Virus record (IMG/VR): IMGVR_UViG_3300020578_000006 | Coordinates: 165,718-229,717 of that record | Length of the DNA: 64,000 nucleotides | Source: a virus | Direction: 5' to 3' (one strand) | Shown here: one piece after another, positions 1 to 64,000 of the stretch | How positions within the stretch are numbered: position 1 is the first letter of the stretch | How the letters are laid out: every line of letters starts with the position of its first letter | Made by a program: the position numbers and the translations under genes | The notes under the pieces: generated by a model | Databases searched by the model: none | Told to the model about the DNA's origin: nothing | The model's input: the letters and a program-made list of their open reading frames with translations, nothing else

Positions 1-446
1 AAAGAGGCCATAATGAGTGTTTTACCGCCTGCAGTCGCTAAAACCACCACGCCTCTACCTGAATCTAAACATTTAGTAACAATAGCCTTTTGATAATTTC
101 TTAGTTGCAGAGACAGATTATCATAAGGCTGATTAGTATAATGAATACTCTTTTGATAAGTGGTTGGACCGGGAATAATACTATCTAAAAAAGTTTTTGA
201 AGCTTTTATCTGATCCTTCGTACAAAAATTATTTTGTAGTAAAAATTTAGCTATTTCAAAAAATAAACATGGATCTACCTTGCCAGCGGGAGTTATAGCA
301 TACGTTCGTGAAGGAATAAACCGCCCTCTCATTCTTGCAAACCTAGCACCTTCATTTTTAACAGAGAAATGCTCTCTTATATCGTTAAAAAAATCACCAG
401 AAAGCACCCCATACTCACCTCCCTTATTCAAGTCAAAATATACCAT
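1..446 (-). CDS. uvsW: UvsW-like DNA helicase, N-terminal part (runs off the window)
   Basis: Reading the minus strand from ATG at 446 gives about 148 residues open to the window edge. They include FIPSRTYAIT, LRNYQKAIV and a Walker A segment ATAGGKTLIMAS, the layout of the N-terminus of T4 UvsW (an SF2 recombination helicase that processes branched DNA). The ATG overlaps the uvsY stop codon by one base (TAATG), so the two are translationally coupled. In T4 uvsW and uvsY are also close neighbours. The C-terminal helicase motifs lie outside the window. Confidence 0.85.
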   Translation of the reverse strand, partial: MVYFDLNKGGEYGVLSGDFFNDIREHFSVKNEGARFARMRGRFIPSRTYAITPAGKVDPCLFFEIAKFLLQNNFCTKDQIKASKTFLDSIIPGPTTYQKSIHYTNQPYDNLSLQLRNYQKAIVTKCLDSGRGVVVLATAGGKTLIMAS

Positions 447-841
447 TACATGGTCTCCATCTTTAATAACTCTATTAGATTCTTTATATCAAAACCAATA
501 CTATGAATAGTCTTCTCAACACGTTCTAGAAATTCAACAACACTCTCTCTTTCCTTAATCTCTAAGTTAAGATCTGCAACAGCTGAGTGTCGTTCCGCAG
601 CCTCTTTAAGAGAGGGGTATGTCATTTTTACAGGAGACTCTGCCTTTACCGCTTCGATTACGGAAGACACTAAAATGTTTTTTTTCTTAGTTAGCTCTAT
701 AAGCTCACTTTTCTCTAACATCAAGCGAGACACCCATTTTGCTTTTTTACCGGGTAGTGTTAATGCTGCCTCTTTGAGGTTAAGCTCATCTAGCTTTACA
801 TCTTCTTCTAGCTCTGCTACATATTTTTGCAGTAAAGTCAT
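446..841 (-). CDS. uvsY: UvsY-like recombination mediator
   Basis: 131 aa, close to the 137 aa of T4 UvsY. The segment KKAKWVSRLMLEKSEL matches the conserved KWLNKHSSIKKE region of T4 UvsY in type, and the C-terminus GFDIKNLIELLKMET resembles its GFAIKHIQDMRA end. UvsY loads the UvsX recombinase on SSB-coated ssDNA. Position just upstream of a uvsW homologue supports the call. Highly charged and helical. Confidence 0.75.
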   Translation of the reverse strand: MTLLQKYVAELEEDVKLDELNLKEAALTLPGKKAKWVSRLMLEKSELIELTKKKNILVSSVIEAVKAESPVKMTYPSLKEAAERHSAVADLNLEIKERESVVEFLERVEKTIHSIGFDIKNLIELLKMETM

Positions 842-878
842 AAATATGATTGTAATACCTTATAGTGAAAAATCAATC

Positions 879-1094
879 ATGATAACATTTAAACAATTTG
901 TAATGAATGAAGAAAATGTAGCCGGGGACGGAGGTGTTTTTGGATCAGCTGCTAGTATGGGACATGGAGGTGATGTCGGCAATACTGATTTTTACGCACC
1001 CGGTGCAGCATTTTTGGCCAAACCTCTTTTTAAAGTAAAAGGCAAAAAAAATAAAATACTTGTACAAAGAAGAAATAAGTTTAAATACTTCTGA
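879..1094 (+). CDS. Small internal (capsid-targeted) protein
   Basis: 71 aa. The N-terminus MITFKQFVMNE resembles the T4 internal-protein capsid-targeting sequence MKTYQEFIAE, with a predicted prohead-protease cut after MNE. The rest is Gly-rich and then basic (KVKGKKNKILVQRRNK), as in DNA-binding internal proteins. An in-frame ATG at 846 would add 11 residues, but it sits inside a CATAAATA box, so 879 is preferred. The stop overlaps the next start (TGATG). Function beyond capsid targeting is unknown. Confidence 0.6.
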   Translation: MITFKQFVMNEENVAGDGGVFGSAASMGHGGDVGNTDFYAPGAAFLAKPLFKVKGKKNKILVQRRNKFKYF

Positions 1095-1510
1095 TGGACC
1101 TAGGTCATTGGATTTTAAAAGAGGGTATATCTTTTAATGAATCGTCATTTGGATTCATTTATGAGATATGCAATACAGTTACAGGTAGAAAATATGTAGG
1201 TAAAAAGCAATGTCAGAGTAAACTAAAGCGTAAACCCTTAAAGGGCAAGAAAAATAAAAGAATAGAAATAAAAGAGTCTGATTGGAAAAGCTATACAGGG
1301 TCGTCAAAAGAGCTTAATGAAGATATTGAAAAGTACGGTAAAGACAAATTTACTTTTACTATATTACATGCATGTGGGTCTAAATGGGAATTAGGATATA
1401 GAGAAATAAAAGAGCAGATAGAAAGAGATGTAATCTTAAGAGATGATTATTATAATGGCATTCTAAATGTCAGGATAGGGACGCCGCCTAAGAATTTTAG
1501 TATTGACTAG
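1094..1510 (+). CDS. GIY-YIG family endonuclease (Seg-like)
   Basis: 138 aa. Starts of the GIY and YIG strands are seen as GFIYEICN and KYVGKKQC, followed by WKSYTGSSKELNEDI and a glutamate-bearing helix GYREIKEQIERDVI, as in GIY-YIG homing-type nucleases carried by T4-like phages. Start overlaps the previous stop. No intron is visible around it, so it is probably a free-standing mobile endonuclease. Confidence 0.7.
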   Translation: MDLGHWILKEGISFNESSFGFIYEICNTVTGRKYVGKKQCQSKLKRKPLKGKKNKRIEIKESDWKSYTGSSKELNEDIEKYGKDKFTFTILHACGSKWELGYREIKEQIERDVILRDDYYNGILNVRIGTPPKNFSID

Positions 1511-1536
1511 TACTAAAATTCTTTTATAATTTAAAG
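1503..1536 (+). promoter_or_regulatory. Sigma70-type leaderless promoter (gene at 1537)
   Basis: -35 TTGACT at 1503, 16-bp spacer, -10 TATAAT at 1525, then exactly 6 nt to ATG at 1537. An 11-bp inverted repeat (1492-1502 / 1511-1521) brackets the -35 box and could be an operator or a weak terminator. Confidence 0.7.
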
Positions 1537-2070
1537 ATGAGAGGAGTTTATTTTGAAGATAAAAACCTTGGCATACGATTTGCAAGTTGTCAAGTTATTT
1601 TTGATAGGGAAATAGAGCCACAATTGACAGAGGATGTTATTAAGTATGGGCTTGAAAAGAATAATCGTTTAAAAAGACAGTTTATAGTATACAGGGTGGC
1701 CTCGTTTTTTACAGATTCTCTTGGTAATAGTATCAATGTTAAGACTGTTTTCTTGCTTCCAACAAAAATAATCTCTCAACATTTTAGCGGAGAAGATATT
1801 TTTATATACAACAGTTTTAGAAATATTTTTAATATTTTATCAATTAATTTTCTTAATACAGATTTATCTCAAGCAGACTTTCAGAACATACTTGGCAAGA
1901 ATACGGGAGAAAGTAAAGAACTTAAAGCAAGAATAACTAATAATTTATATAAGCGCGGTACACCTAACCTTACAAAACTCTATTCTTATCTTAAGAAATA
2001 CAAAATACATAAGCTACAAGAGGATATATCTCAAAACATTAAGATCAAATTAGGGTTGTTTGTAGCATAA
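1537..2070 (+). CDS. Hypothetical protein
   Basis: 177 aa, not recognised. It begins MRGVYFEDKNLGIRF, has a beta-rich N-terminal half and a basic, helical C-terminal third (LYKRGTPNLTKLYSYLKKYKIHK). No signal peptide or clear catalytic motif. It is driven by its own sigma70-type leaderless promoter, unlike the late-box genes that follow. Confidence 0.6.
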   Translation: MRGVYFEDKNLGIRFASCQVIFDREIEPQLTEDVIKYGLEKNNRLKRQFIVYRVASFFTDSLGNSINVKTVFLLPTKIISQHFSGEDIFIYNSFRNIFNILSINFLNTDLSQADFQNILGKNTGESKELKARITNNLYKRGTPNLTKLYSYLKKYKIHKLQEDISQNIKIKLGLFVA

Positions 2071-2073
2071 ATA
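2066..2073 (+). promoter_or_regulatory. T4-late-type box (gene at 2081)
   Basis: CATAAATA, 7 nt before ATG at 2081. Confidence 0.55.
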
Positions 2074-2080
2074 TAATATA

Positions 2081-2437
2081 ATGAAGTTTTTAGCTAAGCT
2101 AGCAGAAGAATATAATAAACTAGAAGTTGAAAAGCCTCAATGGGTGGAAGAATATGTTACACCCACAACACCATCTTCAACAGTTGCAACCACACCCTCT
2201 ACATCAATAACAGGTACTAAGCCAGGTAGTAATCTAGGTAAAGCCATACAAGACACTCTTGATGTTCAAATTGACCCGGAATTGGCTAAGAAAAAAGAAG
2301 AATTAGATAATGTTTATAAGCAAGTAGCGGATGCCCTTAAGAAAAAGGCAATGGACGCAACAAATAAGCTTAAACAAACATCGAGTGAATTAGCCGCTAC
2401 CCCAACGACAGCAGTGCCGTCGGTTCCAGCGGTATGA
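2081..2437 (+). CDS. Probable capsid-targeted internal protein, Thr/Pro-rich
   Basis: 118 aa. The N-terminus MKFLAKLAEEYNKLEVE has an LAE motif followed by an aromatic residue, like the other capsid-targeted proteins here. Then a Thr/Pro/Ser linker (about residues 28-50) and a charged helix (KKKEELDNVYKQVADALKKK). It resembles a small prohead core or internal protein. Overlaps the next gene by 4 nt (ATGA). Confidence 0.5.
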   Translation: MKFLAKLAEEYNKLEVEKPQWVEEYVTPTTPSSTVATTPSTSITGTKPGSNLGKAIQDTLDVQIDPELAKKKEELDNVYKQVADALKKKAMDATNKLKQTSSELAATPTTAVPSVPAV

Positions 2438-2778
2438 AATTTAATAAATTACTAGAAACAAAATATAGAGAGCTTTTCGAGCAAGTACCTCCTCAAGATT
2501 TAAACATACCTGCTCCGGAAGCTCCTGTAGCTGCACCGGCGCCGGCTGCTGCTGTTCCTCCAGCTGAACCGCCTCAGCAGAAGCCATTAACACCTGAAGG
2601 CGAAGTATTTTTAATTAATCTTATCCGTAAAGCCTTGTTTATGAACCCTGATGATCTAGGATTAAAGACAATTAAGGAGTTACCAGAAGTAAATGCAAAA
2701 AACGCGTCTGAGATTTTAGATAAGATTGTCAAGTTAATGCAAGTAGAAGCTATTGATTTGGATGTAAATACGAAATAA
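2434..2778 (+). CDS. Probable capsid-targeted internal protein, Ala/Pro-rich
   Basis: 114 aa. Starts MKFNKLLETKYRELFEQ, with LLE followed by KY. An Ala/Pro-rich linker covers about residues 22-50 and an acidic helical C-terminus follows. ATGA overlap with the previous gene implies coupled translation. Possibly a core/scaffold protein; function unproven. Confidence 0.5.
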   Translation: MKFNKLLETKYRELFEQVPPQDLNIPAPEAPVAAPAPAAAVPPAEPPQQKPLTPEGEVFLINLIRKALFMNPDDLGLKTIKELPEVNAKNASEILDKIVKLMQVEAIDLDVNTK

Positions 2779-2832
2779 TTAAAAAGTATTCTAATACTAT
2801 TGACGTTATTACTAATAAGGAAGTTGGTGGTC

Positions 2833-2840
2833 AATAAATA
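2833..2840 (+). promoter_or_regulatory. T4-late-type box (gene at 2846)
   Basis: AATAAATA, 5 nt before ATG at 2846. Confidence 0.6.
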
Positions 2841-2845
2841 ATATT

Positions 2846-3730
2846 ATGAATAGGGACATTAAGTTATTGTTTGAGGCTTATAATAGTATTAAAGAGGCAG
2901 AAGATACTAACATAGACACCTTTCATAAAGAATTGGCCAAACAATGGGCTAGTTTATTCTTAGATAAATTACATGAGTATCCTATTACCAGTAGATCGGC
3001 ACACTTAGAAAGATTGCTTGATGGTTCATTAGAAGTTTTTAAGAAGTATATTCTAGATGATATTAAATCTAAAAAACTATCTTATTTAAAGGCAGACGCT
3101 TTTTCAAAAAGCGAAGATGCTCAAAGCATTGTAAAAAAATTCACAGTAGTAAGTGGAGGTGTAGATAACACCAGTGATGTAGGTTTTGATTTGAGTGAAG
3201 TGGACCACGAGCAAGCCCAGAGCTTGCAAGATGTAGTAGACAGAACAATTGAAGACATGGAGAATGATGAAGATTTTGCAGATACTTTTCCTCAAGAATA
3301 CAGAGAATTTAAGAACAATATGTTTATTATGTCCACCGATAGTGGTGATTTTGTGGCTGTACTTCCAGGGCATTTAGACGAGAAGCAAGTATTTGCAAAA
3401 TTGGCATCAGCTTTCAGTGAAGATAAAAAAGGCCTATCAGATCAAGAATATCACCAAGCCCGTAAATTTGGGCTTGAAAGCGCAGGAGAAGTGGTCGGTA
3501 AAGGCCCTATAAAGATTCAGCTGACTAAAGACCAGACTTTATTATGCACAAGAGATGGACGGGAGCAAGAAGTAAAGTTCGTTAAAGGTGTTATATTTAA
3601 TTGTGATGAATGGGTAGGGGATTATTATCATTGTGAATCAAAGAAATATGGTGGTGTTGCCGTATTTCCTCCAGACATTAAGCTATTAAGCGCCCCAGAG
3701 GGCACAATTACTCATCTAACTCCAGAGTAA
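2846..3730 (+). CDS. Capsid-targeted protein with a domain shared by an early gene
   Basis: 294 aa, beginning MNRDIKLLFEAYNSIKEAE (predicted cut after LFE). Residues about 25-80 (ELAKQWASLFLDKLHEYPIT, then SLEVFKKYILDDIKSKKLSYL) are clearly homologous to the 76-aa early protein encoded at 56580-56810. The rest is acidic with a C-terminal beta-rich segment (LLCTRDGREQEVKFVKGVIF). No known enzyme motif was recognised. It has a late box directly upstream. Confidence 0.6.
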   Translation: MNRDIKLLFEAYNSIKEAEDTNIDTFHKELAKQWASLFLDKLHEYPITSRSAHLERLLDGSLEVFKKYILDDIKSKKLSYLKADAFSKSEDAQSIVKKFTVVSGGVDNTSDVGFDLSEVDHEQAQSLQDVVDRTIEDMENDEDFADTFPQEYREFKNNMFIMSTDSGDFVAVLPGHLDEKQVFAKLASAFSEDKKGLSDQEYHQARKFGLESAGEVVGKGPIKIQLTKDQTLLCTRDGREQEVKFVKGVIFNCDEWVGDYYHCESKKYGGVAVFPPDIKLLSAPEGTITHLTPE

Positions 3731-3766
3731 ATGTAAAGGTTTACCTGTTTACTTAGTTTATTAACA

Positions 3767-3774
3767 TATAAATA
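3767..3774 (+). promoter_or_regulatory. T4-late-type box (gene at 3779)
   Basis: Perfect TATAAATA, 4 nt before GTG at 3779. Confidence 0.65.
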
Positions 3775-3778
3775 ACAA

Positions 3779-4948
3779 GTGGCTTACATATCCCTAAAAG
3801 ACCTATATTTTGAAGACGTAGCCGGCATAACTGTGCCTCCGCTGCCTAGACAACAGGTAAATACACCCCCGGTCAAAGTTTTTGTGCCGGGTGATGAATA
3901 TGTACCTCAAACACCGTGGACAGAATACGATATATCTCCAGATTTATTTCAAAAAACAGCAGGTGGGGATAAGGAAGGTACTGGTAGAGGAGAATACAGT
4001 ATAGCATGTATATTGTATGGGTTCAAGACTAAGGAACAAGTGGATAAAGCATCTGGTAGAATTATACAAGGCGGGGGAGCTTCTTTTGACGTGGTAGGAC
4101 CAGATAAACGCAAGTATGAGGTAAAAGAATTAACTAAAGCTGTACGTACAGGAACGGAAGGAACCGGGGTTTTTACAGATATCCTTAATTCGACAATAGA
4201 ATTGTTAGATGCTATACTAAAGGAATTTAATACGCTAGACGCCCAGGGTAAGCAGACCATAAACAATATGATTCTAAATAGCAATACAGTAAAAAGCACT
4301 ATTCTTAACAGAAAAAGTCAAAAGGGACATTTTGACGCTATTAAAGACAGGTGGAGCTTAGATGAATATTTAAATGACATAAAGCGTAAAGCCCCAAGAG
4401 AGCTCTCTAAAGGTATTCTTATTTCTCCTATTTTAAATTTAGGTCAATATAAAGAAGAGCGCCCTTACGTAATTTTTTCCTTAAAACAATTAGTTGATGT
4501 ATTAAACGAGATTGCCTCTACACAAGTCGCAACAGGCAATGAAGAAGGTACACCTAATCCAGCTGTAAGGGATATCGCCGATACTATCAATAAACATTAC
4601 AGCGTACAAGGTGATGAGAAAGAAAAAGAATTTTTCAAAAAAGAGGCAGAGAAAATTGATAGGGCATTAATTCAAAAGAGATGTAAGGAATTTAAAAAAT
4701 GTACTGATGAATTATCTTTTAGAAAGCAAATAATAGCACTTAATTTGTCAGGAATGCTTAAGCTAATTCAAGATAAAACTCAAGATATTGTTGAGAATTT
4801 ATTTCCAAATGATGGGTTATTTGCAGTAAACAGCCAAGGCTTTCAATACATTCCGCATAGTAAGTTAAATACCTATCTTGCTTTTGATACAATAAGTTCA
4901 GGAAGTGTAAAGATCAAGCAAAAAATAGCTAGTAATGAAACCATTTAA
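3779..4948 (+). CDS. Capsid-targeted protein, possible PD-(D/E)XK nuclease fold
   Basis: 389 aa from GTG. The N-terminus AYISLKDLYFEDVAG has a YFE capsid-targeting-like site. Around residues 70-125 it reads GRGEYSIA, then GASFDVVGPDKRKYEVKEL; an upstream Glu, FDV and EVK are spaced as in PD-(D/E)XK nucleases, but this is weak evidence. The C-terminal half is helical and charged, with four Cys. Overlaps the next start by 14 nt. Structure prediction would settle the nuclease idea. Confidence 0.55.
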   Translation: MAYISLKDLYFEDVAGITVPPLPRQQVNTPPVKVFVPGDEYVPQTPWTEYDISPDLFQKTAGGDKEGTGRGEYSIACILYGFKTKEQVDKASGRIIQGGGASFDVVGPDKRKYEVKELTKAVRTGTEGTGVFTDILNSTIELLDAILKEFNTLDAQGKQTINNMILNSNTVKSTILNRKSQKGHFDAIKDRWSLDEYLNDIKRKAPRELSKGILISPILNLGQYKEERPYVIFSLKQLVDVLNEIASTQVATGNEEGTPNPAVRDIADTINKHYSVQGDEKEKEFFKKEAEKIDRALIQKRCKEFKKCTDELSFRKQIIALNLSGMLKLIQDKTQDIVENLFPNDGLFAVNSQGFQYIPHSKLNTYLAFDTISSGSVKIKQKIASNETI

Positions 4949-5561
4949 ACAATTTCTTACAGAACAAAATGGTAGTAGTATAGGTTTTTTTCCTGGAGCA
5001 TTTAAACCGCCTCACAAAGGCCATTTTGATACTGCAAAACAAGCTGCAACAATTAATGATGCAGCAGTAATTTTAGTTTCAAAAATAGATAGAGATAACA
5101 TATCAGCCGACGACTCAATGTTTGTCTGGGAGACTTATAAACAGTATCTACCAAAAAACTTGTATGTGTTTTCAGTTCAAGGGTCCCCTGTTTTAACTAT
5201 ATATCAAATTACAGACATCCTTAACAATGGTGTTTTTACCCCCACACCTAGAGCCCCTACCCCTCTACCTGCGGCAACAGAAATAGCAGATTTGTTAAGA
5301 AAGTTTAACCCACCTTACAGTGTTAACCTTTATGCAAGTCAAGAAGATACAGAAAGATTTAAATCATTCTATGGACCAAGTAAAGAGATTTTCCAAGGAA
5401 AAAACGTACAAAGTATTGCTATGAAAGATATTTCTCGACTAGCGTCTGCGACAGATGCACGTGCAGCATTGTTAAAAAATAATGCAAAGGGGTTTCATTC
5501 TTTATTACCAAATATTGCAGATCAAAGTAAAGAGGCTATCTTTAATCGATTAAAAAAATGA
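4935..5561 (+). CDS. Capsid-targeted HxGH nucleotidyltransferase-like protein
   Basis: 208 aa. MKPFKQFLTE|QNGSS is a near-classic capsid-targeting sequence. Residues 17-30 read GFFPGAFKPPHKGH, the phosphate-binding HxGH loop of the cytidylyltransferase/NMN-adenylyltransferase superfamily (H27, H30). The substrate (CTP with a polyol phosphate, pantetheine phosphate or NMN) cannot be told. The C-terminal SxTxxR-type signature is not obvious, although SATDARAAL at about residue 171 may be its remnant. It is overlapped by the next gene (ATGA) and probably works with it. Confidence 0.65.
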   Translation: MKPFKQFLTEQNGSSIGFFPGAFKPPHKGHFDTAKQAATINDAAVILVSKIDRDNISADDSMFVWETYKQYLPKNLYVFSVQGSPVLTIYQITDILNNGVFTPTPRAPTPLPAATEIADLLRKFNPPYSVNLYASQEDTERFKSFYGPSKEIFQGKNVQSIAMKDISRLASATDARAALLKNNAKGFHSLLPNIADQSKEAIFNRLKK

Positions 5562-6919
5562 AATCTTTTAAACAATTCTTGCTCAAAGAGCAAATTATAA
5601 AAGAAGAGCGTACTTCTTATTTTTCACCACATCTCTCACATTTAGAAGACTTAGCTGTAGAGAACGGTAAAGCAGGATTTAAAGATTTTCTGACACATGT
5701 AAATTTAATTTCTAAAAAGATTCAAGGCTACGAATCAGAGCAAGAAATTAATGCAAAAATAGATGGAAGCCCTGCTATTTTGTTTGGTATTGATCCAAAA
5801 ACTAAGACTTTTTTTATATCATTAAAATATGTAGTGGATGAATCTACCGATACAATAAAAGAAAATGCAAAACTCTTTCATACATCAGAAGAGATAGATC
5901 AAGCTATGTCGGATAGACCAGATTTTGCATCTAGGCTTAAAAATTTATTAGAGCAGTTAACACCAGCTTATGATAATTCTGGGTTAATATATCAAGGTGA
6001 TGTTTTATACGCTAGTCAAGAAGATAAAAAAAGAGTGAAAATAGGTACAGAAGAGTTTATTACTTTTGAACCAAACACTATAATGTATGCTATTCCTATG
6101 GATGATAAATCAGAACTATTTCATAAAGTATTAAACTCTTCAGTGGGGGTAGTTGTTCATGATAGTTTTAAAGGGGTAGTAGATAAAGAATCGGGGATAA
6201 TAAAACTTGTACCGGCGTCTAAAAACATTGACAGTTTGATTGCTAGTAGTACAAATTCAAAAGCATTCATAAAAGGTAGCAATTATCGTACTTTTGCTTT
6301 TGATATACCCGATAAATTTTTTGATAATCTTAATACACTTATAGTGGACGCTAGTAAGCATATAAACTCTATTTCTGATGAATTTAATAATGAATATGTG
6401 TCGCCTGGTAGGGGGGCGCCTTCTAGCCAAATCCTAGATATGTTAAAGCGCTATTTAAATAAGCAACTTGACCTAGAGGACTCAGGACTGTTTGGGGCAG
6501 CAAAGACTAGCGGTAGATTAAACTTTAATGCATTTTACAAGGGGTTTCAACAATATGTTGAGTCGCAGATAACAAAAGGTATAGAAGGACTTGGACCTAA
6601 GGGTCAAGCCCAACGCCAGCAAAGACTTAGTATTGTTCAAAGCTTTTTACAGAACAACGCAGCTAATTTTGAGCATCTATTAACAGCTACCTTTGAGATG
6701 GTAAAAATTAAGTACCTTATTTTTAATATACTGTCTCAACTAGATACTAAGCTAACACAGCATGCTTTTTACAGACTTCCCGATGGCTCGTATGTTAAAA
6801 CAAAAGATGAAGGCTATGTTTTGTTTGCTGGTAATAATCAAGTAAAGATTGTAGATAGAGTAGATTTTTCTAAGATGAACCGCTTAGTTGGCGGTAGGCG
6901 CAGAACCCTTATTACCTGA
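5558..6919 (+). CDS. Capsid-targeted KxDG ligase/nucleotidyltransferase-like protein
   Basis: 453 aa, starting MKSFKQFLLKEQ (capsid-targeting-like). Residues 65-77 read NAKIDGSPAILFG, matching motif I (KxDG, K67) of the DNA/RNA ligase and capping-enzyme superfamily. LIYQGDVLYA about 75 residues later fits the position of motif III and GVVVHDSFKG that of motif IV. It may act on nucleic-acid ends. Related KxDG proteins are common in marine T4-like phages, but their function is unknown to me. ATGA-coupled to the HxGH protein. Confidence 0.6.
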   Translation: MKSFKQFLLKEQIIKEERTSYFSPHLSHLEDLAVENGKAGFKDFLTHVNLISKKIQGYESEQEINAKIDGSPAILFGIDPKTKTFFISLKYVVDESTDTIKENAKLFHTSEEIDQAMSDRPDFASRLKNLLEQLTPAYDNSGLIYQGDVLYASQEDKKRVKIGTEEFITFEPNTIMYAIPMDDKSELFHKVLNSSVGVVVHDSFKGVVDKESGIIKLVPASKNIDSLIASSTNSKAFIKGSNYRTFAFDIPDKFFDNLNTLIVDASKHINSISDEFNNEYVSPGRGAPSSQILDMLKRYLNKQLDLEDSGLFGAAKTSGRLNFNAFYKGFQQYVESQITKGIEGLGPKGQAQRQQRLSIVQSFLQNNAANFEHLLTATFEMVKIKYLIFNILSQLDTKLTQHAFYRLPDGSYVKTKDEGYVLFAGNNQVKIVDRVDFSKMNRLVGGRRRTLIT

Positions 6920-7498
6920 TTCGTTAATAGCATTTAATGCTTCAAGATTAAAAATTGTTTGGCGTAATACAGATTCTAGAACTTCTTTACCCTCACCGTA
7001 CAGCATATCTCTTATTTTAGATACTATTTTTAATTCATGTGAATTTTCATCTGCATCAAACTCACCGTCTTTTCTAAATTTGTTATATTCAAGATAGTTT
7101 TTAACACTCTCAATATAGCTTGCAGCTAATGTAATTTTACTGAATACCCAAGGTTCTAAATCTTGATTGTCTTTTAGTAGATTGTAAAGAGCTTTTGACC
7201 CGTTATGAATTTTATATAGTTCGTTCTTTGCCATATCAGCTTCAGATTCACCAGAACCGGTAGAGGGTTCAACAGGGGTAATTTTTGAAGAATCTTCACA
7301 ATTTTCACTATTTTTACACTGTAAACAATCTTCACCATCTTCACACCCACAAGATTTTTTATTAAGCTTTATTACTGTTGATGTGTTATTGGAAGGTACC
7401 ATATTCGTGGTTTCGGCCGCGGGGCCCAGGTTTAATTCATTAACTACAATCTGGGTATAAGCTTCGGAAATTTTTTCTAATTCACCTTTTCTGCTCAT
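6884..7498 (-). CDS. Probable capsid-targeted protein with Cys cluster
   Basis: 204 aa. The N-terminus has EKISEAYTQIV, where ISE|AY matches the LSE|AY and IME|AY sites of other internal proteins in this window. Residues about 48-68 (SCGCEDGEDCLQCKNSENC) hold six Cys and may bind metal. A helical C-terminal domain follows. The gene runs against 5558-6919 and overlaps its 3' end by 36 nt. The late box is divergent with that of the gene at 7531. Confidence 0.55.
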   Translation of the reverse strand: MSRKGELEKISEAYTQIVVNELNLGPAAETTNMVPSNNTSTVIKLNKKSCGCEDGEDCLQCKNSENCEDSSKITPVEPSTGSGESEADMAKNELYKIHNGSKALYNLLKDNQDLEPWVFSKITLAASYIESVKNYLEYNKFRKDGEFDADENSHELKIVSKIRDMLYGEGKEVLESVLRQTIFNLEALNAINESGNKGSAPTAN

Positions 7499-7504
7499 TT
7501 TATA

Positions 7505-7512
7505 TATTTATT
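7505..7512 (-). promoter_or_regulatory. T4-late-type box (gene ending at 6884)
   Basis: AATAAATA on the minus strand, 6 nt before ATG at 7498. Confidence 0.55.
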
Positions 7513-7514
7513 CA

Positions 7515-7522
7515 AATAAATA
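7515..7522 (+). promoter_or_regulatory. T4-late-type box (gene at 7531)
   Basis: AATAAATA, 8 nt before ATG at 7531; lies back to back with the minus-strand box at 7505. Confidence 0.5.
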
Positions 7523-7530
7523 CATAATAT

Positions 7531-7947
7531 ATGCGTAGTTACAAAGAATTTTTCTATGAACAAATACTAGGGGCTACGGAAGGTATTACTATTCAACATG
7601 TTGGAAACGTTAGAGCCACTGTAGACACTGGTAACAGCGGTTATAATGTACTTCATGCAGAAATAATTGATGGTGCAAAAGAGGGACATGTAAAATTTAA
7701 AACAGTAAACGACAAAGTGTTAGAATTGCCTGTAAAAGAGTTTATAACGGTATCCGGAAATAATAATACCAACGATAGACCAGTAGTAGAGTTAGACTGT
7801 AGCTTGGGCCAAGAACAATTTAATAAAGTTCCTTTCAGCCTTGCGGACAGAAGTCAGCAAGATACCCCTGTTCTCTTAAGTAAAGATTTTATAAAATTAA
7901 ATGGCGGTGTTGTTAATGTTAATATTAACAGCGAAATTAAAAAATAA
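7531..7947 (+). CDS. Capsid-targeted small beta-rich protein
   Basis: 138 aa, starting MRSYKEFFYE|QILG, one of the clearest capsid-targeting sequences here. The mature part is beta-rich, with no recognised motif; SLGQEQFNKVPFSL is its most distinctive stretch. It overlaps the convergent metalloprotease-like gene by 11 nt. Confidence 0.6.
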   Translation: MRSYKEFFYEQILGATEGITIQHVGNVRATVDTGNSGYNVLHAEIIDGAKEGHVKFKTVNDKVLELPVKEFITVSGNNNTNDRPVVELDCSLGQEQFNKVPFSLADRSQQDTPVLLSKDFIKLNGGVVNVNINSEIKK

Positions 7948-8233
7948 CATTGCTTACCCCTATACAACTTAAGACATATCTTAAATTGTATGCGTTAATT
8001 TTATCTACCACACACACGGTAGGTGAGTAAACAAATTCACTATCAACCCTCATTCCGATCTCTTCCCCAGGTAACAAAATATCATCCACATAGTCCATAG
8101 CCCCTCTTCTTTTTAAAAAAGAATAATATGGGTCTTTCGGCTCACCTTCTACAATTACATTATAATGACAAAACTCGTGTGCATAAAAGGTAAGATCTCT
8201 AAAACAAGAAATACTGGAAGGAGGATTAACCAA
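7937..8233 (-). CDS. Small HExxH metallopeptidase-like protein
   Basis: 98 aa from TTG at 8233 (the start is uncertain; the frame is open a little further upstream). FYAHEFCHYN (H19, E20, H23) is a zinc HExxH motif. Very short for a peptidase, so it may be a minimal or degenerate domain. A second zinc-peptidase-like gene lies at 51755-52435. Confidence 0.5.
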   Translation of the reverse strand: MVNPPSSISCFRDLTFYAHEFCHYNVIVEGEPKDPYYSFLKRRGAMDYVDDILLPGEEIGMRVDSEFVYSPTVCVVDKINAYNLRYVLSCIGVSNVIF

Positions 8234-8274
8234 CTCCCCGCGTATAATTAAATTACACTAATTATTTAGTCAAA

Positions 8275-8931
8275 TTAGATTAATTTTCGGTTTTGTGCGA
8301 ACTCAATAAACTTGTAAAATTCGTTTCTAGAATTATCTTTATCATCTAGAAAAGCACCAGACATTCTTGCGGTACGCATAGTTGAATCATGTCTAATGCC
8401 ACGGTTAGAGCAGCATGTGTGAGCGGCCTCAATCATAACAGCTACTCCTTTATTCTTAATACAAACTTCATCAATATACTTGTGAATTTGCATTGTAAGG
8501 TTTTCTTGTACTTGAGGGCGACGAGAAAACCAATCCACAATACGATTTAATTTACTCAATCCAATCACCTTACCGTCCTTTGCAGGAATATAAGCAACGT
8601 GGGCAAACCCCATAAAAGGTGCGTGGTGGTGTGAGCAGAGCGATGTAACTTTAATATTGGTTTGAGATACAATACCATCATACTTATCTACATTATCAAA
8701 CGCGGTAATCTTAGGCGGCTCACTATAACATCCCCAGGCAAAGTCTTCTACAAATGCCTTAGCAACCCTAAAGGGGGTGTTGGCACTATTTGGATCGTTT
8801 CTCCAATCATAACCCAAAGCGTCCATGTATGCTTCATACGCGGCCGCGGCCTTTAGTATAATTTGATTTCTCTCTTCCTCGGAATGTGGATGGTTATGAT
8901 TGGCAAAAGCTAGCTTTTTCTTATTAAACAT
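8275..8931 (-). CDS. folE: GTP cyclohydrolase I
   Basis: 218 aa, full length for FolE. SLCSHHHAPFMGFAHVAYIP holds the zinc Cys and catalytic His residues, and HTCCSNRGIR the second zinc Cys. GLSKLNRIVDWFSRRPQVQE is the conserved family core. It makes 7,8-dihydroneopterin triphosphate from GTP, the first step toward preQ0, feeding queD and queE nearby. It has the same leaderless sigma70-type promoter as queD and queE. Confidence 0.95.
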   Translation of the reverse strand: MFNKKKLAFANHNHPHSEEERNQIILKAAAAYEAYMDALGYDWRNDPNSANTPFRVAKAFVEDFAWGCYSEPPKITAFDNVDKYDGIVSQTNIKVTSLCSHHHAPFMGFAHVAYIPAKDGKVIGLSKLNRIVDWFSRRPQVQENLTMQIHKYIDEVCIKNKGVAVMIEAAHTCCSNRGIRHDSTMRTARMSGAFLDDKDNSRNEFYKFIEFAQNRKLI

Positions 8932-8964
8932 ATTATTATTATATCAATAATGTTAGATAATCAA
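8932..8964 (-). promoter_or_regulatory. Sigma70-type leaderless promoter of folE
   Basis: Minus strand: -35 TTGATT, 15-bp spacer, -10 TATAAT, exactly 6 nt to ATG at 8931. Confidence 0.65.
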
Positions 8965-8984
8965 GATAAATAATCAAACATTCT

Positions 8985-10310
8985 ATGTTAAACAAATTAA
9001 TAGAAAATACCTTTAAGAACACACGTTTAAAGCGAGTTAGGGTAAAGTCTGATCCGTCAATACCGCCTGTGTTTGGATATGAAAATGTAAGCTGTTTTGA
9101 AGGTTATGTACTTGAGGAATGTGGTGAAGGTATGGTGAACGTTTATATTATAAATGCTCCACCAGCAGCAGATCCTATCCAGCAAGTAAGTGTAGCGCAA
9201 TTAGAGCCGGTTGAAACAATATCTGCTACTCCTCAAATTTCAGATATAAAAACAGCACTTTTAAGAGCCTTAATCAAAGCAGGTCATGGAGAAGAGACCC
9301 CTGTCTATAATCAGATTAGAAATACTAGTAGTATAGATTTTATAAAAGCTTTTTTAGCCCAAGCCAATATTAGTATAGAGGATTTAATGGCAATTAATAA
9401 TGAAAGCACTCTTCTGCCTTCTCCTTCAGCTGATGAAGATGTAAAAATTAAAAATAAAGCAGAAGATATATTTGGAACCCGCGAAGGTAAATTTGATAGG
9501 TTATTAAAGGCTACGGGTAAAGGTTTAAATCTTTTAACTAAAACAGTAGGTGCAGGTGCAGAGCTGGTCCTAGGAAAGGATAATATAGTTGCAAGAGTTA
9601 ACAGGTTTTTAAAATCTTTTGAAATAGGTGATCTTGTTGATATTAAAAAAGTAACCGATAGGGCTAGAACAAAGGACTATTCACATTTACCTTACAATAA
9701 TGAACCTGTTGTAATAACAGGCTTACCAAAGTTATCTTATCAGAAATATAATGAGGTTAAATACCAATTAATGGGTAGAATAAAAAATGTAAAGCTTTCC
9801 ACCGACGGTATAATGTATGTTGTTGGGGATATACAACCAGAGTTAAATAAGATAAAAAAAATATTGTTAGATTTTACCTATCTTGATAACCCTTCTAAGG
9901 TAGGCAAAATTATTTTTGAAGATGTTGAGGGGGCAAGATTTTACAATAGGGGTACTATTGTATATTCTAATAGTGTGTGGTTGGTCAAGTTAGGTTCTCT
10001 AAACATTAACGATAAAACATCGGAGAATAAGAAAGATAATGCTTTCATAGCGGCCTCAATAAATCTTCTTAAAGAATCTTTAGGCACTAATTATGACGAT
10101 TTGGCTAGAAGACCAGATTACAGTCTTATAGTAATTGAGGTTGCTATAGAGCTTAAGAAGCATAACCCGGAGACTATGGCGCAAATTGGAAAGTTTTTTA
10201 AGGAATATCTCCCCAAACAAGAAGAATATTTTAAATTATCAACAGATGAAAAGATAAATAGTATTAGAGGTTATTTAAAAAAGTTTAAGGAAACAACAAA
10301 TGCCATCTAA
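8985..10310 (+). CDS. Hypothetical protein, possible capsid-targeted
   Basis: 441 aa, not recognised. Starts MLNKLIENTFKNTRLKR, where LIE|NTF is compatible with the internal-protein cleavage site. A beta-rich N-terminal domain with Cys residues is followed by a Pro/Ala linker, then a basic central region and a helical C-terminus. A GATAAATA box lies 12 nt upstream, a longer gap than usual. Overlaps the next gene by 11 nt. Confidence 0.55.
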   Translation: MLNKLIENTFKNTRLKRVRVKSDPSIPPVFGYENVSCFEGYVLEECGEGMVNVYIINAPPAADPIQQVSVAQLEPVETISATPQISDIKTALLRALIKAGHGEETPVYNQIRNTSSIDFIKAFLAQANISIEDLMAINNESTLLPSPSADEDVKIKNKAEDIFGTREGKFDRLLKATGKGLNLLTKTVGAGAELVLGKDNIVARVNRFLKSFEIGDLVDIKKVTDRARTKDYSHLPYNNEPVVITGLPKLSYQKYNEVKYQLMGRIKNVKLSTDGIMYVVGDIQPELNKIKKILLDFTYLDNPSKVGKIIFEDVEGARFYNRGTIVYSNSVWLVKLGSLNINDKTSENKKDNAFIAASINLLKESLGTNYDDLARRPDYSLIVIEVAIELKKHNPETMAQIGKFFKEYLPKQEEYFKLSTDEKINSIRGYLKKFKETTNAI

Positions 10311-10527
10311 AACAGAAAAACAGAAGAGATTTTTTGGTGCCGTTATGGGGGCGAAGAAGGGTCAGTCTAAAGTTTCCGGTAAAGCAAGAGAAGTTGCCAA
10401 AGAAATGCCTAAAAAAGAAATTAAAAAGTACTTAAAAAAAGAAAATTTTGATAATGTGGTTAATCATTTACTAGAGAAATTCTTTAAAGAAGGTATGACA
10501 TTAGAAAAGAATTACACCTGTAAATAG
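10300..10527 (+). CDS. DUF3008-like small basic protein
   Basis: 75 aa. MPSKTEKQKRFFGAVMGAKK followed by an EVAKEMPKKEIKKYLKK helix is typical of the small phage DUF3008-type proteins. It ends ...NYTCK with TAG at 10525. The reading frame then stays open for 21 more codons (see the separate extension entry). Confidence 0.65.
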   Translation: MPSKTEKQKRFFGAVMGAKKGQSKVSGKAREVAKEMPKKEIKKYLKKENFDNVVNHLLEKFFKEGMTLEKNYTCK

Positions 10528-10593
10528 GCTAAAGAAAAGAATTGTGATTGTGATGGTTGTTCAGATTGTATCGAAAATCAGTCTAGCGCTTGA
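10528..10593 (+). other. In-frame Cys-rich extension behind an amber codon
   Basis: After TAG the frame continues AKEKNCDCDGCSDCIENQ... to TGA at 10591-10593. The CDCDGCSDC cluster resembles the Cys cluster of the internal protein at 6884-7498, so this looks like coding sequence separated by a single TAG. It could be amber readthrough, a nonsense mutation or a sequencing error. Confidence 0.4.
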
Positions 10594-10623
10594 TTTATCA
10601 CTATAAGTTAATATACTATATAG
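10590..10623 (+). promoter_or_regulatory. Sigma70-type leaderless promoter of queD
   Basis: -35 TTGATT at 10590, 16 bp, -10 TATACT at 10612, exactly 6 nt to ATG at 10624. Confidence 0.65.
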
Positions 10624-11277
10624 ATGTCATTTCAATTTGAAAGTACAAAAATTATTGATTTAGGTAGTTGTGCGTTTAGACAATGGAGAGCTGATAGTCA
10701 TTGTAAGTTTATTCATGGCTACAGGCTGCAAGCTAAATTCTGGTTTGGTTGTAACAATTTAGACGAAAAGAATTGGGTTGTAGATTTTGGAGGTTTAAAG
10801 CAATTAAAATTAACTTTAGAGAAACAGTTTGATCACACATTATGCATTGCTGGTGATGATCCTTTATTAGAAGATTTTAAAAACCTACATAACAAAGGTG
10901 CTGTTGATTTAAGAATTATGCCAACAGGTGTAGGTATAGAGCGTACAGCACAATGGTGTTTTATAAATGCTGACATTATTATAAGATCCCAGACAAATAA
11001 TAGATGTTGGGTTGAAAGAGTAGAGGTATGGGAGCATGATAAAAATTCTGCTATTGTAACGCGAGACTATGTTACAGTACCACAACATGATCCTTATGTT
11101 TCAGAGAAACATAATGCAGAACAATTTGAACTACCTTTTCAACCACAGGCTACCACGGTTGCTGCTCCTGCTCCAGAGATACAAAACGCAGTTACAAGGA
11201 GTAATGCAGCTGCGGTCGGTAATGAAATGTCTACCGGTTGGGGCAATCCATTTGGTGGTACTAGCTGGGGTTCTTAA
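10624..11277 (+). CDS. queD: 6-pyruvoyl-tetrahydropterin synthase / QueD homologue
   Basis: 217 aa; the enzyme domain covers about residues 1-150. SHCKFIHGYRLQ carries the catalytic Cys/zinc His region, VVDFGGLKQLK and QFDHTLCI are the conserved (D/E)FxxLK and LDHxxL elements, and VERVEVWE holds the C-terminal Glu. It makes 6-carboxytetrahydropterin from dihydroneopterin triphosphate in preQ0 synthesis. A tail of about 60 residues rich in Ala, Gly and Trp is unusual for QueD and has no clear function. It overlaps the convergent phoH by 17 nt. Confidence 0.9.
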   Translation: MSFQFESTKIIDLGSCAFRQWRADSHCKFIHGYRLQAKFWFGCNNLDEKNWVVDFGGLKQLKLTLEKQFDHTLCIAGDDPLLEDFKNLHNKGAVDLRIMPTGVGIERTAQWCFINADIIIRSQTNNRCWVERVEVWEHDKNSAIVTRDYVTVPQHDPYVSEKHNAEQFELPFQPQATTVAAPAPEIQNAVTRSNAAAVGNEMSTGWGNPFGGTSWGS

Positions 11278-11998
11278 TAGTCTTAACTATAGAAACTATA
11301 AACTTTAGTAGCTTGCTCCTGGTAATATCGTCTTCGGTAAAGTGAAACGTTTCAATACCATGTTCCTTGCTGTTTTCACAACTGAAAGCTTTCATAAAAC
11401 TCTGAAAGCCAGATTTAGGAATATCAGATTGCAAGGAATCACCAATAACAAATAACTTACAACCCTTACCAAATCTAGTTAGAATTGTTGTTAATTCATT
11501 ATGCTCTAGATTTTGTGCCTCATCAACAATTACCACATTGTTGGAAAACGTTGCTCCTCGTAAAAAATTAACAGGTATACATTTTAAATATTCATTCTCA
11601 AAGAGTATATTAGCTATTTGCTTACCCACAAGCTCATCACATTTTTCTACTAATGGTATGCTCCATGGCTTAAACTTATCGTCTACCTCCCCCGGTAAAC
11701 TACCTAGTTTTCTAGAAGCTGATTCAACAATACTCCGTATATACACAATTTCATCTGCCTTTCGCTCTTTAAGTAATGTTAAGGCAACATACACAGCAAG
11801 ATATGTTTTTGAGCTTCCTGCTGGTCCATCTGCAAAAATGATGTTTGTTTTATCATCAAAAGCCTTCTCTGCAAAAGCTTTGTGATGTTCATTTAAATGA
11901 AACTTTTGATCAATTTTAAAATTTAGAAGAATATCAGACTTAATGAGTTTTTCTTCAAATTTAGCAGCCTTTCTGGCTGCTCTAGCCATCTTAGACAT
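11261..11998 (-). CDS. phoH: PhoH-like ATPase
   Basis: 245 aa. Walker A DGPAGSSKTYLAVYVAL, Walker B VVIVDEAQN and FVIGDSLQSD are typical of the PhoH C-terminal ATPase domain found in many marine phages. Probably an RNA-linked ATPase/helicase, but its role in infection is not established. It has a late-type box 6 nt before the ATG. Confidence 0.9.
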   Translation of the reverse strand: MSKMARAARKAAKFEEKLIKSDILLNFKIDQKFHLNEHHKAFAEKAFDDKTNIIFADGPAGSSKTYLAVYVALTLLKERKADEIVYIRSIVESASRKLGSLPGEVDDKFKPWSIPLVEKCDELVGKQIANILFENEYLKCIPVNFLRGATFSNNVVIVDEAQNLEHNELTTILTRFGKGCKLFVIGDSLQSDIPKSGFQSFMKAFSCENSKEHGIETFHFTEDDITRSKLLKFIVSIVKTIKNPS

Positions 11999-12004
11999 CT
12001 GTAT

Positions 12005-12012
12005 TATTTATT
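12005..12012 (-). promoter_or_regulatory. T4-late-type box of phoH
   Basis: AATAAATA on the minus strand, 6 nt before ATG at 11998. Confidence 0.55.
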
Positions 12013-12023
12013 CAAAATCTACA

Positions 12024-12057
12024 TTGATTAATGCAAAGTTAACCTTATAATAATACT
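12024..12057 (+). promoter_or_regulatory. Sigma70-type leaderless promoter of queE
   Basis: -35 TTGATT at 12024, 16 bp, -10 TATAAT at 12046, exactly 6 nt to ATG at 12058. Confidence 0.7.
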
Positions 12058-12804
12058 ATGTCTTTAGATACAACAATATTTTTAAGTGATGATAAGGTTT
12101 TTTATACAATAGAAGGGGAAGGCGAATATGTAGGTCACCCATCGGTGTTTATGAGATTATCGATGTGTAATTTAACGTGTAAAGGGTTTGCTTCTGCTGA
12201 TTCACCTCACGGGTGCGATAGCTTTATAAGTTGGTCAGTAAAAAATCATTTTAAAATTAAAGACATTTTAGATTTACTGGATAATGAGGGGTATACAAAG
12301 CATTTACGTGAAGGGGCCATCTGGAAGATTACAGGGGGTGAGCCTCTAATTCAACAGAAAAACCTATTAGAACTGGTTAGAGAGTTTGCTAAGCGTAATG
12401 GGTTTATACCAAAAATAGATTTTGAGACTAATGCAACTATTCAACCTTTAGATGACTGGACAGCATACCGGGTAACATATACAACCTCTCCAAAGCTATC
12501 TAATAACGGTGACCCAGAAGAAAAGCGCTATAAACCTGCCGTACTTAAATGGCACGTTAGTGCCGGTTCCGGATTCAAATTTGTAATTAACGAGCAAAAA
12601 GACTTAGACGAAGTATATGAGAAGTATATCAACCACCCAGATATATTGTTGCCAAGACATAGAGTATGGTTAATGCCGTGTTGTGGTAGTAGGCAAGAGC
12701 ATACAGAAAAAGCTTCTATGGTAGCAGAATTATGTAAAACACATGATATGAAATTTAGTCCAAGGTTGCAGCTAGTAATTTGGGATAAAGCATTAAAAGT
12801 ATAG
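12058..12804 (+). CDS. queE: 7-carboxy-7-deazaguanine synthase (radical SAM)
   Basis: 248 aa. FYTIEGEGEYVGHPSVFMRL and ITGGEPL are QueE signatures. The cluster-binding Cys are C37, C41 and C53 (C-x3-C-x11-C); the loop between the last two is longer than in classical radical-SAM enzymes, as in some QueE subgroups. It converts the QueD product to 7-carboxy-7-deazaguanine. With folE and queD it supplies a preQ0 precursor for tRNA or for protective DNA modification. No queC or dpdA is in this window. Confidence 0.92.
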   Translation: MSLDTTIFLSDDKVFYTIEGEGEYVGHPSVFMRLSMCNLTCKGFASADSPHGCDSFISWSVKNHFKIKDILDLLDNEGYTKHLREGAIWKITGGEPLIQQKNLLELVREFAKRNGFIPKIDFETNATIQPLDDWTAYRVTYTTSPKLSNNGDPEEKRYKPAVLKWHVSAGSGFKFVINEQKDLDEVYEKYINHPDILLPRHRVWLMPCCGSRQEHTEKASMVAELCKTHDMKFSPRLQLVIWDKALKV

Positions 12805-12837
12805 TTGATTTTTTATACTCTTTATTTAAATTAACTT
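12805..12837 (+). promoter_or_regulatory. Possible leaderless promoter (gene at 12838)
   Basis: TTGATT, 15 bp, weak -10 TTAAAT, 6 nt to ATG at 12838. Confidence 0.4.
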
Positions 12838-13035
12838 ATGAACGTAAACATCGATGTAACTATTTCTGGTGAAAATGGTGGTGATGAATCATTTAGAGTA
12901 CTATTAAATCAGGATGAACTTACCAATATTATTAAAACTGAAGGTCTAGAAGCTGGTAATAAGGCATTAGATACTTTTGTAGATAAGTTTGTATTGCAGT
13001 TTAAGTCTAAGCTTGCTTCTGTTATCAATCGCTAA
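12838..13035 (+). CDS. Small acidic hypothetical protein
   Basis: 65 aa, MNVNIDVTISGENGGDESFR..., a beta hairpin followed by one long helix (LEAGNKALDTFVDKFVLQFK). No known family recognised. It lies between queE and a Pro-rich internal protein and has its own weak sigma70-like promoter. Confidence 0.55.
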   Translation: MNVNIDVTISGENGGDESFRVLLNQDELTNIIKTEGLEAGNKALDTFVDKFVLQFKSKLASVINR

Positions 13036-13039
13036 TTAT

Positions 13040-13047
13040 AATAAATA
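13040..13047 (+). promoter_or_regulatory. T4-late-type box (gene at 13052)
   Basis: AATAAATA, 4 nt before GTG at 13052; the spacing picks GTG over the TTG 3 nt upstream as start. Confidence 0.55.
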
Positions 13048-13051
13048 ATTG

Positions 13052-13921
13052 GTGATTCTTAATAAGTTTGATAAGAAAGCAAACGAAATTTTACAAATTT
13101 TACAAGAGAACCCTGCGGCCGCAGCGGTTGCTATACCCGCATTAACTAAAGTGGCCCCGTGGGTAGCAGGTCTTTTTTCTGTATTAGTAGGAACCCTGGT
13201 CGGTGTGGGGGGTGGTGCTTGGGCGCCTCCATTACCGACTCCAACAGAAACAGATGTAAAACCTGAAATAGATAAAAATAAGCCTAAAACATATCCACCC
13301 TTAGTTCCTCCAATACCTTCAACTAATGCACCAGATGTAGTTGGTGGTAGTACCCCTGGGGTTTCTCCAGCACCAGATGTAGTCGGGGGTACGCCTGAAA
13401 TTTCTGCACCGGCGCCAGCAGGTGTAAAAACACCTGATGCAGCACAACCAGTACCAGTAGATCAAGCAGTGCCAGTAGATCAAGCAGTTCCTGTTGATCG
13501 ATCAATTACTAATACTGCACAAAATGTTGGTGCTAAAGAAAAAGAAATTGCTGTAGCCAAAGATGCTGTACAAGATAAAACGGCTGGTCAAGCACCTATC
13601 GTAGCCCCACCACCACAATTAAAATTTTCTAAAACAGGCAATTTTAAATTAGAACGTCCAGAAGAAGGGTTTCCTAACTACCAATCACTAACACCTTATG
13701 CTATGGGACAATCCTATACTGACAACTCTAATCTATCACCTAATAGTGTGTGGAAGCAAGTTATGAAAGGTAAGCAGCCCATAGAAGAGCTTCCCGCTGA
13801 TATGCAGTCCCCTGAAGAAGTGGCCCAAAGATTTAAGAAGTGGAAAGCAGATCAAAAGAAAAGAAAATACGAGGCCCCTGGTGCTTTTGGTGGTTTAGTC
13901 GGGGAACCCAATCTAGATTAA
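13052..13921 (+). CDS. Pro/Val-rich protein with one hydrophobic segment, possibly capsid-targeted
   Basis: 289 aa from GTG (chosen because it sits 4 nt after the late box). N-terminal LNKFDKKANEILQILQ|ENP has an LQE site. A hydrophobic Ala/Val/Gly segment at about residues 22-50 could cross a membrane. Residues 55-160 are Pro-rich, with short repeats (APDVVGG twice; VPVDQA twice). The C-terminus is charged and Lys-rich. It could be a structural or membrane-interacting virion protein; function unknown. Confidence 0.5.
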   Translation: MILNKFDKKANEILQILQENPAAAAVAIPALTKVAPWVAGLFSVLVGTLVGVGGGAWAPPLPTPTETDVKPEIDKNKPKTYPPLVPPIPSTNAPDVVGGSTPGVSPAPDVVGGTPEISAPAPAGVKTPDAAQPVPVDQAVPVDQAVPVDRSITNTAQNVGAKEKEIAVAKDAVQDKTAGQAPIVAPPPQLKFSKTGNFKLERPEEGFPNYQSLTPYAMGQSYTDNSNLSPNSVWKQVMKGKQPIEELPADMQSPEEVAQRFKKWKADQKKRKYEAPGAFGGLVGEPNLD

Positions 13922-13946
13922 TTACAATTATATTATAAAATAAGAT

Positions 13947-14642
13947 ATGCGTATAGCTTTTAGCGGAGCCGCTTGTACAGGTAAAACAACAACAATTAGC
14001 GCCTTTTTAGCCAAATGGCCAAATTACAAGTCTCCAGAAACTTCATACAGAACATTAATATCAAATAATAAGCATAGTAAGAGAACAGATAAAAAGATTC
14101 AACGTAGTATTTTGCAGTTTATGGTAGATCAACAAAAAGGATATACCTTACATGATAATATTGTTTATGATAGGTGTGGGCTTGATAACGTAGTATATTC
14201 GCTATGGTGCCATGATAAGGGTATAAAAGGGTTTAACAAGCAATATATAGATGAATCAATAGAACTTGTAAAAGAGAGTATGAGAACCTTGGATATTATA
14301 TTTCTATCAACCAGAGATTTAATGGGACCTATAGTCAATAATAATATAAGAGAAGTTGACCCAGAGTTTGTTATGGAAACTGATAATATTTTTAGGGCTA
14401 TTTACAGTCAGCTTCTATCAACAGGTGCTTCACCCTTCTTTCCTCCTCACGATAGCCCGGGGCTAATTGAACTTAAAGGGACAACAGAAGAAAGAATAGA
14501 TCTTATTAGTATGTATATTACCCCAGAAGGTAGTATGTATGGTGAAGAACAAAGCCTAGTAAATATGGATGAAATCGCCAAAATGGAAAGCCTTCTAAGA
14601 GAACAAAAAGGGTTAGCTGCTAAAGAAAAAGGTATTTTGTAA
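13947..14642 (+). CDS. P-loop NTPase / nucleotide kinase-like protein
   Basis: 231 aa. Walker A FSGAACTGKTTT at the very N-terminus, with YDRCGLDNVVYSLW acting as the DR(x) lid/Walker-B region of deoxynucleoside/thymidylate kinase-like or NadR-like (AAA_28) enzymes. Phosphorylation of a nucleotide is likely, but the substrate is unknown. The C-terminal 40 residues form a charged tail. Confidence 0.7.
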   Translation: MRIAFSGAACTGKTTTISAFLAKWPNYKSPETSYRTLISNNKHSKRTDKKIQRSILQFMVDQQKGYTLHDNIVYDRCGLDNVVYSLWCHDKGIKGFNKQYIDESIELVKESMRTLDIIFLSTRDLMGPIVNNNIREVDPEFVMETDNIFRAIYSQLLSTGASPFFPPHDSPGLIELKGTTEERIDLISMYITPEGSMYGEEQSLVNMDEIAKMESLLREQKGLAAKEKGIL

Positions 14643-14648
14643 TAAATA
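14641..14648 (+). promoter_or_regulatory. T4-late-type box (gene at 14654)
   Basis: AATAAATA overlapping the previous stop codon, 5 nt before ATG at 14654. Confidence 0.6.
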
Positions 14649-14653
14649 TCTTA

Positions 14654-14884
14654 ATGTTATTTGATAAAAATTACAATTTTATAATGGAAAGTTTTAAGTC
14701 AATTAAAACCATTCATAGACTGTTTTATCCAAGAAACTTTAATCTATCTGAAGAATTTATAAATTCTTTTCGAAAAGAATATGCAAGGTTAAAGTCAATG
14801 AATATTGATGATAGAAGAATTTTACAGAAAATGATTAAGGCGCTACCCTTTCATAAGGATAACGTAAATATTAATACTCTATAA
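14654..14884 (+). CDS. Small basic protein, probable capsid-targeted
   Basis: 76 aa, MLFDKNYNFIMESFKSIKT: IME|SF matches the class-B capsid-targeting pattern [L/I]xE followed by (A/S)(Y/F). The mature part is basic and helical (EYARLKSMNIDDRRILQKMIK). Overlaps the convergent Gly-rich gene by 14 nt. Confidence 0.5.
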   Translation: MLFDKNYNFIMESFKSIKTIHRLFYPRNFNLSEEFINSFRKEYARLKSMNIDDRRILQKMIKALPFHKDNVNINTL

Positions 14885-15698
14885 TAACAACCCCGGCTGC
14901 TCCACTACCACCAGCACCGCTTGCAGAACCTCCACCACCGCCGGCTCCCGTATTATCTGAACCGTTTTGACCGCTCACGTTACTACCATTACCACCGCGA
15001 CCGGCTCCTGAGCCCATAAACCCTGGTCCGCCTCGTCCGCCTGCAGCAAACGCCGCAGTACTCCCCGCAATACCATTTTCACCAGAAGAGCCTGCTAAAG
15101 GTATATCACCACCAGACCCTGCTAATCCCCCTGCCCCACCGGCGACCGCACCTCCAGCAGACCCAACAGTGCCACCAGAACCTCCCGGTGCTATAACCTG
15201 TGTTTCTCCTGTAACCGTAAAGGTGGACTGACCGCCTGCTGCAGCTGCAGCACCACCGGCGCCAACCACATAAGAATATGTTTTACCTCTTACATTTGTA
15301 AAATATTTTATGTTTGTACTGCCCCCGCCACCACCACCTCCAGCTCCTGAGCTGCTGGAGCCGCCTCCACCTCCCCCGCCACCTACTATAGTCACCTTAA
15401 TATTGTTAACACCGGCGGGAAATGTTACACCGGATGCTGACCCCCCACCAGTAGGTGCGTATCTAATAACAGTGGTAAACCCTGGTTGGCGAGACTCTAC
15501 CGTAGCACTCAAGGTATTAACCCGACTACTAATAGTGGCTACAGATGTATAAAAACTAGTATTGTTTGGCCCTATTACAAAATCTTTAAAATCTATAATG
15601 TTTGTGCCTGTACTATTTTCAACAATAAGATAATTGCCGTTGACAATTTCCTCTATTTGGTTTAACTCTTTAATATTAACCTTGTTAAACGTCGACAT
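14871..15698 (-). CDS. Glycine-rich tail fibre / adhesin
   Basis: 275 aa. N-terminal MSTFNKVNIKELNQIEEIVN, with IIDFKDFVIGPNNTS, resembles fibre-attachment regions. From about residue 95 it is dominated by Gly runs (GGGGGGGG, GAGGGGGGG), including VTIVGGGGGGGG and ending GAAGVVIIEY, the classic pattern of Gly-rich phage tail-tip adhesins that may fold as polyglycine helices. Likely a receptor-binding or short-fibre component. Late box directly upstream. Confidence 0.75.
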   Translation of the reverse strand: MSTFNKVNIKELNQIEEIVNGNYLIVENSTGTNIIDFKDFVIGPNNTSFYTSVATISSRVNTLSATVESRQPGFTTVIRYAPTGGGSASGVTFPAGVNNIKVTIVGGGGGGGGSSSSGAGGGGGGGSTNIKYFTNVRGKTYSYVVGAGGAAAAAGGQSTFTVTGETQVIAPGGSGGTVGSAGGAVAGGAGGLAGSGGDIPLAGSSGENGIAGSTAAFAAGGRGGPGFMGSGAGRGGNGSNVSGQNGSDNTGAGGGGGSASGAGGSGAAGVVIIEY

Positions 15699-15704
15699 AT
15701 CAGT

Positions 15705-15712
15705 TATTTATT
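15705..15712 (-). promoter_or_regulatory. T4-late-type box (Gly-rich adhesin)
   Basis: AATAAATA, minus strand, 6 nt before ATG at 15698. Confidence 0.6.
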
Positions 15713-15725
15713 ACTTTAGATATAG

Positions 15726-15758
15726 TTGCAATACAATTATTTTTAATATAATAAACGT
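15726..15758 (+). promoter_or_regulatory. Sigma70-type leaderless promoter (glycosyltransferase at 15759)
   Basis: -35 TTGCAA, 15 bp, -10 TATAAT at 15747, exactly 6 nt to ATG at 15759. Confidence 0.6.
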
Positions 15759-16568
15759 ATGACGGGTGTAGGAATTGTAACATGTAATCGACCGAAATTT
15801 TTTCTTAAATGCTTTAGAACTATTCCCAAAGATGTTGAGCTTGTTGTAGTTAATGACGGTTCGAAATTTGAAGATTGGGAGAGACTATTAAACGAAAGAC
15901 CTTTTAAATTTATACAAAACGAACAAAATCTAGGCGTAGGCAAATCAAAAAATAAGCTGCTTAAAGCGTTGCTTGAAAAGGGTTGCACAGATCTTTTTTT
16001 AATTGAGGATGATATTATAGTTAAAGATCCAGAGGTATTCAATGAATATATTAGAGCCAAAGACATAACAGGTATACAGCACTTTAATTTTGGATATCAT
16101 GGCCCGGCTAATAAGGGAAATATATCCGGTGGTGCACCAACACCTCGATATATTATAGATTACGGTGATATAAAGATAGCATTTAATGCACACAGTGTTG
16201 GTGCTTTTTGTTATTATTCGAAAGCATGTTTAGATAAAGCAGGCTTAATAGATGAAGACTATACAAATGCTTTTGAACATGTTGATCATGATTATAGAAT
16301 TTTTAAAGTTGGTATGGGGGCACCCTACTGGCATTTTCCGGATATAGCAAATAGTATGGATTATTTAGATGAAATAGAATGTTCAGAAAAAAGTAGTGCA
16401 ATAAGACCGAGAACAGATTGGCGGTCAAATATAGAGCACGGGGTAAAGCTTTTCAAAGAGAAGCATGGTTATTTACCCGCTTGGCAAGGTGCAGTTCCAG
16501 ATATGGATGAAAAGAAAGTTAGAAGAATTTTAAAAGACCTGCAACGCTTTTACGCAAAGAGAGATTAA
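15759..16568 (+). CDS. GT2-like glycosyltransferase
   Basis: 269 aa. VGIVTCNRPKFFLKCFRTIP, VVVNDGSKF and FLIEDDIIV (metal-binding EDD) follow the GT-A nucleotide-sugar fold. Later HVDHDYRIF could supply the acceptor-side base. First gene of a same-strand run. The donor sugar is unknown. Confidence 0.8.
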   Translation: MTGVGIVTCNRPKFFLKCFRTIPKDVELVVVNDGSKFEDWERLLNERPFKFIQNEQNLGVGKSKNKLLKALLEKGCTDLFLIEDDIIVKDPEVFNEYIRAKDITGIQHFNFGYHGPANKGNISGGAPTPRYIIDYGDIKIAFNAHSVGAFCYYSKACLDKAGLIDEDYTNAFEHVDHDYRIFKVGMGAPYWHFPDIANSMDYLDEIECSEKSSAIRPRTDWRSNIEHGVKLFKEKHGYLPAWQGAVPDMDEKKVRRILKDLQRFYAKRD

Positions 16569-17453
16569 ATGCCAGCTAATAAAAAGATTGCTTTCGGGGT
16601 AAATTTGTTCGGTAAATCAGTTCGAACTGATTTATGTATAGAATCACTTCTTGTAGTAAAAAGCAAATATCCAGATATTATAGACTTATACAATATTCAA
16701 TTTGAAGACAAAGCTATCAAAGGTAGAGAGCATCCGGGTATAAAAACCCTATTTGTATTAAAAGAATCTAATAAAGACTATGTAAAAGAATCAACACGGA
16801 CTATACCTATGTTGAGAGAAGTTTTTGATAAATTAGCTGATTTAAATTATGAATATTTTGCATTTACTAATGATGATATTATAATTTCGGACAGACTAAT
16901 AAAAGTTTTCTTAGAGACAGACTACGATTCATGGCCAGCGAGTAGGCTGGCCATTGAGCCTATTTTTACTTTATCTGAACCAATTTCAGGCGATCATTAT
17001 CAGGTTGCAGGTTTTGATACATTTATTTTTAAGACTTCTTGGTGGAAAAAGAAACGATTAGAGTTTCCGAATTATATCCTAGGCCATCCTTGTTGGGATG
17101 TACATTACGCTACATTATGCTTAAGGCATGGAAAATCTAAATTCTGTAACGACTGGCCACCACCCACCTTTCATATAAAACACGGCGGGGGAGATCAATA
17201 CTCCACACTGGAAGTAGATTATAATAATAGTTTATACTGGGTACCCTGTAGATTTGATGTTGATATGTGGCATCACTACCTCTTTAATGTCTTACTAGTG
17301 AGACCAGGTATAAATTATTGGACGCCGCATAAAAATGAAGCTGAATTAGAGAAGGTCTGTTTCAATGATACTTGGTTTAAAACGAATTATTGGTCTTATT
17401 CGGGTGCGCAAGCAGCTGCACAAGCACAACTTTTAAAAAGTTTCTACCAATAA
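16569..17453 (+). CDS. Glycosyltransferase-like protein
   Basis: 294 aa. FAFTNDDIIIS gives a DD-type metal motif after an N-terminal domain of the GT-A kind; HPCWDVHYATLCLRHGKS and DWPPPTFHIKHGGGDQY are rich in possible ligands. The start abuts the stop of the preceding glycosyltransferase. Exact family not assigned. Confidence 0.6.
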   Translation: MPANKKIAFGVNLFGKSVRTDLCIESLLVVKSKYPDIIDLYNIQFEDKAIKGREHPGIKTLFVLKESNKDYVKESTRTIPMLREVFDKLADLNYEYFAFTNDDIIISDRLIKVFLETDYDSWPASRLAIEPIFTLSEPISGDHYQVAGFDTFIFKTSWWKKKRLEFPNYILGHPCWDVHYATLCLRHGKSKFCNDWPPPTFHIKHGGGDQYSTLEVDYNNSLYWVPCRFDVDMWHHYLFNVLLVRPGINYWTPHKNEAELEKVCFNDTWFKTNYWSYSGAQAAAQAQLLKSFYQ

Positions 17454-18310
17454 GTTCCACCCTCAATCTTCATATAACCCTCCGGCGTCTCTTCAGCAGA
17501 AGGCCTTACCCAGGCATTATTATAAAAATGATTAAAAATTCTCATTTGTTCCCATCTTTTACCTTTTATACCAAATAACATTTGAAGTGCCCCGCCTAAA
17601 TGTACTGCTTGTTTATTCATATTTTTGGCAAAAGCTGCTAGCGGTAATGATGATGCGCCTGTACCTATCAATGCTACATCGTAATCAGCTTGAAACATTT
17701 GATATTTGATATCATCGATCATTTCTTTCCATGTTAGATATTTGTTCTTATCACCAGTAATAGCCTTACTTGTCGGGTGAAAAATTGTTTTTAAATCAAA
17801 TTGCGGGAGTACTTCCGGATTTCGCCAGATACTCAATCTATTTGAATATTGTTTTTTTATCGTTTCGGTAAAAGGGCTTATAACCAAAACTCGCTTATCC
17901 TTTAGAAGACTAGTCCAAGGCAATCCATGATAAAAAGATTCTAATGATTGAAGATCAACCAATACACTGGAAGGATTTCTGCTTTTTATAAATCTTAGTT
18001 CAAAATCCCCTAATCCATTATTCCAAGGTGAAATAATATCTGTAGCTGTTACCGCGTCGGATAGTTGTTCACAAAAATATATTCTAGCCTCTTCTGTCTG
18101 AGGAAAGACCCCAGCATTAACAAAAATTTCATTTACAACTGTCGGGTTCCAGGAAATTGGGCTTTGATTGTGATGTTTGGCAAAAAAATAATTGTACGCA
18201 CACATTAATTCGGCATTACCTATCTTACCTATACACAACGGTTTACCAGTTTTTAAAGCCTCATATATTTCCACACCGCCTTCCAAAAAGTTTAACACTT
18301 TAAAATCCAT
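17444..18310 (-). CDS. GT-D type glycosyltransferase-like protein
   Basis: 288 aa on the strand opposite its neighbours. KPLCIGKIGNAELM resembles the (R/K)(F/I)GxxE motif of GT-D fold enzymes, and the C-terminal half DVALIGTGASSLPLAAFAKN with AVHLGGALQMLFGIKGKRW is typical of that family. Overlaps the convergent gene by 10 nt. Confidence 0.65.
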   Translation of the reverse strand: MDFKVLNFLEGGVEIYEALKTGKPLCIGKIGNAELMCAYNYFFAKHHNQSPISWNPTVVNEIFVNAGVFPQTEEARIYFCEQLSDAVTATDIISPWNNGLGDFELRFIKSRNPSSVLVDLQSLESFYHGLPWTSLLKDKRVLVISPFTETIKKQYSNRLSIWRNPEVLPQFDLKTIFHPTSKAITGDKNKYLTWKEMIDDIKYQMFQADYDVALIGTGASSLPLAAFAKNMNKQAVHLGGALQMLFGIKGKRWEQMRIFNHFYNNAWVRPSAEETPEGYMKIEGGTYW

Positions 18311-18333
18311 ACTTTATTTTAATGTATATATCA

Positions 18334-18367
18334 TTGAAATCCATTGATTATGATATAAAATTAATAA
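18334..18367 (+). promoter_or_regulatory. Sigma70-type leaderless promoter (glycosyltransferase at 18368)
   Basis: -35 TTGAAA at 18334, 16 bp, -10 TAAAAT at 18356, exactly 6 nt to GTG at 18368. Confidence 0.55.
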
Positions 18368-19099
18368 GTGAAGACTGTACTGGTAAGCTTTGCAAACGAG
18401 CGTTTTTTTCGCAGTCAAGGCATGTTAGTTGAATCTGGTAAAAAGTATTTTTCCGGACATGCCTCTTATACAATAGACTTGCTCAATAATGAATTTAAGG
18501 ACAAAAATAAGCATATCTTACAGCAACCTAGAGGGTGTGGTTATTGGCTATGGAAACCATATATTATACTCAATACATTAAACCTTCTCAAAGACGGTGA
18601 TTTGGTGTTTTATGTAGATAGTGGTAATTTAATAATAAATGATCCAAAGCCTGTAATAGATCTTTGTTTAAAAGAAGAAACCGGTATTTTATTATTTGAG
18701 AATAGAGATGGTGCACCCCCAGGGACAATATGGAAAAATTACATGTGGACAAAATATGATTGTTTTGAACGTATGGGCTGTACAGGTGAAAAATATACAG
18801 AGGGCAATCAAATAGATGGTTCATACATCATAGTGCAGAAGAATAAGTTTTCTGTTAAGTTTTTTAACGAATATTTAAAATGGTGTGAAACTGATGAAAT
18901 TATTACCGATTTGCCAAGCAAAAAGCCAAACCACAAAGATTACAAAGACCACAGGCACGATCAATCCATTCTTTCGCTTTTGGCTATTAAGTATAATATT
19001 ACTTTAGCAAGAGAACCATCTGAGTGGGGTAATTCTTATATAACTGAAAAATATGATTACCCTCAATTATTTCAACATCATAGAGGTTTAATATGTTAG
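18368..19099 (+). CDS. Glycosyltransferase-like protein (YVDSG type)
   Basis: 243 aa from GTG. GCGYWLWKPYIILNTL followed by DLVFYVDSGN is the hallmark of a capsule/LPS-type GT-A glycosyltransferase group, and HDQSILSLLAIKY is its usual C-terminal element. Overlaps the next start by 7 nt and leads a five-gene co-directional run (18368-21832). Confidence 0.75.
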   Translation: MKTVLVSFANERFFRSQGMLVESGKKYFSGHASYTIDLLNNEFKDKNKHILQQPRGCGYWLWKPYIILNTLNLLKDGDLVFYVDSGNLIINDPKPVIDLCLKEETGILLFENRDGAPPGTIWKNYMWTKYDCFERMGCTGEKYTEGNQIDGSYIIVQKNKFSVKFFNEYLKWCETDEIITDLPSKKPNHKDYKDHRHDQSILSLLAIKYNITLAREPSEWGNSYITEKYDYPQLFQHHRGLIC

Positions 19100-19782
19100 A
19101 AGAAAAATTTTATGTAAGGTCACATATGGGTCTAGGTGACATGATATTATGTAACGCTATCGTACGTAATATATGTAAAAAATATAAAAACGTTGTCACT
19201 TTCGTAAAGCCTGAATATGAAAAAAGTATTAAGTTTATGTATAGGGACATACCTAACCTAGAATTGATTGTGATTAATGAGTGTGATATTGATAAACTTT
19301 TAGATACAGTAGATGTAAAAAATAAAATATGGCTTGGTTTTGGTAATATAGAGCATCTATTAGAAAAATATAGGTTTGATGAATGTTTTTATAGGCAGGT
19401 TGGCTTAAAATACGAGCGCAGATGGACAGATTTTTATGTAGAGAGAGATAAAATATCAGAAGAAAATCTTTTTAGTAAAAGCGGCCTAGTGAAAGGAGAA
19501 TATATTTTTATTCATGATGACAAGGAGAGGGGGCTCTTGATACCTGACAAGATGCTACCTCAAGGGATTACACATTACAGGCCAGATAGAGCGGTTGAAA
19601 ATATATTTGATTACTGTACTATAATTGAAAATGCCAAGCAAATCCATGTTATGGATAGTTGTTTTAAGCATATTGCAGATTCTCTTGACTTAACTAATGA
19701 GTTGTACTATCATGTTTATTTACGAAGTAATCGTAATCACAACGTTACCAATAGTAGATTGAGCTGGAATTATATTATATGA
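19093..19782 (+). CDS. GT-B / heptosyltransferase-like protein
   Basis: 229 aa. HMGLGDMILCNAIVRNICKK is the Gly-rich N-terminal loop of GT-B (ADP-heptose transferase-like) enzymes, and the C-terminal AKQIHVMDSCFKHIADSL matches the donor-site helix. Shorter than the full family (about 320 aa), so possibly a reduced enzyme. ATGA overlap with the next gene. Confidence 0.6.
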   Translation: MLEEKFYVRSHMGLGDMILCNAIVRNICKKYKNVVTFVKPEYEKSIKFMYRDIPNLELIVINECDIDKLLDTVDVKNKIWLGFGNIEHLLEKYRFDECFYRQVGLKYERRWTDFYVERDKISEENLFSKSGLVKGEYIFIHDDKERGLLIPDKMLPQGITHYRPDRAVENIFDYCTIIENAKQIHVMDSCFKHIADSLDLTNELYYHVYLRSNRNHNVTNSRLSWNYII

Positions 19783-20606
19783 AAATTACAGCTGGTATGA
19801 TTGTTTTTAATGCAGAAAAATTTGCTCCAGTTGGTATGCTTCAGGCTCAGTTGGAACAGTTATATTTTCTTGCAGATCAAATAGTTATCGTAGAAGGTGC
19901 AACAAAATCAGATAATAAAACCCATTATTTTGATGGTGATGCAACCTGGTGTACTGAGGATGGTAAGTCTAATGATAGTACTGTTAGTATTATCAAGAAT
20001 TTTCCAGATCCTCAAAATAAGATTATTTTAGTAGAAGCAAAAGGATTCTGGAATGGTAAAACACAAATGTGTAATGAGTGGAGCAAAGTAGCCAATGGTG
20101 ATTACATCTGGCAAATCGATGTAGATGAATTTTATCACAAAAAAGATATATTGAAAATAAAAAATATATTGCAAAAGTATGAGCCTAATGCAGTACATTT
20201 TTTTGCAAATCATTTTTGGGGAGATTATTTTAATTGTATAGATGAATCCTGCCCCTACACATGGGGAAACAATTTACCTTGGAGACGTATTTTTAGACAC
20301 AAACCAGGAAGCAAGTGGCAGAGCCACGAACCACCTGTATATTTGTTACCAGATGGAACAGATTGCAATACCTTGCAATTGATACCAAGAGAGGAAACAC
20401 TAAAGGTTGGATTGAAAATGTTTCACTATTCTTATGTAACACCAGAGCAAATTAGTTTTAAAGCCCGTTTCTATAAGCAATCTTGGACGGAGCAAACATA
20501 TAAAGATTGGTTAGTAGATAAAGCTACACCTGTTAATGGTTCTTCTACAAAACCTTTTACAGGTCAGCACCCTGAGTGGCTTACCAAAATTATACCTATA
20601 AAATAA
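19779..20606 (+). CDS. GT2-like glycosyltransferase
   Basis: 275 aa. ITAGMIVFNAEKF and IVIVEGATKS fit the GT-A start and DYIWQIDVDEFY holds the DxD metal motif. KMFHYSYVTPEQISFKARFY is shared with glycosyltransferases of large phages and giant-virus-like enzymes. Coupled to its neighbours on both sides. Confidence 0.75.
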   Translation: MKITAGMIVFNAEKFAPVGMLQAQLEQLYFLADQIVIVEGATKSDNKTHYFDGDATWCTEDGKSNDSTVSIIKNFPDPQNKIILVEAKGFWNGKTQMCNEWSKVANGDYIWQIDVDEFYHKKDILKIKNILQKYEPNAVHFFANHFWGDYFNCIDESCPYTWGNNLPWRRIFRHKPGSKWQSHEPPVYLLPDGTDCNTLQLIPREETLKVGLKMFHYSYVTPEQISFKARFYKQSWTEQTYKDWLVDKATPVNGSSTKPFTGQHPEWLTKIIPIK

Positions 20607-20609
20607 TTT

Positions 20610-21218
20610 ATGACCGATTTAACAACTTTTGTAATGCATCATTCTCCTTTAGGTTATAGAAAAGAAGCTCTTCTAAATGATCTAAAAGCTGTTTCTTTTC
20701 CATACAAAACTGTATGGGTAGAAAGCTTTCCACCATCTCTTTTTCAAGGTACTAATAAAATTACGGCTGGGGAAATGTCTCTTTCGTTTAAACATTATCA
20801 TTCATTTTGTACCCAATTAGAAAATAATATAGATGTCGCGCTTTATATTGAAGATGATGTTGCGTTACTAAGTGTGCCTAACGCTATAGAATTTATAGAG
20901 ACATGTATTAAGGAAATGAAAGAAACTGATGGAGATATTTGTTGGGTAGGTGGTGTGCATTACCTAGGCATTAGAGAGCCTGAGATAAGCGGTAAACACC
21001 TATATTATAGAGAGGATTATACTACAAGATGTACTCATGCGTTTCTAGTAAATAAAAAATGTATCCCAACTATACTTTCAAATTATCATTTTCAAAACCA
21101 GGTTGATATAATGTTAAATACAATAATATCTACACAAAAACTAAAAAATAGTTGGACTAGTCCGTTTTTTGATCAAAAAAGTCATTATGATTCGAATTGG
21201 AAATGCTCAGTTAAATGA
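20610..21218 (+). CDS. GT25-like glycosyltransferase
   Basis: 202 aa. GEMSLSFKHYHSF and ALYIEDDVAL match the LPS-type GT25 pattern (GExGCxxSH, then EDD). The Ser/Tyr variants at the first motif differ from bacterial members. Overlaps the next gene by 4 nt. Confidence 0.65.
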   Translation: MTDLTTFVMHHSPLGYRKEALLNDLKAVSFPYKTVWVESFPPSLFQGTNKITAGEMSLSFKHYHSFCTQLENNIDVALYIEDDVALLSVPNAIEFIETCIKEMKETDGDICWVGGVHYLGIREPEISGKHLYYREDYTTRCTHAFLVNKKCIPTILSNYHFQNQVDIMLNTIISTQKLKNSWTSPFFDQKSHYDSNWKCSVK

Positions 21219-21832
21219 CCCCATCCTTTCGAGCTGTCTCTTATACATACGGTAATATTCCTTCAGAAGTTGTTGAATATCAAAAAAAAGTTTTTGATTT
21301 TCTAAATTTGCCTATCGATCAATATATAGGTGGGTACGATCATGGTCAGTTTTTAGAAAAAATCTTAACAGAGGCGAAAACAGATTATACTATATTTTTT
21401 GACATAGACTGTATTCCATTAGTACCTAATTTTGATTCTATTATACAAGAGGAATTATTAAAAGAAGAATGTTTAATTGGTATTGAGCAGACGGGCCATC
21501 CGAGATATCATATATATGCCGGGCCAGGGTGTATGGGATTATCTTCTAATTTGTATAAAAAATTAGAATCCCCTCAGTTAAATCAAAACTTTAGAAGTGA
21601 TGTTGCTGAAGAGTTGACTTGGCGATGTGAAGAGAGGGCAATTAAAGTAAAGTTTTTTAAGGTGTCAAGTATTGAGCAACCTAAATGGCGATTAGGTTAT
21701 GATAGAGAGTTTGGAATAGGGACTACTTACAAATATAGTAATATAGACGTATTATATCATCAGTTTGAAATTAGATACAATTACGGCAATTTTATAGAAA
21801 AATGTAAGTCAATACTAGGGACAAGTACTTAA
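21215..21832 (+). CDS. Glycosyltransferase-like protein (DxD)
   Basis: 205 aa. DYTIFFDIDCIPLVP contains the DxD metal site (DID) and the fold prediction by pattern is GT-A. Ends the co-directional glycosyltransferase run. The stop lies 5 nt from the stop of the convergent subtilase. Confidence 0.6.
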   Translation: MTPSFRAVSYTYGNIPSEVVEYQKKVFDFLNLPIDQYIGGYDHGQFLEKILTEAKTDYTIFFDIDCIPLVPNFDSIIQEELLKEECLIGIEQTGHPRYHIYAGPGCMGLSSNLYKKLESPQLNQNFRSDVAEELTWRCEERAIKVKFFKVSSIEQPKWRLGYDREFGIGTTYKYSNIDVLYHQFEIRYNYGNFIEKCKSILGTST

Positions 21833-21836
21833 TATT

Positions 21837-24278
21837 TTAAATTACTTGAAATTCTATTGTGTAATTTGTATTTGCCCCTAATTGCTGCACTCGCATAGTA
21901 TAAGAGCCTTGATTATAGGGAGCAGAAGCGGTAAGAATTTCTTGATTTATGTTACCGGGTCCAAAGTGTTGTTGTGCTAGCATTTGATCTGGATTATCTC
22001 CTGCTGTCCATTGAGACCCTGATTGAATTCCCAACCATGCTACATTATCTACTGAATTGTAATTCCTAAGTATAATTTTATTTAATATCTTATTATTCCC
22101 TACATTAAAGGTAAAATAATCACTATTTCCAGCTACAGAAGCAACAACTAAGCCATTACCAGTGTTTAAAGTTACAGGTGTAGGAACAAGTGCTATGTTT
22201 GAAAAAGGACCATTAATATTTTCTGCCCATATTGTATAACTAGGAGGCTCGGGGGAAGGTGATGGAGGGCAAGCACTTAAGAATCTTAAGTCTGTTGAGC
22301 TATTTAAATAAAATTGTGTTGAATCTCTATATGGCACCCTACTGAAAAATATATTATTTGTACTTAGTGGTATTGTTGATGTATTTACATAGCAATGTGA
22401 TAGATACTGTGCAAATAATTCAGTTGCTGTTGTTGTTGCTATAGATGTAGCTGGAAATTTGCTAACAGTTAGATTTGTTGTAGGTGGTCGAGAAGGGTTA
22501 TTAATACTAGGGTCTCCAAGACCATAATTGCCTGCTAGACCGGAGCTGGAGAGAGTGTTGACACTAGCACACTGCATTAGAAAATTTTTAGCTTGTTGCG
22601 GTGTAAAATGAGGAAATCTTTCTAATATTGTGCATAAAATACCTGCAATATTGGGTCCTGACATTGAGGTCCCGCTTAGCTTGCTCAAGAAATAACCTGA
22701 ATAACCTGGGTATGTTACACCGCTTATGAAAGCACTTTGAATATATGAGCCTGGAGCATATATACTTACACCACTACCATACTGAGAGTATTCAGCTCTT
22801 GCAGCTACAGCGTCTATTAAAGAAGAAATAGTTCTACCTCCGATAGCCCCTACTGTTATAACTGGATTATCTTCATGTGATGTCCAATTAGAGATAGGAT
22901 AAGCGGGGGAATCTTCTCTACTGTTACACGTACCCGAATTCATTCTATCGTCAATCGGGGTTACAATTAATATGTTTCCATTGCCCGCAGAATGAACAAA
23001 ATGAATGCCATTATCGGTTAATTGTTTTACTTTTTGATCTATAACATCAACAGTACCACATGAATATCCGTAACTATTATTCATTACAGAAGGTCGTGAA
23101 GATAACCCTGGAACAGTCCTTTTATATTTGTGATACCGTTCAATTAAATCAAGCATTAAGTATAAACCTTCAGTAGAATTACCATACCCGTTAGATGTTG
23201 AAAAATTTATTCTCATTGAAAAAATTTGTGCATCTATTGCCCAGCCGCAACTAGAGCCTGCAACGGTTCCTGTGCAGTGTGTCCCGTGGCCGTTGGTATC
23301 TTGATAAAATAAGCTTCTATCTGATTGACAATTATAATCTGTTCTTGCAATTACCCCACCCCCGACCCCGGATCCGGGGAGGCCACCCCAATAATACATA
23401 GTATCTTGCTGTCCAGAAGATGCTAGTGGGTTGTTGTTTGGCCAAACCGTTAATGAAACTGTACCAGTAGAAGCACCATTATTAGAAACATAATCACTAT
23501 TAAAAGGAACATAACTAGTAGATCCTATAAAAAATGGATGCGCGCTAGTTGTATTTACTAAATTAAAATCATAAACACCGGTTCTAAAACTAACAGGAAA
23601 CCCACCGGCTGGGTGTCTAGCTGTAGGAACACCTACTCTATCTTTCACAACATAAACTGTATCTTTTTCAACACCATTAATAAAATATGAATTTTGTCCA
23701 GGATTACCTGGTGAAGCGCTAACAGTCACAGTAATATTTCTATCTGCTGTAACAGGGGCAAATAGTGACCAATTAAGAAACTGTAGTCTTGTTTGACCGT
23801 TTTGATCTAACCATTCAGGATGACCTGGTACTATTCCGGAATCAAGAATTATCGCATCAACACCACTACCTGTATAATGATAGGTAAACTCCATATCAAA
23901 TGGGGGTAGCGCAGATAGAGAATTACACCTTCCAAACCCCCATTGTTCAGGGGTAGTATTACTACTAGAATTAAACGCCTGCCCAACAGTAGTTAATTGT
24001 CTTTTTTTACCAGCTTGACTATTAGGTTCAAATTGAACGTCTAACCTCTCTTCAACAATTACTACCCCAGGGCATTTTTTTAAAGCATTTGCTTCTTCCT
24101 CTGTTAAAAAGGCTTTAATAGTTGTAGATGAAGAAGACATGTAATCACTCACTTCAACACACCGAGAAAGGGAAGGGGTTTCAGTTCCTTCAGGAATAAC
24201 TCCAGGTGTATATAATTGTTCAACAATACTGTCTATTTGGTCTTCTGTTGAAGCGGTTATAAAAAATTCTTTTTTCAT
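21837..24278 (-). CDS. Subtilisin-like serine protease (S8), probable virion protein
   Basis: 813 aa. Catalytic triad: D146 in AIILDSGIVPGHPEW, H331 in TNGHGTHCTGTVAG, S538 in LSGTSMSGPN; oxyanion N433 in SAGNGN. Residues 1-85 look like an I9-type propeptide. No signal peptide. The Asp-His distance is about 185 residues, against roughly 35 in ordinary subtilases, because of a beta-rich insertion at about residues 180-300 (VTVSASPGNPGQNSYF, GGFPVSFRTGVYDF). A C-terminal beta domain (about 600-813) looks like pre-peptidase or binding modules. ATGA-linked to an Ig-like gene and the tail fibre, so probably a tail-borne protease that cuts host surface protein. Confidence 0.85.
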   Translation of the reverse strand: MKKEFFITASTEDQIDSIVEQLYTPGVIPEGTETPSLSRCVEVSDYMSSSSTTIKAFLTEEEANALKKCPGVVIVEERLDVQFEPNSQAGKKRQLTTVGQAFNSSSNTTPEQWGFGRCNSLSALPPFDMEFTYHYTGSGVDAIILDSGIVPGHPEWLDQNGQTRLQFLNWSLFAPVTADRNITVTVSASPGNPGQNSYFINGVEKDTVYVVKDRVGVPTARHPAGGFPVSFRTGVYDFNLVNTTSAHPFFIGSTSYVPFNSDYVSNNGASTGTVSLTVWPNNNPLASSGQQDTMYYWGGLPGSGVGGGVIARTDYNCQSDRSLFYQDTNGHGTHCTGTVAGSSCGWAIDAQIFSMRINFSTSNGYGNSTEGLYLMLDLIERYHKYKRTVPGLSSRPSVMNNSYGYSCGTVDVIDQKVKQLTDNGIHFVHSAGNGNILIVTPIDDRMNSGTCNSREDSPAYPISNWTSHEDNPVITVGAIGGRTISSLIDAVAARAEYSQYGSGVSIYAPGSYIQSAFISGVTYPGYSGYFLSKLSGTSMSGPNIAGILCTILERFPHFTPQQAKNFLMQCASVNTLSSSGLAGNYGLGDPSINNPSRPPTTNLTVSKFPATSIATTTATELFAQYLSHCYVNTSTIPLSTNNIFFSRVPYRDSTQFYLNSSTDLRFLSACPPSPSPEPPSYTIWAENINGPFSNIALVPTPVTLNTGNGLVVASVAGNSDYFTFNVGNNKILNKIILRNYNSVDNVAWLGIQSGSQWTAGDNPDQMLAQQHFGPGNINQEILTASAPYNQGSYTMRVQQLGANTNYTIEFQVI

Positions 24279-25528
24279 ATGTTTAGTCTAAATATTGTTA
24301 CTACCGCGTTACCGCTTAATGGCGCAAGCGGTGGTGGCGGAGGTGTTGGTGGTAGGTTGCCTAAAATATTTAGTTCAGCACCCCACAGAGCAACGTGCGA
24401 ACCAAAAGTTATATTGTCTAGTAAAAATACTGTAGGGTAATTATAAGAACCGGCAGCAGGTGATACAGTCCATCTAACTTCAAAACGCTTCCATTCATTA
24501 GTCAAATTACCATTTACCGGTATGGACACTCTATCAGAAAGACCGTCTTTTGTAACGCTTATTATTTCACCGCTATTAACATTAGTACCACTCAATAATC
24601 TAGCCCAAACAGACATCCTAAATTGTCTTCCTGGGTTATATTCATCTCTAAATTGCCATGATACATATCTAGGGGTAAAATTAGAAAATTCTGTATATAT
24701 TGATCTGGCATCTTGTGAACCGTCAGGAGCTGTTCCGTAGCCAAGAGGAGAATTTTTTGTATTCCAACCATAATCCCATCCACCGCCCCCTGGTTCAAAG
24801 AAGCCATCTGGAGGGCATTCTACTCTATCAATACGAGCTGAACATGAAATATAATTTGTAGATAAGTTTGGAACATACGCACATAACATAGCCACATTAG
24901 AATAAACCGGGTTAGAGCCTCTTGCAGATATTTTTGCTCTTAGTCTTTTAACACTATTTCTAGAAATGCTTAAGGTGGAAAGTATAGGAGAGTCTGTGGC
25001 AACTGTAATATAGTTTCCTGAATATGGGAAATCTAAAGTTTCCCAATCAATAGTAACAGGGGTACTATTACTAGCAGAAGCTGTACAAGACACAGTAAAG
25101 GGCCTATCTGCAATAACTTCCACTAATTGTTGTATATTTTTTATTACAGATATATTAACATCGAGTGGCTTTACACTTAATGATGCAGAACTTGTAAAGT
25201 TTGGATGCCTTATATTGGAAGCGCTAAGCCTACACCTTATTAAAGAATTGTTTAAACTAGTTGTTGTTGACAGAAAAATAACTCTAGTTGTGGCAAAGTT
25301 AATATCATTGAAGGTAGAAGATTGATTTAGAGCTATTTGCCATTGATAGGTTATATTAAAGGTAGGTACTGTGACTCCTGATACTCCAAACGCTATAGTA
25401 TCCCCATCATATACCGTGACGCTACTTGGTTGTTGGGTGATTGTTAAATTAGTAAATGGTATTATTGTTAAGGGTGTACCTAATTTTATTATAGGTATTT
25501 TAGTGCCTTTTAATAAGCTGAATCTCAC
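24275..25528 (-). CDS. Ig-like / carbohydrate-binding structural protein
   Basis: 417 aa, beta-rich. ITQQPSSVTVYDGDTIAFGV, then YQWQIALNQSSTFNDI and SLIRCRLSAS make an Ig-like (PKD/I-set-type) domain at about residues 28-125. A second Ig-like stretch follows (VIADRPFTVSCTAS), and residues about 235-400 resemble a carbohydrate-binding jelly roll (ARSIYTEFSNFTPRYVSWQF). Lies between the repeat tail fibre and the subtilase, so it is likely part of the host-contact apparatus. Confidence 0.6.
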   Translation of the reverse strand: MRFSLLKGTKIPIIKLGTPLTIIPFTNLTITQQPSSVTVYDGDTIAFGVSGVTVPTFNITYQWQIALNQSSTFNDINFATTRVIFLSTTTSLNNSLIRCRLSASNIRHPNFTSSASLSVKPLDVNISVIKNIQQLVEVIADRPFTVSCTASASNSTPVTIDWETLDFPYSGNYITVATDSPILSTLSISRNSVKRLRAKISARGSNPVYSNVAMLCAYVPNLSTNYISCSARIDRVECPPDGFFEPGGGGWDYGWNTKNSPLGYGTAPDGSQDARSIYTEFSNFTPRYVSWQFRDEYNPGRQFRMSVWARLLSGTNVNSGEIISVTKDGLSDRVSIPVNGNLTNEWKRFEVRWTVSPAAGSYNYPTVFLLDNITFGSHVALWGAELNILGNLPPTPPPPPLAPLSGNAVVTIFRLNI

Positions 25529-25532
25529 TACC

Positions 25533-28500
25533 TTATTCTACTCTTATAAACCCACCGCTTAATGCGATGTAAGACAGTAGAACCTCCGTGCTTAATGCAT
25601 CTAATCCGATTCTTAAATGAATTGGATTTGCGGGATTATAATCCATAGAAACTAAAGGCAGATTTGAAGTACCGTCGTTTTCCAAAGCATCAGACGCTTG
25701 GAATATAACTTTAGTACTTCCACCAACATCTATTGCTGCCCCGACAAACTGCTTTACCAAAGAGCGAACATTTTTGAGAGTATTTGTTCCGCTCAATTTA
25801 ATAATATCTGTTGAGGTTTCATCAGACCAATTAGGTGGGGTAGTCTGGGTGGCTTGAACTCTGAGATGTTTAGCTACATTACTGTTTGTCATATCAAGAT
25901 ACAGCATACCTCTTAATGATCCGCCTTCTAACAATCTATTTCCTAGATCATTTGCACTTAGTGTAATATAATTACTATATTCCATTTGCACCGCGGGGGT
26001 CATAGAAGCCATGTAAGGTGTGAGTGTATATCTTAAATTACTTAAACTATTAACAGTTGTGTGAGTGCTGTCCCAATCAGCTGAAGTCTCATTTACAGAA
26101 GTATAAGTACTATCCCAATCAGCTGAAGTCTCATTTACAGAAGTATAAGTACTATCCCAGTCGGCTGAAGTCTCTGAAACCGATGTATAAGTTGAATTCC
26201 AGTCGGCTGAAGTCTCTGAAACCGATGTATAAGTTGAATTCCAGTCGGCTGAAGTCTCATTTACAGAAGTATAAGTACTATCCCAGTCGGCTGAAGTCTC
26301 ATTTACAGAAGTATAGGTACTATCCCAATCAGCTGAAGTCTCATTTACAGAAGTATAAGTACTATCCCAATCAGCTGACGTCTCTGAAACCGATGTATAA
26401 GTACTAACCCAATCAGCTGAAGTCTCACTTACAGATGTGTATGTAGCATCCCAATTAGCTGATGTTTCACTAACGGAAGTGTATGTGGCATCCCAGTTAG
26501 CAGAGGTTTCACTGACGTCTGTATATGTAGCATCCCAATTAGCTGATGTATTGCTAACGTCTGTATAGACATTGTTCCAATCAGCTGATGTTTCACTAAC
26601 GTCGGTGTATGTGGCATCCCAGTTAGCAGATACCGTGGCTATATCATTGGTTACAGAACTATATGCTTGATCCCAATCAGCTGATGTTTCACTAACGTCG
26701 GTGTATGTGGCGTCCCAGGTAGCAGAAGTGTTACTAACGTCGGTATAGACGTTGTTCCAATCTCCGCTTAACACATTTACCGTATCTCTAGAAGATTGAA
26801 GAGGTATTAATATTTCATCCACATCAGTTTTTGTGTAATATAATGAAGATACAAAATTACCGCTAACGGAGGCAAACTCTAAAACCAGTGAATCGACATA
26901 TCGTTTAGATACAAACTCATCTGCATTTGTAAAATTAGTAGACAAGGTTTGAGAAGTTGTTAACTTCCCGATCATATTGTCACCTATATCTCTTATGTAG
27001 CTATTGCTAAGCGTGTTGTAGGTTGTATAGGTACCGTTCCATTTTAAGGAGTTGTTATTAACATAATCATATGTGGCATCCCAGTTAGCAGTTACCGGGG
27101 CTATATCATTGGTTACAGAACTATAAGCTTGATCCCAGTTAGCAGTTACCGGGGCTATATCATTGGTTACAGAGCTATAAGCTTGATCCCAGTTAGCAGT
27201 TACCGGGGCTATATCATTGGTTACAGAGCTATAAGCTTGATCCCAGTTAGCACTGGTTTCGCTTACCGAGGTGTAAGTGCTGTCCCAGTCAGCCGAAGTT
27301 TCGCTTACCGATGTATAAGCTTGATCCCAGTTAGCACTGGTTTCGCTTACCGAGGTGTAAGTGCTGTCCCAGTCAGCCGAAGTTTCGCTTACCGATGTAT
27401 AAGTTGAATCCCAATTGGCGCTAGCTTCACTTACAGAAGTATAAGTACTATCCCAGTCGGCTGAAGTCTCTGAAACCGATGTATAAGTTGAATTCCAGTC
27501 GGCTGAAGTCTCACTTACAGAAGTATAAGTACTATCCCAATCAGCTGACGTCTCTGAAACCGATGTATAAGTACTATCCCAATCAGCTGAAGTCTCATTT
27601 ACAGAAGTATAAGTACTATCCCAATCAGCTGACGTCTCTGAAACCGATGTATAAGTTGAATTCCAGTCGGCTGAAGTCTCATTTACAGAAGTATAAGTAC
27701 TATCCCAATCAGCTGACGTCTCACTTACAGAAGTATAGGTACTATCCCAATCAGCTGACGTCTCACTTACAGAAGTATAGGTACTATCCCAATCAGCTGA
27801 CGTCTCACTTACAGCTGTATATGTAGCATCCCAATTAGCTGACGTCTCACTTACAGCTGTATATGTAGCATCCCAATTAGCTGACGTCTCACTTACAGCT
27901 GTATATGTAGCATCCCAATTAGCTGACGTCTCACTGACGTCTGTATATGTAGCATCCCAATTAGCTGAAGTCTCACTGACGTCTGTATATGTAGCATCCC
28001 AATTAGCTGAAGTCTCACTTACAGAAGTATAAGTACTATCCCAATCAGCTGACGTCTCACTTACAGAAGTATAGGTACTATCCCAATCAGCTGATGTTTC
28101 ACTTACCGAGGTGTAAGTACTATCCCAATTGGCGCTAGCTTCACTTACTGATGTGTAAGTGCTATCCCAACTAGCAGACGCAGTTTGTAACGGTGTTATA
28201 AAAGCTGATTCTTCCCAACTATCCGACAATGATCTTACTAGAGTTTCGACACTCCCCCAACCAGCTGAATTAGTTCTGGTTGTACTGTAAACCGAATCCC
28301 AACTAGCAGACGCGGTTTGTAACGGTGTTATAAAAGCTGATTCTTCCCAACTATCCGACAATGATCTTACTAGAGTTTCAACACTCTCCCAACCAGCTGA
28401 ATTAGTTCTGGTTGTACTGTAAACCGAATTCCAATCATTACTATTTCCGTTAAAAGCATAAACTATATTCCTGGCGCTTAAATTAGAACTAACATTTACG

Positions 28501-31500
28501 CCATTTAAAAATGATATATGTAAAGTGTTTGCCCCGGTACCAGGTGTATCGTCACTATCAGAAATTACAGCTGAATTCCCTGCAGTAGCACTATAAAGAT
28601 CTGTTACTGATAAACTTGCTAGATGGGTAAGGGCTCCTATGGTAACTTCATTGCTAGAGAGGTATTGCAAAACGGTACTTAATGCAAAATCTGGTTGCCA
28701 GTATCCGGAATTGGTTGTTGTTGTATTATAATTACTTACCCAGTTATTACTGTTTCTGCCATTTCCTGTTCCTGCTAAATCTATGCTGTTAGAAATATTT
28801 AAACCTGCACTAATAGTTACCGTTGTCGAATTAATCTCAAATAAATTTCTTCTAACTGTATCCGAAGTGCCGTTACCAACAATAAAGAGACTTGATGACG
28901 GTTGATTGTATAAACCTATAACAACCTGATTAGATCCGTTGCTAATTAATGATTCACCACCTACGGTGACAGAATTATTACCATAAACATAATTGTTTCT
29001 TCCTGCAAAATTACCAGAAAAATTACCTACTACTACACCTTGATATCCTAAGCCGTAAGAAAAATTACCGTAAGACTCTGATACACTACCTAGTACACTG
29101 TTTTTAATTGTACCTCCGCTAAGATAAGAAAAATTATCTGCACTGGTAAACCTATAGTTCTCTCTCTCAAAATAAAACCCTGCTGTACCGAATGTTGGTC
29201 TATGTACTGTGTCTTGTGAACCACCGTACAATACCCAGCCAGCATTTCCAGCTGCAGAACAAGATATTGTTATGTTTTCAAATGCATATGAATCCATTAA
29301 ATTACCTATAGTAATTTCTAGATCGTTTCCATTTTTTGCTCTTACATAAGCATCAAAATAGCCGTATCTGTAAGTATTACTGTTGGTTAAGGTGTTGTTG
29401 GGTCTATCTGGTAAAATAAATCCTGTTCCCGCAGGGGATGTGGAGGGCATTTCCCTTGGTACCCATAATGTAAGAGGGGAGCCACTCTTAAGTCCAGTTA
29501 AAACACTAGAATTAGTAAATCTAACTAAAACATGTTTAGGAATATTTTTATAATTACCTGTAAGACCTACGTAATCAGTACCTGGTGTTCCAATTTGACT
29601 TGTAATAATAGAGACACCAGGGTTCCCTCCATTTGCTCTAGACTGTAAATTGACATTTTGTCTTGTTTTTTGTGCTGGTACCCAGTTGGATTGATTACCT
29701 ATAAATAAATCAAATCTAAACGTGGAGAGCGTTGGGTTAGCAGAAACCTGAGTACACTGTGCATTATATGATGCTGCTACTATACCGGCGACCCCTGGGT
29801 TAACAGCCAGAGTGACAACCTCACCAACATTGATTAGAGAATAGTTTGTATTGGTGGTTGAGTTAACTCCAATTAATACCCCTGTCAATCTATCAGTATT
29901 TGTTAAAAGTAAAGCGTTGTTAGTGTCAACAAATCCACCCTGATTGGCAGTAATAGTTGTAGAAATTTGAAATTGAGGTAGGGTGTGTACAAAAAATCTA
30001 TTTGTATACCCGCTAGGTAGGTTATAACCATAAACATCGCTAACATTACCACCCATGGTCATTTGCCATTCTCGGGTAGCGTTAAATGGCGCGCCTACCC
30101 ACATTACGTGGGTGTGATCTGAACCCCCGGTAAAGTTATTAATACCTGCTCTAAAAGTCATTCCGTGTGTAATGGCGGCTCTTCCATCACTTACAAATGT
30201 TGTGCCTGGGTCCATGTTATCTACGTTTTGAATATGAAGTCCGTAGACACCTAGGTTAGGTAAATTCCTTACGGAAGTATCGTAAGTAGGTGATTGGCCT
30301 TTAAGTATCAAGCCGCCAGGTAATGCAAAAGTTGATTCGGAATTAAAGAAATCGTAATTTTGCCGAAGCGTTGCACTTAAGGCAGGGTAATCTGAGTTTT
30401 TAACTAGCGTTCCAATCTTAGGTGAAATTACTATTCCACCGGCGCTAATTCTATCTGTTACAGTATTGCTTAGTGTTCTTACGTCGTTTGTAGAAAGATA
30501 GTTTGTTACTGTAGGTAGTATTTCAGCACTTTCTTCCCAAGTCGTGGATAGTGCTTGTACAGTGTTCTTAACACTATCCCAACCAGCTGATATTTCTGAA
30601 ACCGATGTATATGTCGAATTCCAGTTAGCAGTTACCGGGGCTATATCATTGGTTACAGAGCTATAAGCTTGATCCCAGTTAGCAGTTACCGGGGCTATAT
30701 CATTGGTTACAGAGCTATAAGCTTGATCCCAATTAGCAGATGTATCCCTTACAGATGTGTAATTATTATCCCACTTAGCACTATTCTGACTTACTGAGGT
30801 GTATGTTCCTCCACCATCGTTCCAGCTTGCACTAACAGCAGCTACACTACCATAAACACTATCCCAGTTAGCAGAGTTGTTTCTACTAGATGTATAATTG
30901 CTGTTCCAATTAGCTGATACAGCAGCAACATCTGATATAAAACTAGATTCTTCCCAAGCATCTGAGAGTGACCTTACTGTTGTTTCGACTGATTCCCAGC
31001 CAGCTGAATTACCTTGGGTAGTACTATAAACTGAATTCCAGTTAGCAGAAGTATCTCTTACAGATGTTTCAACTGATTCCCAACCCCCACTATTACTTTG
31101 TGTGGTGCTATATACACTATTCCAGTTAGCAGATGTATCCCTTACAGATGTGTAATTATTATCCCACTTAGCACTATTCTGACTTACTGAGGTGTATGTT
31201 CCTCCACCATCGTTCCAGCTTGCACTAACAGCAGCTACACTACCATAAACACTATCCCAGTTAGCAGAGTTGTTTCTACTAGATGTATAAACTGAATCCC
31301 AATTAGCAGAATTATTTCTACTAGATGTATAATTGCTGTTCCAATTAGCTGATACAGCAGCAACATCTGATATAAAACTAGATTCTTCCCAAGCATCTGA
31401 GAGTGACCTTACTGTTGTTTCGACTGATTCCCACCCTCCACTATTATTTTGGGTAGTACTATATACACTATTCCAGTTAGCGGATGTATCCCTTACAGAT

Positions 31501-32072
31501 GTTTCTACACTCTCCCACCCTGCAGAATTACTTTGTGTAGTACTGTAGGCGGAATTCCAATTAGCAGAATTATTTCTACTAGATGTATAGGTACTATCCC
31601 AGTTAGCAGAAGTGGTTCTTGAAGATGTATAATTGCTATTCCAATTAGCTGATGCATCTCTTACAGATGTTTCAACTGATTCCCAGCCCCCACTATTGCT
31701 TTGTGTAGTGCTATATACACTATCCCATTCAGCTGAATTTGCTGAAGTTGCTGTATATGCCTGATCCCATTTTCCACTATTTTGTAAGACACTTGTATGT
31801 ACTGATTCACCTAACGTTTTTAAGAAAAATATTTCTGCTAAATCTCTGTTACCTGATAATATTTTATATAAGCTAGTAAAGGTGTCGACCGCACTTAAAC
31901 TACCAGAGACTATTAAGTCACCAGGCAAAACTATTTCAGAATTTACCGGGTAAGCTGAAGCAGGTAAAAAATAGTTGTAGCTAGAATCAATTAGATTCTT
32001 AAAATCTGCTTCTGACGGAAATTTGCCAGTCTTAAATGCAGTGTATAATTCAGCTATATTGACAATTGCCAC
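25533..32072 (-). CDS. Giant tail fibre with 14-residue Trp repeats
   Basis: 2179 aa from GTG at 32072. Residues 1-80 (IAELYTAFKTGKFPSEADF, PGDLIVSGSLSAVDTF) are a baseplate/tail-attachment type N-terminus. Two main zones of a 14-aa unit of the form SADWDSTYTSVSET (42 bp) lie at about residues 100-520 and 1230-2030. Between them is a beta-rich centre with YadA-like pieces (NSVTVGGESLISNG). The C-terminal about 100 residues are non-repetitive. The repeats probably make a long trimeric shaft. Late box 4 nt before the start. Confidence 0.85.
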   Translation of the reverse strand: MAIVNIAELYTAFKTGKFPSEADFKNLIDSSYNYFLPASAYPVNSEIVLPGDLIVSGSLSAVDTFTSLYKILSGNRDLAEIFFLKTLGESVHTSVLQNSGKWDQAYTATSANSAEWDSVYSTTQSNSGGWESVETSVRDASANWNSNYTSSRTTSANWDSTYTSSRNNSANWNSAYSTTQSNSAGWESVETSVRDTSANWNSVYSTTQNNSGGWESVETTVRSLSDAWEESSFISDVAAVSANWNSNYTSSRNNSANWDSVYTSSRNNSANWDSVYGSVAAVSASWNDGGGTYTSVSQNSAKWDNNYTSVRDTSANWNSVYSTTQSNSGGWESVETSVRDTSANWNSVYSTTQGNSAGWESVETTVRSLSDAWEESSFISDVAAVSANWNSNYTSSRNNSANWDSVYGSVAAVSASWNDGGGTYTSVSQNSAKWDNNYTSVRDTSANWDQAYSSVTNDIAPVTANWDQAYSSVTNDIAPVTANWNSTYTSVSEISAGWDSVKNTVQALSTTWEESAEILPTVTNYLSTNDVRTLSNTVTDRISAGGIVISPKIGTLVKNSDYPALSATLRQNYDFFNSESTFALPGGLILKGQSPTYDTSVRNLPNLGVYGLHIQNVDNMDPGTTFVSDGRAAITHGMTFRAGINNFTGGSDHTHVMWVGAPFNATREWQMTMGGNVSDVYGYNLPSGYTNRFFVHTLPQFQISTTITANQGGFVDTNNALLLTNTDRLTGVLIGVNSTTNTNYSLINVGEVVTLAVNPGVAGIVAASYNAQCTQVSANPTLSTFRFDLFIGNQSNWVPAQKTRQNVNLQSRANGGNPGVSIITSQIGTPGTDYVGLTGNYKNIPKHVLVRFTNSSVLTGLKSGSPLTLWVPREMPSTSPAGTGFILPDRPNNTLTNSNTYRYGYFDAYVRAKNGNDLEITIGNLMDSYAFENITISCSAAGNAGWVLYGGSQDTVHRPTFGTAGFYFERENYRFTSADNFSYLSGGTIKNSVLGSVSESYGNFSYGLGYQGVVVGNFSGNFAGRNNYVYGNNSVTVGGESLISNGSNQVVIGLYNQPSSSLFIVGNGTSDTVRRNLFEINSTTVTISAGLNISNSIDLAGTGNGRNSNNWVSNYNTTTTNSGYWQPDFALSTVLQYLSSNEVTIGALTHLASLSVTDLYSATAGNSAVISDSDDTPGTGANTLHISFLNGVNVSSNLSARNIVYAFNGNSNDWNSVYSTTRTNSAGWESVETLVRSLSDSWEESAFITPLQTASASWDSVYSTTRTNSAGWGSVETLVRSLSDSWEESAFITPLQTASASWDSTYTSVSEASANWDSTYTSVSETSADWDSTYTSVSETSADWDSTYTSVSETSANWDATYTDVSETSANWDATYTDVSETSANWDATYTAVSETSANWDATYTAVSETSANWDATYTAVSETSADWDSTYTSVSETSADWDSTYTSVSETSADWDSTYTSVNETSADWNSTYTSVSETSADWDSTYTSVNETSADWDSTYTSVSETSADWDSTYTSVSETSADWNSTYTSVSETSADWDSTYTSVSEASANWDSTYTSVSETSADWDSTYTSVSETSANWDQAYTSVSETSADWDSTYTSVSETSANWDQAYSSVTNDIAPVTANWDQAYSSVTNDIAPVTANWDQAYSSVTNDIAPVTANWDATYDYVNNNSLKWNGTYTTYNTLSNSYIRDIGDNMIGKLTTSQTLSTNFTNADEFVSKRYVDSLVLEFASVSGNFVSSLYYTKTDVDEILIPLQSSRDTVNVLSGDWNNVYTDVSNTSATWDATYTDVSETSADWDQAYSSVTNDIATVSANWDATYTDVSETSADWNNVYTDVSNTSANWDATYTDVSETSANWDATYTSVSETSANWDATYTSVSETSADWVSTYTSVSETSADWDSTYTSVNETSADWDSTYTSVNETSADWDSTYTSVNETSADWNSTYTSVSETSADWNSTYTSVSETSADWDSTYTSVNETSADWDSTYTSVNETSADWDSTHTTVNSLSNLRYTLTPYMASMTPAVQMEYSNYITLSANDLGNRLLEGGSLRGMLYLDMTNSNVAKHLRVQATQTTPPNWSDETSTDIIKLSGTNTLKNVRSLVKQFVGAAIDVGGSTKVIFQASDALENDGTSNLPLVSMDYNPANPIHLRIGLDALSTEVLLSYIALSGGFIRVE
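26057..28200 (-). repeat. Tandem 42-bp coding repeats, distal array of the tail fibre
   Basis: Near-identical 42-bp units encoding (S/N)ETSA(D/N)WDSTYTSV, repeated dozens of times and broken at about 26760-27060 and by a few variant units (IAPVTANWDQAYSSV). Neighbouring units are often identical at DNA level, which suggests recent expansion. Confidence 0.85.
30590..31760 (-). repeat. Tandem repeats, proximal array of the tail fibre
   Basis: More diverged units of the same 14-residue type (NNSANWDSVYSTTQ, VRDTSANWNSVYST). Blocks of about 300 bp around 30738-30990 and 31130-31410 are duplicated almost exactly. Confidence 0.8.
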
Positions 32073-32076
32073 GAAT

Positions 32077-32084
32077 TATTTATT
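32077..32084 (-). promoter_or_regulatory. T4-late-type box of the tail fibre
   Basis: AATAAATA, 4 nt before GTG at 32072 and 2 nt downstream of the tmRNA 3' end. Confidence 0.6.
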
Positions 32085-32086
32085 CC

Positions 32087-32487
32087 TGGAGCTGCTGGGA
32101 TTTGAACCCAGGTCTTGAAAAGATTCACTATAAGCCACTACAAGTGTATTCTGGTTGAGATTCATAATATATTAAACCAGACAAAACATATTAAATATAA
32201 TGATTTTATACGCTTGATAGATAACCATTAAAACACATCAAGTCGAAAGCTAGTAACACGCCTTGCTCTACAAGCTTTTATCTACAGCAAGACGATCGAA
32301 CTAAACTAGTTCGAGTTCGGCTTCTGCGTCTTCGAAGCCATACTGTGCAAGAACTGCATCAGCTTCTTCTAGACTCATGGCCATGTCGAAGTTATCTTCG
32401 GCAATTGATTTGTTTGCTATTTTTAATTGGAATGCCCCAATACTTGCAACCTATACCTACACCATTCAATCGATTCCATTCAGCCCC
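32087..32487 (-). ncRNA. ssrA: tmRNA (ssrA)
   Basis: About 401 nt on the minus strand. The 5' end GGGGCTGAATGGAATCGATT matches bacterial tmRNA (E. coli GGGGCTGATTCTGGATTCGA) and pairs with the 3' acceptor CAGCTCC at 32088-32094. The T-arm is CTGGGTTCAAATCCCAG. GGTGTA near the 5' end can pair with TACACT near the 3' end as P2. CCA is not encoded. The resume codon is probably GCA just after AAAAATA, giving a tag that starts ANKSIAEDNF and runs 38 codons to TAG (ending EAELELV), much longer than the usual 8-15. The tag stop lies in an 8-bp hairpin TCGAACTA-GTT-TAGTTCGA, comparable to H5. Phage tmRNA genes are known but uncommon. Confidence 0.85.
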
Positions 32488-32518
32488 AGTTATCAAAGAA
32501 CGATTTATTATAATCTAT

Positions 32519-32743
32519 TTATTCTAAAATTCCAATACTTCTGAAAGGAAGCGGTTTTCCATTTTTATCATTAACAGTTATACCGTCAATATGGCCAGCC
32601 ATATACGAGCCATGGCCTTCCCATTTACCACAATACCAAATAGGCTTTACTTCTTTACCTTCTAGAAGTCTTCTTCTGTTAAAGGAAGTCTTATGACCAG
32701 GTGTTCTGCTTCCTGCTTGGGGATTTGTTTTTGAGGCTGCCAT
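32519..32743 (-). CDS. Small basic hypothetical protein
   Basis: 74 aa, MAASKTNPQAGSRTPGHKT then KPIWYCGKWEGHGSYMAGHI. Basic N-terminus and a Trp/Gly/His-rich centre. Not recognised. Upstream of the tmRNA on the same strand. Confidence 0.5.
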   Translation of the reverse strand: MAASKTNPQAGSRTPGHKTSFNRRRLLEGKEVKPIWYCGKWEGHGSYMAGHIDGITVNDKNGKPLPFRSIGILE

Positions 32744-32775
32744 ATATTATATATGACTATATTTCTTAAATACTA

Positions 32776-32805
32776 CAAAAAAAATACCGAGATTACTCTC
32801 GGTAT
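32776..32805 (-). terminator. Rho-independent terminator
   Basis: On the minus strand ATACCGAG-AGTAAT-CTCGGTAT followed by a run of eight T. Lies about 30 nt downstream of the stop of the gene at 32838-33035. A second small stem CTACGA/TCGTAG sits between them. Confidence 0.85.
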
Positions 32806-32837
32806 TAATTTTCTACGAAACTCTCGTAGAGGAGGAA

Positions 32838-33035
32838 TTAAGCAACCTGAAGACCGCTCCTACGAATGGCGCGGGTCAGATCACGAGCATCAACGCGACG
32901 AATGCGCGTAGTATACTGATTCTTCGGCTCAAGAACACGAGCGCGCTTAACGGTAAATTGACCGCCACGGGAACGCTCGATCTTAACGTAAAACGTCTTC
33001 GGCCGAAGATCCTTATTTGTATAATCGATTGACAT
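32838..33035 (-). CDS. Small basic protein with strong SD and own terminator
   Basis: 65 aa from ATG at 33035 (MSIDYTNKDLRPKTF), which is 7 nt after AGGAGG; two ATGs lie further upstream. Very basic, Arg-rich (RIRRVDARDLTRAIRRSG), and GC-richer than its neighbours, with strong codon bias. The good Shine-Dalgarno and intrinsic terminator suggest a highly expressed monocistronic gene. It could be a nucleic-acid-binding or decoration protein; unknown. Confidence 0.65.
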   Translation of the reverse strand: MSIDYTNKDLRPKTFYVKIERSRGGQFTVKRARVLEPKNQYTTRIRRVDARDLTRAIRRSGLQVA

Positions 33036-33093
33036 ATTCATTCCTCCTTTCATACATTGATAATAACATATGTGTAGAATAAATCAACATACT

Positions 33094-33354
33094 ATGAGCG
33101 AAAAGATAAATAATTTTATGAGAGATTGCGTTTGGATAAGAGCTGCTTTATATTTTTTTATTGCCGCAATCCCGGCATTAATGGTTGATCTCGGTCAGTA
33201 TAAATCTTTTAGCGAAATAAGTGATATTACTGTGGCTATTATCGTTGCTAATTTTCTTCTTCAAGGGTTAATTGCAGTCCGGGCATTTATTGATCAATCT
33301 ATTAGTCGTACTAAAGAAAGAAAAGAAAAAAAGGTTGAACTGATAAATGGCTAA
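33094..33354 (+). CDS. Holin-like membrane protein
   Basis: 86 aa from ATG at 33094 (an upstream ATG at 33070 is less likely, as an AATAAATC box lies between them). Two membrane segments, about residues 14-36 (WIRAALYFFIAAIPALMV) and 48-70 (VAIIVANFLLQGLIAV), and a highly charged Lys/Arg/Glu tail, as in holins. First gene of the lysis cassette; overlaps the next gene by 8 nt. Confidence 0.65.
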   Translation: MSEKINNFMRDCVWIRAALYFFIAAIPALMVDLGQYKSFSEISDITVAIIVANFLLQGLIAVRAFIDQSISRTKERKEKKVELING

Positions 33355-33826
33355 CCTAAGTACTTACATGAATATATTTCTACCTTTAGCTCTAATAACA
33401 ATTTTAGCCGGTTGCTCTACCACAAATAACGGTGGTGGTTCCGATGTTGGCGGTACTACACCCAGTCAGGCTGTAGAGAATGCTTTACCTTATATTGCCC
33501 CGGCTGTAACTCTTGCCTGTACGGTTGTCTTGGAGCAAGCCGTTTCCCCAGAAGATAGAGTAGAGAAGGCAAAGATGATTAATCATGTTGCAACTATTGT
33601 TGAAAGTCTAACCCGTGGTGCAACCCCAACACCGGATCAACTTCAAAAAGCTTTAGTTGATTATCTACCTCAAGACAAGACACACTGGGTAAAATATATA
33701 ACAGTGGTTAAGGACATTTATGCAGCACAATTTGCAAAGCTTGATGGTGATGCAAAGCTTGGTATAGATTTACTCAATGCTATTGCCAAGGGCTGTAAGA
33801 CAGCAACCGACGAATACGTAGAGTAA
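33347..33826 (+). CDS. Lipoprotein of the lysis cassette
   Basis: 159 aa. Signal peptide with lipobox LAGC (cut before Cys at about residue 25), a Gly/Ser linker, then a helical domain. May be an outer-membrane spanin-like partner or another envelope factor; too long for a typical o-spanin. Two further lipoproteins follow. Confidence 0.6.
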   Translation: MANLSTYMNIFLPLALITILAGCSTTNNGGGSDVGGTTPSQAVENALPYIAPAVTLACTVVLEQAVSPEDRVEKAKMINHVATIVESLTRGATPTPDQLQKALVDYLPQDKTHWVKYITVVKDIYAAQFAKLDGDAKLGIDLLNAIAKGCKTATDEYVE

Positions 33827-33827
33827 A

Positions 33828-34019
33828 ATGGACTTTACCGCCATCTTTAAAGCAATTGGCGAGGTATTCGGATTAATAAACAACTGGATGGGTCATAAGA
33901 ATACCCCGGAAATGAAAAAAGCTGAACAACAGCAAAAAGAAGTTGACCGTCAAAATGAAATTGAAAAAGCTTTAAAGGAGAAAGATATTGAAAAGCTTCG
34001 CCGTTTGCTATCTCAGTAG
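33828..34019 (+). CDS. Small helical protein of the lysis cassette
   Basis: 63 aa. Amphipathic N-terminus (MDFTAIFKAIGEVFGLINNW) then a long charged coiled-coil-like helix (EQQQKEVDRQNEIEKALKEK). No true membrane segment. Could be an i-spanin-like or regulatory protein. Overlaps the next lipoprotein by 32 nt. Confidence 0.5.
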   Translation: MDFTAIFKAIGEVFGLINNWMGHKNTPEMKKAEQQQKEVDRQNEIEKALKEKDIEKLRRLLSQ

Positions 34020-34404
34020 CTTAATTCTTGTAGGGTGTGCAACAGTAACACCTGATAAAGTTAAAGATAATACTGCTTCGTTTGATTCAACTACCCCACA
34101 GCAATATGACTCACACAACTCAGGTGTAATCGGGTTTAGTCCCGAAGGCAAAGGTATACTAACAAGTAACGGGGTAGAGCGCTACAATAATCTCATAAAG
34201 GATTACAAACTACAATTTAGAGCGTCAAAAGGTGTAGAATTAAAAGAAAATGATGGTATTACAGAGTTTCTGGACAAACACGGTAATGTTCTGTTTTATA
34301 TCGACCATCAACACTTAGTTTATTTTGGCATTTTGAATAGCTGGAGACGAGATGGTAAAGATGTGGATGGGCTTTGGGATAAAGCAAAGGCATGGGTAAA
34401 GTGA
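33988..34404 (+). CDS. Lipoprotein
   Basis: 138 aa. MKSFAVCYLSSLILVGCATV carries a lipobox (LVGC). The mature part has a Ser/Thr-rich stretch and a C-terminal domain with HQHLVYFGILNSWRRDG. Overlaps both neighbours. Role in lysis is inferred from position only. Confidence 0.6.
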   Translation: MKSFAVCYLSSLILVGCATVTPDKVKDNTASFDSTTPQQYDSHNSGVIGFSPEGKGILTSNGVERYNNLIKDYKLQFRASKGVELKENDGITEFLDKHGNVLFYIDHQHLVYFGILNSWRRDGKDVDGLWDKAKAWVK

Positions 34405-34547
34405 AGCTACTTCTTATTGCAGTTGCAGTGATGTTGTCTTCTTGTGCGCCGGTTTCAGTAGAGGAAGAATATAAGACAAAATACCCGGAAGTCCCAACTA
34501 TGCAATCTGCAGAAGACGCTAATACTGGTCAGTTATTCAAGGAGTAG
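34392..34547 (+). CDS. Small lipoprotein, o-spanin-like
   Basis: 51 aa. MGKVKLLLIAVAVMLSSCAP has a lipobox (LSSC), leaving a mature peptide of about 33 residues with Pro and acidic residues. This size and design match outer-membrane spanin subunits of phage lysis cassettes. Overlaps the previous gene by 13 nt and sits 2 nt before the endolysin, whose SD (AAGGAG) lies in its last codons. Confidence 0.6.
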   Translation: MGKVKLLLIAVAVMLSSCAPVSVEEEYKTKYPEVPTMQSAEDANTGQLFKE

Positions 34548-34549
34548 TT

Positions 34550-35152
34550 ATGGGCTGGTCATCTAGAGATAATAACTTACGTAGAAGATCTAATCAACCT
34601 TCTTCTAGTAAGCCTATAGAACCAAAGAAAAAGGATAAACCGATTGTAATACAACCTCTTGTATCTGAAAAAACAGATTTAAGTGTTTTGGATGAAAGAA
34701 GTGCAAAGAATGTTGCAACTCTACACACAAAAGTTCAACAGCTATTTAAAAATTGGATTGCTGAATGTCAAATATTGGCCAAAGCACACGGCTATGAGTA
34801 CAAGGCAATTTCAGGAAATAGAACATGGGAAGAACAAGCAAAAATTTATGCACAAGGAAGAACGGCACCAGGTAAGATTGTTACTAACGCAAAACCTGGA
34901 TTCAGTAATCACAATTACGGAATTGCCGTAGATATGGGAGTTTTTAAGGATGGAAAATATCTAGATAGTTCTAAGCCTTCAGAAGCAGAAGCATTTCATA
35001 GAAAAGCTGCTACTGTTGCAGAAAAATATGGTATTGAATGGGGCGGTAGTTGGAAATCGTTCAAAGACTATCCCCATTTTGAATATAAAACCGGTAAAAC
35101 AATTTCACAATTAAGACAGATAGTTCTAGAAGGTAAAGATATTTTGGCCTAA
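34550..35152 (+). CDS. Endolysin, M15 D-Ala-D-Ala/L-Ala-D-Glu carboxypeptidase-like
   Basis: 200 aa. Zinc ligands H121 and D128 in SNHNYGIAVDMG, and H176 in YPHFEY; SGNRTWEEQAKIYAQGR is the substrate-loop segment of the VanY/M15 family. A basic, Ser/Pro-rich N-terminal tail of about 45 residues precedes the enzyme domain. It cuts peptidoglycan stem peptides. It follows holin-like and lipoprotein genes. Confidence 0.85.
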   Translation: MGWSSRDNNLRRRSNQPSSSKPIEPKKKDKPIVIQPLVSEKTDLSVLDERSAKNVATLHTKVQQLFKNWIAECQILAKAHGYEYKAISGNRTWEEQAKIYAQGRTAPGKIVTNAKPGFSNHNYGIAVDMGVFKDGKYLDSSKPSEAEAFHRKAATVAEKYGIEWGGSWKSFKDYPHFEYKTGKTISQLRQIVLEGKDILA

Positions 35153-35155
35153 ATA
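35148..35155 (+). promoter_or_regulatory. T4-late-type box before an ACG start
   Basis: CCTAAATA overlapping the endolysin stop, 5 nt before ACG at 35161, the slot where other genes have ATG or GTG. Confidence 0.4.
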
Positions 35156-35160
35156 ATTAT

Positions 35161-35661
35161 ACGAAATTTAAGCGTACTCTTAAGTGGTTTATTATAATAG
35201 GCCTGTTTTTAGGATCAGCCTACATAAGCTTGGAATCTGGCTATTATCTAGGTAAAAACAGTACTTTTAAAACTTATAATTATACTAAACTACCAAATTC
35301 TTGTTTCTTAGAAGCATTAATTCACGCTTCAAGAGCAAACCTAGTTTTAAAATCTGAAACCAGTCCTGACATTTATTCTTCTATTTTTGGATATACCTAT
35401 AAACACGAAGATGACATTATTTTAAATGGTAAAAAGGCTGCACTTGTTTTTGGCCATGCCGTTTGTATATTCGAATATAAAAATAAATTGTGGGTGTATG
35501 ATACCAATCACGGAACTATGTATGTGGGTATTACAAGAGATAAATTAGAATATAACAACATAATGAAAAAATGGACGGAAGATACTTACAAAATTAAAAT
35601 AGAGAAAAGTTTTGTACTTGATGACTGGGCACTTCCAGCTAATATTACTGATCACCAATAG
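35161..35661 (+). CDS. Membrane-anchored Cys/His protein, transglutaminase/papain-like
   Basis: Reading from ACG at 35161 gives TKFKRTLKWFIIIGLFLGSAY, a basic start and one membrane segment, then about 140 residues; the first conventional start in frame (TTG, 35230) would remove the membrane segment. The later sequence has LPNSCFLEALIHASR, ALVFGHAVCIFEY and VYDTNHGTMYV, in the Cys-His-Asp order of transglutaminase/papain-like enzymes. May be a last lysis-cassette or superinfection function. The start codon is the uncertain point. Confidence 0.55.
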   Translation, partial: TKFKRTLKWFIIIGLFLGSAYISLESGYYLGKNSTFKTYNYTKLPNSCFLEALIHASRANLVLKSETSPDIYSSIFGYTYKHEDDIILNGKKAALVFGHAVCIFEYKNKLWVYDTNHGTMYVGITRDKLEYNNIMKKWTEDTYKIKIEKSFVLDDWALPANITDHQ

Positions 35662-36388
35662 TAGCAAGCTGTTGTAAATAACAATCACGCTCCTCTGGAT
35701 GCTCAATTAAACCTTGATTTAAATTCATTAATCGCATATTATTGAGTTGTTGGTGCTGTAGGTCTACAGAGAGTTTATTAAAATCTACTTCATAATTCTC
35801 TGACAATCTTTTTGCTTTAACTTTACCATACCCAGCCAGTCCTTCAATGTTATCAGATGCATCACCCATGATGCTCTTATATAATAAATATTTGTCTATT
35901 GATACAGGAAAGTGTTGATCAAAATTTTGTAAATTAATCACAATTTTTTTAATGGGTGAATATAGCTCCACACATGAGTTAATTAGTTGAGCCATATCAT
36001 TATCAGTAGAAACAACTGTCTTTGTACCTTCTAAATGATTGCAAAGGAATGCTATCACATCATCTGCTTCCAAAATACCTGGAAACATGAGATGAATGCC
36101 TTGTTGTTGCATAGTTTCATGAATTTTATCTTCTGCTGCATGCACAGTTTGCCACATGGAACTATCCCTGTTTTGTTTGTAATTATGTTCTTGGCGGCGA
36201 TAATTTTTCTTACCATGTATTAATCGTTTGTCTGATACAGCATAAATTGATGTAGGTTCAAACATGCGTATGTACTTGTTAATGCTACGCATGTATGCAC
36301 TAATCATGTCATTAGTGTTTGGGCCTTTTAAAACATGATAAACACGATACAACAAATTTGTTGCATCAACGATTAAAATACGTTTCAT
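35645..36388 (-). CDS. 5'-3' exonuclease / FEN-like RNase H
   Basis: 247 aa. ILIVDATNLLYRVYHV, ILEADDVIAFL, VVSTDNDMAQL and GDASDNIEGLAGYGKVKAKRL are the metal-binding and helix-hairpin motifs of the T4 RNase H / polymerase 5' nuclease family. Removes RNA primers or flaps in replication. ATGA-coupled to uvdE. Confidence 0.85.
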   Translation of the reverse strand: MKRILIVDATNLLYRVYHVLKGPNTNDMISAYMRSINKYIRMFEPTSIYAVSDKRLIHGKKNYRRQEHNYKQNRDSSMWQTVHAAEDKIHETMQQQGIHLMFPGILEADDVIAFLCNHLEGTKTVVSTDNDMAQLINSCVELYSPIKKIVINLQNFDQHFPVSIDKYLLYKSIMGDASDNIEGLAGYGKVKAKRLSENYEVDFNKLSVDLQHQQLNNMRLMNLNQGLIEHPEERDCYLQQLATIGDQ

Positions 36389-37299
36389 TGCTTGCTTTCA
36401 AGCAACAGCTGCTTTTGCATGCGTTTAATAGCTCTGTCCTTAGCCTTGAGTTCCACTTCCCAAACTACTGGCAAGTCATAATCCGAAGGCAAGCTAGTAG
36501 CATAATCTGCATGCTTGCGACTACCATTAATGCCTTCTGAATAATGAAAGATGGGTATATAGCCCGGCCACGTGGCATATGCAGCCTCAAATGCTTGACG
36601 GTGACTCAAACCATCTGGTAACATTTCATGATGCAAATTGTCATATGTAATAGGAATACCCTGTCTAGCATGAAAATAAGTAACAAGATTCTTAATACTC
36701 CACACGCCTTTTTTGTTGTCGTTGTTCTCAAATACTAATCGCTTGGTAACACAAGCAGGGCACTGCTTCAAACTTTGTATCACATTGTTATAAATTACTT
36801 CTGCATTACCATCTTTGCGAATATGAATGTTCAGAGGTGCTTCATATGATTCAGGTAGATCAAGCAATTCAAATACAAGTGCATGAGCAATCAAATCACG
36901 AATACTGTTGGCAATTACTTTGGGGTTTTCAGAAGTTAAACTTATGAATTCAGAAGGATGAGCTGAAAAACGCAGACCTGAATTTTTCATAGTTATTTTT
37001 GCTTCATTAATTGCATGTAACATCTCATCTTGCATGGGTAAAGAATGGAAATCCAAATTCAAGTCTGGGTGATTAATTACTGGAATGAGATCGCTGCCAA
37101 TACGCAGTCCTGCTAGTTTCATGCTTTGACACAACTCTACAGTAGTTTTGAGAGTTTGAAAATTGGTAACTATGCGTTCACACAGTGTTTTTAGTGCTTC
37201 GGCTCTAGGCTTCTTCATGAACTGTGTCACAGTCATCATTCTAAACTTGATGCCTTTGTCATTGAGCACATTGCTCTGACAGCATAATGACAAGTTCAT
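36385..37299 (-). CDS. uvsE: UV damage endonuclease (UvdE/UvsE)
   Basis: 304 aa, the full length of UVDE. LRIGSDLIPVINHPDL, LRFSAHPSEFISLTSENPKV, LVFENNDNKKGVWSIKNL, ITYDNLHHEMLPDG and PIFHYSEGINGSRKHADYAT carry the TIM-barrel metal ligands. Nicks DNA 5' to UV photoproducts. Leaderless sigma70-type promoter upstream. Confidence 0.92.
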   Translation of the reverse strand: MNLSLCCQSNVLNDKGIKFRMMTVTQFMKKPRAEALKTLCERIVTNFQTLKTTVELCQSMKLAGLRIGSDLIPVINHPDLNLDFHSLPMQDEMLHAINEAKITMKNSGLRFSAHPSEFISLTSENPKVIANSIRDLIAHALVFELLDLPESYEAPLNIHIRKDGNAEVIYNNVIQSLKQCPACVTKRLVFENNDNKKGVWSIKNLVTYFHARQGIPITYDNLHHEMLPDGLSHRQAFEAAYATWPGYIPIFHYSEGINGSRKHADYATSLPSDYDLPVVWEVELKAKDRAIKRMQKQLLLESKQ

Positions 37300-37333
37300 T
37301 AGTAAAATATAGAGGAAATTCTAAAACAATCAA
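37300..37333 (-). promoter_or_regulatory. Sigma70-type leaderless promoter of the UvdE gene
   Basis: -35 TTGATT, 16 bp, -10 TATATT, exactly 6 nt to ATG at 37299 (minus strand). Confidence 0.65.
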
Positions 37334-37693
37334 CTAAAACGGTGTTGTAAGAGAGGGATTTGGACTAATGAGAGGATTAACAGGGGGTATAGGGGCTGCT
37401 GTGGCTTGTGTGTCAACAGAAGCTTCTGTTCCAGCTGCCGTATCAACTTCTTCCACAGAAATGTCAGTCAATTCATTAATACCCAGAGCGGCAAGATTTA
37501 CTTTATTTTCTTCAACATAAAGGGTGACTGAATTATCTCCAATTCTAACAATAACAGGTGCAGTATGGCCTTCTACAGTTAAAATTAGTTCTCCAAACGA
37601 ATTTTTTGAGAAAGTTAGCTTAATACCATCTTCACTAAAAACATAAACTGAAGAAACTATTAACAAAATTAACGCTAAGATAGTAGTTTTCAT
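37334..37693 (-). CDS. Exported hypothetical protein
   Basis: 119 aa. MKTTILALILLIVSSVYVFSE is a signal peptide. The rest has a beta-rich domain (FGELILTVEGHTAPVIVRIG) and an acidic then Ala/Pro-rich tail. The stop lies immediately beside the uvdE promoter. Likely periplasmic; function unknown. Confidence 0.55.
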   Translation of the reverse strand: MKTTILALILLIVSSVYVFSEDGIKLTFSKNSFGELILTVEGHTAPVIVRIGDNSVTLYVEENKVNLAALGINELTDISVEEVDTAAGTEASVDTQATAAPIPPVNPLISPNPSLTTPF

Positions 37694-37738
37694 ATGTTAT
37701 ATTAGACAGTTAAAACTGAAAATCATTAGAAATATTTC

Positions 37739-37960
37739 TCATTCATTTACAACAAATACTGTATAATGTCCGTTGCCAACACATTCATAATAGTATCTAA
37801 ACTTCTCATCTCCTTCCAAATAGACCCCGTAAACATCTTGTCCATTAAAATATTCTTTCAAACAAAGAACCTCATGTTTGCCAATTTTATCCTTGATCCA
37901 TCTTACAGCTTCATACACATCTCCTTCGTGAACTATTACTTTAAGATCATTTAGATTCAC
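37739..37960 (-). CDS. Small hypothetical protein
   Basis: 73 aa from GTG at 37960. Acidic and aromatic (KFRYYYECVGNGHYTVFVVNE). Overlaps the upstream membrane-protein gene by 14 nt and ends the operon that starts with the PEP-CTERM genes. Confidence 0.5.
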   Translation of the reverse strand: MNLNDLKVIVHEGDVYEAVRWIKDKIGKHEVLCLKEYFNGQDVYGVYLEGDEKFRYYYECVGNGHYTVFVVNE

Positions 37961-38201
37961 TATCTTCTCCTGCTGCTGTCTGTATATCTAATTTGTTACT
38001 GTAAACCTTTTCTAAGACGGCTATAGACATAATACCTATAATTATAAACGCTGCAATAATTGAAACAGCTTTGCAAATTGTTCTTCTGACATTTTGCCTC
38101 TTATGGTATGCTTTATAAGAAGAAAGAAAATTATTAAAATAGTCAGAGGAAGGCGAATTAAGATCAGAAGCCCTCTTAATAAGTCTCGAAAGCTCATTCA
38201 T
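37947..38201 (-). CDS. Small single-span membrane protein
   Basis: 84 aa from ATG at 38201, which overlaps the amylase stop (ATGA). Basic N-terminal half (KAYHKRQNVRRTICK), one membrane helix (AVSIIAAFIIIGIMSIAVL), and a short acidic tail. Transmembrane anti-sigma-like layout, but no motif confirms that. Confidence 0.5.
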   Translation of the reverse strand: MNELSRLIKRASDLNSPSSDYFNNFLSSYKAYHKRQNVRRTICKAVSIIAAFIIIGIMSIAVLEKVYSNKLDIQTAAGEDSESK

Positions 38202-41200
38202 TGGGGCCCTCTTGTTGCACAACTAAAATTAATAGTCGCAGTATTTTTAACTGCTGCAGCGTTTAATGAGGCTACATCTGACTCCATAGAATCTTCTACC
38301 ATAATTATTTTTATTGCAGCAGTTCCAAATGCTGGTATGTTCTTATACATAAATCTCCATTCTTTTTCATATCTAGAATTTACATCTACTTTAGGAACTT
38401 GTGCCCATGCTAAATTACCTTTAGACCCATCAGGGTTAACAAGAACACCATTTCCATTGTCCTCTCCGGTTGCCGCATCATCGTTAAGAGCGTTAGCATC
38501 TCTTATATTATAGAATACTTCCTTTACAGTGCTATCTGTTTTTATAACAAATTCGTAGTTTTGACTAGTTAATGTTTCTCCCGGTCTAGGATAAAGAATT
38601 TGACCTGAAGGGGGTTTAGAATCATAATAAAAAACTTGAGTAAAAGTATTATAGTAAGGTGTAAAGCCTGGCGCCTTAAGGAATGCTCGAGCTCTTAATA
38701 CATGATAGCCTTCTTCCAAGCCCACTCTTTTACTTGCAAAATCATTATGTACATAGTTTTCAACTGTTGTTGCATTAAAATTAGTTACAGAAAATTGTGA
38801 TGCCATTTTGCTTTTTATACTGACCATATTACCGTTAGAAGGAAAAACACTTAATGTATCTAAATAAGTGCCGCCAATTTTATAACGCAATTGACCCGTT
38901 GGCCAAGGTATTTGTACAGACCACCAATACGTAGGTCTTCCATTACCATCATTCGGACCAGTTCCGTCTCTTATAGCTTCTAGTACTCTTGTTGAAGCTA
39001 TTGCAGCTACGCCTCCATAGCCCTCAGGAAAAGAAATACCATCAGTTGTGTAATATACAAAAAGTTTAGCATTATTATAATACTCACCAGTTTTGATTCT
39101 AATAGTGGCACTTGAAGCATTAGCTACAAACTGACGTCTACCATCTGCAATTACGTTTGGATCATGATAGATGTAATCGGAAGGTGTAAAGAATGCGTTA
39201 GGACCATTTCCTAAATTAAAATTAACTCTTCTAAGCCCCTTTATAGCTATATAGGTTTCAGCTCCTTGCGAACCTACTATATTACGATTAACGTTAGCTG
39301 CAGCAAACTTATCTCTTACTCGGTAATCAAATTTCATTTGTTCATAACCTAAAAACATATCATCAGTGCCTGGGGGATAGTCCCTCTTGATGTCCGTCAT
39401 CGAACCCAGGCCCATTTGAGAGTTAACGTCAACCCCTCCATCTAGTTTTAATAATACATTTTCCGCTGAGCCATCGAGTTGTACAATAAAGCTTAAATTT
39501 TGACCAGATCTTACAATAGGAATAAATGTTTCATATGTATAATCAGAAGTGTTTGTATCATATAAGCCATAAGGGTTAAACGCTGCATCTCCATTCGTTC
39601 CATCTTTTCTTTTAACTTTTATGTAAGGAACATTAGTACCGTTTTCTCTTATGTTTATAGCATTTAAACCTGTGTTTAAAGTAGGTCTTTCAGGAGTACG
39701 ATAAGAGAACATATAATAACTACTAGGCGGGACTATGACATTTCTTAATTCGTTTGCATACTTATAAAACCCTACTTGACCAGATCCGTTGGGCCCGGTA
39801 GCATATTGAAACAGATAAGCATCAGAAGGAAATGAAGAAGTAATAGGTGCAGACTTTCCATTCCATCTATTTCCGTTTATCATTGCGATCATAGTAACTC
39901 CGGTTGCATCAGAAGATGCACCATATCTTCTATCTATTCTTTCATAAGCAACATAATCGTTATTGGACCATATTCCCTTTTGACTGCCTCTTGCAAAATT
40001 ATTATGTATTTTAACTAAATTAGGAATCCTAGGGTCACTCCATTGTCCAAGAAAAGCTGAATTTGCTATACGGGGAAATTCACCTCCTGAATTTGTTAGT
40101 ACCCCTGCATGGTAATTGCCATCTGTATATATAAGAGGAAGGCCTGCTCTAGTAAAATAGAATGCGTGTTGAATATGGCGGTCGGTAGACCAACCATTAT
40201 CGTGAGATTGTGAATGCATAACAGCTACATCTGAACCAAAGCCTCCTGAGCCTTGACCATCAAAGCCAGATAAATTATTCCCTATTCTGTTATCTAGATT
40301 ACTTTTAAGAATATTATCTACTAGTCTCATTCCTGCATTAATATAATCACCATAAGGAGGTGGTTCACCGAGGTGCTCACCAAACATCATAGCATCATCT
40401 CTACCTAGATCAGTATTAAAAACACTATCTCGGTGATTGATATCTGCAAAGCCTCTAGATATATTAAACTGTCTTTGTGCTTGACCTACATAACCATAAT
40501 CAGAAAAATCTTTATCAGTTCCATAAGAAGCACCAAAGAAATCATATGGCACGTGCTTTACAGCGTCTAATCTTAATCCATCACATTTAGTTCTATCCAT
40601 AAACCAACGTACCGCTCTATTAAGATATTCTTCTACGTACTCTGAATAATATGCTTCATTAGCAGCAAGATACTCAACTGTTAATCCATTCTCATAACCA
40701 AACCCTACATAATTACCGTTTGCGTCATAACAATAAAATTCTGGGTTATTAGGATGTCTTAAGAACTTTACCTTTTGTGTCCACCATCCCTCGTTTGGTC
40801 CATGATTCTTATTCCAGATACCCGTCTCTGTAGCAATATCTATTAAATCAGATAATCCTCTGTTTTGTACTTCCCATACATTACCCCAATCACTTGTGTT
40901 ATACCATTTGCGGTAAGTACCATCAGGCATTAACTTAAGATGAAAGTCTTCAGGTCTCATTCCTGGATACAAATCAAGAGGTGTATCAGCTGTATACCCA
41001 GGTGTATCAAACCCGCGGTGATTCATTATATTATCAAAATAAACTCTGATACCAAAACGGTGTGCGGTTTCAATTAACATCATGAGTTCAGCTTCAGTAC
41101 CATACCTTGTATAAGTAGAACCTCTTTGGTCTTTAGAACCTAAATCAAATGGATCAAATAAATCATATCCTACTGAAAATGAACTACCAGCTTTTGCAGG

Positions 41201-41356
41201 GGGAGGAAGCCATAGAGAATCATAACCTACTTCTGCAAGTTCAGGAAGCTTGGCAGTAATTTCTGCCCAACTAGTATTAAAATACTGAAGCATAGCCTCA
41301 GCTTGAACGTTAACTGAAATGAAAAGAGAAGCGAAAAATGCAATTGCCCTTTTCAT
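38198..41356 (-). CDS. Secreted GH13 alpha-amylase-type glycoside hydrolase
   Basis: 1052 aa. Signal peptide at 1-19 (MKRAIAFFASLFISVNVQA). All four GH13 motifs are visible: DNIMNH (108-113), GLRLDAVKH (nucleophile D264), FGEH (acid/base E327) and SHDN (H385-D386). The barrel ends near residue 560, followed by about 490 residues of beta modules (RPTYWWSVQIPWPTGQLRYK; PPSGQILYPRPGETLTSQNY). It acts on alpha-glucans outside the cytoplasm. It lies in an operon with PEP-CTERM and pseudopilin genes, yet has a phage late box 5 nt before its ATG. Probably acquired from a host. Confidence 0.88.
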   Translation of the reverse strand: MKRAIAFFASLFISVNVQAEAMLQYFNTSWAEITAKLPELAEVGYDSLWLPPPAKAGSSFSVGYDLFDPFDLGSKDQRGSTYTRYGTEAELMMLIETAHRFGIRVYFDNIMNHRGFDTPGYTADTPLDLYPGMRPEDFHLKLMPDGTYRKWYNTSDWGNVWEVQNRGLSDLIDIATETGIWNKNHGPNEGWWTQKVKFLRHPNNPEFYCYDANGNYVGFGYENGLTVEYLAANEAYYSEYVEEYLNRAVRWFMDRTKCDGLRLDAVKHVPYDFFGASYGTDKDFSDYGYVGQAQRQFNISRGFADINHRDSVFNTDLGRDDAMMFGEHLGEPPPYGDYINAGMRLVDNILKSNLDNRIGNNLSGFDGQGSGGFGSDVAVMHSQSHDNGWSTDRHIQHAFYFTRAGLPLIYTDGNYHAGVLTNSGGEFPRIANSAFLGQWSDPRIPNLVKIHNNFARGSQKGIWSNNDYVAYERIDRRYGASSDATGVTMIAMINGNRWNGKSAPITSSFPSDAYLFQYATGPNGSGQVGFYKYANELRNVIVPPSSYYMFSYRTPERPTLNTGLNAINIRENGTNVPYIKVKRKDGTNGDAAFNPYGLYDTNTSDYTYETFIPIVRSGQNLSFIVQLDGSAENVLLKLDGGVDVNSQMGLGSMTDIKRDYPPGTDDMFLGYEQMKFDYRVRDKFAAANVNRNIVGSQGAETYIAIKGLRRVNFNLGNGPNAFFTPSDYIYHDPNVIADGRRQFVANASSATIRIKTGEYYNNAKLFVYYTTDGISFPEGYGGVAAIASTRVLEAIRDGTGPNDGNGRPTYWWSVQIPWPTGQLRYKIGGTYLDTLSVFPSNGNMVSIKSKMASQFSVTNFNATTVENYVHNDFASKRVGLEEGYHVLRARAFLKAPGFTPYYNTFTQVFYYDSKPPSGQILYPRPGETLTSQNYEFVIKTDSTVKEVFYNIRDANALNDDAATGEDNGNGVLVNPDGSKGNLAWAQVPKVDVNSRYEKEWRFMYKNIPAFGTAAIKIIMVEDSMESDVASLNAAAVKNTATINFSCATRGPQ

Positions 41357-41361
41357 ATTAA

Positions 41362-41369
41362 TATTTATT
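41362..41369 (-). promoter_or_regulatory. T4-late-type box of the amylase gene
   Basis: AATAAATA, minus strand, 5 nt before ATG at 41356; overlaps the end of the pseudopilin gene. Confidence 0.6.
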
Positions 41370-41925
41370 TGGCAAACAATTTCTTATCTTTATATGGACA
41401 AAAACTATATACATCATCAAAAGGTGTCTTGTTAGGATCGTCCTGCTTTTGATTTTTACCTAAGCTTACTACTATGAAATCTTTAGGTACATTTTCTTGA
41501 AAGTTTTTACCATAATATTCTACTTTACCAGAACCGTCTATATCCCATTTTAATGCATATTGATTCTTCCACGGGTCAAGTAAGGTACCATCTTCTTTTA
41601 TACCTTCACCATAATAAGGTCTTAAGATTTTACATACATCTTTACTATCATCTATTCTAGTAGGAGGACCATACCATGCGTAATATTCATGGTCAAAAGG
41701 ATACCCCTTTCTAGGCGCAGGCCATGCAATCAAGCCATTTTCAGATTTATAAAGCTGTACAGCATGATACAACCCTCTCATTTCTACATTCTGTACTTTA
41801 GATATTTTTGTTTTTTCTTGTATATGCTGGTAAGCAGGAAATGACAAGCTAACTAGTAAAAGAATGATGCTGACGGCTACAAGCATCTCTATAATAGTAA
41901 ATGCTGTAGCCGTCAGCTTCTTCAT
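41365..41925 (-). CDS. Type II secretion pseudopilin (GspG/H-like)
   Basis: 186 aa. The N-terminus TATAFTIIEMLVAVSIILLLVSLSFPAYQHI is a prepilin signal (here the Gly before FTIIE is replaced by Ala) with a hydrophobic helix. The mature part has DPWKNQYALKWDIDGSGKVEY, typical of GspG-type pseudopilins with a Ca site. A cellular envelope gene type, rare on phages. It sits 2 nt from its upstream neighbour. Confidence 0.8.
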   Translation of the reverse strand: MKKLTATAFTIIEMLVAVSIILLLVSLSFPAYQHIQEKTKISKVQNVEMRGLYHAVQLYKSENGLIAWPAPRKGYPFDHEYYAWYGPPTRIDDSKDVCKILRPYYGEGIKEDGTLLDPWKNQYALKWDIDGSGKVEYYGKNFQENVPKDFIVVSLGKNQKQDDPNKTPFDDVYSFCPYKDKKLFAK

Positions 41926-41927
41926 TC

Positions 41928-42581
41928 TTACTTTCTCTTTTTAAGAAGTAGTAGTGCGCTAACACCTAACAATGATAGGATTGAAGGTTCGGGTACAGCA
42001 GTAAATTGTGTTAAGTAATTTACTCCCCCGTTGCTTGCATAGTTTTCAAAACTACCACTGCTTCCACCGTTAGACCATGTAAAGTCAGCCTTTGCATACA
42101 TTTCTATTGTGTATGTTTTAGGTGCTTGAATGGTACCAGCGGTTACGTTCTGTAATAAGTTAACAGAAGAATTGGCTGCCCAATATTTGTTAACGTTACC
42201 ATCAGTCCATGAGTTACTAAACGGAACGTTATATGAACTGAATGCACCTTTATCAGCTGCACCAGTTTCATACACCCTCCAGTATAAAGTAACTGCATTA
42301 GCAGAATCTGTAGAACTTTGCCAGGTTTTAGCAGTTGCACTAGCTAATTGTAGTAACCCACCTTGATTCATGTTAATAGTACCAAGGCTAGCAGGTAAAG
42401 AATTAGCAGGGTTTGGACCATGGGTATCACCAAGCAAATTATAGAACGTAGTTGCTTGATTAATCACATCCAAACTAGAAGCATCTACACTAAACCCAAC
42501 ACCTACTGCATACATAGTATTGGCATAAGATGCTGATGCTAACCCTAAACTTATTACAATAGCTAGAATTAATTTATTCAT
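41928..42581 (-). CDS. PEP-CTERM sorted exported protein
   Basis: 217 aa. Signal peptide MNKLILAIVISLGLASASYA, a beta-rich body, and a C-terminal VPEPSILSLLGVSALLLLKKRK, which is a textbook PEP-CTERM signal (PEP, hydrophobic span, basic tail) for an exosortase. ATGA overlap with the gene upstream. Confidence 0.85.
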   Translation of the reverse strand: MNKLILAIVISLGLASASYANTMYAVGVGFSVDASSLDVINQATTFYNLLGDTHGPNPANSLPASLGTINMNQGGLLQLASATAKTWQSSTDSANAVTLYWRVYETGAADKGAFSSYNVPFSNSWTDGNVNKYWAANSSVNLLQNVTAGTIQAPKTYTIEMYAKADFTWSNGGSSGSFENYASNGGVNYLTQFTAVPEPSILSLLGVSALLLLKKRK

Positions 42582-44146
42582 ACATTACCCTCCTTTCTTT
42601 TGAGCGTTCTTATTGCAAGTACCCCTAGTCCTCCAAGCAGCATTAAGCTACCAGCAGAGGGTTCAGGAATACCTGAAACTTCAATGTTATTAACAAACAG
42701 ACCATAGTTTGGTTGATCTGCTGTAGTGGTCTGTATGTCACCTGCATAGAAGTGAATAGTAGTAATATAATCCGGCACATTTACATTAGTCACAAATAAC
42801 ACCTCTGGATTTCCGTATAAATAAGCACTTACTTCAACAAGTGTAGGGGTTAATTGCTCTACCATGTAAGTTAATGCTTGTTGATAGCCATTGGCTAACA
42901 CCTGAGTATTAGTTAATCCAGTACCTGCAAAGGTAATAGGATCTGACCATACATTCTGGAATCTAAACACTGCAGTGTTTCCAGACATGAATTCAACACC
43001 TCGGTTACCTCCATTCCAAAGATAGTTTGCATCTACTGATAGAGTTTGACCTGCTATAAGGCCACCACCATTGAGTACAAACCAACCGTTTGAGTATTGA
43101 TTATAAGCCGTATTACCAGGTACAAAATTAAATGCACTTGCTCCAATACTAGTTCTTCCTCCTTGAGAGGAATTACTAATCTGGGTTATAGCAGATGTGT
43201 CATTTTGGAAGTACCAAGTACCTACACTTGTACCAGCACCTTCTATCCATGTTGCAGTGGTATAGCTGCTGGCATCCTCTATACCTAATACAGCTGCATG
43301 TGTTGTATTTAGACTAAAGATAGCGAGCAATGCAGCAAGCAAGCTAACTTTAGTTTTGTTTTTTGTTCTCATAAAACCTAATAATGTTGCGCCTATTACA
43401 AGCAATAACCAAGTATCTGGTTCAGGAATAATACCTACATCAGAGAGCGAATCACCCACAGATAGATAATCAATATGCACAACAGGTGCTGCAGTTGCAG
43501 AACCTTGTCTTAAGTTAATAGCAGATATAAAAGAAGCTGGCTCTGAACCTGTAGTAGATAGCCAATTAACTGTTCCTAGTTCTGCTACAAGTAATGATCT
43601 GTTTGTATCATTAGGGTTTATGTACAAGCTAAATGTATCATTAAGAGTGCCAGCTACAAAATCCCATGCCATAACTATAGTGTATTCAGTGTTAAAATCT
43701 AATAATGTAGTTCCCCAGGTCATTGCAGATCCTGTGCCTGATGCAGATTGTAATCCCAGTTGAAATCCAGCACCTGAGCTTCTAGCAGCCAATCTTTGAT
43801 AAAAATTGGAAGAAGTACCTGCAGGGTCAGATAGGTTTAAGAAGTAATCACCATTAACAAAGGCAGATGCAATTTTAAGATCTACTCTTGTATATAAAGT
43901 ATTACCAGACGTCTTTACTACTTGTGAAGTTAGTGCTTTCCAAACATCTTGACCTGTTGTATTAATAATTGCTTTACCATCTTGGTACTGAATAGGATTA
44001 TTAGAAGCAGTGGATGTTTGAGTCCATCCATTCTGCCCTACTAGATTTCCATTTACATATCCTGTTGAAAAGTCATCAATTAGATATGTTGCTGCATTGA
44101 GATTTATAGCTACCAATGCAAGTAGTGTTGTTATTAGTTTTTTCAT
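42578..44146 (-). CDS. Fused double PEP-CTERM protein
   Basis: 522 aa. Signal peptide 1-18 (MKKLITTLLALVAINLNA), first beta domain, then at about residues 240-262 IPEPDTWLLLVIGATLLGF plus basic MRTKNKTK, a complete PEP-CTERM signal. Directly after it comes a second signal peptide (KVSLLAALLAIFSLNTTHA), a second beta domain, and a final IPEPSAGSLMLLGGLGVLAI with RTLKRKEGN. It looks like two adjacent genes joined in frame. ATGA overlaps at both ends. Confidence 0.82.
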   Translation of the reverse strand: MKKLITTLLALVAINLNAATYLIDDFSTGYVNGNLVGQNGWTQTSTASNNPIQYQDGKAIINTTGQDVWKALTSQVVKTSGNTLYTRVDLKIASAFVNGDYFLNLSDPAGTSSNFYQRLAARSSGAGFQLGLQSASGTGSAMTWGTTLLDFNTEYTIVMAWDFVAGTLNDTFSLYINPNDTNRSLLVAELGTVNWLSTTGSEPASFISAINLRQGSATAAPVVHIDYLSVGDSLSDVGIIPEPDTWLLLVIGATLLGFMRTKNKTKVSLLAALLAIFSLNTTHAAVLGIEDASSYTTATWIEGAGTSVGTWYFQNDTSAITQISNSSQGGRTSIGASAFNFVPGNTAYNQYSNGWFVLNGGGLIAGQTLSVDANYLWNGGNRGVEFMSGNTAVFRFQNVWSDPITFAGTGLTNTQVLANGYQQALTYMVEQLTPTLVEVSAYLYGNPEVLFVTNVNVPDYITTIHFYAGDIQTTTADQPNYGLFVNNIEVSGIPEPSAGSLMLLGGLGVLAIRTLKRKEGNV

Positions 44147-44736
44147 AATCTTTTTCTTAATGCTAGTAATCCTAGTAATGTTAAATGTAAGGTTGAAGGT
44201 TCAGGAACTACTTCAATTATTTCATTACCTCCGTTATAAGAAAATGTACCTACCAATGCTGTAGTATTAGAAGAGAAGACAAACGATTCCATATTAGGTG
44301 TGCTATCAAACAGAGGGGCGCGCCATAAAGTATCAGTTAAAATAGCTTTATCGTAAGAACTGTTATAAGGTGCAGCTGTAAAATTAACTAGGTCTGCATC
44401 ATATATAGCTAATGCAAGTTGTGTATTTACCGCAACATCAGTATTATCTATTTTGCTATAATTGATTTGCATCTCAAGAAAATCTACTCCCGTATCAACA
44501 AAACCTGTACCGTTAGGAAGAGGGGAGAAAATACCATTACTATAAGTACCCCATAACGCTGACATGTAACGGGTATTAACTGTATTATTATCTACAAGAA
44601 CAGAAAATAAATCGTCATACAAAACTATAGAAGAAACAGCTTTGGATTCGGACACCATAAACCAACCAATAAAAAAGCCGCACATTGTGCGGCTTAGCAT
44701 CTTTAAAGCGTTATAAGCGCTCTTGTATCCTAGCAT
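44143..44736 (-). CDS. PEP-CTERM sorted exported protein
   Basis: 197 aa from ATG at 44736 (an in-frame ATG at 44793 is possible; another at 44700 opens the best signal peptide, MLSRTMCGFFIGWFMVSESKA). The C-terminus VPEPSTLHLTLLGLLALRKRL is a PEP-CTERM signal. First gene of the acquired operon. An intrinsic terminator-like hairpin (44671-44695) lies inside its signal-peptide codons. Confidence 0.75.
   Translation of the reverse strand: MLGYKSAYNALKMLSRTMCGFFIGWFMVSESKAVSSIVLYDDLFSVLVDNNTVNTRYMSALWGTYSNGIFSPLPNGTGFVDTGVDFLEMQINYSKIDNTDVAVNTQLALAIYDADLVNFTAAPYNSSYDKAILTDTLWRAPLFDSTPNMESFVFSSNTTALVGTFSYNGGNEIIEVVPEPSTLHLTLLGLLALRKRL
44671..44695 (-). terminator. Intrinsic terminator-like hairpin inside a signal-peptide coding region
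   Basis: Minus strand AAGCCGCACA-A-TGTGCGGCTT followed by TTTTATT: a 10-bp perfect inverted repeat with a T run. It overlaps codons for LSRTMCGFF of the PEP-CTERM gene, so it may attenuate the operon or mark an old junction. Confidence 0.6.
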
Positions 44737-44869
44737 GTGAGGTTCTCCCTCATATAATGTACTTATACCTGCTGTTGTATTGTTTGCAAGCATATTAAGT
44801 TAGACAGATCAACTTTAAAAACATTAAATTTATTTTTGTGACAAAAAAAATTATTAGGGTTTCTTATTG

Positions 44870-44877
44870 ACTAAATA
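44870..44877 (+). promoter_or_regulatory. T4-late-type box (gene at 44883)
   Basis: ACTAAATA, 5 nt before ATG at 44883. Confidence 0.55.
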
Positions 44878-44882
44878 TTATT

Positions 44883-45044
44883 ATGGCAGAGCTTGATGAG
44901 CTCATCGCCTTTACCATAGAAAAATACGTGGCAAAAGGCGGCAAAAAAAAGAGCGTTTTGAAGAAAATAGCAGAGTGTAAGACTATGAAAGGGCTTTTAA
45001 AGCTAAGAAGTAAGTTGGGTATGATTAAGTGGGAGAATAAATAA
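44883..45044 (+). CDS. Small basic helical protein
   Basis: 53 aa, MAELDELIAFTIEKYVAKGG then KKKSVLKKIAECKTMKGLL. Lys-rich and helical; possibly DNA-binding. The late box of the next gene overlaps its stop codon. Not recognised. Confidence 0.55.
   Translation: MAELDELIAFTIEKYVAKGGKKKSVLKKIAECKTMKGLLKLRSKLGMIKWENK
45036..45043 (+). promoter_or_regulatory. T4-late-type box (gene at 45049)
   Basis: AATAAATA, 5 nt before ATG at 45049. Confidence 0.6.
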
Positions 45045-45048
45045 CTAT

Positions 45049-45270
45049 ATGAAGCTATTCGACAAAATACTTGATGTGTATTATGATGTTGTCTTTAAAG
45101 TAGAAGACCTTGCAACAACTGTTAAGTATAAAGTTGTTGATTTGATCGACGGTATTAAGGGCCACAAAAGTAGTCTTGATGCCTATGTAGGTCAAGAAAT
45201 TGATCTAGTTCAGAAAGAACCGGTCAAAAAGACAAAGAAAAAGAAAACGTCTAAAAAGAAAAAGAAGTAA
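45049..45270 (+). CDS. Small protein with Lys-rich tail
   Basis: 73 aa. N-terminal half MKLFDKILDVYYDVVFKVED is amphipathic; the last 20 residues are nearly all Lys/Thr/Ser (KKTKKKKTSKKKKK), a likely nucleic-acid-binding tail. Late-expressed by its box; might be a packaged DNA-binding protein, but it has no clear targeting sequence. Confidence 0.55.
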   Translation: MKLFDKILDVYYDVVFKVEDLATTVKYKVVDLIDGIKGHKSSLDAYVGQEIDLVQKEPVKKTKKKKTSKKKKK

Positions 45271-45364
45271 TTGATTTAAAATAATTACCGTCTACAATAA
45301 TACTGTGGACATACTGCACCTTTTAAATGATAGAAACGGCTATGGGTGGTGGGGTTTATAAAAT

Positions 45365-46042
45365 ATGGGCAACATATGGAATACACTCATTGATGTGCAG
45401 CATATGCTGCAAAAGCAGTTTGAGATCAGTGGCAAGGAAATACAAGAACCAGGCATGGATCGGTTCAATCAACCGGGGTGGATAAACCGGGTATGGACAT
45501 CTGATAATTATCGCAGAGCTCATATTGATGTAGTTGACACCCGTGACATCAAGGGACTATGGATGATGCATTGCTGCATCTTTCCGCATGTACACAATGA
45601 TGCACCCATATTTGGGTTTGATGTGATTGCCGGTAAGAATATTATTACAGGTTGTTTTCATGATTACAGTGTGACTGTGAACAAGGACCATGACATGTGC
45701 ACTTGGTTTGCTCAATATGTGAAACAATTTTCATGGCGCAAAATCAGAGAATTACCCGCATGGGCCAATCGTATATTTTCTCCAAGCATGGTGGCTGCCA
45801 GCCAAGTCACATGTGAAACAGAATTGCAGCAAATCTCTCAAATGGTAACAGACACTTCTGCATATTATTTGCAACATATAGGAGCATCCAATCACAAGGA
45901 TGTAAACACTACTGCAGCTCAAAATTATTATGCTGCCAATCAGAAGGAAAATCCTCACACTCCCCGGGTTATGGCTAAACTGGGTCTTAAGGAAGATGAC
46001 ATTAAAGTCTTTATTCAAAATTGCTTGTTTCCTGAGATATGA
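45365..46042 (+). CDS. Ferredoxin-dependent bilin reductase (PebS/PcyX-like)
   Basis: 225 aa. WINRVWTSDNYRRAHIDVVD, GLWMMHCCIFPHVHND and APIFGFDVIAGKNIITGCF followed by HDYS are the conserved core of the HY2/PcyA-PebS family; D86 in IFGFD lies at the place of the catalytic Asp. The family reduces biliverdin to phycobilins with ferredoxin. PebS and PcyX are known phage members. No heme oxygenase gene is in this window. The immediate start context (TTTATAAAATATG) shows no clear late box. Confidence 0.88.
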   Translation: MGNIWNTLIDVQHMLQKQFEISGKEIQEPGMDRFNQPGWINRVWTSDNYRRAHIDVVDTRDIKGLWMMHCCIFPHVHNDAPIFGFDVIAGKNIITGCFHDYSVTVNKDHDMCTWFAQYVKQFSWRKIRELPAWANRIFSPSMVAASQVTCETELQQISQMVTDTSAYYLQHIGASNHKDVNTTAAQNYYAANQKENPHTPRVMAKLGLKEDDIKVFIQNCLFPEI

Positions 46043-46054
46043 AAAGAAGATACG

Positions 46055-46088
46055 TTGATTTTTGTATAAACATAGTTAAATTACGTAT
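46055..46088 (+). promoter_or_regulatory. Possible leaderless promoter (HC1-like gene)
   Basis: TTGATT at 46055, 16 bp, -10 TAAATT, exactly 6 nt to ATG at 46089. Confidence 0.5.
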
Positions 46089-46277
46089 ATGGCAACACAA
46101 ACACACGAATCAATTAAAAATTTAGTCGAAACTCTTTCTACAGAAGAAACAAAATTCTGGGAAGGTAATAATGCAGCTGGTACTCGCGCCCGTAAAGCGT
46201 TGCAGGAAATTATTAAGGCTGCACGCGAAGGCCGTAAGGCAATTCAAGAAGAAAAAAATTCCCGTAAGGGTAAATAA
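46089..46277 (+). CDS. Histone H1-like (HC1-type) small protein
   Basis: 62 aa. ETKFWEGNNAAGTRARKALQEIIKAAREGRKAIQEEKN matches the small HC1-like nucleoprotein pattern seen in phages and bacteria. Basic, helical; probable DNA binding. Its stop abuts the stop of the convergent gene. Confidence 0.65.
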   Translation: MATQTHESIKNLVETLSTEETKFWEGNNAAGTRARKALQEIIKAAREGRKAIQEEKNSRKGK

Positions 46278-46646
46278 TTAGCCATTCAGATTCCAAAGAC
46301 GGCGGGTCTCTGGGCTGGAATAATCTCTTCCATGTACTGTTAATGTACGTGAAGCTGTTGCACTCGAAGCCGTAAACGTACTAACTGTATTATCCTCTAG
46401 TACAACGGCAAATGTTGTGCCATGGTAAACATTATCGATGTTAACTCTAGTCCCGTTTACAGCCAAAATGTTTGTTGTATATGCAGCTTGTAAGCCTGTC
46501 CCTGCAACCGGGTCATTAAAAAGTATGCCCTTAGAGCCGGCAGTTAGATTTGTAATACCTACACCTTGTGCTGTAAGAGAATAAGCTAAATTAGAAGGTG
46601 TTGTTAAACCGGGATCTGTAACGTAGTATTTAAACTCGAGTGCCAT
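46278..46646 (-). CDS. Probable small virion structural protein
   Basis: 122 aa, Thr/Ala/Gly-rich beta protein (MALEFKYYVTDPGLTTPSNL; STFTASSATASRTLTVHG). It has a perfect TATAAATA late box. Composition suggests a decoration or fibre protein; not recognised. Confidence 0.55.
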   Translation of the reverse strand: MALEFKYYVTDPGLTTPSNLAYSLTAQGVGITNLTAGSKGILFNDPVAGTGLQAAYTTNILAVNGTRVNIDNVYHGTTFAVVLEDNTVSTFTASSATASRTLTVHGRDYSSPETRRLWNLNG

Positions 46647-46652
46647 ATAATA

Positions 46653-46660
46653 TATTTATA
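46653..46660 (-). promoter_or_regulatory. T4-late-type box (gene ending at 46278)
   Basis: Perfect TATAAATA, minus strand, 6 nt before ATG at 46646. Confidence 0.65.
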
Positions 46661-46676
46661 TGGCTCAGGCAACAAA

Positions 46677-47810
46677 TTATTTAAATCCGATAATTTTTTT
46701 AGGCTGGTCTTTTTCGGCTAAGTCTTCCTTATCATAATTGTAAATCTCTGTAAGAGTTAAAGGTTTATCTACTTTTTTGTCGACACCTAAGAATTTAAAT
46801 ACTTTAGTAGCCTCTTCTTCTGTTAACTCTTTAAACTCGTGTTCGGCAATTAATCTTCCCTTACGTAGTAGTGCTGAGTCAAGCTTTTCTCTTGATGTGT
46901 TTAAGGTAGCAATTATTTGTATATTCAAACAATCTCCTAATACTCCATCGGTCATATTAAGAATATTTGATACCCCATTGTTTGTGTCGTTTGATTCTCT
47001 CGACCCAATCACCTTTTCTGCGTCTTCAATAACCAATATTGAGTTTTTATTTTCCATTAAAAATGGTAAAAAGTTGGGCGCAGTAATACCTTCTGTCATA
47101 TTTGGAGGAACAAAAATGACTTTCTTCTTTAAGAGGGTTGTTAGATATTTAATATAAGTTGTTTTACCGGTGCCTGGCTTTCCGTTTAAAATAACCAACC
47201 CAGTATCACCGAGTGTATTAAGTCTTTTAACTATTGTTTTGTGTTTTTTAATAAATCCCTCACCATAATTTAACTCAAGATCCATTTCTTTACATGGAAG
47301 CTTTGTTGTAAACTCTTTTAATGTGTAGCCTTCCCCCGGGGTCCCAATAATCAAATATATATTATTTGTTGCTATTTCTTCGTGAACAGTAAAATATTTT
47401 AACAAAGAGTCTAGTTTTTCTTTTTTATCAACTAAGGCAATTAGGGTGAGAGAGTGAGCATTAATGTCTTTGGTTGTGGCACTATCATAATCATACTCCA
47501 AATCAATTTCGTTTCCAGCAAGTGTGTCCAGTTTTGCTCTTTCTAGTAAGACTAATACTCCATCACCTTCAAAAGCATATGACGTAGAAACAGTCTCTAC
47601 CTTCTTACCTTTTTTGTAGGGTACAACTACTTCGTAGGCTAGAGTAAAATCTTTTTTAAGTTTTTCTATACAGTCCTCCTTGTATAGTAATCTTACCGGT
47701 CGATATACAAAAGGCTGGCTATTAAATTTATGACAAAAATAATAGCCTAAATTAAAAAGGTTATAGGTGCCTGATGTTTGACTATAAGGCTGAAACATGG
47801 TATCACCCAT
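46677..47810 (-). CDS. AAA+ ATPase
   Basis: 377 aa (start ATG 47810, or 47798 for MFQPYSQ). Residues about 205-340: Walker A LNGKPGTGKTTYIKYL, Walker B SILVIEDAE, sensor IATLNTS and arginine RKGRLIAEHEF, as in BCS1/FtsH-type AAA+ domains. The N-terminal 190 residues form an unrecognised domain. It may be a chaperone-like remodelling factor. Similar AAA+ proteins occur in other T4-like marine phages. Confidence 0.75.
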   Translation of the reverse strand: MGDTMFQPYSQTSGTYNLFNLGYYFCHKFNSQPFVYRPVRLLYKEDCIEKLKKDFTLAYEVVVPYKKGKKVETVSTSYAFEGDGVLVLLERAKLDTLAGNEIDLEYDYDSATTKDINAHSLTLIALVDKKEKLDSLLKYFTVHEEIATNNIYLIIGTPGEGYTLKEFTTKLPCKEMDLELNYGEGFIKKHKTIVKRLNTLGDTGLVILNGKPGTGKTTYIKYLTTLLKKKVIFVPPNMTEGITAPNFLPFLMENKNSILVIEDAEKVIGSRESNDTNNGVSNILNMTDGVLGDCLNIQIIATLNTSREKLDSALLRKGRLIAEHEFKELTEEEATKVFKFLGVDKKVDKPLTLTEIYNYDKEDLAEKDQPKKIIGFK

Positions 47811-47838
47811 ATCTTATTATAGCCAAATATATTATTAA

Positions 47839-48003
47839 TCAACCTCTTTTTGAACCAAAATCAGAACGCCTGGCCCTGTAAGCCGGTTTTTGTCGAGTAC
47901 CTTTGGGTATAATAGGTTTAATCGTTCTATCGCGAAATTGCTTCGCAAGAGCTTTGTTTGACGAGTTACTGTTGTTTCTGTTATAACCAATTATTTTTGC
48001 CAT
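47839..48003 (-). CDS. Small very basic protein
   Basis: 54 aa. MAKIIGYNRNNSNSSNKALA then FRDRTIKPIIPKGTRQ and YRARRSDFGSKRG. Arg/Lys-rich with an extended Asn/Ser stretch. Upstream it has an imperfect AATAAATG box. Probably nucleic-acid binding; not recognised. Confidence 0.5.
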   Translation of the reverse strand: MAKIIGYNRNNSNSSNKALAKQFRDRTIKPIIPKGTRQKPAYRARRSDFGSKRG

Positions 48004-48076
48004 ACATTTATTATGAAGGAAAATATTTTATATGCAACTTGTTATTGTTTTTTTTATAAATCTATGTAATTATAAT

Positions 48077-48772
48077 ATGTTCAAACCCCAAGTAACATTT
48101 ACTACGCAGTGTTACCAGAAAGATTATTTAAATGTTCTAGCCAAAGACAGACTATTGCACATTAACAACATTTTAAACTCTAGAATGGATATTATTATTA
48201 ATAAGTGTGAAGAATACGAAATTATAAAATTATTTTGCTCTAATCTTCAAAAAGAAAATTTAATAAATAATTACTTCTGTGTTAATGAAGAAGAAAAAAA
48301 TATTTTAAGCACTTTTAATTTAACACAAAAAAACTTTTCAAATAATCTACATTATAATATTTGTTTGTACGGGATGGCAGCGCTTTATTTTTGTAAGACA
48401 GATTATATTTGCTTCTTTACTGGGGATAGTACACCGTTGTATGTGGGAAATTTTGTAAAAGATAGTATAGAGCATGACAAAAATTCCAGTATTCCTCATA
48501 CATACATGTTAAGATGGTGCAATACAGATGGGGTAAAGCGTGAGTCATTTAAAGAAGATGAAAAGTTTTTTTACACAAAGCTATTCTCTGATCAAAATTT
48601 TTTAATTAACACAAAGCATTTTAACTATAAAGAACTTTTACAAAATTATAAACAACCATCACTATTTCCTCACATAGATGCATTTGAAGCAAGATTTTTT
48701 GATTACATGAGATTACACAATATTGATAGATGTGTTTATAAAAACGGGAAATACTTACACAGAAACTATTAA
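48077..48772 (+). CDS. Glycosyltransferase-like protein
   Basis: 231 aa from ATG at 48077 (MFKPQVTFTTQCYQKDYLNV); an ATG at 48032 would add a hydrophobic stretch. TDYICFFTGDSTPLYVGNFV is a GT-A-like metal-site region (GDS rather than DxD). Very AT-rich, with Asn/Lys-rich codons unlike the neighbours. Family uncertain. Confidence 0.5.
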   Translation: MFKPQVTFTTQCYQKDYLNVLAKDRLLHINNILNSRMDIIINKCEEYEIIKLFCSNLQKENLINNYFCVNEEEKNILSTFNLTQKNFSNNLHYNICLYGMAALYFCKTDYICFFTGDSTPLYVGNFVKDSIEHDKNSSIPHTYMLRWCNTDGVKRESFKEDEKFFYTKLFSDQNFLINTKHFNYKELLQNYKQPSLFPHIDAFEARFFDYMRLHNIDRCVYKNGKYLHRNY

Positions 48773-48954
48773 CAGTGATAGTTTAAATAGCGTTGTGCGG
48801 CTTTTGCAGTATGACTACCCTTATTCTTTTGTCTGGATTTGATTCCTCTGGCCTTAGAACATGTAAGCTTGCCTTTGGTTTGACGCTTTAATATACCAGG
48901 TCTAACGGGATCGTGTATACTCTTTTCCAAGATAAACTCTTTAAATGATTTCAC
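48769..48954 (-). CDS. Capsid-targeted small basic internal protein
   Basis: 61 aa from GTG. MKSFKEFILE|KSIHDP is the closest match in the window to T4 IPI-III (MKTYQEFIAE). The 51-residue mature part is strongly basic (LKRQTKGKLTCSKARGIKSR), as for DNA-condensing internal proteins. It has a perfect late box shared with a divergent gene. Confidence 0.7.
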   Translation of the reverse strand: MKSFKEFILEKSIHDPVRPGILKRQTKGKLTCSKARGIKSRQKNKGSHTAKAAQRYLNYHC

Positions 48955-48967
48955 ATAAATATTTATA
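48954..48967. promoter_or_regulatory. Palindromic divergent late promoter
   Basis: CATAAATATTTATA reads CATAAATA on the plus strand (5 nt before ATG at 48967) and TATAAATA on the minus strand (5 nt before GTG at 48954). One 14-bp AT box thus serves two diverging start codons only 12 bp apart. Confidence 0.65.
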
Positions 48968-49059
48968 TGTTGAGCAGTAAACCAGGCATAATAGCTTATT
49001 ATATTATAATAACTACATTGGCTGGTTTAATATATCTGACTACAAAGAGTTGGTTGTGA
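48967..49059 (+). CDS. 30-aa membrane microprotein
   Basis: MLSSKPGIIAYYIIITTLAGL followed by IYLTTKSWL: one membrane span. Positioned exactly 5 nt from the plus-strand half of the palindromic late box. Overlaps the next small ORF by 4 nt (GTGA). Confidence 0.45.
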   Translation: MLSSKPGIIAYYIIITTLAGLIYLTTKSWL

Positions 49060-49157
49060 TTGATTATATAATTGGGTTTACGCTGGGAATGATCATAAAT
49101 GGCATTATTATACTATTGTGTATTAAGATGTTCAGAGATATAGATAAACATTCATAA
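49056..49157 (+). CDS. 33-aa membrane microprotein
   Basis: From GTG at 49056: IDYIIGFTLGMIINGIIILL then CIKMFRDIDKHS. One membrane span with a charged tail. GTGA overlap with the preceding microprotein suggests coupled translation. The late box of the next gene overlaps its stop. Confidence 0.45.
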   Translation: MIDYIIGFTLGMIINGIIILLCIKMFRDIDKHS

Positions 49158-49160
49158 ATA
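49153..49160 (+). promoter_or_regulatory. T4-late-type box (gene at 49165)
   Basis: CATAAATA, 4 nt before GTG at 49165. Confidence 0.6.
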
Positions 49161-49164
49161 CATT

Positions 49165-49380
49165 GTGGCCAAGAAAAAGAAAAAATTAAAGAAAGTAAAT
49201 AGACTCACAATTAAAGAATGTGAGGCAATACTTTCTCGGTTAGATAGAGATAAAGAATCTCAGTATTATAACCATGTTTTAAACCATTATAGAGGGTTAT
49301 TGCCAGATATGAGAAGTGCAGTTGCATTAGGCAAAATAAGTGTTGAGCAAGGCAAAACAGCTCCACACATAACTAAATAA
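49165..49380 (+). CDS. Small basic protein
   Basis: 71 aa from GTG. AKKKKKLKKVNRLTIKECEA, then a helical region (LDRDKESQYYNHVLNHYRGL). The Lys-rich N-terminus suggests nucleic-acid binding. Late-expressed; not recognised. Confidence 0.55.
   Translation: MAKKKKKLKKVNRLTIKECEAILSRLDRDKESQYYNHVLNHYRGLLPDMRSAVALGKISVEQGKTAPHITK
49372..49379 (+). promoter_or_regulatory. T4-late-type box (gene at 49385)
   Basis: ACTAAATA, 5 nt before GTG at 49385. Confidence 0.55.
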
Positions 49381-49384
49381 TATA

Positions 49385-49765
49385 GTGAACAACGATTCTC
49401 GTCTATTATCAGAGGCCTATAAGACAATAGTTGAGCAAAACCCTCAATTGGGTCAGTTTAGACAGGATGTACCGACTTATAATATACAACAAATGTCACA
49501 GGCTTTTGGTTTAAATCCGGATCAAGAAAAAGCTGTTAAAAATTTGTTACAAGCTTTTAATATTAATCCTGACAACCCTCAGGCTAGTCAGCGTGCTATT
49601 ATTGGAATGATAATAAATGGTTTAGCTAGACTCGCACAAACCGCTGTAAATCAGCCTGTGCAGCAAGCCCAGCCACAACAGACTTCTGCACAAATAGCCC
49701 CGGTGGGTGGTCAACCACAAAGCGCCCCAGTTAGCGCAGGGTTTAGGACCATCACCCCGGAATAA
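49385..49765 (+). CDS. Capsid-targeted Gln/Pro-rich protein
   Basis: 126 aa from GTG. NNDSRLLSE|AYKTIVEQ is a class-B targeting sequence almost the same as in the genes at 49966 and 50733. The mature protein has a helical domain (LNPDQEKAVKNLLQAFNINP) and a Gln/Pro/Ala-rich tail. Prohead-core or internal protein by type. Confidence 0.6.
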   Translation: MNNDSRLLSEAYKTIVEQNPQLGQFRQDVPTYNIQQMSQAFGLNPDQEKAVKNLLQAFNINPDNPQASQRAIIGMIINGLARLAQTAVNQPVQQAQPQQTSAQIAPVGGQPQSAPVSAGFRTITPE

Positions 49766-49883
49766 TAGATCTTAATAACCAGCAGCTAATAAACCCCGTT
49801 ATATAACCAATTATAACAAGAGCAGTTCCTACTGCACAATCATTCATAAACCACTTGGTTAACCAGTATAACCGTGACTTCAT
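49752..49883 (-). CDS. 43-aa membrane microprotein
   Basis: MKSRLYWLTKWFMNDCAVGT followed by ALVIIGYITGFISCWLLRS: a basic start and one membrane span. Overlaps the convergent gene by 14 nt. No clear promoter of either class, so moderate support only. Confidence 0.4.
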   Translation of the reverse strand: MKSRLYWLTKWFMNDCAVGTALVIIGYITGFISCWLLRSIIPG

Positions 49884-49914
49884 TTAGTATATAGTCGGGC
49901 CCCCATACCCTTTA

Positions 49915-49931
49915 AACCGAAGGTTTCGGTT
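49915..49931. other. Small perfect hairpin
   Basis: AACCGAA-GGT-TTCGGTT in the intergenic stretch before the late box at 49953; may be a weak terminator or RNA-processing site. The stretch 49884-49952 holds nothing else visible. Confidence 0.4.
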
Positions 49932-49952
49932 CCGTAAAAAAATTTTTAATTA

Positions 49953-49960
49953 TATAAATA
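49953..49960 (+). promoter_or_regulatory. T4-late-type box (gene at 49966)
   Basis: Perfect TATAAATA, 5 nt before GTG at 49966. Confidence 0.65.
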
Positions 49961-49965
49961 ATACA

Positions 49966-50724
49966 GTGAATGCGGATAGTCATTTGATATTTGAAGCCTT
50001 TAAGAACAGGGTTGTTAAGAAGAATGATGATGAAGAGGGTGATCTAATGACCCATATGAAAGAAAAGGGTATGATACCAAAGGATGCACGTGTAACTCTA
50101 CCAGCACACAAGACTGAGGAAGAAGAAAAAGATTCATTTGATATGCACGTTGATCAATTAAAGAATACTTCCACAGAAGAATTAATTGAAGATTTGAAGG
50201 ATTTGTACCGCATTGTTGCTGATGAAAAAAATGTGGGTGATTATTCTTATGATAGTGCAAATTTGGATATTGAAATAATTCATGATATCTTGAAAAGCAG
50301 AGGAATGGATTATCAAAAAGACTTGGCTCCTATTTGGAATAAGATTGATAGTGAAGTGAATGGAAGTGAAGAAAATGCAGAACAAAGACTTGACCCCAAG
50401 TGTTGGAAAGGCTATCATAAACAAGGCACCAAAATGAAAGGTGGTGTAAGAGTAAACAATTGTGTTAAGAGTGAGAATGCAGAAGACATGTCCAAAAGTC
50501 CTTTTCATTATGATCCCAGTCATGGTTTAATGCAGGCGGCCAATCAAATCAATGATATATTGAAGAGCTCCTATAATGATGAAGCTACGCCTGAACACAT
50601 TGAAAAAATGGCATTAAGAATAGTGGGGCCTCAGTCTGAATATGGAGATTATCATGAATTTAATTTAGCATTGCGCGGGGTAAAGGCGTTGTTGTATAGG
50701 TATGTTGCAGTACAGATGAATTAA
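49966..50724 (+). CDS. Capsid-targeted protein with DPKCWKGYxKQGTKMK motif
   Basis: 252 aa from GTG. NADSHLIFE|AFKNR is the targeting sequence. A central acidic domain (EELIEDLKDLYRIVADEKN) is followed by RLDPKCWKGYHKQGTKMKGG and VRVNNCVK, a motif often found at the ends of internal/structural proteins of T4-like marine phages. Function unknown. Confidence 0.65.
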   Translation: MNADSHLIFEAFKNRVVKKNDDEEGDLMTHMKEKGMIPKDARVTLPAHKTEEEEKDSFDMHVDQLKNTSTEELIEDLKDLYRIVADEKNVGDYSYDSANLDIEIIHDILKSRGMDYQKDLAPIWNKIDSEVNGSEENAEQRLDPKCWKGYHKQGTKMKGGVRVNNCVKSENAEDMSKSPFHYDPSHGLMQAANQINDILKSSYNDEATPEHIEKMALRIVGPQSEYGDYHEFNLALRGVKALLYRYVAVQMN

Positions 50725-50727
50725 ATA
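50720..50727 (+). promoter_or_regulatory. T4-late-type box (gene at 50733)
   Basis: ATTAAATA overlapping the previous stop, 5 nt before ATG at 50733. Confidence 0.5.
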
Positions 50728-50732
50728 ACAGT

Positions 50733-51116
50733 ATGAATAGAGACAGTCATCTTATTATGGAGGCCTATTTAACTGTAAGAGAACAAGCAACCACACCTCC
50801 AACTACAACAGTTCAAACACCGGCTGCGGCCCCTCAAAGCACAAATTTACAGGCCGAAACATTGTTGCAAAAGATTACCGAATTAGCTAGAATTCCTTAT
50901 AAAAATAGCATGAAGCTTGTTCAGATATTAAATGGTATGAGAAATCAGCCGGCTCAACCGGGGGCTTCCACCACACCAGTTCGAGTAACTAATAATGTAG
51001 AATTGGATAAAGCAATTGACGATATAATGAAAGTGCTCGGTATTAATTATGGCAATAAAGAGGCTGTGTATAGTGCCATAAGGTCGTTGGTTGATACCTA
51101 CGTTACTACCCCTTAA
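50733..51116 (+). CDS. Capsid-targeted Thr/Pro-rich protein
   Basis: 127 aa. MNRDSHLIME|AYLTVREQ is the targeting sequence. A Thr/Pro linker is followed by two helical segments (LLQKITELARIPYKNSMKLV; LDKAIDDIMKVLGINYGNKE). The last late gene on this strand before the early region; about 140 bp of non-coding sequence follows. Confidence 0.6.
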   Translation: MNRDSHLIMEAYLTVREQATTPPTTTVQTPAAAPQSTNLQAETLLQKITELARIPYKNSMKLVQILNGMRNQPAQPGASTTPVRVTNNVELDKAIDDIMKVLGINYGNKEAVYSAIRSLVDTYVTTP

Positions 51117-51259
51117 AAAGCCGTTGGCTAAATTCTACAAAAAAATTGCGCAAAAATTTTTGGAGCATGGGGTGTTAGAACACACTTTTGTTTCCATGGT
51201 ATATAGGATTTTCGTACTGTGTTTCTATAGGGGGGTGGCTCTATTAGACTGTTGTGTCT

Positions 51260-51490
51260 CTAGAACTGGCCCTGTTTTAGCTTACCCACCAAGCTCTCTC
51301 TAAGGGGGTGGTATTCTTCTTTGAGGTTGGTTATATTATTGAGCAAGTGTATGAGCATATCCACTCGCAACATCTTTAACCACTCCACCTTGAGTGACAA
51401 GCCCATGCGGGCAAAGATAGTACCACCCACCGCACACAGCAAGGTGTACTCTTCTTCAGTTAACTCTTGGAGTGTCTGGTAGTGTATCAT
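51260..51490 (-). CDS. Small hypothetical protein
   Basis: 76 aa, LTEEEYTLLCAVGGTIFARM then VEWLKMLRVDMLIHLLNNI. Helical. Overlaps the 3' end of the gene upstream by 35 nt. It is the last gene transcribed in the leftward early region. Not recognised. Confidence 0.5.
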   Translation of the reverse strand: MIHYQTLQELTEEEYTLLCAVGGTIFARMGLSLKVEWLKMLRVDMLIHLLNNITNLKEEYHPLRESLVGKLKQGQF

Positions 51491-51665
51491 TTAGGTACCA
51501 AGGCAGCTTACCCTCATACATACTTACCGAGGGCGTGGTGGTACTCAAGTCACCATACCACTTGTGCTCACCTTGCACATACCTGTCTATCTGCTTGCGC
51601 CTGCCTTCCATGTACTCAGCCAGACTGAGCACTACTACTGAGCAAGTGTCTGCCTCTGCAACCAT
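51456..51665 (-). CDS. Small hypothetical protein
   Basis: 69 aa from ATG at 51665 (MVAEADTCSVVVLSLAEYME). A TTGACC, 17 bp, TACAAT promoter sits 7 nt before this ATG. C-terminus Trp/Pro-containing (YEGKLPWYLNDTLPDTPRVN). Not recognised. Confidence 0.5.
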   Translation of the reverse strand: MVAEADTCSVVVLSLAEYMEGRRKQIDRYVQGEHKWYGDLSTTTPSVSMYEGKLPWYLNDTLPDTPRVN

Positions 51666-51701
51666 TACCAATATTGTATGGGGTCAGGCTTTGTAGGTCA
51701 A
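51666..51701 (-). promoter_or_regulatory. Early promoter, 7-nt variant
   Basis: TTGACC, 17 bp, TACAAT, 7 nt to ATG at 51665; lies inside the microprotein gene at 51684. Confidence 0.45.
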
Positions 51702-51758
51702 GCAGATGAACATCAATGCCATGATACCAAGCACAGCCAATACCACACTGGTACTCAC
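51684..51758 (-). CDS. 24-aa membrane microprotein
   Basis: From GTG: STSVVLAVLGIMALMFICLT then YKA, a single membrane span. Overlaps the end of the SprT-like gene (GAGTGAGTGAG region). Supported only by position and hydrophobic pattern. Confidence 0.35.
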   Translation of the reverse strand: MSTSVVLAVLGIMALMFICLTYKA

Positions 51759-52435
51759 TCACTCACTCCTGCAGGCAATATGCCACGTGTCATGACATCA
51801 TACTTGCCCTCAGACACATAAGACTGCAACAAATGCTCCACAATGTTCTTGATGGTATCACCACCTTGGGCTTCGGCCTCACTTGCCAATGACCTGTCAA
51901 TGGCCACAAAGCGTTTGCCACTCTTGTGAATGATGGTGCGTTCACTGGACACTCGGTAGGCATGGAACGGATTCTTGTCATCTTTGAGATGTGTATTCTT
52001 GTACTTCTTAACCAAGTTTTTGCCCTTCTCATCCAGAGAAGTAAGAGCATACCCTTTGTTCTTCAAACGTTCTACCTTGAGTCCAAATGCCTCGGCCCGC
52101 TTCTTGAAGTGCTTGTTGTGGTATTGGTTACTGTTACAGTCTTCAATGCCTTCCACATTATTCTTGTAATGGGCCATCTCATGAATCAGAGTCTCACACA
52201 CATCATCCACATCACGCTTCAAAGTATCAGCAGTGATGTTGATCTCTGGCAATGTCTTCTTGCCATCCTTCCACCGCCCTTGCCAATACCAACCATAGTA
52301 GGACTGCCTACCACGATTGGGGATGAGCGTGAATACAGGAGTGTCTAACTCAGTACCCAACTCTTTATTGAAGAAGTTAAAAGCTTCTACGAGGCGATCG
52401 GTCACCTCACCTGTGATGTTATTACTAGTACTCAT
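51755..52435 (-). CDS. SprT-like zinc metalloprotease
   Basis: 226 aa. CETLIHEMAHYKNN has HExxH (H85, E86, H89), and a third ligand is likely in NQYHNKHF about 20 residues later, as in SprT/Spartan peptidases. YYGWYWQGRW is a typical upstream element. ATGA-coupled to the 59-aa gene. Confidence 0.75.
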   Translation of the reverse strand: MSTSNNITGEVTDRLVEAFNFFNKELGTELDTPVFTLIPNRGRQSYYGWYWQGRWKDGKKTLPEINITADTLKRDVDDVCETLIHEMAHYKNNVEGIEDCNSNQYHNKHFKKRAEAFGLKVERLKNKGYALTSLDEKGKNLVKKYKNTHLKDDKNPFHAYRVSSERTIIHKSGKRFVAIDRSLASEAEAQGGDTIKNIVEHLLQSYVSEGKYDVMTRGILPAGVSE

Positions 52436-52611
52436 TTCTTATTCTCCTTATTATCGGGGACGCTATTACGTTCGTCAAGCATGGCGTCGGCATACTTGTA
52501 CGCTTGGTGCACCACCCACTTGTTAGTGACTCCACTACCATAGGCCTCTTTGATGAGAGCCTGCATGGCTAGGGCGGCGAAGATGTCTCGAAGTTCTGAA
52601 TCATTACTCAT
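52432..52611 (-). CDS. Small helical protein
   Basis: 59 aa, MSNDSELRDIFAALAMQALI then VVHQAYKYADAMLDERN. This pattern (IFAAxAMQAL ... AYxxADAML) is common in small phage proteins of unknown role. ATGA overlaps with both neighbours. Confidence 0.65.
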   Translation of the reverse strand: MSNDSELRDIFAALAMQALIKEAYGSGVTNKWVVHQAYKYADAMLDERNSVPDNKENKK

Positions 52612-52838
52612 GAGACAGGCTCCTTCTTTTTAAAGACCGGGACAGGTCCCAGGCTGAGGTGATTGTAGCCTTCCACCTCTTCGTCCGAGGGGTAGTCAGG
52701 TACTTGTTCCAAGTACTGTTCCAGGCTAACGTTCTCTGTATCCCAGTCTGGGCTGTTCTTAACCATCCAAGCCACCTTTTTACAATCCATCTCACTGGGG
52801 CTAAGTCCTGCATTTGTTCCATCATACGGGTGCTTCAT
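52608..52838 (-). CDS. Small acidic protein
   Basis: 76 aa, CKKVAWMVKNSPDWDTENV, then EQVPDYPSDEEVEGYNHLS. ATGA overlap with the next gene; its ATG immediately adjoins the stop of the gene upstream. Not recognised. Confidence 0.6.
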   Translation of the reverse strand: MKHPYDGTNAGLSPSEMDCKKVAWMVKNSPDWDTENVSLEQYLEQVPDYPSDEEVEGYNHLSLGPVPVFKKKEPVS

Positions 52839-53066
52839 TTAGATTTTGTAAGGGTAGGTAATCGTATTGAGCTTTTCAACAGTCGAATCAATCACATCAA
52901 TCATCTCATCTTTAGTAAAGATCGGACTGTGAGTTTGATCTTGGTGCAAGTCCACCAACTCAATCATTCGTTTCAGGTTAAGCAAACGGCCAATACAAGT
53001 ACCCACGCTATAAGCGGTGGTCTCTTCATTGGCAGCTGCCACGCTATGTAATGTTGCATTCATCAT
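52839..53066 (-). CDS. Early protein, start ATGATG
   Basis: 75 aa, MMNATLHSVAAANEETTAYS; a mixed helical protein (NLKRMIELVDLHQDQTHSPI). It heads the group 53066-51260 and has the fixed-geometry early promoter. Confidence 0.6.
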   Translation of the reverse strand: MMNATLHSVAAANEETTAYSVGTCIGRLLNLKRMIELVDLHQDQTHSPIFTKDEMIDVIDSTVEKLNTITYPYKI

Positions 53067-53100
53067 ACTCGTATTATACTGGAAGTTGGGTTAACTGCAA
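53067..53100 (-). promoter_or_regulatory. Early leaderless promoter
   Basis: TTGCAG, 16 bp, TATAAT, 6 nt to ATGATG at 53066. Confidence 0.6.
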
Positions 53101-53205
53101 CTACCAAATGGCCCGCCATATGACATAAGTGACACTGACATATATGGCCAGTGCCACCAAGTTGGCTAACACCATGATGCAGAACTGAATAAGCTTATCC
53201 ATCAT
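53101..53205 (-). CDS. 34-aa membrane microprotein
   Basis: MMDKLIQFCIMVLANLVALA followed by IYVSVTYVIWRAIW: one long membrane span. ATGATG start with a good SD (AGGAGG, 3 nt before). ATGA overlap with the gene upstream supports it as real. Confidence 0.6.
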   Translation of the reverse strand: MMDKLIQFCIMVLANLVALAIYVSVTYVIWRAIW

Positions 53206-53351
53206 GAACCTCCTGTGAAGTATTCATCTTCATATTCTTCCCAGAACTTCTTTAACTCATTCTCTCTCTCTTTGTTATCCAAATACTCTTGTATAACTTG
53301 TTGTTGATCTTCGTTATCCAGACGAGCTATTTTACGAGCAATCCAACTCAT
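53202..53351 (-). CDS. 49-aa acidic helical protein
   Basis: MSWIARKIARLDNEDQQQVI, then EYLDNKERENELKKFWEEY: a single charged helix. ATGA overlaps on both sides. Not recognised. Confidence 0.6.
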   Translation of the reverse strand: MSWIARKIARLDNEDQQQVIQEYLDNKERENELKKFWEEYEDEYFTGGS

Positions 53352-53566
53352 ATGACTCCCATGCCTTCATACTTGAGCAAAGCATTGTAGAATAACCTCT
53401 GCAAGTCGTTGATAGTATTACACTGATTGATGTGCATGTGCAACCGACGTTTATCTTCGACTCGTATATCAGTCTGATTGATAGCATCCCTAAGCGATCC
53501 CTTAAGCTCGCTTGTTTCTGGTATGTTTAATATGATGTGTTCGAATGCTCGTAGCTTACTAGTCAT
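53348..53566 (-). CDS. Small hypothetical protein
   Basis: 72 aa, MTSKLRAFEHIILNIPETSE, then VEDKRRLHMHINQCNTINDL. Starts 8 nt after an AGGAGA SD and 2 nt after the previous gene. Helical; not recognised. Confidence 0.6.
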   Translation of the reverse strand: MTSKLRAFEHIILNIPETSELKGSLRDAINQTDIRVEDKRRLHMHINQCNTINDLQRLFYNALLKYEGMGVI

Positions 53567-53567
53567 G

Positions 53568-53888
53568 TTAGTCTCCTATGTGGTAGCACAATTCTACCTT
53601 AATGTGTTGATCATCAAGCTTTTCCACACCACTCACAGTGGTATAACCACCAAACTTGTTGAAGCGAGCAGGATATAACCTGTTGAGGGCGTTCCACATA
53701 CGGCCCTGATCATATGGCCCATAGAAGGGCACTTTGTAAGCAGAGTGATCATAGTAAGCAGACTGCTGCTCACCACCCAGAGACTCACGCTTGCCCCACT
53801 TGATGCCACCAATGGCAGGCTTGGTCTCAGTACGCCACTCACCAATCATCTGATCGTAAAACTCGTTGGTTACTTCTTTATTCATCAT
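53568..53888 (-). CDS. Early protein, start ATGATG
   Basis: 106 aa from ATGATG at 53888 (an ATG 6 nt upstream lies in the promoter spacer). MMNKEVTNEFYDQMIGEWRT, then WNALNRLYPARFNKFGGYTT and HIKVELCYHIGD. Not recognised. First gene of a five-gene group down to 53101. Confidence 0.6.
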   Translation of the reverse strand: MMNKEVTNEFYDQMIGEWRTETKPAIGGIKWGKRESLGGEQQSAYYDHSAYKVPFYGPYDQGRMWNALNRLYPARFNKFGGYTTVSGVEKLDDQHIKVELCYHIGD

Positions 53889-53923
53889 ACCCATAGTATA
53901 TGTGACAGTTGGTTAAACGTCAA
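53889..53923 (-). promoter_or_regulatory. Early leaderless promoter
   Basis: TTGACG, 17 bp, TATACT, 6 nt to ATGATG at 53888. Confidence 0.65.
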
Positions 53924-54103
53924 CTAAAAAGGTCGTTGGTTCAAGTAAGGATGCCACCCATCCAACCGATCTTCAGTCCTCACATCAGCAAAGTCAATGT
54001 ACAATCCCCCATAATACTCATCATCATGTTTGTAGGCCACGTTACAGTCTTTCTGGTAATCGTTTAACTGATTGATACGCTCTGCTAGCTCTCTGTATGT
54101 CAT
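53924..54103 (-). CDS. Small hypothetical protein
   Basis: 59 aa from ATG at 54103 (MTYRELAERINQLNDYQKDC), which overlaps the upstream stop by ATGA and has AAGGAG 8 nt before. Asp/Tyr-rich C-terminus (DDEYYGGLYIDFADV), possibly EF-like or a Mocr-type acid patch; not recognised. Confidence 0.6.
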   Translation of the reverse strand: MTYRELAERINQLNDYQKDCNVAYKHDDEYYGGLYIDFADVRTEDRLDGWHPYLNQRPF

Positions 54104-54387
54104 TTGACAGCTCCTTGTGCCAAGCACTCTTCAATAGTGGGCTCTTGCCAGTACAAGGTGTTGAAGCCCATGATCCAGACATTCACACCTGGCTTCTTGA
54201 TGCCTCTCATCACCACATCCCCTGCAGGGTGTTGTGCACATGCATCAGTCACAACTTCGATGAATCCTTCTCTGACAGATCCCTGCACATCATATCCCAC
54301 CTTCTTGGCTTCTGTCAAGTAGGGCTTGAGCACTTGGGTGGTCATCAGTTTGGGGAAGAATTTGTGTTTCTGTTGTGTATTCATCAT
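54100..54387 (-). CDS. Early protein, start ATGATG
   Basis: 95 aa, MMNTQQKHKFFPKLMTTQVL, then VTDACAQHPAGDVVMRGIKK and VNVWIMGFNTLYW. Mixed alpha/beta; not recognised. Confidence 0.6.
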   Translation of the reverse strand: MMNTQQKHKFFPKLMTTQVLKPYLTEAKKVGYDVQGSVREGFIEVVTDACAQHPAGDVVMRGIKKPGVNVWIMGFNTLYWQEPTIEECLAQGAVK

Positions 54388-54421
54388 GTCTATATTATGG
54401 CTGAACTGGGGTTTGAGTCAA
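54388..54421 (-). promoter_or_regulatory. Early leaderless promoter
   Basis: TTGACT, 16 bp, CATAAT, 6 nt to ATGATG at 54387. Confidence 0.65.
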
Positions 54422-54428
54422 CTACAAT

Positions 54429-54689
54429 TTACTCCGCCCTCACCCACCTAATACCCTTAACTTCATCATCATATCGGGTTTGCACCTCATCCATCATGTT
54501 CTCGGTTTTCACCAACACCACCAACCGCTCCAACTTTGCATCAATATCTTCAATCGTTTTCTTAATAAACTTCCATTTACGGGAATCGATTTTAGCTTCA
54601 TTGCTCACATATTTGAGACCATTCTCCAAGTTCTCAATCATGTAATGGAGATACATACTACGATTATCGCGCTCGGTTTCATTTATCAT
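54429..54689 (-). CDS. Early coiled-coil protein
   Basis: 86 aa from ATG at 54689 (MINETERDNRSMYLHYMIEN); the ATG 6 nt upstream lies in the promoter spacer. A long charged helix (SRKWKFIKKTIEDIDAKLER) suggests a coiled coil. Not recognised. Confidence 0.6.
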   Translation of the reverse strand: MINETERDNRSMYLHYMIENLENGLKYVSNEAKIDSRKWKFIKKTIEDIDAKLERLVVLVKTENMMDEVQTRYDDEVKGIRWVRAE

Positions 54690-54723
54690 ACCCATATTAT
54701 GAATGAAATTGAGTTTAGTTCAA
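54690..54723 (-). promoter_or_regulatory. Early leaderless promoter
   Basis: TTGAAC, 16 bp, CATAAT, 6 nt to ATG at 54689. Confidence 0.65.
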
Positions 54724-54724
54724 C

Positions 54725-55033
54725 TCAAAAATCATCACTATCAACATCATTATTCAACAAATCGTTGATCTTGATAGACTTGATATCGAAGGGTTTAGCG
54801 TTTTTCAGGGCTTCTTTCATTTCCTTTAACCCCTTCTCACTCAATATAACGGTAGAGCTAAAATCTCCCTCTCCATCATTATACAATGTAACTCCTTGAC
54901 TATCAGTATTATAGGAATTGTAATAACCAATCTCCTCTAATACCTTTTCCTCGGTCAAGGAATCCAGCCAGGCCTCTCCACCACACTCCACATCAATCTT
55001 CAACACCGCATATTTTTGTTCTTTTTTCATCAT
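54725..55033 (-). CDS. Early acidic protein, start ATGATG
   Basis: 102 aa, MMKKEQKYAVLKIDVECGGE, ending DLLNNDVDSDDF. Acidic with an alpha/beta look (GVTLYNDGEGDFSSTVILSE). Not recognised. Confidence 0.6.
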   Translation of the reverse strand: MMKKEQKYAVLKIDVECGGEAWLDSLTEEKVLEEIGYYNSYNTDSQGVTLYNDGEGDFSSTVILSEKGLKEMKEALKNAKPFDIKSIKINDLLNNDVDSDDF

Positions 55034-55067
55034 ACTCCTATTATACGGGAATTTACTTTTTCTTCAA
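55034..55067 (-). promoter_or_regulatory. Early leaderless promoter
   Basis: TTGAAG, 16 bp, TATAAT, spacer AGGAGT (6 nt), ATGATG at 55033. Confidence 0.65.
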
Positions 55068-55373
55068 CTCCAAATTTCTATACTCTTTACTCATTCCCCA
55101 CACATTACCATCTCCATACCAACTCGCACTATCCACCAACTCCCATCCACTATCAATCTTATTAACTTCTTTCAATATATTCCTCCACACCTTCTCAAAC
55201 TTATAACTCCCAAAACTCTTCCACACAATCTTATATCCATTACACAACTCATTATTATATCTATTACAATTATACCGCACCATCTCCTTACCCCTATTAT
55301 CACTAATCTTATTAACCTCTTCAATAAACAACTCTCTAACTTTTTTATTAAACTCTCTATTACTAATTTTCAT
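55053..55373 (-). CDS. Early protein
   Basis: 106 aa, MKISNREFNKKVRELFIEEV, then ELCNGYKIVWKSFGSYKFEK and WELVDSASWYGDGNVWGMSK. Trp/Tyr-rich second half. Its last codons carry the -35 box of the next gene. Not recognised. Confidence 0.6.
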   Translation of the reverse strand: MKISNREFNKKVRELFIEEVNKISDNRGKEMVRYNCNRYNNELCNGYKIVWKSFGSYKFEKVWRNILKEVNKIDSGWELVDSASWYGDGNVWGMSKEYRNLELKKK

Positions 55374-55407
55374 TTTATTATTATACGGGAAATTTGGATT
55401 TGGTCAA
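55374..55407 (-). promoter_or_regulatory. Early leaderless promoter
   Basis: TTGACC, 16 bp, TATAAT, 6 nt to ATG at 55373. Confidence 0.65.
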
Positions 55408-55408
55408 G

Positions 55409-55573
55409 TTAGATTTGGATTGATCCATCCTTTTCAATTTTGTAACAATTACCTGCATCTTCTAGAACTCTTGTATACACCTCTCCTTCAAATATTGAGC
55501 AGATAATTTCTTGACCATCCACTCCTTCAATTATATTACCAACTACTAGTTCGTCTTGTTCTATTTTATTCAT
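55409..55573 (-). CDS. Small beta-rich protein
   Basis: 54 aa from ATG at 55573 (MNKIEQDELVVGNIIEGVDG); ATG at 55609 is an alternative. EIICSIFEGEVYTRVLEDAG suggests a small beta-barrel. No fixed-geometry promoter found. Confidence 0.5.
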   Translation of the reverse strand: MNKIEQDELVVGNIIEGVDGQEIICSIFEGEVYTRVLEDAGNCYKIEKDGSIQI

Positions 55574-55645
55574 ACAAATCCACCCAATATATCCATTTAA
55601 CAATTTCAATTACTTTATTTAACATACAACTATTCTATTTGAAAT

Positions 55646-55834
55646 TTACTTCTTCTTCAATACAATTACATCATTCTCACAAATACAAATTGTAGGACCA
55701 TTTTTAATTTCTACATTATACAAACTACCATCAAAAACAGCATTAAAAATTGTATCTTTTTTATACAATTCTGTTTTGATATATCCTTTATAGTAACAAT
55801 CCAATTTTGTATCTTTCTTTAATTTAATTAACAT
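55646..55834 (-). CDS. Early small beta-rich protein
   Basis: 62 aa, MLIKLKKDTKLDCYYKGYIK, ending ICENDVIVLKKK. The strand-turn pattern and Lys content suggest an SH3-like fold, similar in feel to the protein at 55409. Not recognised. Confidence 0.55.
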   Translation of the reverse strand: MLIKLKKDTKLDCYYKGYIKTELYKKDTIFNAVFDGSLYNVEIKNGPTICICENDVIVLKKK

Positions 55835-55868
55835 ACAACTATTATATCTGAATTTGCATTTTGTTCAA
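55835..55868 (-). promoter_or_regulatory. Early leaderless promoter
   Basis: TTGAAC, 16 bp, TATAAT, 6 nt to ATG at 55834. Confidence 0.65.
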
Positions 55869-55891
55869 TTCAAAAACAATCTATTTTGTTA

Positions 55892-55919
55892 TTGACAGAA
55901 TCTGCATTTCACATATACT
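55892..55919 (+). promoter_or_regulatory. Rightward promoter of RNA copy 1
   Basis: TTGACA, 16 bp, TATACT; the -10 lies inside the near-palindrome ACATATA-C-TATATGT. Same offset and sequence as the promoter at 58292. Confidence 0.6.
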
Positions 55920-55925
55920 ATATGT

Positions 55926-56035
55926 ACCACCTTGAATTACGGCAGGAGGGGGGAGAACTGTACTGCATGTTTTTCTATAAAAACAAGCACTATACATTAC
56001 TTTACTGCTTGTTATTCTGATAATTATTCAAATAT
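55926..56035 (+). ncRNA. Putative small RNA, copy 1
   Basis: Intergenic plus-strand sequence starting ACCACCTTGAATTACGGCAG then GAGGGGGGAG, shared with 58326 where coding frames are not kept. A hairpin AACAAGCA/TGCTTGTT follows and could end the RNA. It holds both an anti-SD-like CCACCTT and an SD-like AGGAGGGG. The end position is a guess. Confidence 0.45.
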
Positions 56036-56039
56036 ACTC

Positions 56040-56252
56040 TTATAATATCCCACTATCAAAAAGGTATTGTCCTCTATTATAATAGGTAGTTAAGTACTCA
56101 CTTCCACTTTTCAGATAGATTTTAGTAGTGATGGAATCATCATCTGTACACCATCCATAATTCATATGGAAGTTCTTGTCCAGAAAGATGCCCTTACCAT
56201 ACACCTTTTTAAGATGTGATGAATGTTTGTCAGCCAATTTGGAGTAGTTCAA
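56040..56252 (-). CDS. Small hypothetical protein
   Basis: 70 aa from TTG at 56252 (after AAGGAG in the upstream gene's last codons); TTG at 56276 is an alternative. YSKLADKHSSHLKKVYGKGI then MNYGWCTDDDSITTKIYLKS. Tyr-rich. Not recognised. Confidence 0.5.
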   Translation of the reverse strand: MNYSKLADKHSSHLKKVYGKGIFLDKNFHMNYGWCTDDDSITTKIYLKSGSEYLTTYYNRGQYLFDSGIL

Positions 56253-56254
56253 TT

Positions 56255-56548
56255 TTATTTGTTCTCCTTCAACCAACTAACTTTATCCAACTTCTTGTTA
56301 GTAAAGTCAATCAACATACTCTCTTCACCCTTATAGATGGTGTGAGTGGGAGTTCTCTGAATGCTATCAAAATTGTCTTTCCAATTGTAGTATTCTCTCT
56401 CTCCATTTGTATATTCATAATAATAACCCTTACTATCTTTACCATCATATTCATCTCCAACTGTAAAGAGAAGAAATTCCTTCTCACTAATCCATTTGGA
56501 TTTTCCATTATACAAGTCAATTGTTAGATACTGTTTGTTTTTCATCAT
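56255..56548 (-). CDS. Early protein, start ATGATG
   Basis: 97 aa, MMKNKQYLTIDLYNGKSKWI, then GYYYEYTNGEREYYNWKDNF. Very Tyr-rich and acidic. Not recognised. Confidence 0.6.
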   Translation of the reverse strand: MMKNKQYLTIDLYNGKSKWISEKEFLLFTVGDEYDGKDSKGYYYEYTNGEREYYNWKDNFDSIQRTPTHTIYKGEESMLIDFTNKKLDKVSWLKENK

Positions 56549-56583
56549 ACAACTATAATAGCTGAATTTGGATATTGAGTCAA
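56549..56583 (-). promoter_or_regulatory. Early leaderless promoter
   Basis: TTGACT, 17 bp, TATTAT, 6 nt to ATGATG at 56548. Confidence 0.65.
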
Positions 56584-56810
56584 CTCAAATAAGAGATGTT
56601 TCTAGATTTGATATCATCTAGAATGTCTTGTTTAAAAACTTCTAGAGAAGAATCAATAAGCTCTCTTAATGCTTGCTTCCTTCTGGTAATGGGGTAGTCA
56701 TGCAATAGATCCAACTGATCATCTGCCCACCTCTTTACAAGTTCAGTATAGAAGGAGAGTACATCAGTTTGGTTGTATGGTTTGAATTTATTAATCAGGT
56801 GTGGCATCAT
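56580..56810 (-). CDS. Early paralogue of the capsid-targeted protein at 2846
   Basis: 76 aa, start ATGATG. Residues about 20-76 (TELVKRWADDQLDLLHDYPI, then SLEVFKQDILDDIKSRNISYL) match residues 25-80 of the 294-aa late protein at 2846-3730. It lacks that protein's targeting sequence and C-terminal parts. So the same domain is made early as a free protein and late as a packaged one. Confidence 0.7.
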   Translation of the reverse strand: MMPHLINKFKPYNQTDVLSFYTELVKRWADDQLDLLHDYPITRRKQALRELIDSSLEVFKQDILDDIKSRNISYLS

Positions 56811-56845
56811 ACTCTTATTGTAGGGGAATGTTGGGTTGAAGTCAA
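56811..56845 (-). promoter_or_regulatory. Early leaderless promoter
   Basis: TTGACT, 17 bp, TACAAT, 6 nt to ATGATG at 56810. Confidence 0.65.
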
Positions 56846-56852
56846 CTATAAT

Positions 56853-56904
56853 GTATCAGATATATCAGATGTTTGCATGCAGAGTATCAGATATATCAGA
56901 TGTT
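56853..56904. repeat. Two 21-bp direct repeats upstream of an early promoter
   Basis: GTATCAGATATATCAGATGTT at 56853-56873 and again at 56884-56904, each with ATCAGAT twice inside. They start 8 bp upstream of the -35 box of the promoter at 56811, so may be an operator. Confidence 0.55.
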
Positions 56905-57055
56905 AGGTATTAAGAATCTTAACAATCTTATTGAGGGTAATTGTGGGTGAGGGGTCATCTTCCTCTTTTTCTACACCATCCAATTGACCAAACTGTAACA
57001 GATCCTCTAACTCCTCAATAATCTTCTTTCTCTTTTTAGGTGTAAGCTTAATCAT
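56903..57055 (-). CDS. 50-aa helical protein
   Basis: MIKLTPKKRKKIIEELEDLL, then GQLDGVEKEEDDPSPTITLN. Overlaps the end of the gene upstream by 8 nt (GATGATTAAG). Not recognised. Confidence 0.6.
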   Translation of the reverse strand: MIKLTPKKRKKIIEELEDLLQFGQLDGVEKEEDDPSPTITLNKIVKILNT

Positions 57056-57251
57056 CTTCTGCCTCTTCAGTTCCAGTCACTTCAATCTCTACATCACCAT
57101 CATCATAAGCCTTTTGAACAGTATCAAAATCGATACTGTCTTCAGCTTTCTTGTTGGCCTCTTCTTCATTTTTTGCAGTTACAGTTTTTCTGATGAAGAG
57201 GGCTACCAACACATCCACATCAAACTTCTTCTTTTTAGTAGTCTTACTCAT
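57048..57251 (-). CDS. Small acidic protein
   Basis: 67 aa, Lys-rich start (MSKTTKKKKFDVDVLVALFI), then acidic (KNEEEANKKAEDSIDFDTVQ). Start shares one base with the upstream stop (TAATG). Not recognised. Confidence 0.6.
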   Translation of the reverse strand: MSKTTKKKKFDVDVLVALFIRKTVTAKNEEEANKKAEDSIDFDTVQKAYDDGDVEIEVTGTEEAEDD

Positions 57252-57499
57252 TAGTCATTGCCCTCATTACTGAACATCTTGCCTGTATCAATAAGGTTCT
57301 CTGCAAATCCTGTAATGCCATAAGCAGTCTCTTCTAGATCCCCATTATCTTCACAATTCTCACTATCTAGATACCTTTCTGCCCATTTAATATCTGACTT
57401 CTTGAGGGTCTCTTGAAATTCCTCAATTGCATCAAACACATTTGCCATCAGTTTGTCAAGCTTTTCAGCTCTTTCAGTTGTCATTTTGTTTTTCATCAT
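57251..57499 (-). CDS. Early protein, start ATGATG
   Basis: 82 aa, MMKNKMTTERAEKLDKLMAN, then WAERYLDSENCEDNGDLEET. Helical and acidic. Heads a three-gene group 57499-56903. Confidence 0.6.
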   Translation of the reverse strand: MMKNKMTTERAEKLDKLMANVFDAIEEFQETLKKSDIKWAERYLDSENCEDNGDLEETAYGITGFAENLIDTGKMFSNEGND

Positions 57500-57533
57500 C
57501 CTCCTATTATATTAGAAATTTGGATTTAGTCAA
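57500..57533 (-). promoter_or_regulatory. Early leaderless promoter
   Basis: TTGACT, 16 bp, TATAAT, spacer AGGAGG (6 nt), ATGATG at 57499. Confidence 0.65.
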
Positions 57534-57781
57534 TTTTTAATTTTAACAAAACTCAAATCATACCCTCTCCCCCATTCCCCATACCACTCTCTAAAATACT
57601 TTTCATCCTTATCAATACTGCTCTTTATCCATCTGTTAGCAATCTTCTTGTTCTGCTTGTCAACCTCTTTTTTAACCTTCTTCATTTCATATCTGCTAAC
57701 AATATCTACAAGCCCACCATCCCAATCAATCTTAAGGTAAAGGGGTCCCTTCTTTCTTTTTGTTTTTGTATTATTCATCAT
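57530..57781 (-). CDS. Early basic protein, start ATGATG
   Basis: 83 aa, MMNTKTKRKKGPLYLKIDWD, then SRYEMKKVKKEVDKQNKKIA and WYGEWGRGYDLSFVKIKN. Basic; the last codons overlap the next -35 box. Not recognised. Confidence 0.6.
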   Translation of the reverse strand: MMNNTKTKRKKGPLYLKIDWDGGLVDIVSRYEMKKVKKEVDKQNKKIANRWIKSSIDKDEKYFREWYGEWGRGYDLSFVKIKN

Positions 57782-57815
57782 GCCTATATTATATGGGAAG
57801 TTAGAATTTAGACAA
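57782..57815 (-). promoter_or_regulatory. Early leaderless promoter
   Basis: TTGTCT, 16 bp, TATAAT, 6 nt to ATGATG at 57781. Confidence 0.6.
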
Positions 57816-57990
57816 TATAAATCTGTTTTTCAACCACATACTTGCTAAACTCTTCTAATATTTGATCCACCCCCCACTCACTAACTCCATAACTCTCTTT
57901 CAAGTTATCATAATATAACTCCAAATCACCACACCCCACCTCTTCAATGAAGCTTTCAATTTGTTCTAAACTATCAAACTCATGTTTCAT
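57808..57990 (-). CDS. Early small acidic protein
   Basis: 60 aa from ATG at 57990 (MKHEFDSLEQIESFIEEVGC), the ATG placed 6 nt after the -10; an upstream in-frame start lies before the promoter. C-terminal SEWGVDQILEEFSKYVVEKQ. Not recognised. Confidence 0.6.
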   Translation of the reverse strand: MKHEFDSLEQIESFIEEVGCGDLELYYDNLKESYGVSEWGVDQILEEFSKYVVEKQIYIV

Positions 57991-58024
57991 TTTTATATTA
58001 TACAGGCAAATTGGATTTAGACAA
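57991..58024 (-). promoter_or_regulatory. Early leaderless promoter
   Basis: TTGTCT, 16 bp, TATAAT, 6 nt to ATG at 57990. Confidence 0.6.
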
Positions 58025-58243
58025 TTTATTTTCTTTATTATATTTGCTCCAATCCACATACTTCAACAAATCAATACATCCTTCCACCTCTACACCCCAC
58101 CTATCTATACTCTCTATTAAATGTACACTACCCTCTATCCCTTCTATATCATATATATTATGTTCTGCAAAATTAGCCATTTTATAAAATGCCTTTTCAA
58201 ATTGCTTATATAGTTGTTTGTACTGTTTTTGTTTATTTACCAT
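57998..58243 (-). CDS. Early small protein
   Basis: 81 aa from ATG at 58243 (MVNKQKQYKQLYKQFEKAFY), chosen by promoter spacing. Helical; VHLIESIDRWGVEVEGCIDL resembles the protein at 57808 (SEWGVDQILEE), so they may be distant paralogues. Confidence 0.6.
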   Translation of the reverse strand: MVNKQKQYKQLYKQFEKAFYKMANFAEHNIYDIEGIEGSVHLIESIDRWGVEVEGCIDLLKYVDWSKYNKENKLSKSNLPV

Positions 58244-58277
58244 ACCATTATTATATGGGAAGTTAGGGTTGAAACAA
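58244..58277 (-). promoter_or_regulatory. Early leaderless promoter
   Basis: TTGTTT, 16 bp, TATAAT, 6 nt to ATG at 58243. Confidence 0.6.
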
Positions 58278-58291
58278 GCCAAATTTTATTA

Positions 58292-58319
58292 TTGACAGAA
58301 ATGTAGATTCCCATATACT
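58292..58319 (+). promoter_or_regulatory. Rightward promoter of RNA copy 2
   Basis: TTGACA, 16 bp, TATACT inside CATATACTATATG; matches the promoter at 55892. Confidence 0.6.
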
Positions 58320-58325
58320 ATATGT

Positions 58326-58460
58326 ACCACCTTAAGATTACGGCAGGAGGGGGCAGGACTGGACTTTTTCCTTTACGGTAAAGTTACAGAAAAACTATTA
58401 AAGAAAAACTCCTTCATTCAATTATCAAGGAGTTACAATATGGTTGATGGAGTTGATGTA
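58326..58460 (+). ncRNA. Putative small RNA, copy 2
   Basis: Starts ACCACCTTAAGATTACGGCA then GGAGGGGGCAGGACTG, similar to copy 1. Further on, AACTCCTT (58407-58414) and AAGGAGTT (58427-58434) form an 8-bp stem that would hide an SD in front of a 10-codon ORF (ATG at 58440). Extent uncertain. Confidence 0.45.
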
Positions 58461-58461
58461 T

Positions 58462-58632
58462 CTACTTCTTAATTTGTTGGTAGATACAATAACAAATTGC
58501 TATACTAAAAATAGAAAAAGTAATAATTCCCCACCAACAAATAGGGAGTGGGTTATGGTTGTCCTTTATACTATAAAAAACATGTTCACAGAAGGTGGGA
58601 TCGTTTACAGTGGATAGGAATGTCTTAAGCAT
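58462..58632 (-). CDS. 56-aa membrane protein
   Basis: MLKTFLSTVNDPTFCEHVFY, then ICWWGIITFSIFSIAICYCI and YQQIKK: one C-terminal membrane span. Its ATG overlaps the last codons of the gene upstream. Confidence 0.55.
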   Translation of the reverse strand: MLKTFLSTVNDPTFCEHVFYSIKDNHNPLPICWWGIITFSIFSIAICYCIYQQIKK

Positions 58633-58936
58633 AACGTTTAGCCGATTCCAGTTCGGCTTGTTGTATTAACCAGCTATTCACCTTGGAGATAAGGTTCTTA
58701 CCCTCCATGTTCTCTATGCTAGCATGATAGGCCTCGTACATATCAAGTACTTGACCCACTTGAATGGAGCGCAATACCTTGGGCGTGATGGCCCGTATCC
58801 AATTCAACACCTCTTTATGGCCATAAAACTTGCCAGAGACATCCAATTCTTTACCATATTCTTCCACCTGATTACAAATGATACGTATAGTGTCTTGGGC
58901 GATGGCCATACCAGGTAACTTTCTACGTATATGCAT
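58625..58936 (-). CDS. Hypothetical protein
   Basis: 103 aa, MHIRRKLPGMAIAQDTIRII, then LNWIRAITPKVLRSIQVGQV. Helical. TATAAT lies 8 nt upstream of the ATG, a looser spacing than in the neighbours. Not recognised. Confidence 0.55.
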   Translation of the reverse strand: MHIRRKLPGMAIAQDTIRIICNQVEEYGKELDVSGKFYGHKEVLNWIRAITPKVLRSIQVGQVLDMYEAYHASIENMEGKNLISKVNSWLIQQAELESAKRYA

Positions 58937-58998
58937 GTGTGTGTATTATATATCAGAGGGGCTATTATTTCCACGCACCTATTATCCCCACGAAACAA

Positions 58999-59262
58999 TT
59001 AATAAGGTTTTGAGTAGTATTCCCAAGGTGGCGCCGGCATACCATTCCATGTAATTGCTGGGTCACTATTGAAGTATTCAATTAAGATATCACGATCACC
59101 ACCTTTGAGTTTGTCAATCTTGTTACGGAATTTGTGCAGTGTTTGGTATTGGGGATCTGAGCTATACATGCAATAGTCAAACAACATGTTATACAGTGTC
59201 TTGCCGTCCAAGGTAAGAGAGTCATACTTATCATAGGAAAGGCCAATGGTAGGATTGTTCAT
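58999..59262 (-). CDS. Hypothetical protein
   Basis: 87 aa, MNNPTIGLSYDKYDSLTLDG, then KLKGGDRDILIEYFNSDPAI and APPWEYYSKPY. Starts 3 nt after the previous stop, with an AGAGG SD. Not recognised. Confidence 0.6.
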   Translation of the reverse strand: MNNPTIGLSYDKYDSLTLDGKTLYNMLFDYCMYSSDPQYQTLHKFRNKIDKLKGGDRDILIEYFNSDPAITWNGMPAPPWEYYSKPY

Positions 59263-59264
59263 GT

Positions 59265-59588
59265 TTAAACCTCTAGTGTATTGTACCGGACATGGGCACT
59301 ATCTAAATCGGTACATGTCCACCCCATAATACCCCACAGAGAGGAGCCTGGATAGGTTTCAGAAGGTTCAATGTAAGAGCCGCCCATGGTATAACCATTG
59401 TGTTTGCCAATCTTCACCACTTCATAGGCAGTAAACTCACCCTTGGTTTGCTCATAGATGGCTCTATTGCCTTCTCGTTTAATCTGACGGTAGGTATAGC
59501 CCTTCTTATTGAAGAGTTGGGGGATGGGTTTGTGGGTAATAGCGGTTTTTGAGACTGTGTTCTCTGCAGTAGTTTCTGTATTCATCAT
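59265..59588 (-). CDS. Early protein, start ATGATG
   Basis: 107 aa, MMNTETTAENTVSKTAITHK, then GYTYRQIKREGNRAIYEQTK and WGIMGWTCTDLDSAHVRYNT. Beta-rich; not recognised. Confidence 0.6.
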   Translation of the reverse strand: MMNTETTAENTVSKTAITHKPIPQLFNKKGYTYRQIKREGNRAIYEQTKGEFTAYEVVKIGKHNGYTMGGSYIEPSETYPGSSLWGIMGWTCTDLDSAHVRYNTLEV

Positions 59589-59622
59589 GCCCTTATTATA
59601 CTGGAACTATTGGCCAAGTCAA
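59589..59622 (-). promoter_or_regulatory. Early leaderless promoter
   Basis: TTGACT, 16 bp, TATAAT, 6 nt to ATGATG at 59588. Confidence 0.65.
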
Positions 59623-59747
59623 CTGTAAAAGTAATACCGGTTTCTTTAACGTAGACACCGGCAAACTACGATGATGAAGTGGTTGTTTTCAATAGGTAAA
59701 CCACCTTAACCTCTTAGTTTCTACTAAGACTGTCGGCCTCCGAATAT

Positions 59748-60017
59748 TCAGAACAAGTCACTATAATCCTTGAAGTCTTCAACTGCCTGATTAAGCTCAT
59801 ACTTTGCTATAGCCAATTCAAATTCATTGATCTTATTCTCCACCATGGTACGAAGCTCATTATGGGTAAGCTGAAATCCGCAAGCCACTGGATACTTGTG
59901 GATTGGAACCCCTGGAAACAACAGATTATAGACCTCTTTAGTACTCCTATTATAGAGCAACTCAACTTTCTCTCCTGCTATGTTCAATAATACTCTGTCT
60001 AAAACGCCATTCATCAT
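59748..60017 (-). CDS. Early protein, start ATGATG
   Basis: 89 aa, MMNGVLDRVLLNIAGEKVEL, then GVPIHKYPVACGFQLTHNEL and NKINEFELAIAKYELNQAVE. Not recognised. Non-coding sequence of about 125 bp follows. Confidence 0.6.
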   Translation of the reverse strand: MMNGVLDRVLLNIAGEKVELLYNRSTKEVYNLLFPGVPIHKYPVACGFQLTHNELRTMVENKINEFELAIAKYELNQAVEDFKDYSDLF

Positions 60018-60052
60018 TTCAATATTCTATAAGCCTTTAAAAAAAATAACAA
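60018..60052 (-). promoter_or_regulatory. Early leaderless promoter (weaker)
   Basis: TTGTTA, 17 bp, TAGAAT, 6 nt to ATGATG at 60017. Confidence 0.5.
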
Positions 60053-60141
60053 GCTTATTCCCAGTATTCCTCAGTATTTCCATATTCCTTTTGTAACCTA
60101 CTTATATATGAACACCACTATTATATCTACGTACTGATTAT

Positions 60142-60177
60142 CCGTGCGTTTTTATTAAAAATTCGTGCGTTTTTGGT
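60142..60177. repeat. Short direct repeat, CGTGCGTTTTT twice
   Basis: TCCGTGCGTTTTTATT and TTCGTGCGTTTTTGG, 21 bp apart, downstream of the gene at 60181. Could be a binding site pair. Confidence 0.4.
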
Positions 60178-60180
60178 GTT

Positions 60181-60483
60181 TTATGCTGCATAATCACCAT
60201 CTTCTTCATATTCTTCCAAAGCCTCTTCATCCAGATCAGAAACAATAATACGATAAACCCCTTGATCTGATTCATATTCTGTGTTATCCAGGTCGGCTAA
60301 TTCTTCTGCAGTGATTGCATTTTCTACAGCAATACAAGGCAGATCCTCCACTTCCAAATCTTCTAAAGATTGTACTTCTTTGCCATTAACCTCAATGTTA
60401 TTAATAAAATAGTCATCATCCTCCACAATCTCTTGATGTTGTCTGTTAACGGTAACCTCAATTAAAATCTTCTTATTTTTCAT
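60181..60483 (-). CDS. Acidic early protein
   Basis: 100 aa, MKNKKILIEVTVNRQHQEIV, then strongly acidic (VSDLDEEALEEYEEDGDYAA). Acidic small proteins of this kind can be DNA mimics, but there is no specific evidence. Overlaps the next gene upstream by 11 nt. Confidence 0.6.
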   Translation of the reverse strand: MKNKKILIEVTVNRQHQEIVEDDDYFINNIEVNGKEVQSLEDLEVEDLPCIAVENAITAEELADLDNTEYESDQGVYRIIVSDLDEEALEEYEEDGDYAA

Positions 60484-60790
60484 TCTTTTTCCTTTGATGG
60501 TTGTGGGCTTGTTCTATTTCTGGGTATTCTTTTACTGGTGTTTTCCATAACAAATCATCGGTGTCCAAATCTGAACTCCACAACATTAACCTACTATACA
60601 CTTTATATCCTACACCAAATCTCATTGTTGTTCGACTTATTAGATCACCCAGAAAATAGGTAACATAAACCAACCCTCTCCTTCCAATCTCTCTTACTAT
60701 GAAGTAACAAGCCGACAGTATAATAAACCCAATACCAAATAAAAAAGTAACAATCTCAGAAAACCTATTCAATCTTGCATTAGTTTCCAT
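60473..60790 (-). CDS. Early membrane protein
   Basis: 105 aa. One strong membrane segment (FLFGIGFIILSACYFIVREI) and a possible second (GLVYVTYFLGDLI), then a soluble charged tail. Overlaps its upstream gene by 22 nt. Not recognised. Confidence 0.6.
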   Translation of the reverse strand: METNARLNRFSEIVTFLFGIGFIILSACYFIVREIGRRGLVYVTYFLGDLISRTTMRFGVGYKVYSRLMLWSSDLDTDDLLWKTPVKEYPEIEQAHNHQRKKNEK

Positions 60791-60999
60791 TCTTCACCTA
60801 CTAGTTTGTATAGTTTACCATGGCCTTGAAACTCTACCTTTTCTATCTCCTGCAATAGATTATATACTGAGTGTTGGGATTTTCTATTATCTTCTGCAGT
60901 CTCAGAAGGTTGTTTCAATTCCTCATTATAATACTTCTGAAGAGCTTTCACAATGAATTCATACTGCTCTTCAGTAACTCTTAGGTCTTTGTATCTCAC
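60769..60999 (-). CDS. Hypothetical protein
   Basis: 76 aa from GTG at 60999 (VRYKDLRVTEEQYEFIVKAL), chosen because ACTAAATA lies 5 nt upstream and the upstream gene stops at 61004; the frame stays open further up. Helical, Glu/Lys-rich. Not recognised. Confidence 0.5.
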   Translation of the reverse strand: MRYKDLRVTEEQYEFIVKALQKYYNEELKQPSETAEDNRKSQHSVYNLLQEIEKVEFQGHGKLYKLVGEEWKLMQD

Positions 61000-61003
61000 T
61001 ATG

Positions 61004-61222
61004 TTATTTAGTGGTAAGAAGGAGTGCAAATGCATCAAACCCATCTTCATTGTCTTGGGTAATATTATGCTTACCGCAATACCATTCCTTGTTCTGGTCT
61101 AACTTAATCTTAACAATCTTAAGCTTATCTATATCGTCAACCCCATCTTCATATCCCCTTATTACTACTCTCACATCACCTTCAAATTTATTAAGCTCAT
61201 GTATTAAATCAGATACAGTCAT
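61004..61222 (-). CDS. Hypothetical protein
   Basis: 72 aa, MTVSDLIHELNKFEGDVRVV, then KIKLDQNKEWYCGKHNITQD. The pattern SDLIxxLxxFxGDxxV is frequent in small phage proteins that start with an alpha helix and beta hairpin. Hairpins lie in the 34-nt gap upstream. Confidence 0.6.
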   Translation of the reverse strand: MTVSDLIHELNKFEGDVRVVIRGYEDGVDDIDKLKIVKIKLDQNKEWYCGKHNITQDNEDGFDAFALLLTTK

Positions 61223-61256
61223 AAAAACCTTCGGAACCGGACCGACCTTCGGTCGA

Positions 61257-61565
61257 TTAAGATAATGGGCCCTCCTCGTAGTCGTCTAAAATTTCCTTAA
61301 CTTGCTTTCCTTTTGTTTTTGTAAAGATCTCTTTGATCTTCTTCTTTAACATCTTGGTTGGTTTATGTTGGTAATAGGGCAATACACTTGCTTTATACTC
61401 TTTATCAATTTCTTGAATACGAAGTACATGGATTTGTTCAGCTTCTTTGACAATCTGTTCTAATTTTAAACGATTAACCACTTCTGGCATACTGTAAGAA
61501 TCCTGGTACCAGGCAAGGAATTTAGCAATGAAACGAAGGGCTTGGTCTTTGGCAGTATTCTTCAT
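61257..61565 (-). CDS. Hypothetical basic helical protein
   Basis: 102 aa, MKNTAKDQALRFIAKFLAWY, then QEIDKEYKASVLPYYQHKPT and KIKEIFTKTKGKQVKEILDD. ATGA overlap with the 46-aa gene upstream. Not recognised. Confidence 0.6.
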   Translation of the reverse strand: MKNTAKDQALRFIAKFLAWYQDSYSMPEVVNRLKLEQIVKEAEQIHVLRIQEIDKEYKASVLPYYQHKPTKMLKKKIKEIFTKTKGKQVKEILDDYEEGPLS

Positions 61566-61702
61566 TTCTTTTTCTTTGTCTTGCTCTTCTCTACAAGCAA
61601 ATACTCATCTAAAGACTTCTCCAGCTTATTGGTAATATCATCCAGATAACTGATAATCTTATTAAGATGTCTCTTAAACTCTTTAATATCGACAGTATTC
61701 AT
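61562..61702 (-). CDS. 46-aa coiled-coil protein
   Basis: MNTVDIKEFKRHLNKIISYL, then DDITNKLEKSLDEYLLVEKS and a KKKK tail. Regular heptads. ATGA overlaps on both sides. Confidence 0.6.
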   Translation of the reverse strand: MNTVDIKEFKRHLNKIISYLDDITNKLEKSLDEYLLVEKSKTKKKK

Positions 61703-62058
61703 GGCTTTCTCTTCAGTAATTTGTTGATTTCTTTTGTTTCGTAAACAGGTATTTTAGAAGGATCTTTTGAATACTTCAAGTGAAAATGAATATTTTGATC
61801 GGCCTTTTTTCTTAATAAATCAATTTTAATATCTTTTCTATCTTCTAGGATAAAGTCAATCACCTCATACCAGACCTTTTTCTTTACATTCTCTACTGTT
61901 TTAATGTAGAACATAGCTTCCAGAAAATCGGTATTAGCATTACAATAATCAATTACAATATCATCAACTGTATATTTAAAATCCATCATCTCAAATACAT
62001 CATATGTATGAGAAAAAATTGCATGCCGAACACCTTCGGCGATAGAATAGTTACTCAT
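61699..62058 (-). CDS. Hypothetical protein
   Basis: 119 aa, MSNYSIAEGVRHAIFSHTYD, then VDDIVIDYCNANTDFLEAMF and DLLRKKADQNIHFHLKYSKD. Overlaps the gene upstream by 8 nt. Not recognised. Confidence 0.6.
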   Translation of the reverse strand: MSNYSIAEGVRHAIFSHTYDVFEMMDFKYTVDDIVIDYCNANTDFLEAMFYIKTVENVKKKVWYEVIDFILEDRKDIKIDLLRKKADQNIHFHLKYSKDPSKIPVYETKEINKLLKRKP

Positions 62059-62197
62059 CTTCTCTATCTAAAGCAATAAATTCTAACTCTTCAATCTCTT
62101 CTTCTGTATATTGATCAGCAATTGCCGGGTCTTCTAGAATTCGGTTTAATATCTTCTTGGCTTGCTCTCTATGTTTTTTACTAATCATTTTACCCAT
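62051..62197 (-). CDS. 48-aa acidic helical protein
   Basis: MGKMISKKHREQAKKILNRI, then EEEIEELEFIALDREDE. A basic helix followed by an acidic one. Overlaps both neighbours. Not recognised. Confidence 0.6.
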   Translation of the reverse strand: MGKMISKKHREQAKKILNRILEDPAIADQYTEEEIEELEFIALDREDE

Positions 62198-62289
62198 ATT
62201 AAATGATGACTAATAGCTCCAACTGCAATTATAATACCCCAGCTCAAAAGTCCAAGGATAATAGTAAAAATAAAAGGTACTTTATTCAC
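62185..62289 (-). CDS. 34-aa membrane microprotein
   Basis: From GTG at 62289: NKVPFIFTIILGLLSWGIII then AVGAISHHLIWVK, one membrane span. Overlaps the stop of the upstream gene and the start of the downstream one, which fits the compact early operon. Confidence 0.55.
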   Translation of the reverse strand: MNKVPFIFTIILGLLSWGIIIAVGAISHHLIWVK

Positions 62290-62656
62290 TCTCAGCCAAT
62301 TCTAATCTCTTTTCAAGCTCTGCTTGAACACTAATATCTAGCTCATCATTTATCCAGCCATAATCTTTCTTATAACTTTTATGGAGCTTTTTATAGTCTT
62401 CTCCAACCTCTTTGCCTGCTTTGAAAGCCACTTTTTCCAGCTTATCTTCCAGAGTACTATCCAATTCATAACGATACGCCTTGGAAGTATAAACATTGAA
62501 AGCTTGATCCATGGATAAGCCGGACTTAACCAAGCCATTTAAGAATGCATTGGAGACAATGGATGCTGTTCTGTCATAAGAAATAGATTGTTTAAGCAGA
62601 TGCATATCATTAATCTCAACTCCTGAGCCGGTGAAATCGATATATTTACTGTTCAT
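62282..62656 (-). CDS. Early hypothetical protein
   Basis: 124 aa, MNSKYIDFTGSGVEINDMHL, then YKKLHKSYKKDYGWINDELD. Heads a group of overlapping genes 62656-61257. Not recognised. Confidence 0.6.
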   Translation of the reverse strand: MNSKYIDFTGSGVEINDMHLLKQSISYDRTASIVSNAFLNGLVKSGLSMDQAFNVYTSKAYRYELDSTLEDKLEKVAFKAGKEVGEDYKKLHKSYKKDYGWINDELDISVQAELEKRLELAESE

Positions 62657-62690
62657 TCTATTATTATATGGGTTATTTGGACTTAGTCAA
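62657..62690 (-). promoter_or_regulatory. Early leaderless promoter
   Basis: TTGACT, 16 bp, TATAAT, 6 nt to ATG at 62656. Confidence 0.65.
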
Positions 62691-63032
62691 TACTAATTTT
62701 TCAGGCACCAACTTAACATCTACCACTTTAATACCTGTAATTTTAAAGTATTTACTGTAATCCTTTAACAGCTCAACAATATCCCTTAATTCATTACCTT
62801 CAGTAGCCCACCATTTTGGTTTAAAACTAACTCTTTCCTCTTTACCATATCCATAAAACCACTCTCTACTCTCATAAAAAAACCTACCACTTTTAGGAAT
62901 CTTTTCTAACCTATCTGTAATCCTAAAACCATTAATCCAACATCCACATTTTGTCTTTACCTGGCTGGTAGATTGCAAGCCTGTATAGTAACCTTTCCTA
63001 CCATTCACAGTCATTTCAATTACTTTCATCAT
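62673..63032 (-). CDS. Early protein, paralogue A1 of a tandem duplication
   Basis: 119 aa, start ATGATG. MMKVIEMTVNGRKGYYTGLQ, GRFFYESREWFYG and ITGIKVVDVKLVPEKL match the protein at 63203. It carries an insert with a Cys pair (KTKCGCWINGF) absent from its partner. Function unknown. Confidence 0.65.
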   Translation of the reverse strand: MMKVIEMTVNGRKGYYTGLQSTSQVKTKCGCWINGFRITDRLEKIPKSGRFFYESREWFYGYGKEERVSFKPKWWATEGNELRDIVELLKDYSKYFKITGIKVVDVKLVPEKLVLTKSK

Positions 63033-63066
63033 ACTAATATTATGGCTGAATTTAAGATTAGGTCAA
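63033..63066 (-). promoter_or_regulatory. Early leaderless promoter (duplicated unit)
   Basis: TTGACC, 16 bp, CATAAT, 6 nt to ATGATG at 63032; almost the same as the one at 63509. Confidence 0.65.
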
Positions 63067-63210
63067 GCTCTTTAAATACTCTTCTGCTTGTTCAATTTCA
63101 TCAAATGATTTGAGAACTATTTCGTGGGTTTGATCAAATGAATCAACTTCAACAACATTGTAGATAGGAAGCCTACCATCATACTCTTCTTTAATGAGAT
63201 ACTCAATCAT
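63058..63210 (-). CDS. Early small protein, paralogue B1
   Basis: 50 aa, MIEYLIKEEYDGRLPIYNVV, then EVDSFDQTHEIVLKSFDEIE. Homologous to the protein at 63511 (VYDGRLPMYEVVEVET). Its last codons contain the -35 box of the next gene. Confidence 0.65.
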   Translation of the reverse strand: MIEYLIKEEYDGRLPIYNVVEVDSFDQTHEIVLKSFDEIEQAEEYLKSLT

Positions 63211-63508
63211 GGCTAAGGCTTGATCTCTTCAAATGATAATGAGAAGGCACAAAATTAACATCTACCACTTTAACACCTGTAATTGTAACTTTATACTCTT
63301 TTCCATACTCTTTTATCCATTTAATAGTAGCTTTCAGTTCGGGTCCTTCGTTTTTAATACACCACTCTCTACTTTCATAAAAAAACCTGCCACTATTAGG
63401 AATGTTTTCTAGCTTATTTGTAGTCCTGAAACCATTATTATATCTAGACCAACGACCTGTATAGTATCCTTTCCTACCATTTTGAACCATTTCAACTACT
63501 TTCATCAT
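63203..63508 (-). CDS. Early protein, paralogue A2
   Basis: 101 aa from ATGATG at 63508 (an ATG 6 nt upstream lies in the promoter spacer). MMKVVEMVQNGRKGYYTGRW, NSGRFFYESREW and ITGVKVVDVNFVPSHYH match the protein at 62673. Overlaps the B1 gene by 8 nt. Confidence 0.65.
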   Translation of the reverse strand: MMKVVEMVQNGRKGYYTGRWSRYNNGFRTTNKLENIPNSGRFFYESREWCIKNEGPELKATIKWIKEYGKEYKVTITGVKVVDVNFVPSHYHLKRSSLSHD

Positions 63509-63542
63509 ACTCATATTATGTCTGAATTTAAGATTGTGTCAA
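63509..63542 (-). promoter_or_regulatory. Early leaderless promoter (duplicated unit)
   Basis: TTGACA, 16 bp, CATAAT, 6 nt to ATGATG at 63508. Confidence 0.65.
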
Positions 63543-63669
63543 GATACTTTTCTGCATCTGTTTTATTATCAAACGTTTTTATTACTTTTGTTATTTTTGT
63601 CTCAACTTCTACTACTTCATACATAGGCAGCCTGCCATCATAAACTTCTGCTACGTAATAATCTTTCAT
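63511..63669 (-). CDS. Early small protein, paralogue B2
   Basis: 52 aa, MKDYYVAEVYDGRLPMYEVV, then EVETKITKVIKTFDNKTDAE. Homologous to B1. Its final codons run through the whole promoter of the next gene. ATGA overlap with the gene upstream. Confidence 0.65.
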   Translation of the reverse strand: MKDYYVAEVYDGRLPMYEVVEVETKITKVIKTFDNKTDAEKYLDTILNSDII

Positions 63670-64000
63670 GGCTGGGGTTTAATTTCTTCAAACGATAATG
63701 AGAAGGCATTGTTCTTAACATGAACACCTTTCATCTTGAATCCTGGAGAACATTTGCACATACTACATCCTGCATACACATTGAACTTACGATTATCAAG
63801 ACCGGCGTCTAGAATATAATAGTATAGATCTTGATAAGGATACCCCATACCCCTTAGGTAATCCATGAACCGATTGATATACATATTGAAAATCTTAACC
63901 TCTAATCGGTTATACTTCTTCCATTTCTTGTCTTGTTCGAGATCTAATCCCTTGGGACCGGCATCCAGCTCTTCATGATAAAGTTTATGAAAAGAAGAAA
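63666..64000 (-). CDS. Hypothetical protein with GCSMCKCSPGF motif (partial)
   Basis: Open to the right edge, so the true start lies outside. Contains KKWKKYNRLEVKIFNMYINR and NVYAGCSMCKCSPGFKMKG; the CxxCxCSPGF cluster, likely metal-binding, occurs in small proteins of many T4-like phages. Role unknown. Confidence 0.6.
   Translation of the reverse strand, partial: SSFHKLYHEELDAGPKGLDLEQDKKWKKYNRLEVKIFNMYINRFMDYLRGMGYPYQDLYYYILDAGLDNRKFNVYAGCSMCKCSPGFKMKGVHVKNNAFSLSFEEIKPQP

Follow-up and report, generated by a model that had tools for sequence, protein, structure and literature searches.

A large T4-like phage of about 230 kb, of the jumbo-phage type, carries two cassettes in which PEP-CTERM genes stand together with a pilin gene. 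On balance we favour the reading that both are host-derived surface or secretion cassettes, with which the phage would refit the surface of an infected, exosortase-bearing cell. One cassette lies on the minus strand at positions 37739-44736 of the window (the 64,000 nucleotides that we analysed, being the last 64 kb of the 229,717-base virus record G000); its PEP-CTERM signals number four, spread over three ORFs, and it also encodes a GspG-like pilin and a secreted GH13 alpha-amylase. The other, outside the window, is a PEP-CTERM and pilin pair, an exosortase-type substrate and a pilin that selection has kept together in these phages; the direct evidence for selection belongs to this second cassette and not to the window operon.

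The window operon and its sorting signals

The record encodes core phage functions: terminase, portal, tail sheath, family B DNA polymerase, replicative helicase, ribonucleotide reductase and endolysin. A second, separate assembly (L003) contains the operon block with both flanks, and differs from G000 at 5 bases over 20.2 kb; two of these are inside the amylase gene, both synonymous. Outside window 27388-31120, the repeat-rich part of a 2179-aa fibre-like ORF that is changed in length in L003, the aligned L003 stretch is 99.98% identical to G000. GC3 of the operon is 0.22-0.26 against a phage mean of 0.263 (sd 0.051), and its GC likewise equals that of the phage, whereas most cellular loci with a related amylase have a GC of 0.50-0.69; the operon has probably been long resident in an AT-rich genome. 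The first-pass annotation had raised the possibility of an assembly chimera, with breaks at about 37.3 and 44.8 kb. We reject this, since L003 spans both junctions, the composition fits the phage, and the core phage genes lie in the same 229.7-kb genome. Beside the operon, window 33070-35152 holds what looks like a lysis cassette, with genes for a small membrane protein, lipoproteins and an endolysin; its lipoprotein ORF at 33347-33826 has a counterpart of 80% identity in G305.

The operon has seven genes, all on the minus strand (window coordinates):

44143..44736, minus: PEP216, a secreted protein with a C-terminal PEP-CTERM signal (VPEPSTLHLTLLGLLALRKRL)
42578..44146, minus: PEP522, an in-frame fusion of two PEP-CTERM proteins
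41928..42581, minus: PEP217, a PEP-CTERM protein of family 'B', which is amylase-adjacent in Verrucomicrobiota/Kiritimatiellota
41365..41925, minus: pilin186, a GspG-like pilin or pseudopilin (TAFTIIEMLV...)
38198..41356, minus: amylase1052, a secreted GH13 alpha-amylase of 1052 aa
37947..38201, minus: ORF91, a small one-helix membrane protein
37739..37960, minus: ORF73, a small soluble ORF with a GTG start

The start of PEP216 was set at the ATG at 44736, which has a Shine-Dalgarno-like GAGGGAG ahead; a longer ORF reaches 44793. It had been proposed that all the genes are joined by ATGA overlaps, and this holds for three junctions (PEP216/PEP522, PEP522/PEP217 and amylase/ORF91, the ORF91 ATG at 38201 lying over the amylase stop), while PEP217 and the pilin gene are separated by 2 bases, the pilin and amylase genes by 8, and ORF91 and ORF73 overlap by 14 bases at the GTG. 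The seven genes still form a tight operon. A search for late-promoter-like words gave no clear result, and family searches with ORF91 and ORF73 returned no informative match.

TIGR02595 scores above its cut-off (16 bits) in all three PEP-CTERM ORFs, at two stretches in PEP522, and PF07589 above its own in two of the three. Tails combining a PEP motif, a hydrophobic stretch and a basic end occur in 4 of the 341 phage ORFs, against 0.015 expected from shuffled tails. There are four signals in three genes because PEP522 is a fusion: its motifs lie near residues 240 and 490, with an internal signal-peptide-like stretch from M259, and the basic tail of the first motif runs directly into this second signal-peptide-like stretch (MRTKNKTKVSLLAALLAIFSLNTTHA), the joint consisting of the tail IIPEPDTWLLLVIGATLLGFMRTKNKTK followed by the stretch VSLLAALLAIFSLNTTHA. 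N-terminal signal peptides were recognized by eye in PEP216 and PEP522, and by eye and with a simple pattern in PEP217 and in PEP238 of the second cassette. The second half of PEP522 looks by eye like host family A, which flanks amylases, but a profile gave this assignment no support and we rejected it. A fold search with the predicted structure of PEP217 found nothing; both this model and that of PEP238 are of low confidence (the two pLDDT values being 51 and 58).

Pilin186 has the prepilin N-terminal motif with Glu at +5 (TAFTIIEM). Its TIGR02532 score is borderline (14.8 bits in one search and 17.9 in another; cut-off 16.3) and it resembles GspG (E 9e-7, under the cut-off), while assignment as the GspG equivalog was rejected, TIGR01710 giving 29.0 bits where 88.85 are needed. 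The three PEP-CTERM genes and the pseudopilin of the first-pass annotation are thus borne out, the former by TIGR02595 and the latter by its TIGR02532 and GspG resemblance.

The amylase scores 48.5 bits with PF00128 (cut-off 22) and is matched by solved alpha-amylases; its N-terminus looks by eye like a typical signal peptide. Candidate catalytic residues, assigned by motif, are D264 (GLRLDAVKH), E327 (FGEHLGE) and D386 (SHDNG).

Cellular relatives and the likely host

Relatives of the amylase were found in two other phages (L004 and L005, 59-60% identity), though none in annotated phage records. The three phage amylases share a Sec-type N-terminus and are invariant at D264, E327 and D386. In a tree they form one clade (SH-aLRT 100) nested in a cellular radiation, beside marine Opitutia (support 92), and this single clade inside the cellular amylases points to one old capture. 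We found 79 cellular loci with amylase relatives, nearly all from Verrucomicrobiota, Kiritimatiellota or Lentisphaerota. The cellular homologues are mostly of about 2800 aa, and nothing beyond the first 1050-1180 aa is kept in the phages; in two that were scanned, GH13 is accompanied by a GH57-like part and a TSP3 repeat. Loci L009-L087 show this to be a giant secreted protein family with a GH13 N-terminus, almost confined to Verrucomicrobiota and kin; its genes are often succeeded by one for another large secreted protein, which is GH13 in the single case scanned.

In L004 and L005 the amylases sit among head, structural or tail-fibre-like ORFs, without PEP-CTERM or pilin partners of the window type. 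A domain in two tail-fibre-like ORFs of L004 (10000-13224 and 13627-17001, minus) recurs in a host PEP-CTERM family (seed A; E 1e-18 to 5e-27); seed A flanks amylases, and the domain is a surface-protein domain common to host and phage fibre.

Relatives of PEP217 (family B) precede the giant amylase in L022, L054, L061 and L033, a sample biased by having been found via the amylase; in loci found via family B itself they lie beside a giant amylase (L177), a GH77 malQ (L176) and a GH13 amylase (L175). The nearest relative of pilin186 that we found is cellular (39%), directly upstream of a DUF4380+GH13 amylase whose start it overlaps, and flanked on its other side by a LacI-type regulator; this pilin-amylase order is that of the phage. 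Annotated phage records held no pilin186 relative. The cellular counterparts are loci for the utilisation of alpha-glucan, in which regulators of the LacI type, malQ and additional GH13 enzymes are encoded. Because PEP217 kin stand beside amylases or malQ and pilin186 kin precede a GH13 amylase, the window operon resembles a host alpha-glucan locus in condensed form. With the Verrucomicrobiota/Kiritimatiellota loci (L022, L054, L061, L142, L175-L177) it has in common the homologous amylase, a PEP-CTERM gene of family B and a pilin gene placed immediately before that of a GH13 amylase; the phage differs in having only the N-terminal ~1050 aa of a ~2800-aa amylase, all parts in one operon, and no LacI regulator. 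Judging from sequence kinship, the amylase, PEP217 and pilin186 are evidently of host-type origin.

The search for homologous blocks that had been suggested succeeded in candidate host genomes, where kin of these three genes occur in alpha-glucan loci; in other phages it recovered the amylase (L004, L005). In viral contigs, PEP216 and PEP522 were found only in the second copy of the same phage, and neither they nor PEP217 and pilin186 were found outside this population. Annotated phage records gave one weak match to PEP522, covering its first half (MT838529.1, a 5.7 kb faecal phage record; 4032-4757, 25%, E 9e-6). The operon is absent from the sequenced stretches of the phage's relatives, whose records are fragments. 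We class it as a putative moron or auxiliary cassette, apparently host-derived and non-core, on a true phage genome.

No exosortase and no prepilin peptidase was detected on the phage, so that the PEP-CTERM and pilin signals could be read by host enzymes only. The signal peptide, PEP motif, hydrophobic stretch and basic tail are those of the PEP-CTERM/exosortase sorting systems of Gram-negatives (substrates PF07589/TIGR02595, enzyme PF09721), in which, too, substrates stand without their own enzyme nearby; unlike in the bacterial systems, the substrates are here on a phage in which the enzyme was not detected. Exosortase is present in 9 of the 10 tested genomes with amylase relatives, and prepilin peptidase in 11 of the 12 tested genomes holding relatives of these phage genes. 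The host is probably of an exosortase-bearing Verrucomicrobiota/Kiritimatiellota type, as judged from these relatives rather than from a CRISPR spacer or an isolate. Dependence on host machinery and an exosortase-bearing host had both been foreseen in the first-pass annotation; the check for a phage exosortase that it proposed gave none, and the relatives in Verrucomicrobiota and kin agree with its hint about the host.

A second PEP-CTERM and pilin pair

The second cassette, in the same phage but outside the window (G000:C1:12880-14327; L103), has two genes:

G000:C1:13611-14327: PEP238, a PEP-CTERM gene
G000:C1:12880-13614: pilin244, a pilin gene with a 4-base start/stop overlap with PEP238

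Pilin244 scores 16.8-22.2 bits with TIGR02532 and 30.1 bits with TIGR01710, under the required 88.85. The pair recurs in L195 (PEP238/pilin244 identity 72/65%), L196 (57/61%) and L197=L198=L199 (56/61%), with a partial further relative in L211, while annotated phage records held no relative of either gene. It is thus found in four phage lineages (this phage and three diverged ones), in the same order and with the same start/stop overlap, embedded in a shared gene block with 28-56 matching ORFs per record at a median identity of about 50%. Across the lineages the tail keeps its PEP motif, its hydrophobic stretch and its basic end though the letters differ. For the closest pair, L196 and L197, dN/dS is 0.098 for PEP238 and 0.038 for pilin244; more distant pairs are near saturation. 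Beside the pair, and divergent from it, is a conserved gene for a small secreted protein (G000:C1:16317-16622, with kin in L195-L199 at 57-68% identity). A small exported protein of the S26/S24-like signal-peptidase type (Pfam E 1.7e-6) is encoded near the pair in L196 (4199-4540, minus) and also in L198 and L199.

PEP238 relatives occur in 2 of 289 Verrucomicrobiota genomes (G143:C61, G052:C93), both with a full-length pilin244 relative within about 2 kb. Both members are homologous and close together, as in the phages; the cells have an extra gene between them or another orientation, where the phages have the direct 4-base start/stop overlap. Of 21 full-length pilin244 relatives, 12 have a PEP-CTERM C-terminus within 1.5 kb, a modest excess when judged within loci (binomial p 0.004). 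This makes the wider cellular association of PEP-CTERM proteins with pilin244 kin suggestive; for PEP238 in particular there are two cases. In sequence, PEP238 is similar to DNRLRE/CBM96 carbohydrate-binding modules; a cellular relative passes the DNRLRE cut-off, the phage members falling below it, and the low-confidence model of PEP238 gives a hint in the same direction, with a carbohydrate-binding module as its top fold match (E 2.9e-4).

Proposed working, alternatives and significance

In the surface-refitting reading that we favour, host Sec would export the amylase, the pilin and the PEP-CTERM proteins. Host prepilin peptidase would cut the pilin, which would join type II secretion or a type IV pilus-like fibre, and host exosortase would cut the PEP-CTERM tails, releasing proteins to the outer surface or the exopolysaccharide; from the PEP522 fusion, signal peptidase and exosortase would between them produce two surface proteins. 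The amylase would cut alpha-glucan outside the inner membrane. The infected cell would end up with a refitted surface, and most likely alpha-glucan (of capsule, matrix or environment) would be cleared or used. Processing and location, like expression time, substrate and phage benefit, are what we infer from the sequences. The cassettes may thus remodel the surface or help in secreting the amylase, as had been suggested; the benefit may be glucan clearing, feeding or superinfection exclusion.

Superinfection exclusion or receptor masking, in which pilins and PEP-CTERM proteins coat the cell or poison host pili or pseudopili and the amylase trims receptor glycans, is an unlikely alternative. In its favour are the two unrelated pilin and PEP-CTERM sets in one phage, one conserved under purifying selection; proteins that target pili are also known among phage morons (review PMC11436027; PMC8143254). 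The placing of PEP217 and pilin186 kin in cellular alpha-glucan loci speaks instead for polysaccharide handling, as does the likeness of the conserved PEP238 to a carbohydrate-binding module. Those same loci, with their regulators, malQ and further GH13 enzymes, would suit a nutritional role, in which the infected cell digests outside starch or glycogen to feed phage replication and the PEP-CTERM proteins and pilin serve as surface glucan-binding or export aids. Lentisphaerae chronic phages of the same superphylum have ExbB, GH127 and others on record as putative polysaccharide auxiliary genes, with no mention of amylase, PEP-CTERM or pilin (PMC11361711). We consider such a role rather unlikely, however, as the operon's surroundings showed neither a transporter gene nor one for sugar catabolism, the L004 and L005 amylases adjoin structural or tail-fibre-like ORFs without such partners, and slow extracellular feeding would bring little gain in a short lytic cycle.

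The neighbours of those amylases, head or tail-fibre-like ORFs, and the domain that the L004 tail-fibre-like ORFs share with a host PEP-CTERM family would be expected if the amylase and the beta-sandwich proteins were particle components acting at adsorption. A virion-borne depolymerase is nevertheless very unlikely, the Sec-type N-terminus of all three phage amylases and the PEP-CTERM and pilin signals being membrane-export signals unsuited to cytoplasmic virion assembly. That the block is recently acquired host DNA or a functionless assembly chimera is scarcely credible: its PEP-CTERM and pilin genes were not found in other phage lineages among viral contigs, but its frames are intact and overlapping, and the near-identity of L003 across block and flanks and the phage-like GC3 tell against both.

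Within the surface-refitting reading, the pilin may have a narrower task. That an amylase should be encoded next to a GspG-like pilin brings to mind pullulanase, a classical type II secretion cargo. A jumbo-phage clade might keep PEP-CTERM protein and pilin as a unit in which the pilin is a cargo-specific pseudopilin, moving its exosortase-sorted partner (in the window, also the amylase) across the host outer membrane; we hold this to be quite unlikely as it stands.

Phage morons and polysaccharide auxiliary genes are already known, as are genes by which phages alter the surface of the cells they infect; what appears to be new is a phage supplying exosortase substrates with paired pilins. We found no description of a phage-borne PEP-CTERM system in the literature searched, in agreement with the first-pass annotation, which knew of no phage operon using exosortase, nor did that literature yield papers linking PEP-CTERM to prepilins, pseudopilins or auxiliary genes. 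In floc-forming bacteria, PEP-CTERM proteins have been tied to the extracellular matrix and cell aggregation (PMC9850573); the genes described there are chromosomal and betaproteobacterial, whereas those here are on a phage.

The findings draw a link between jumbo phages of rarely cultured hosts and alpha-glucan turnover. The conserved pair offers a two-gene system, present in phages and hosts, for probing PEP-CTERM function: it lets one ask whether pilin-like partners aid the exit of PEP-CTERM proteins, and why there are so many of both in Verrucomicrobiota and kin. If the cargo-specific pseudopilin reading were true, it would expose a general host exit route for PEP-CTERM proteins, made up of exosortase and a dedicated pseudopilin.
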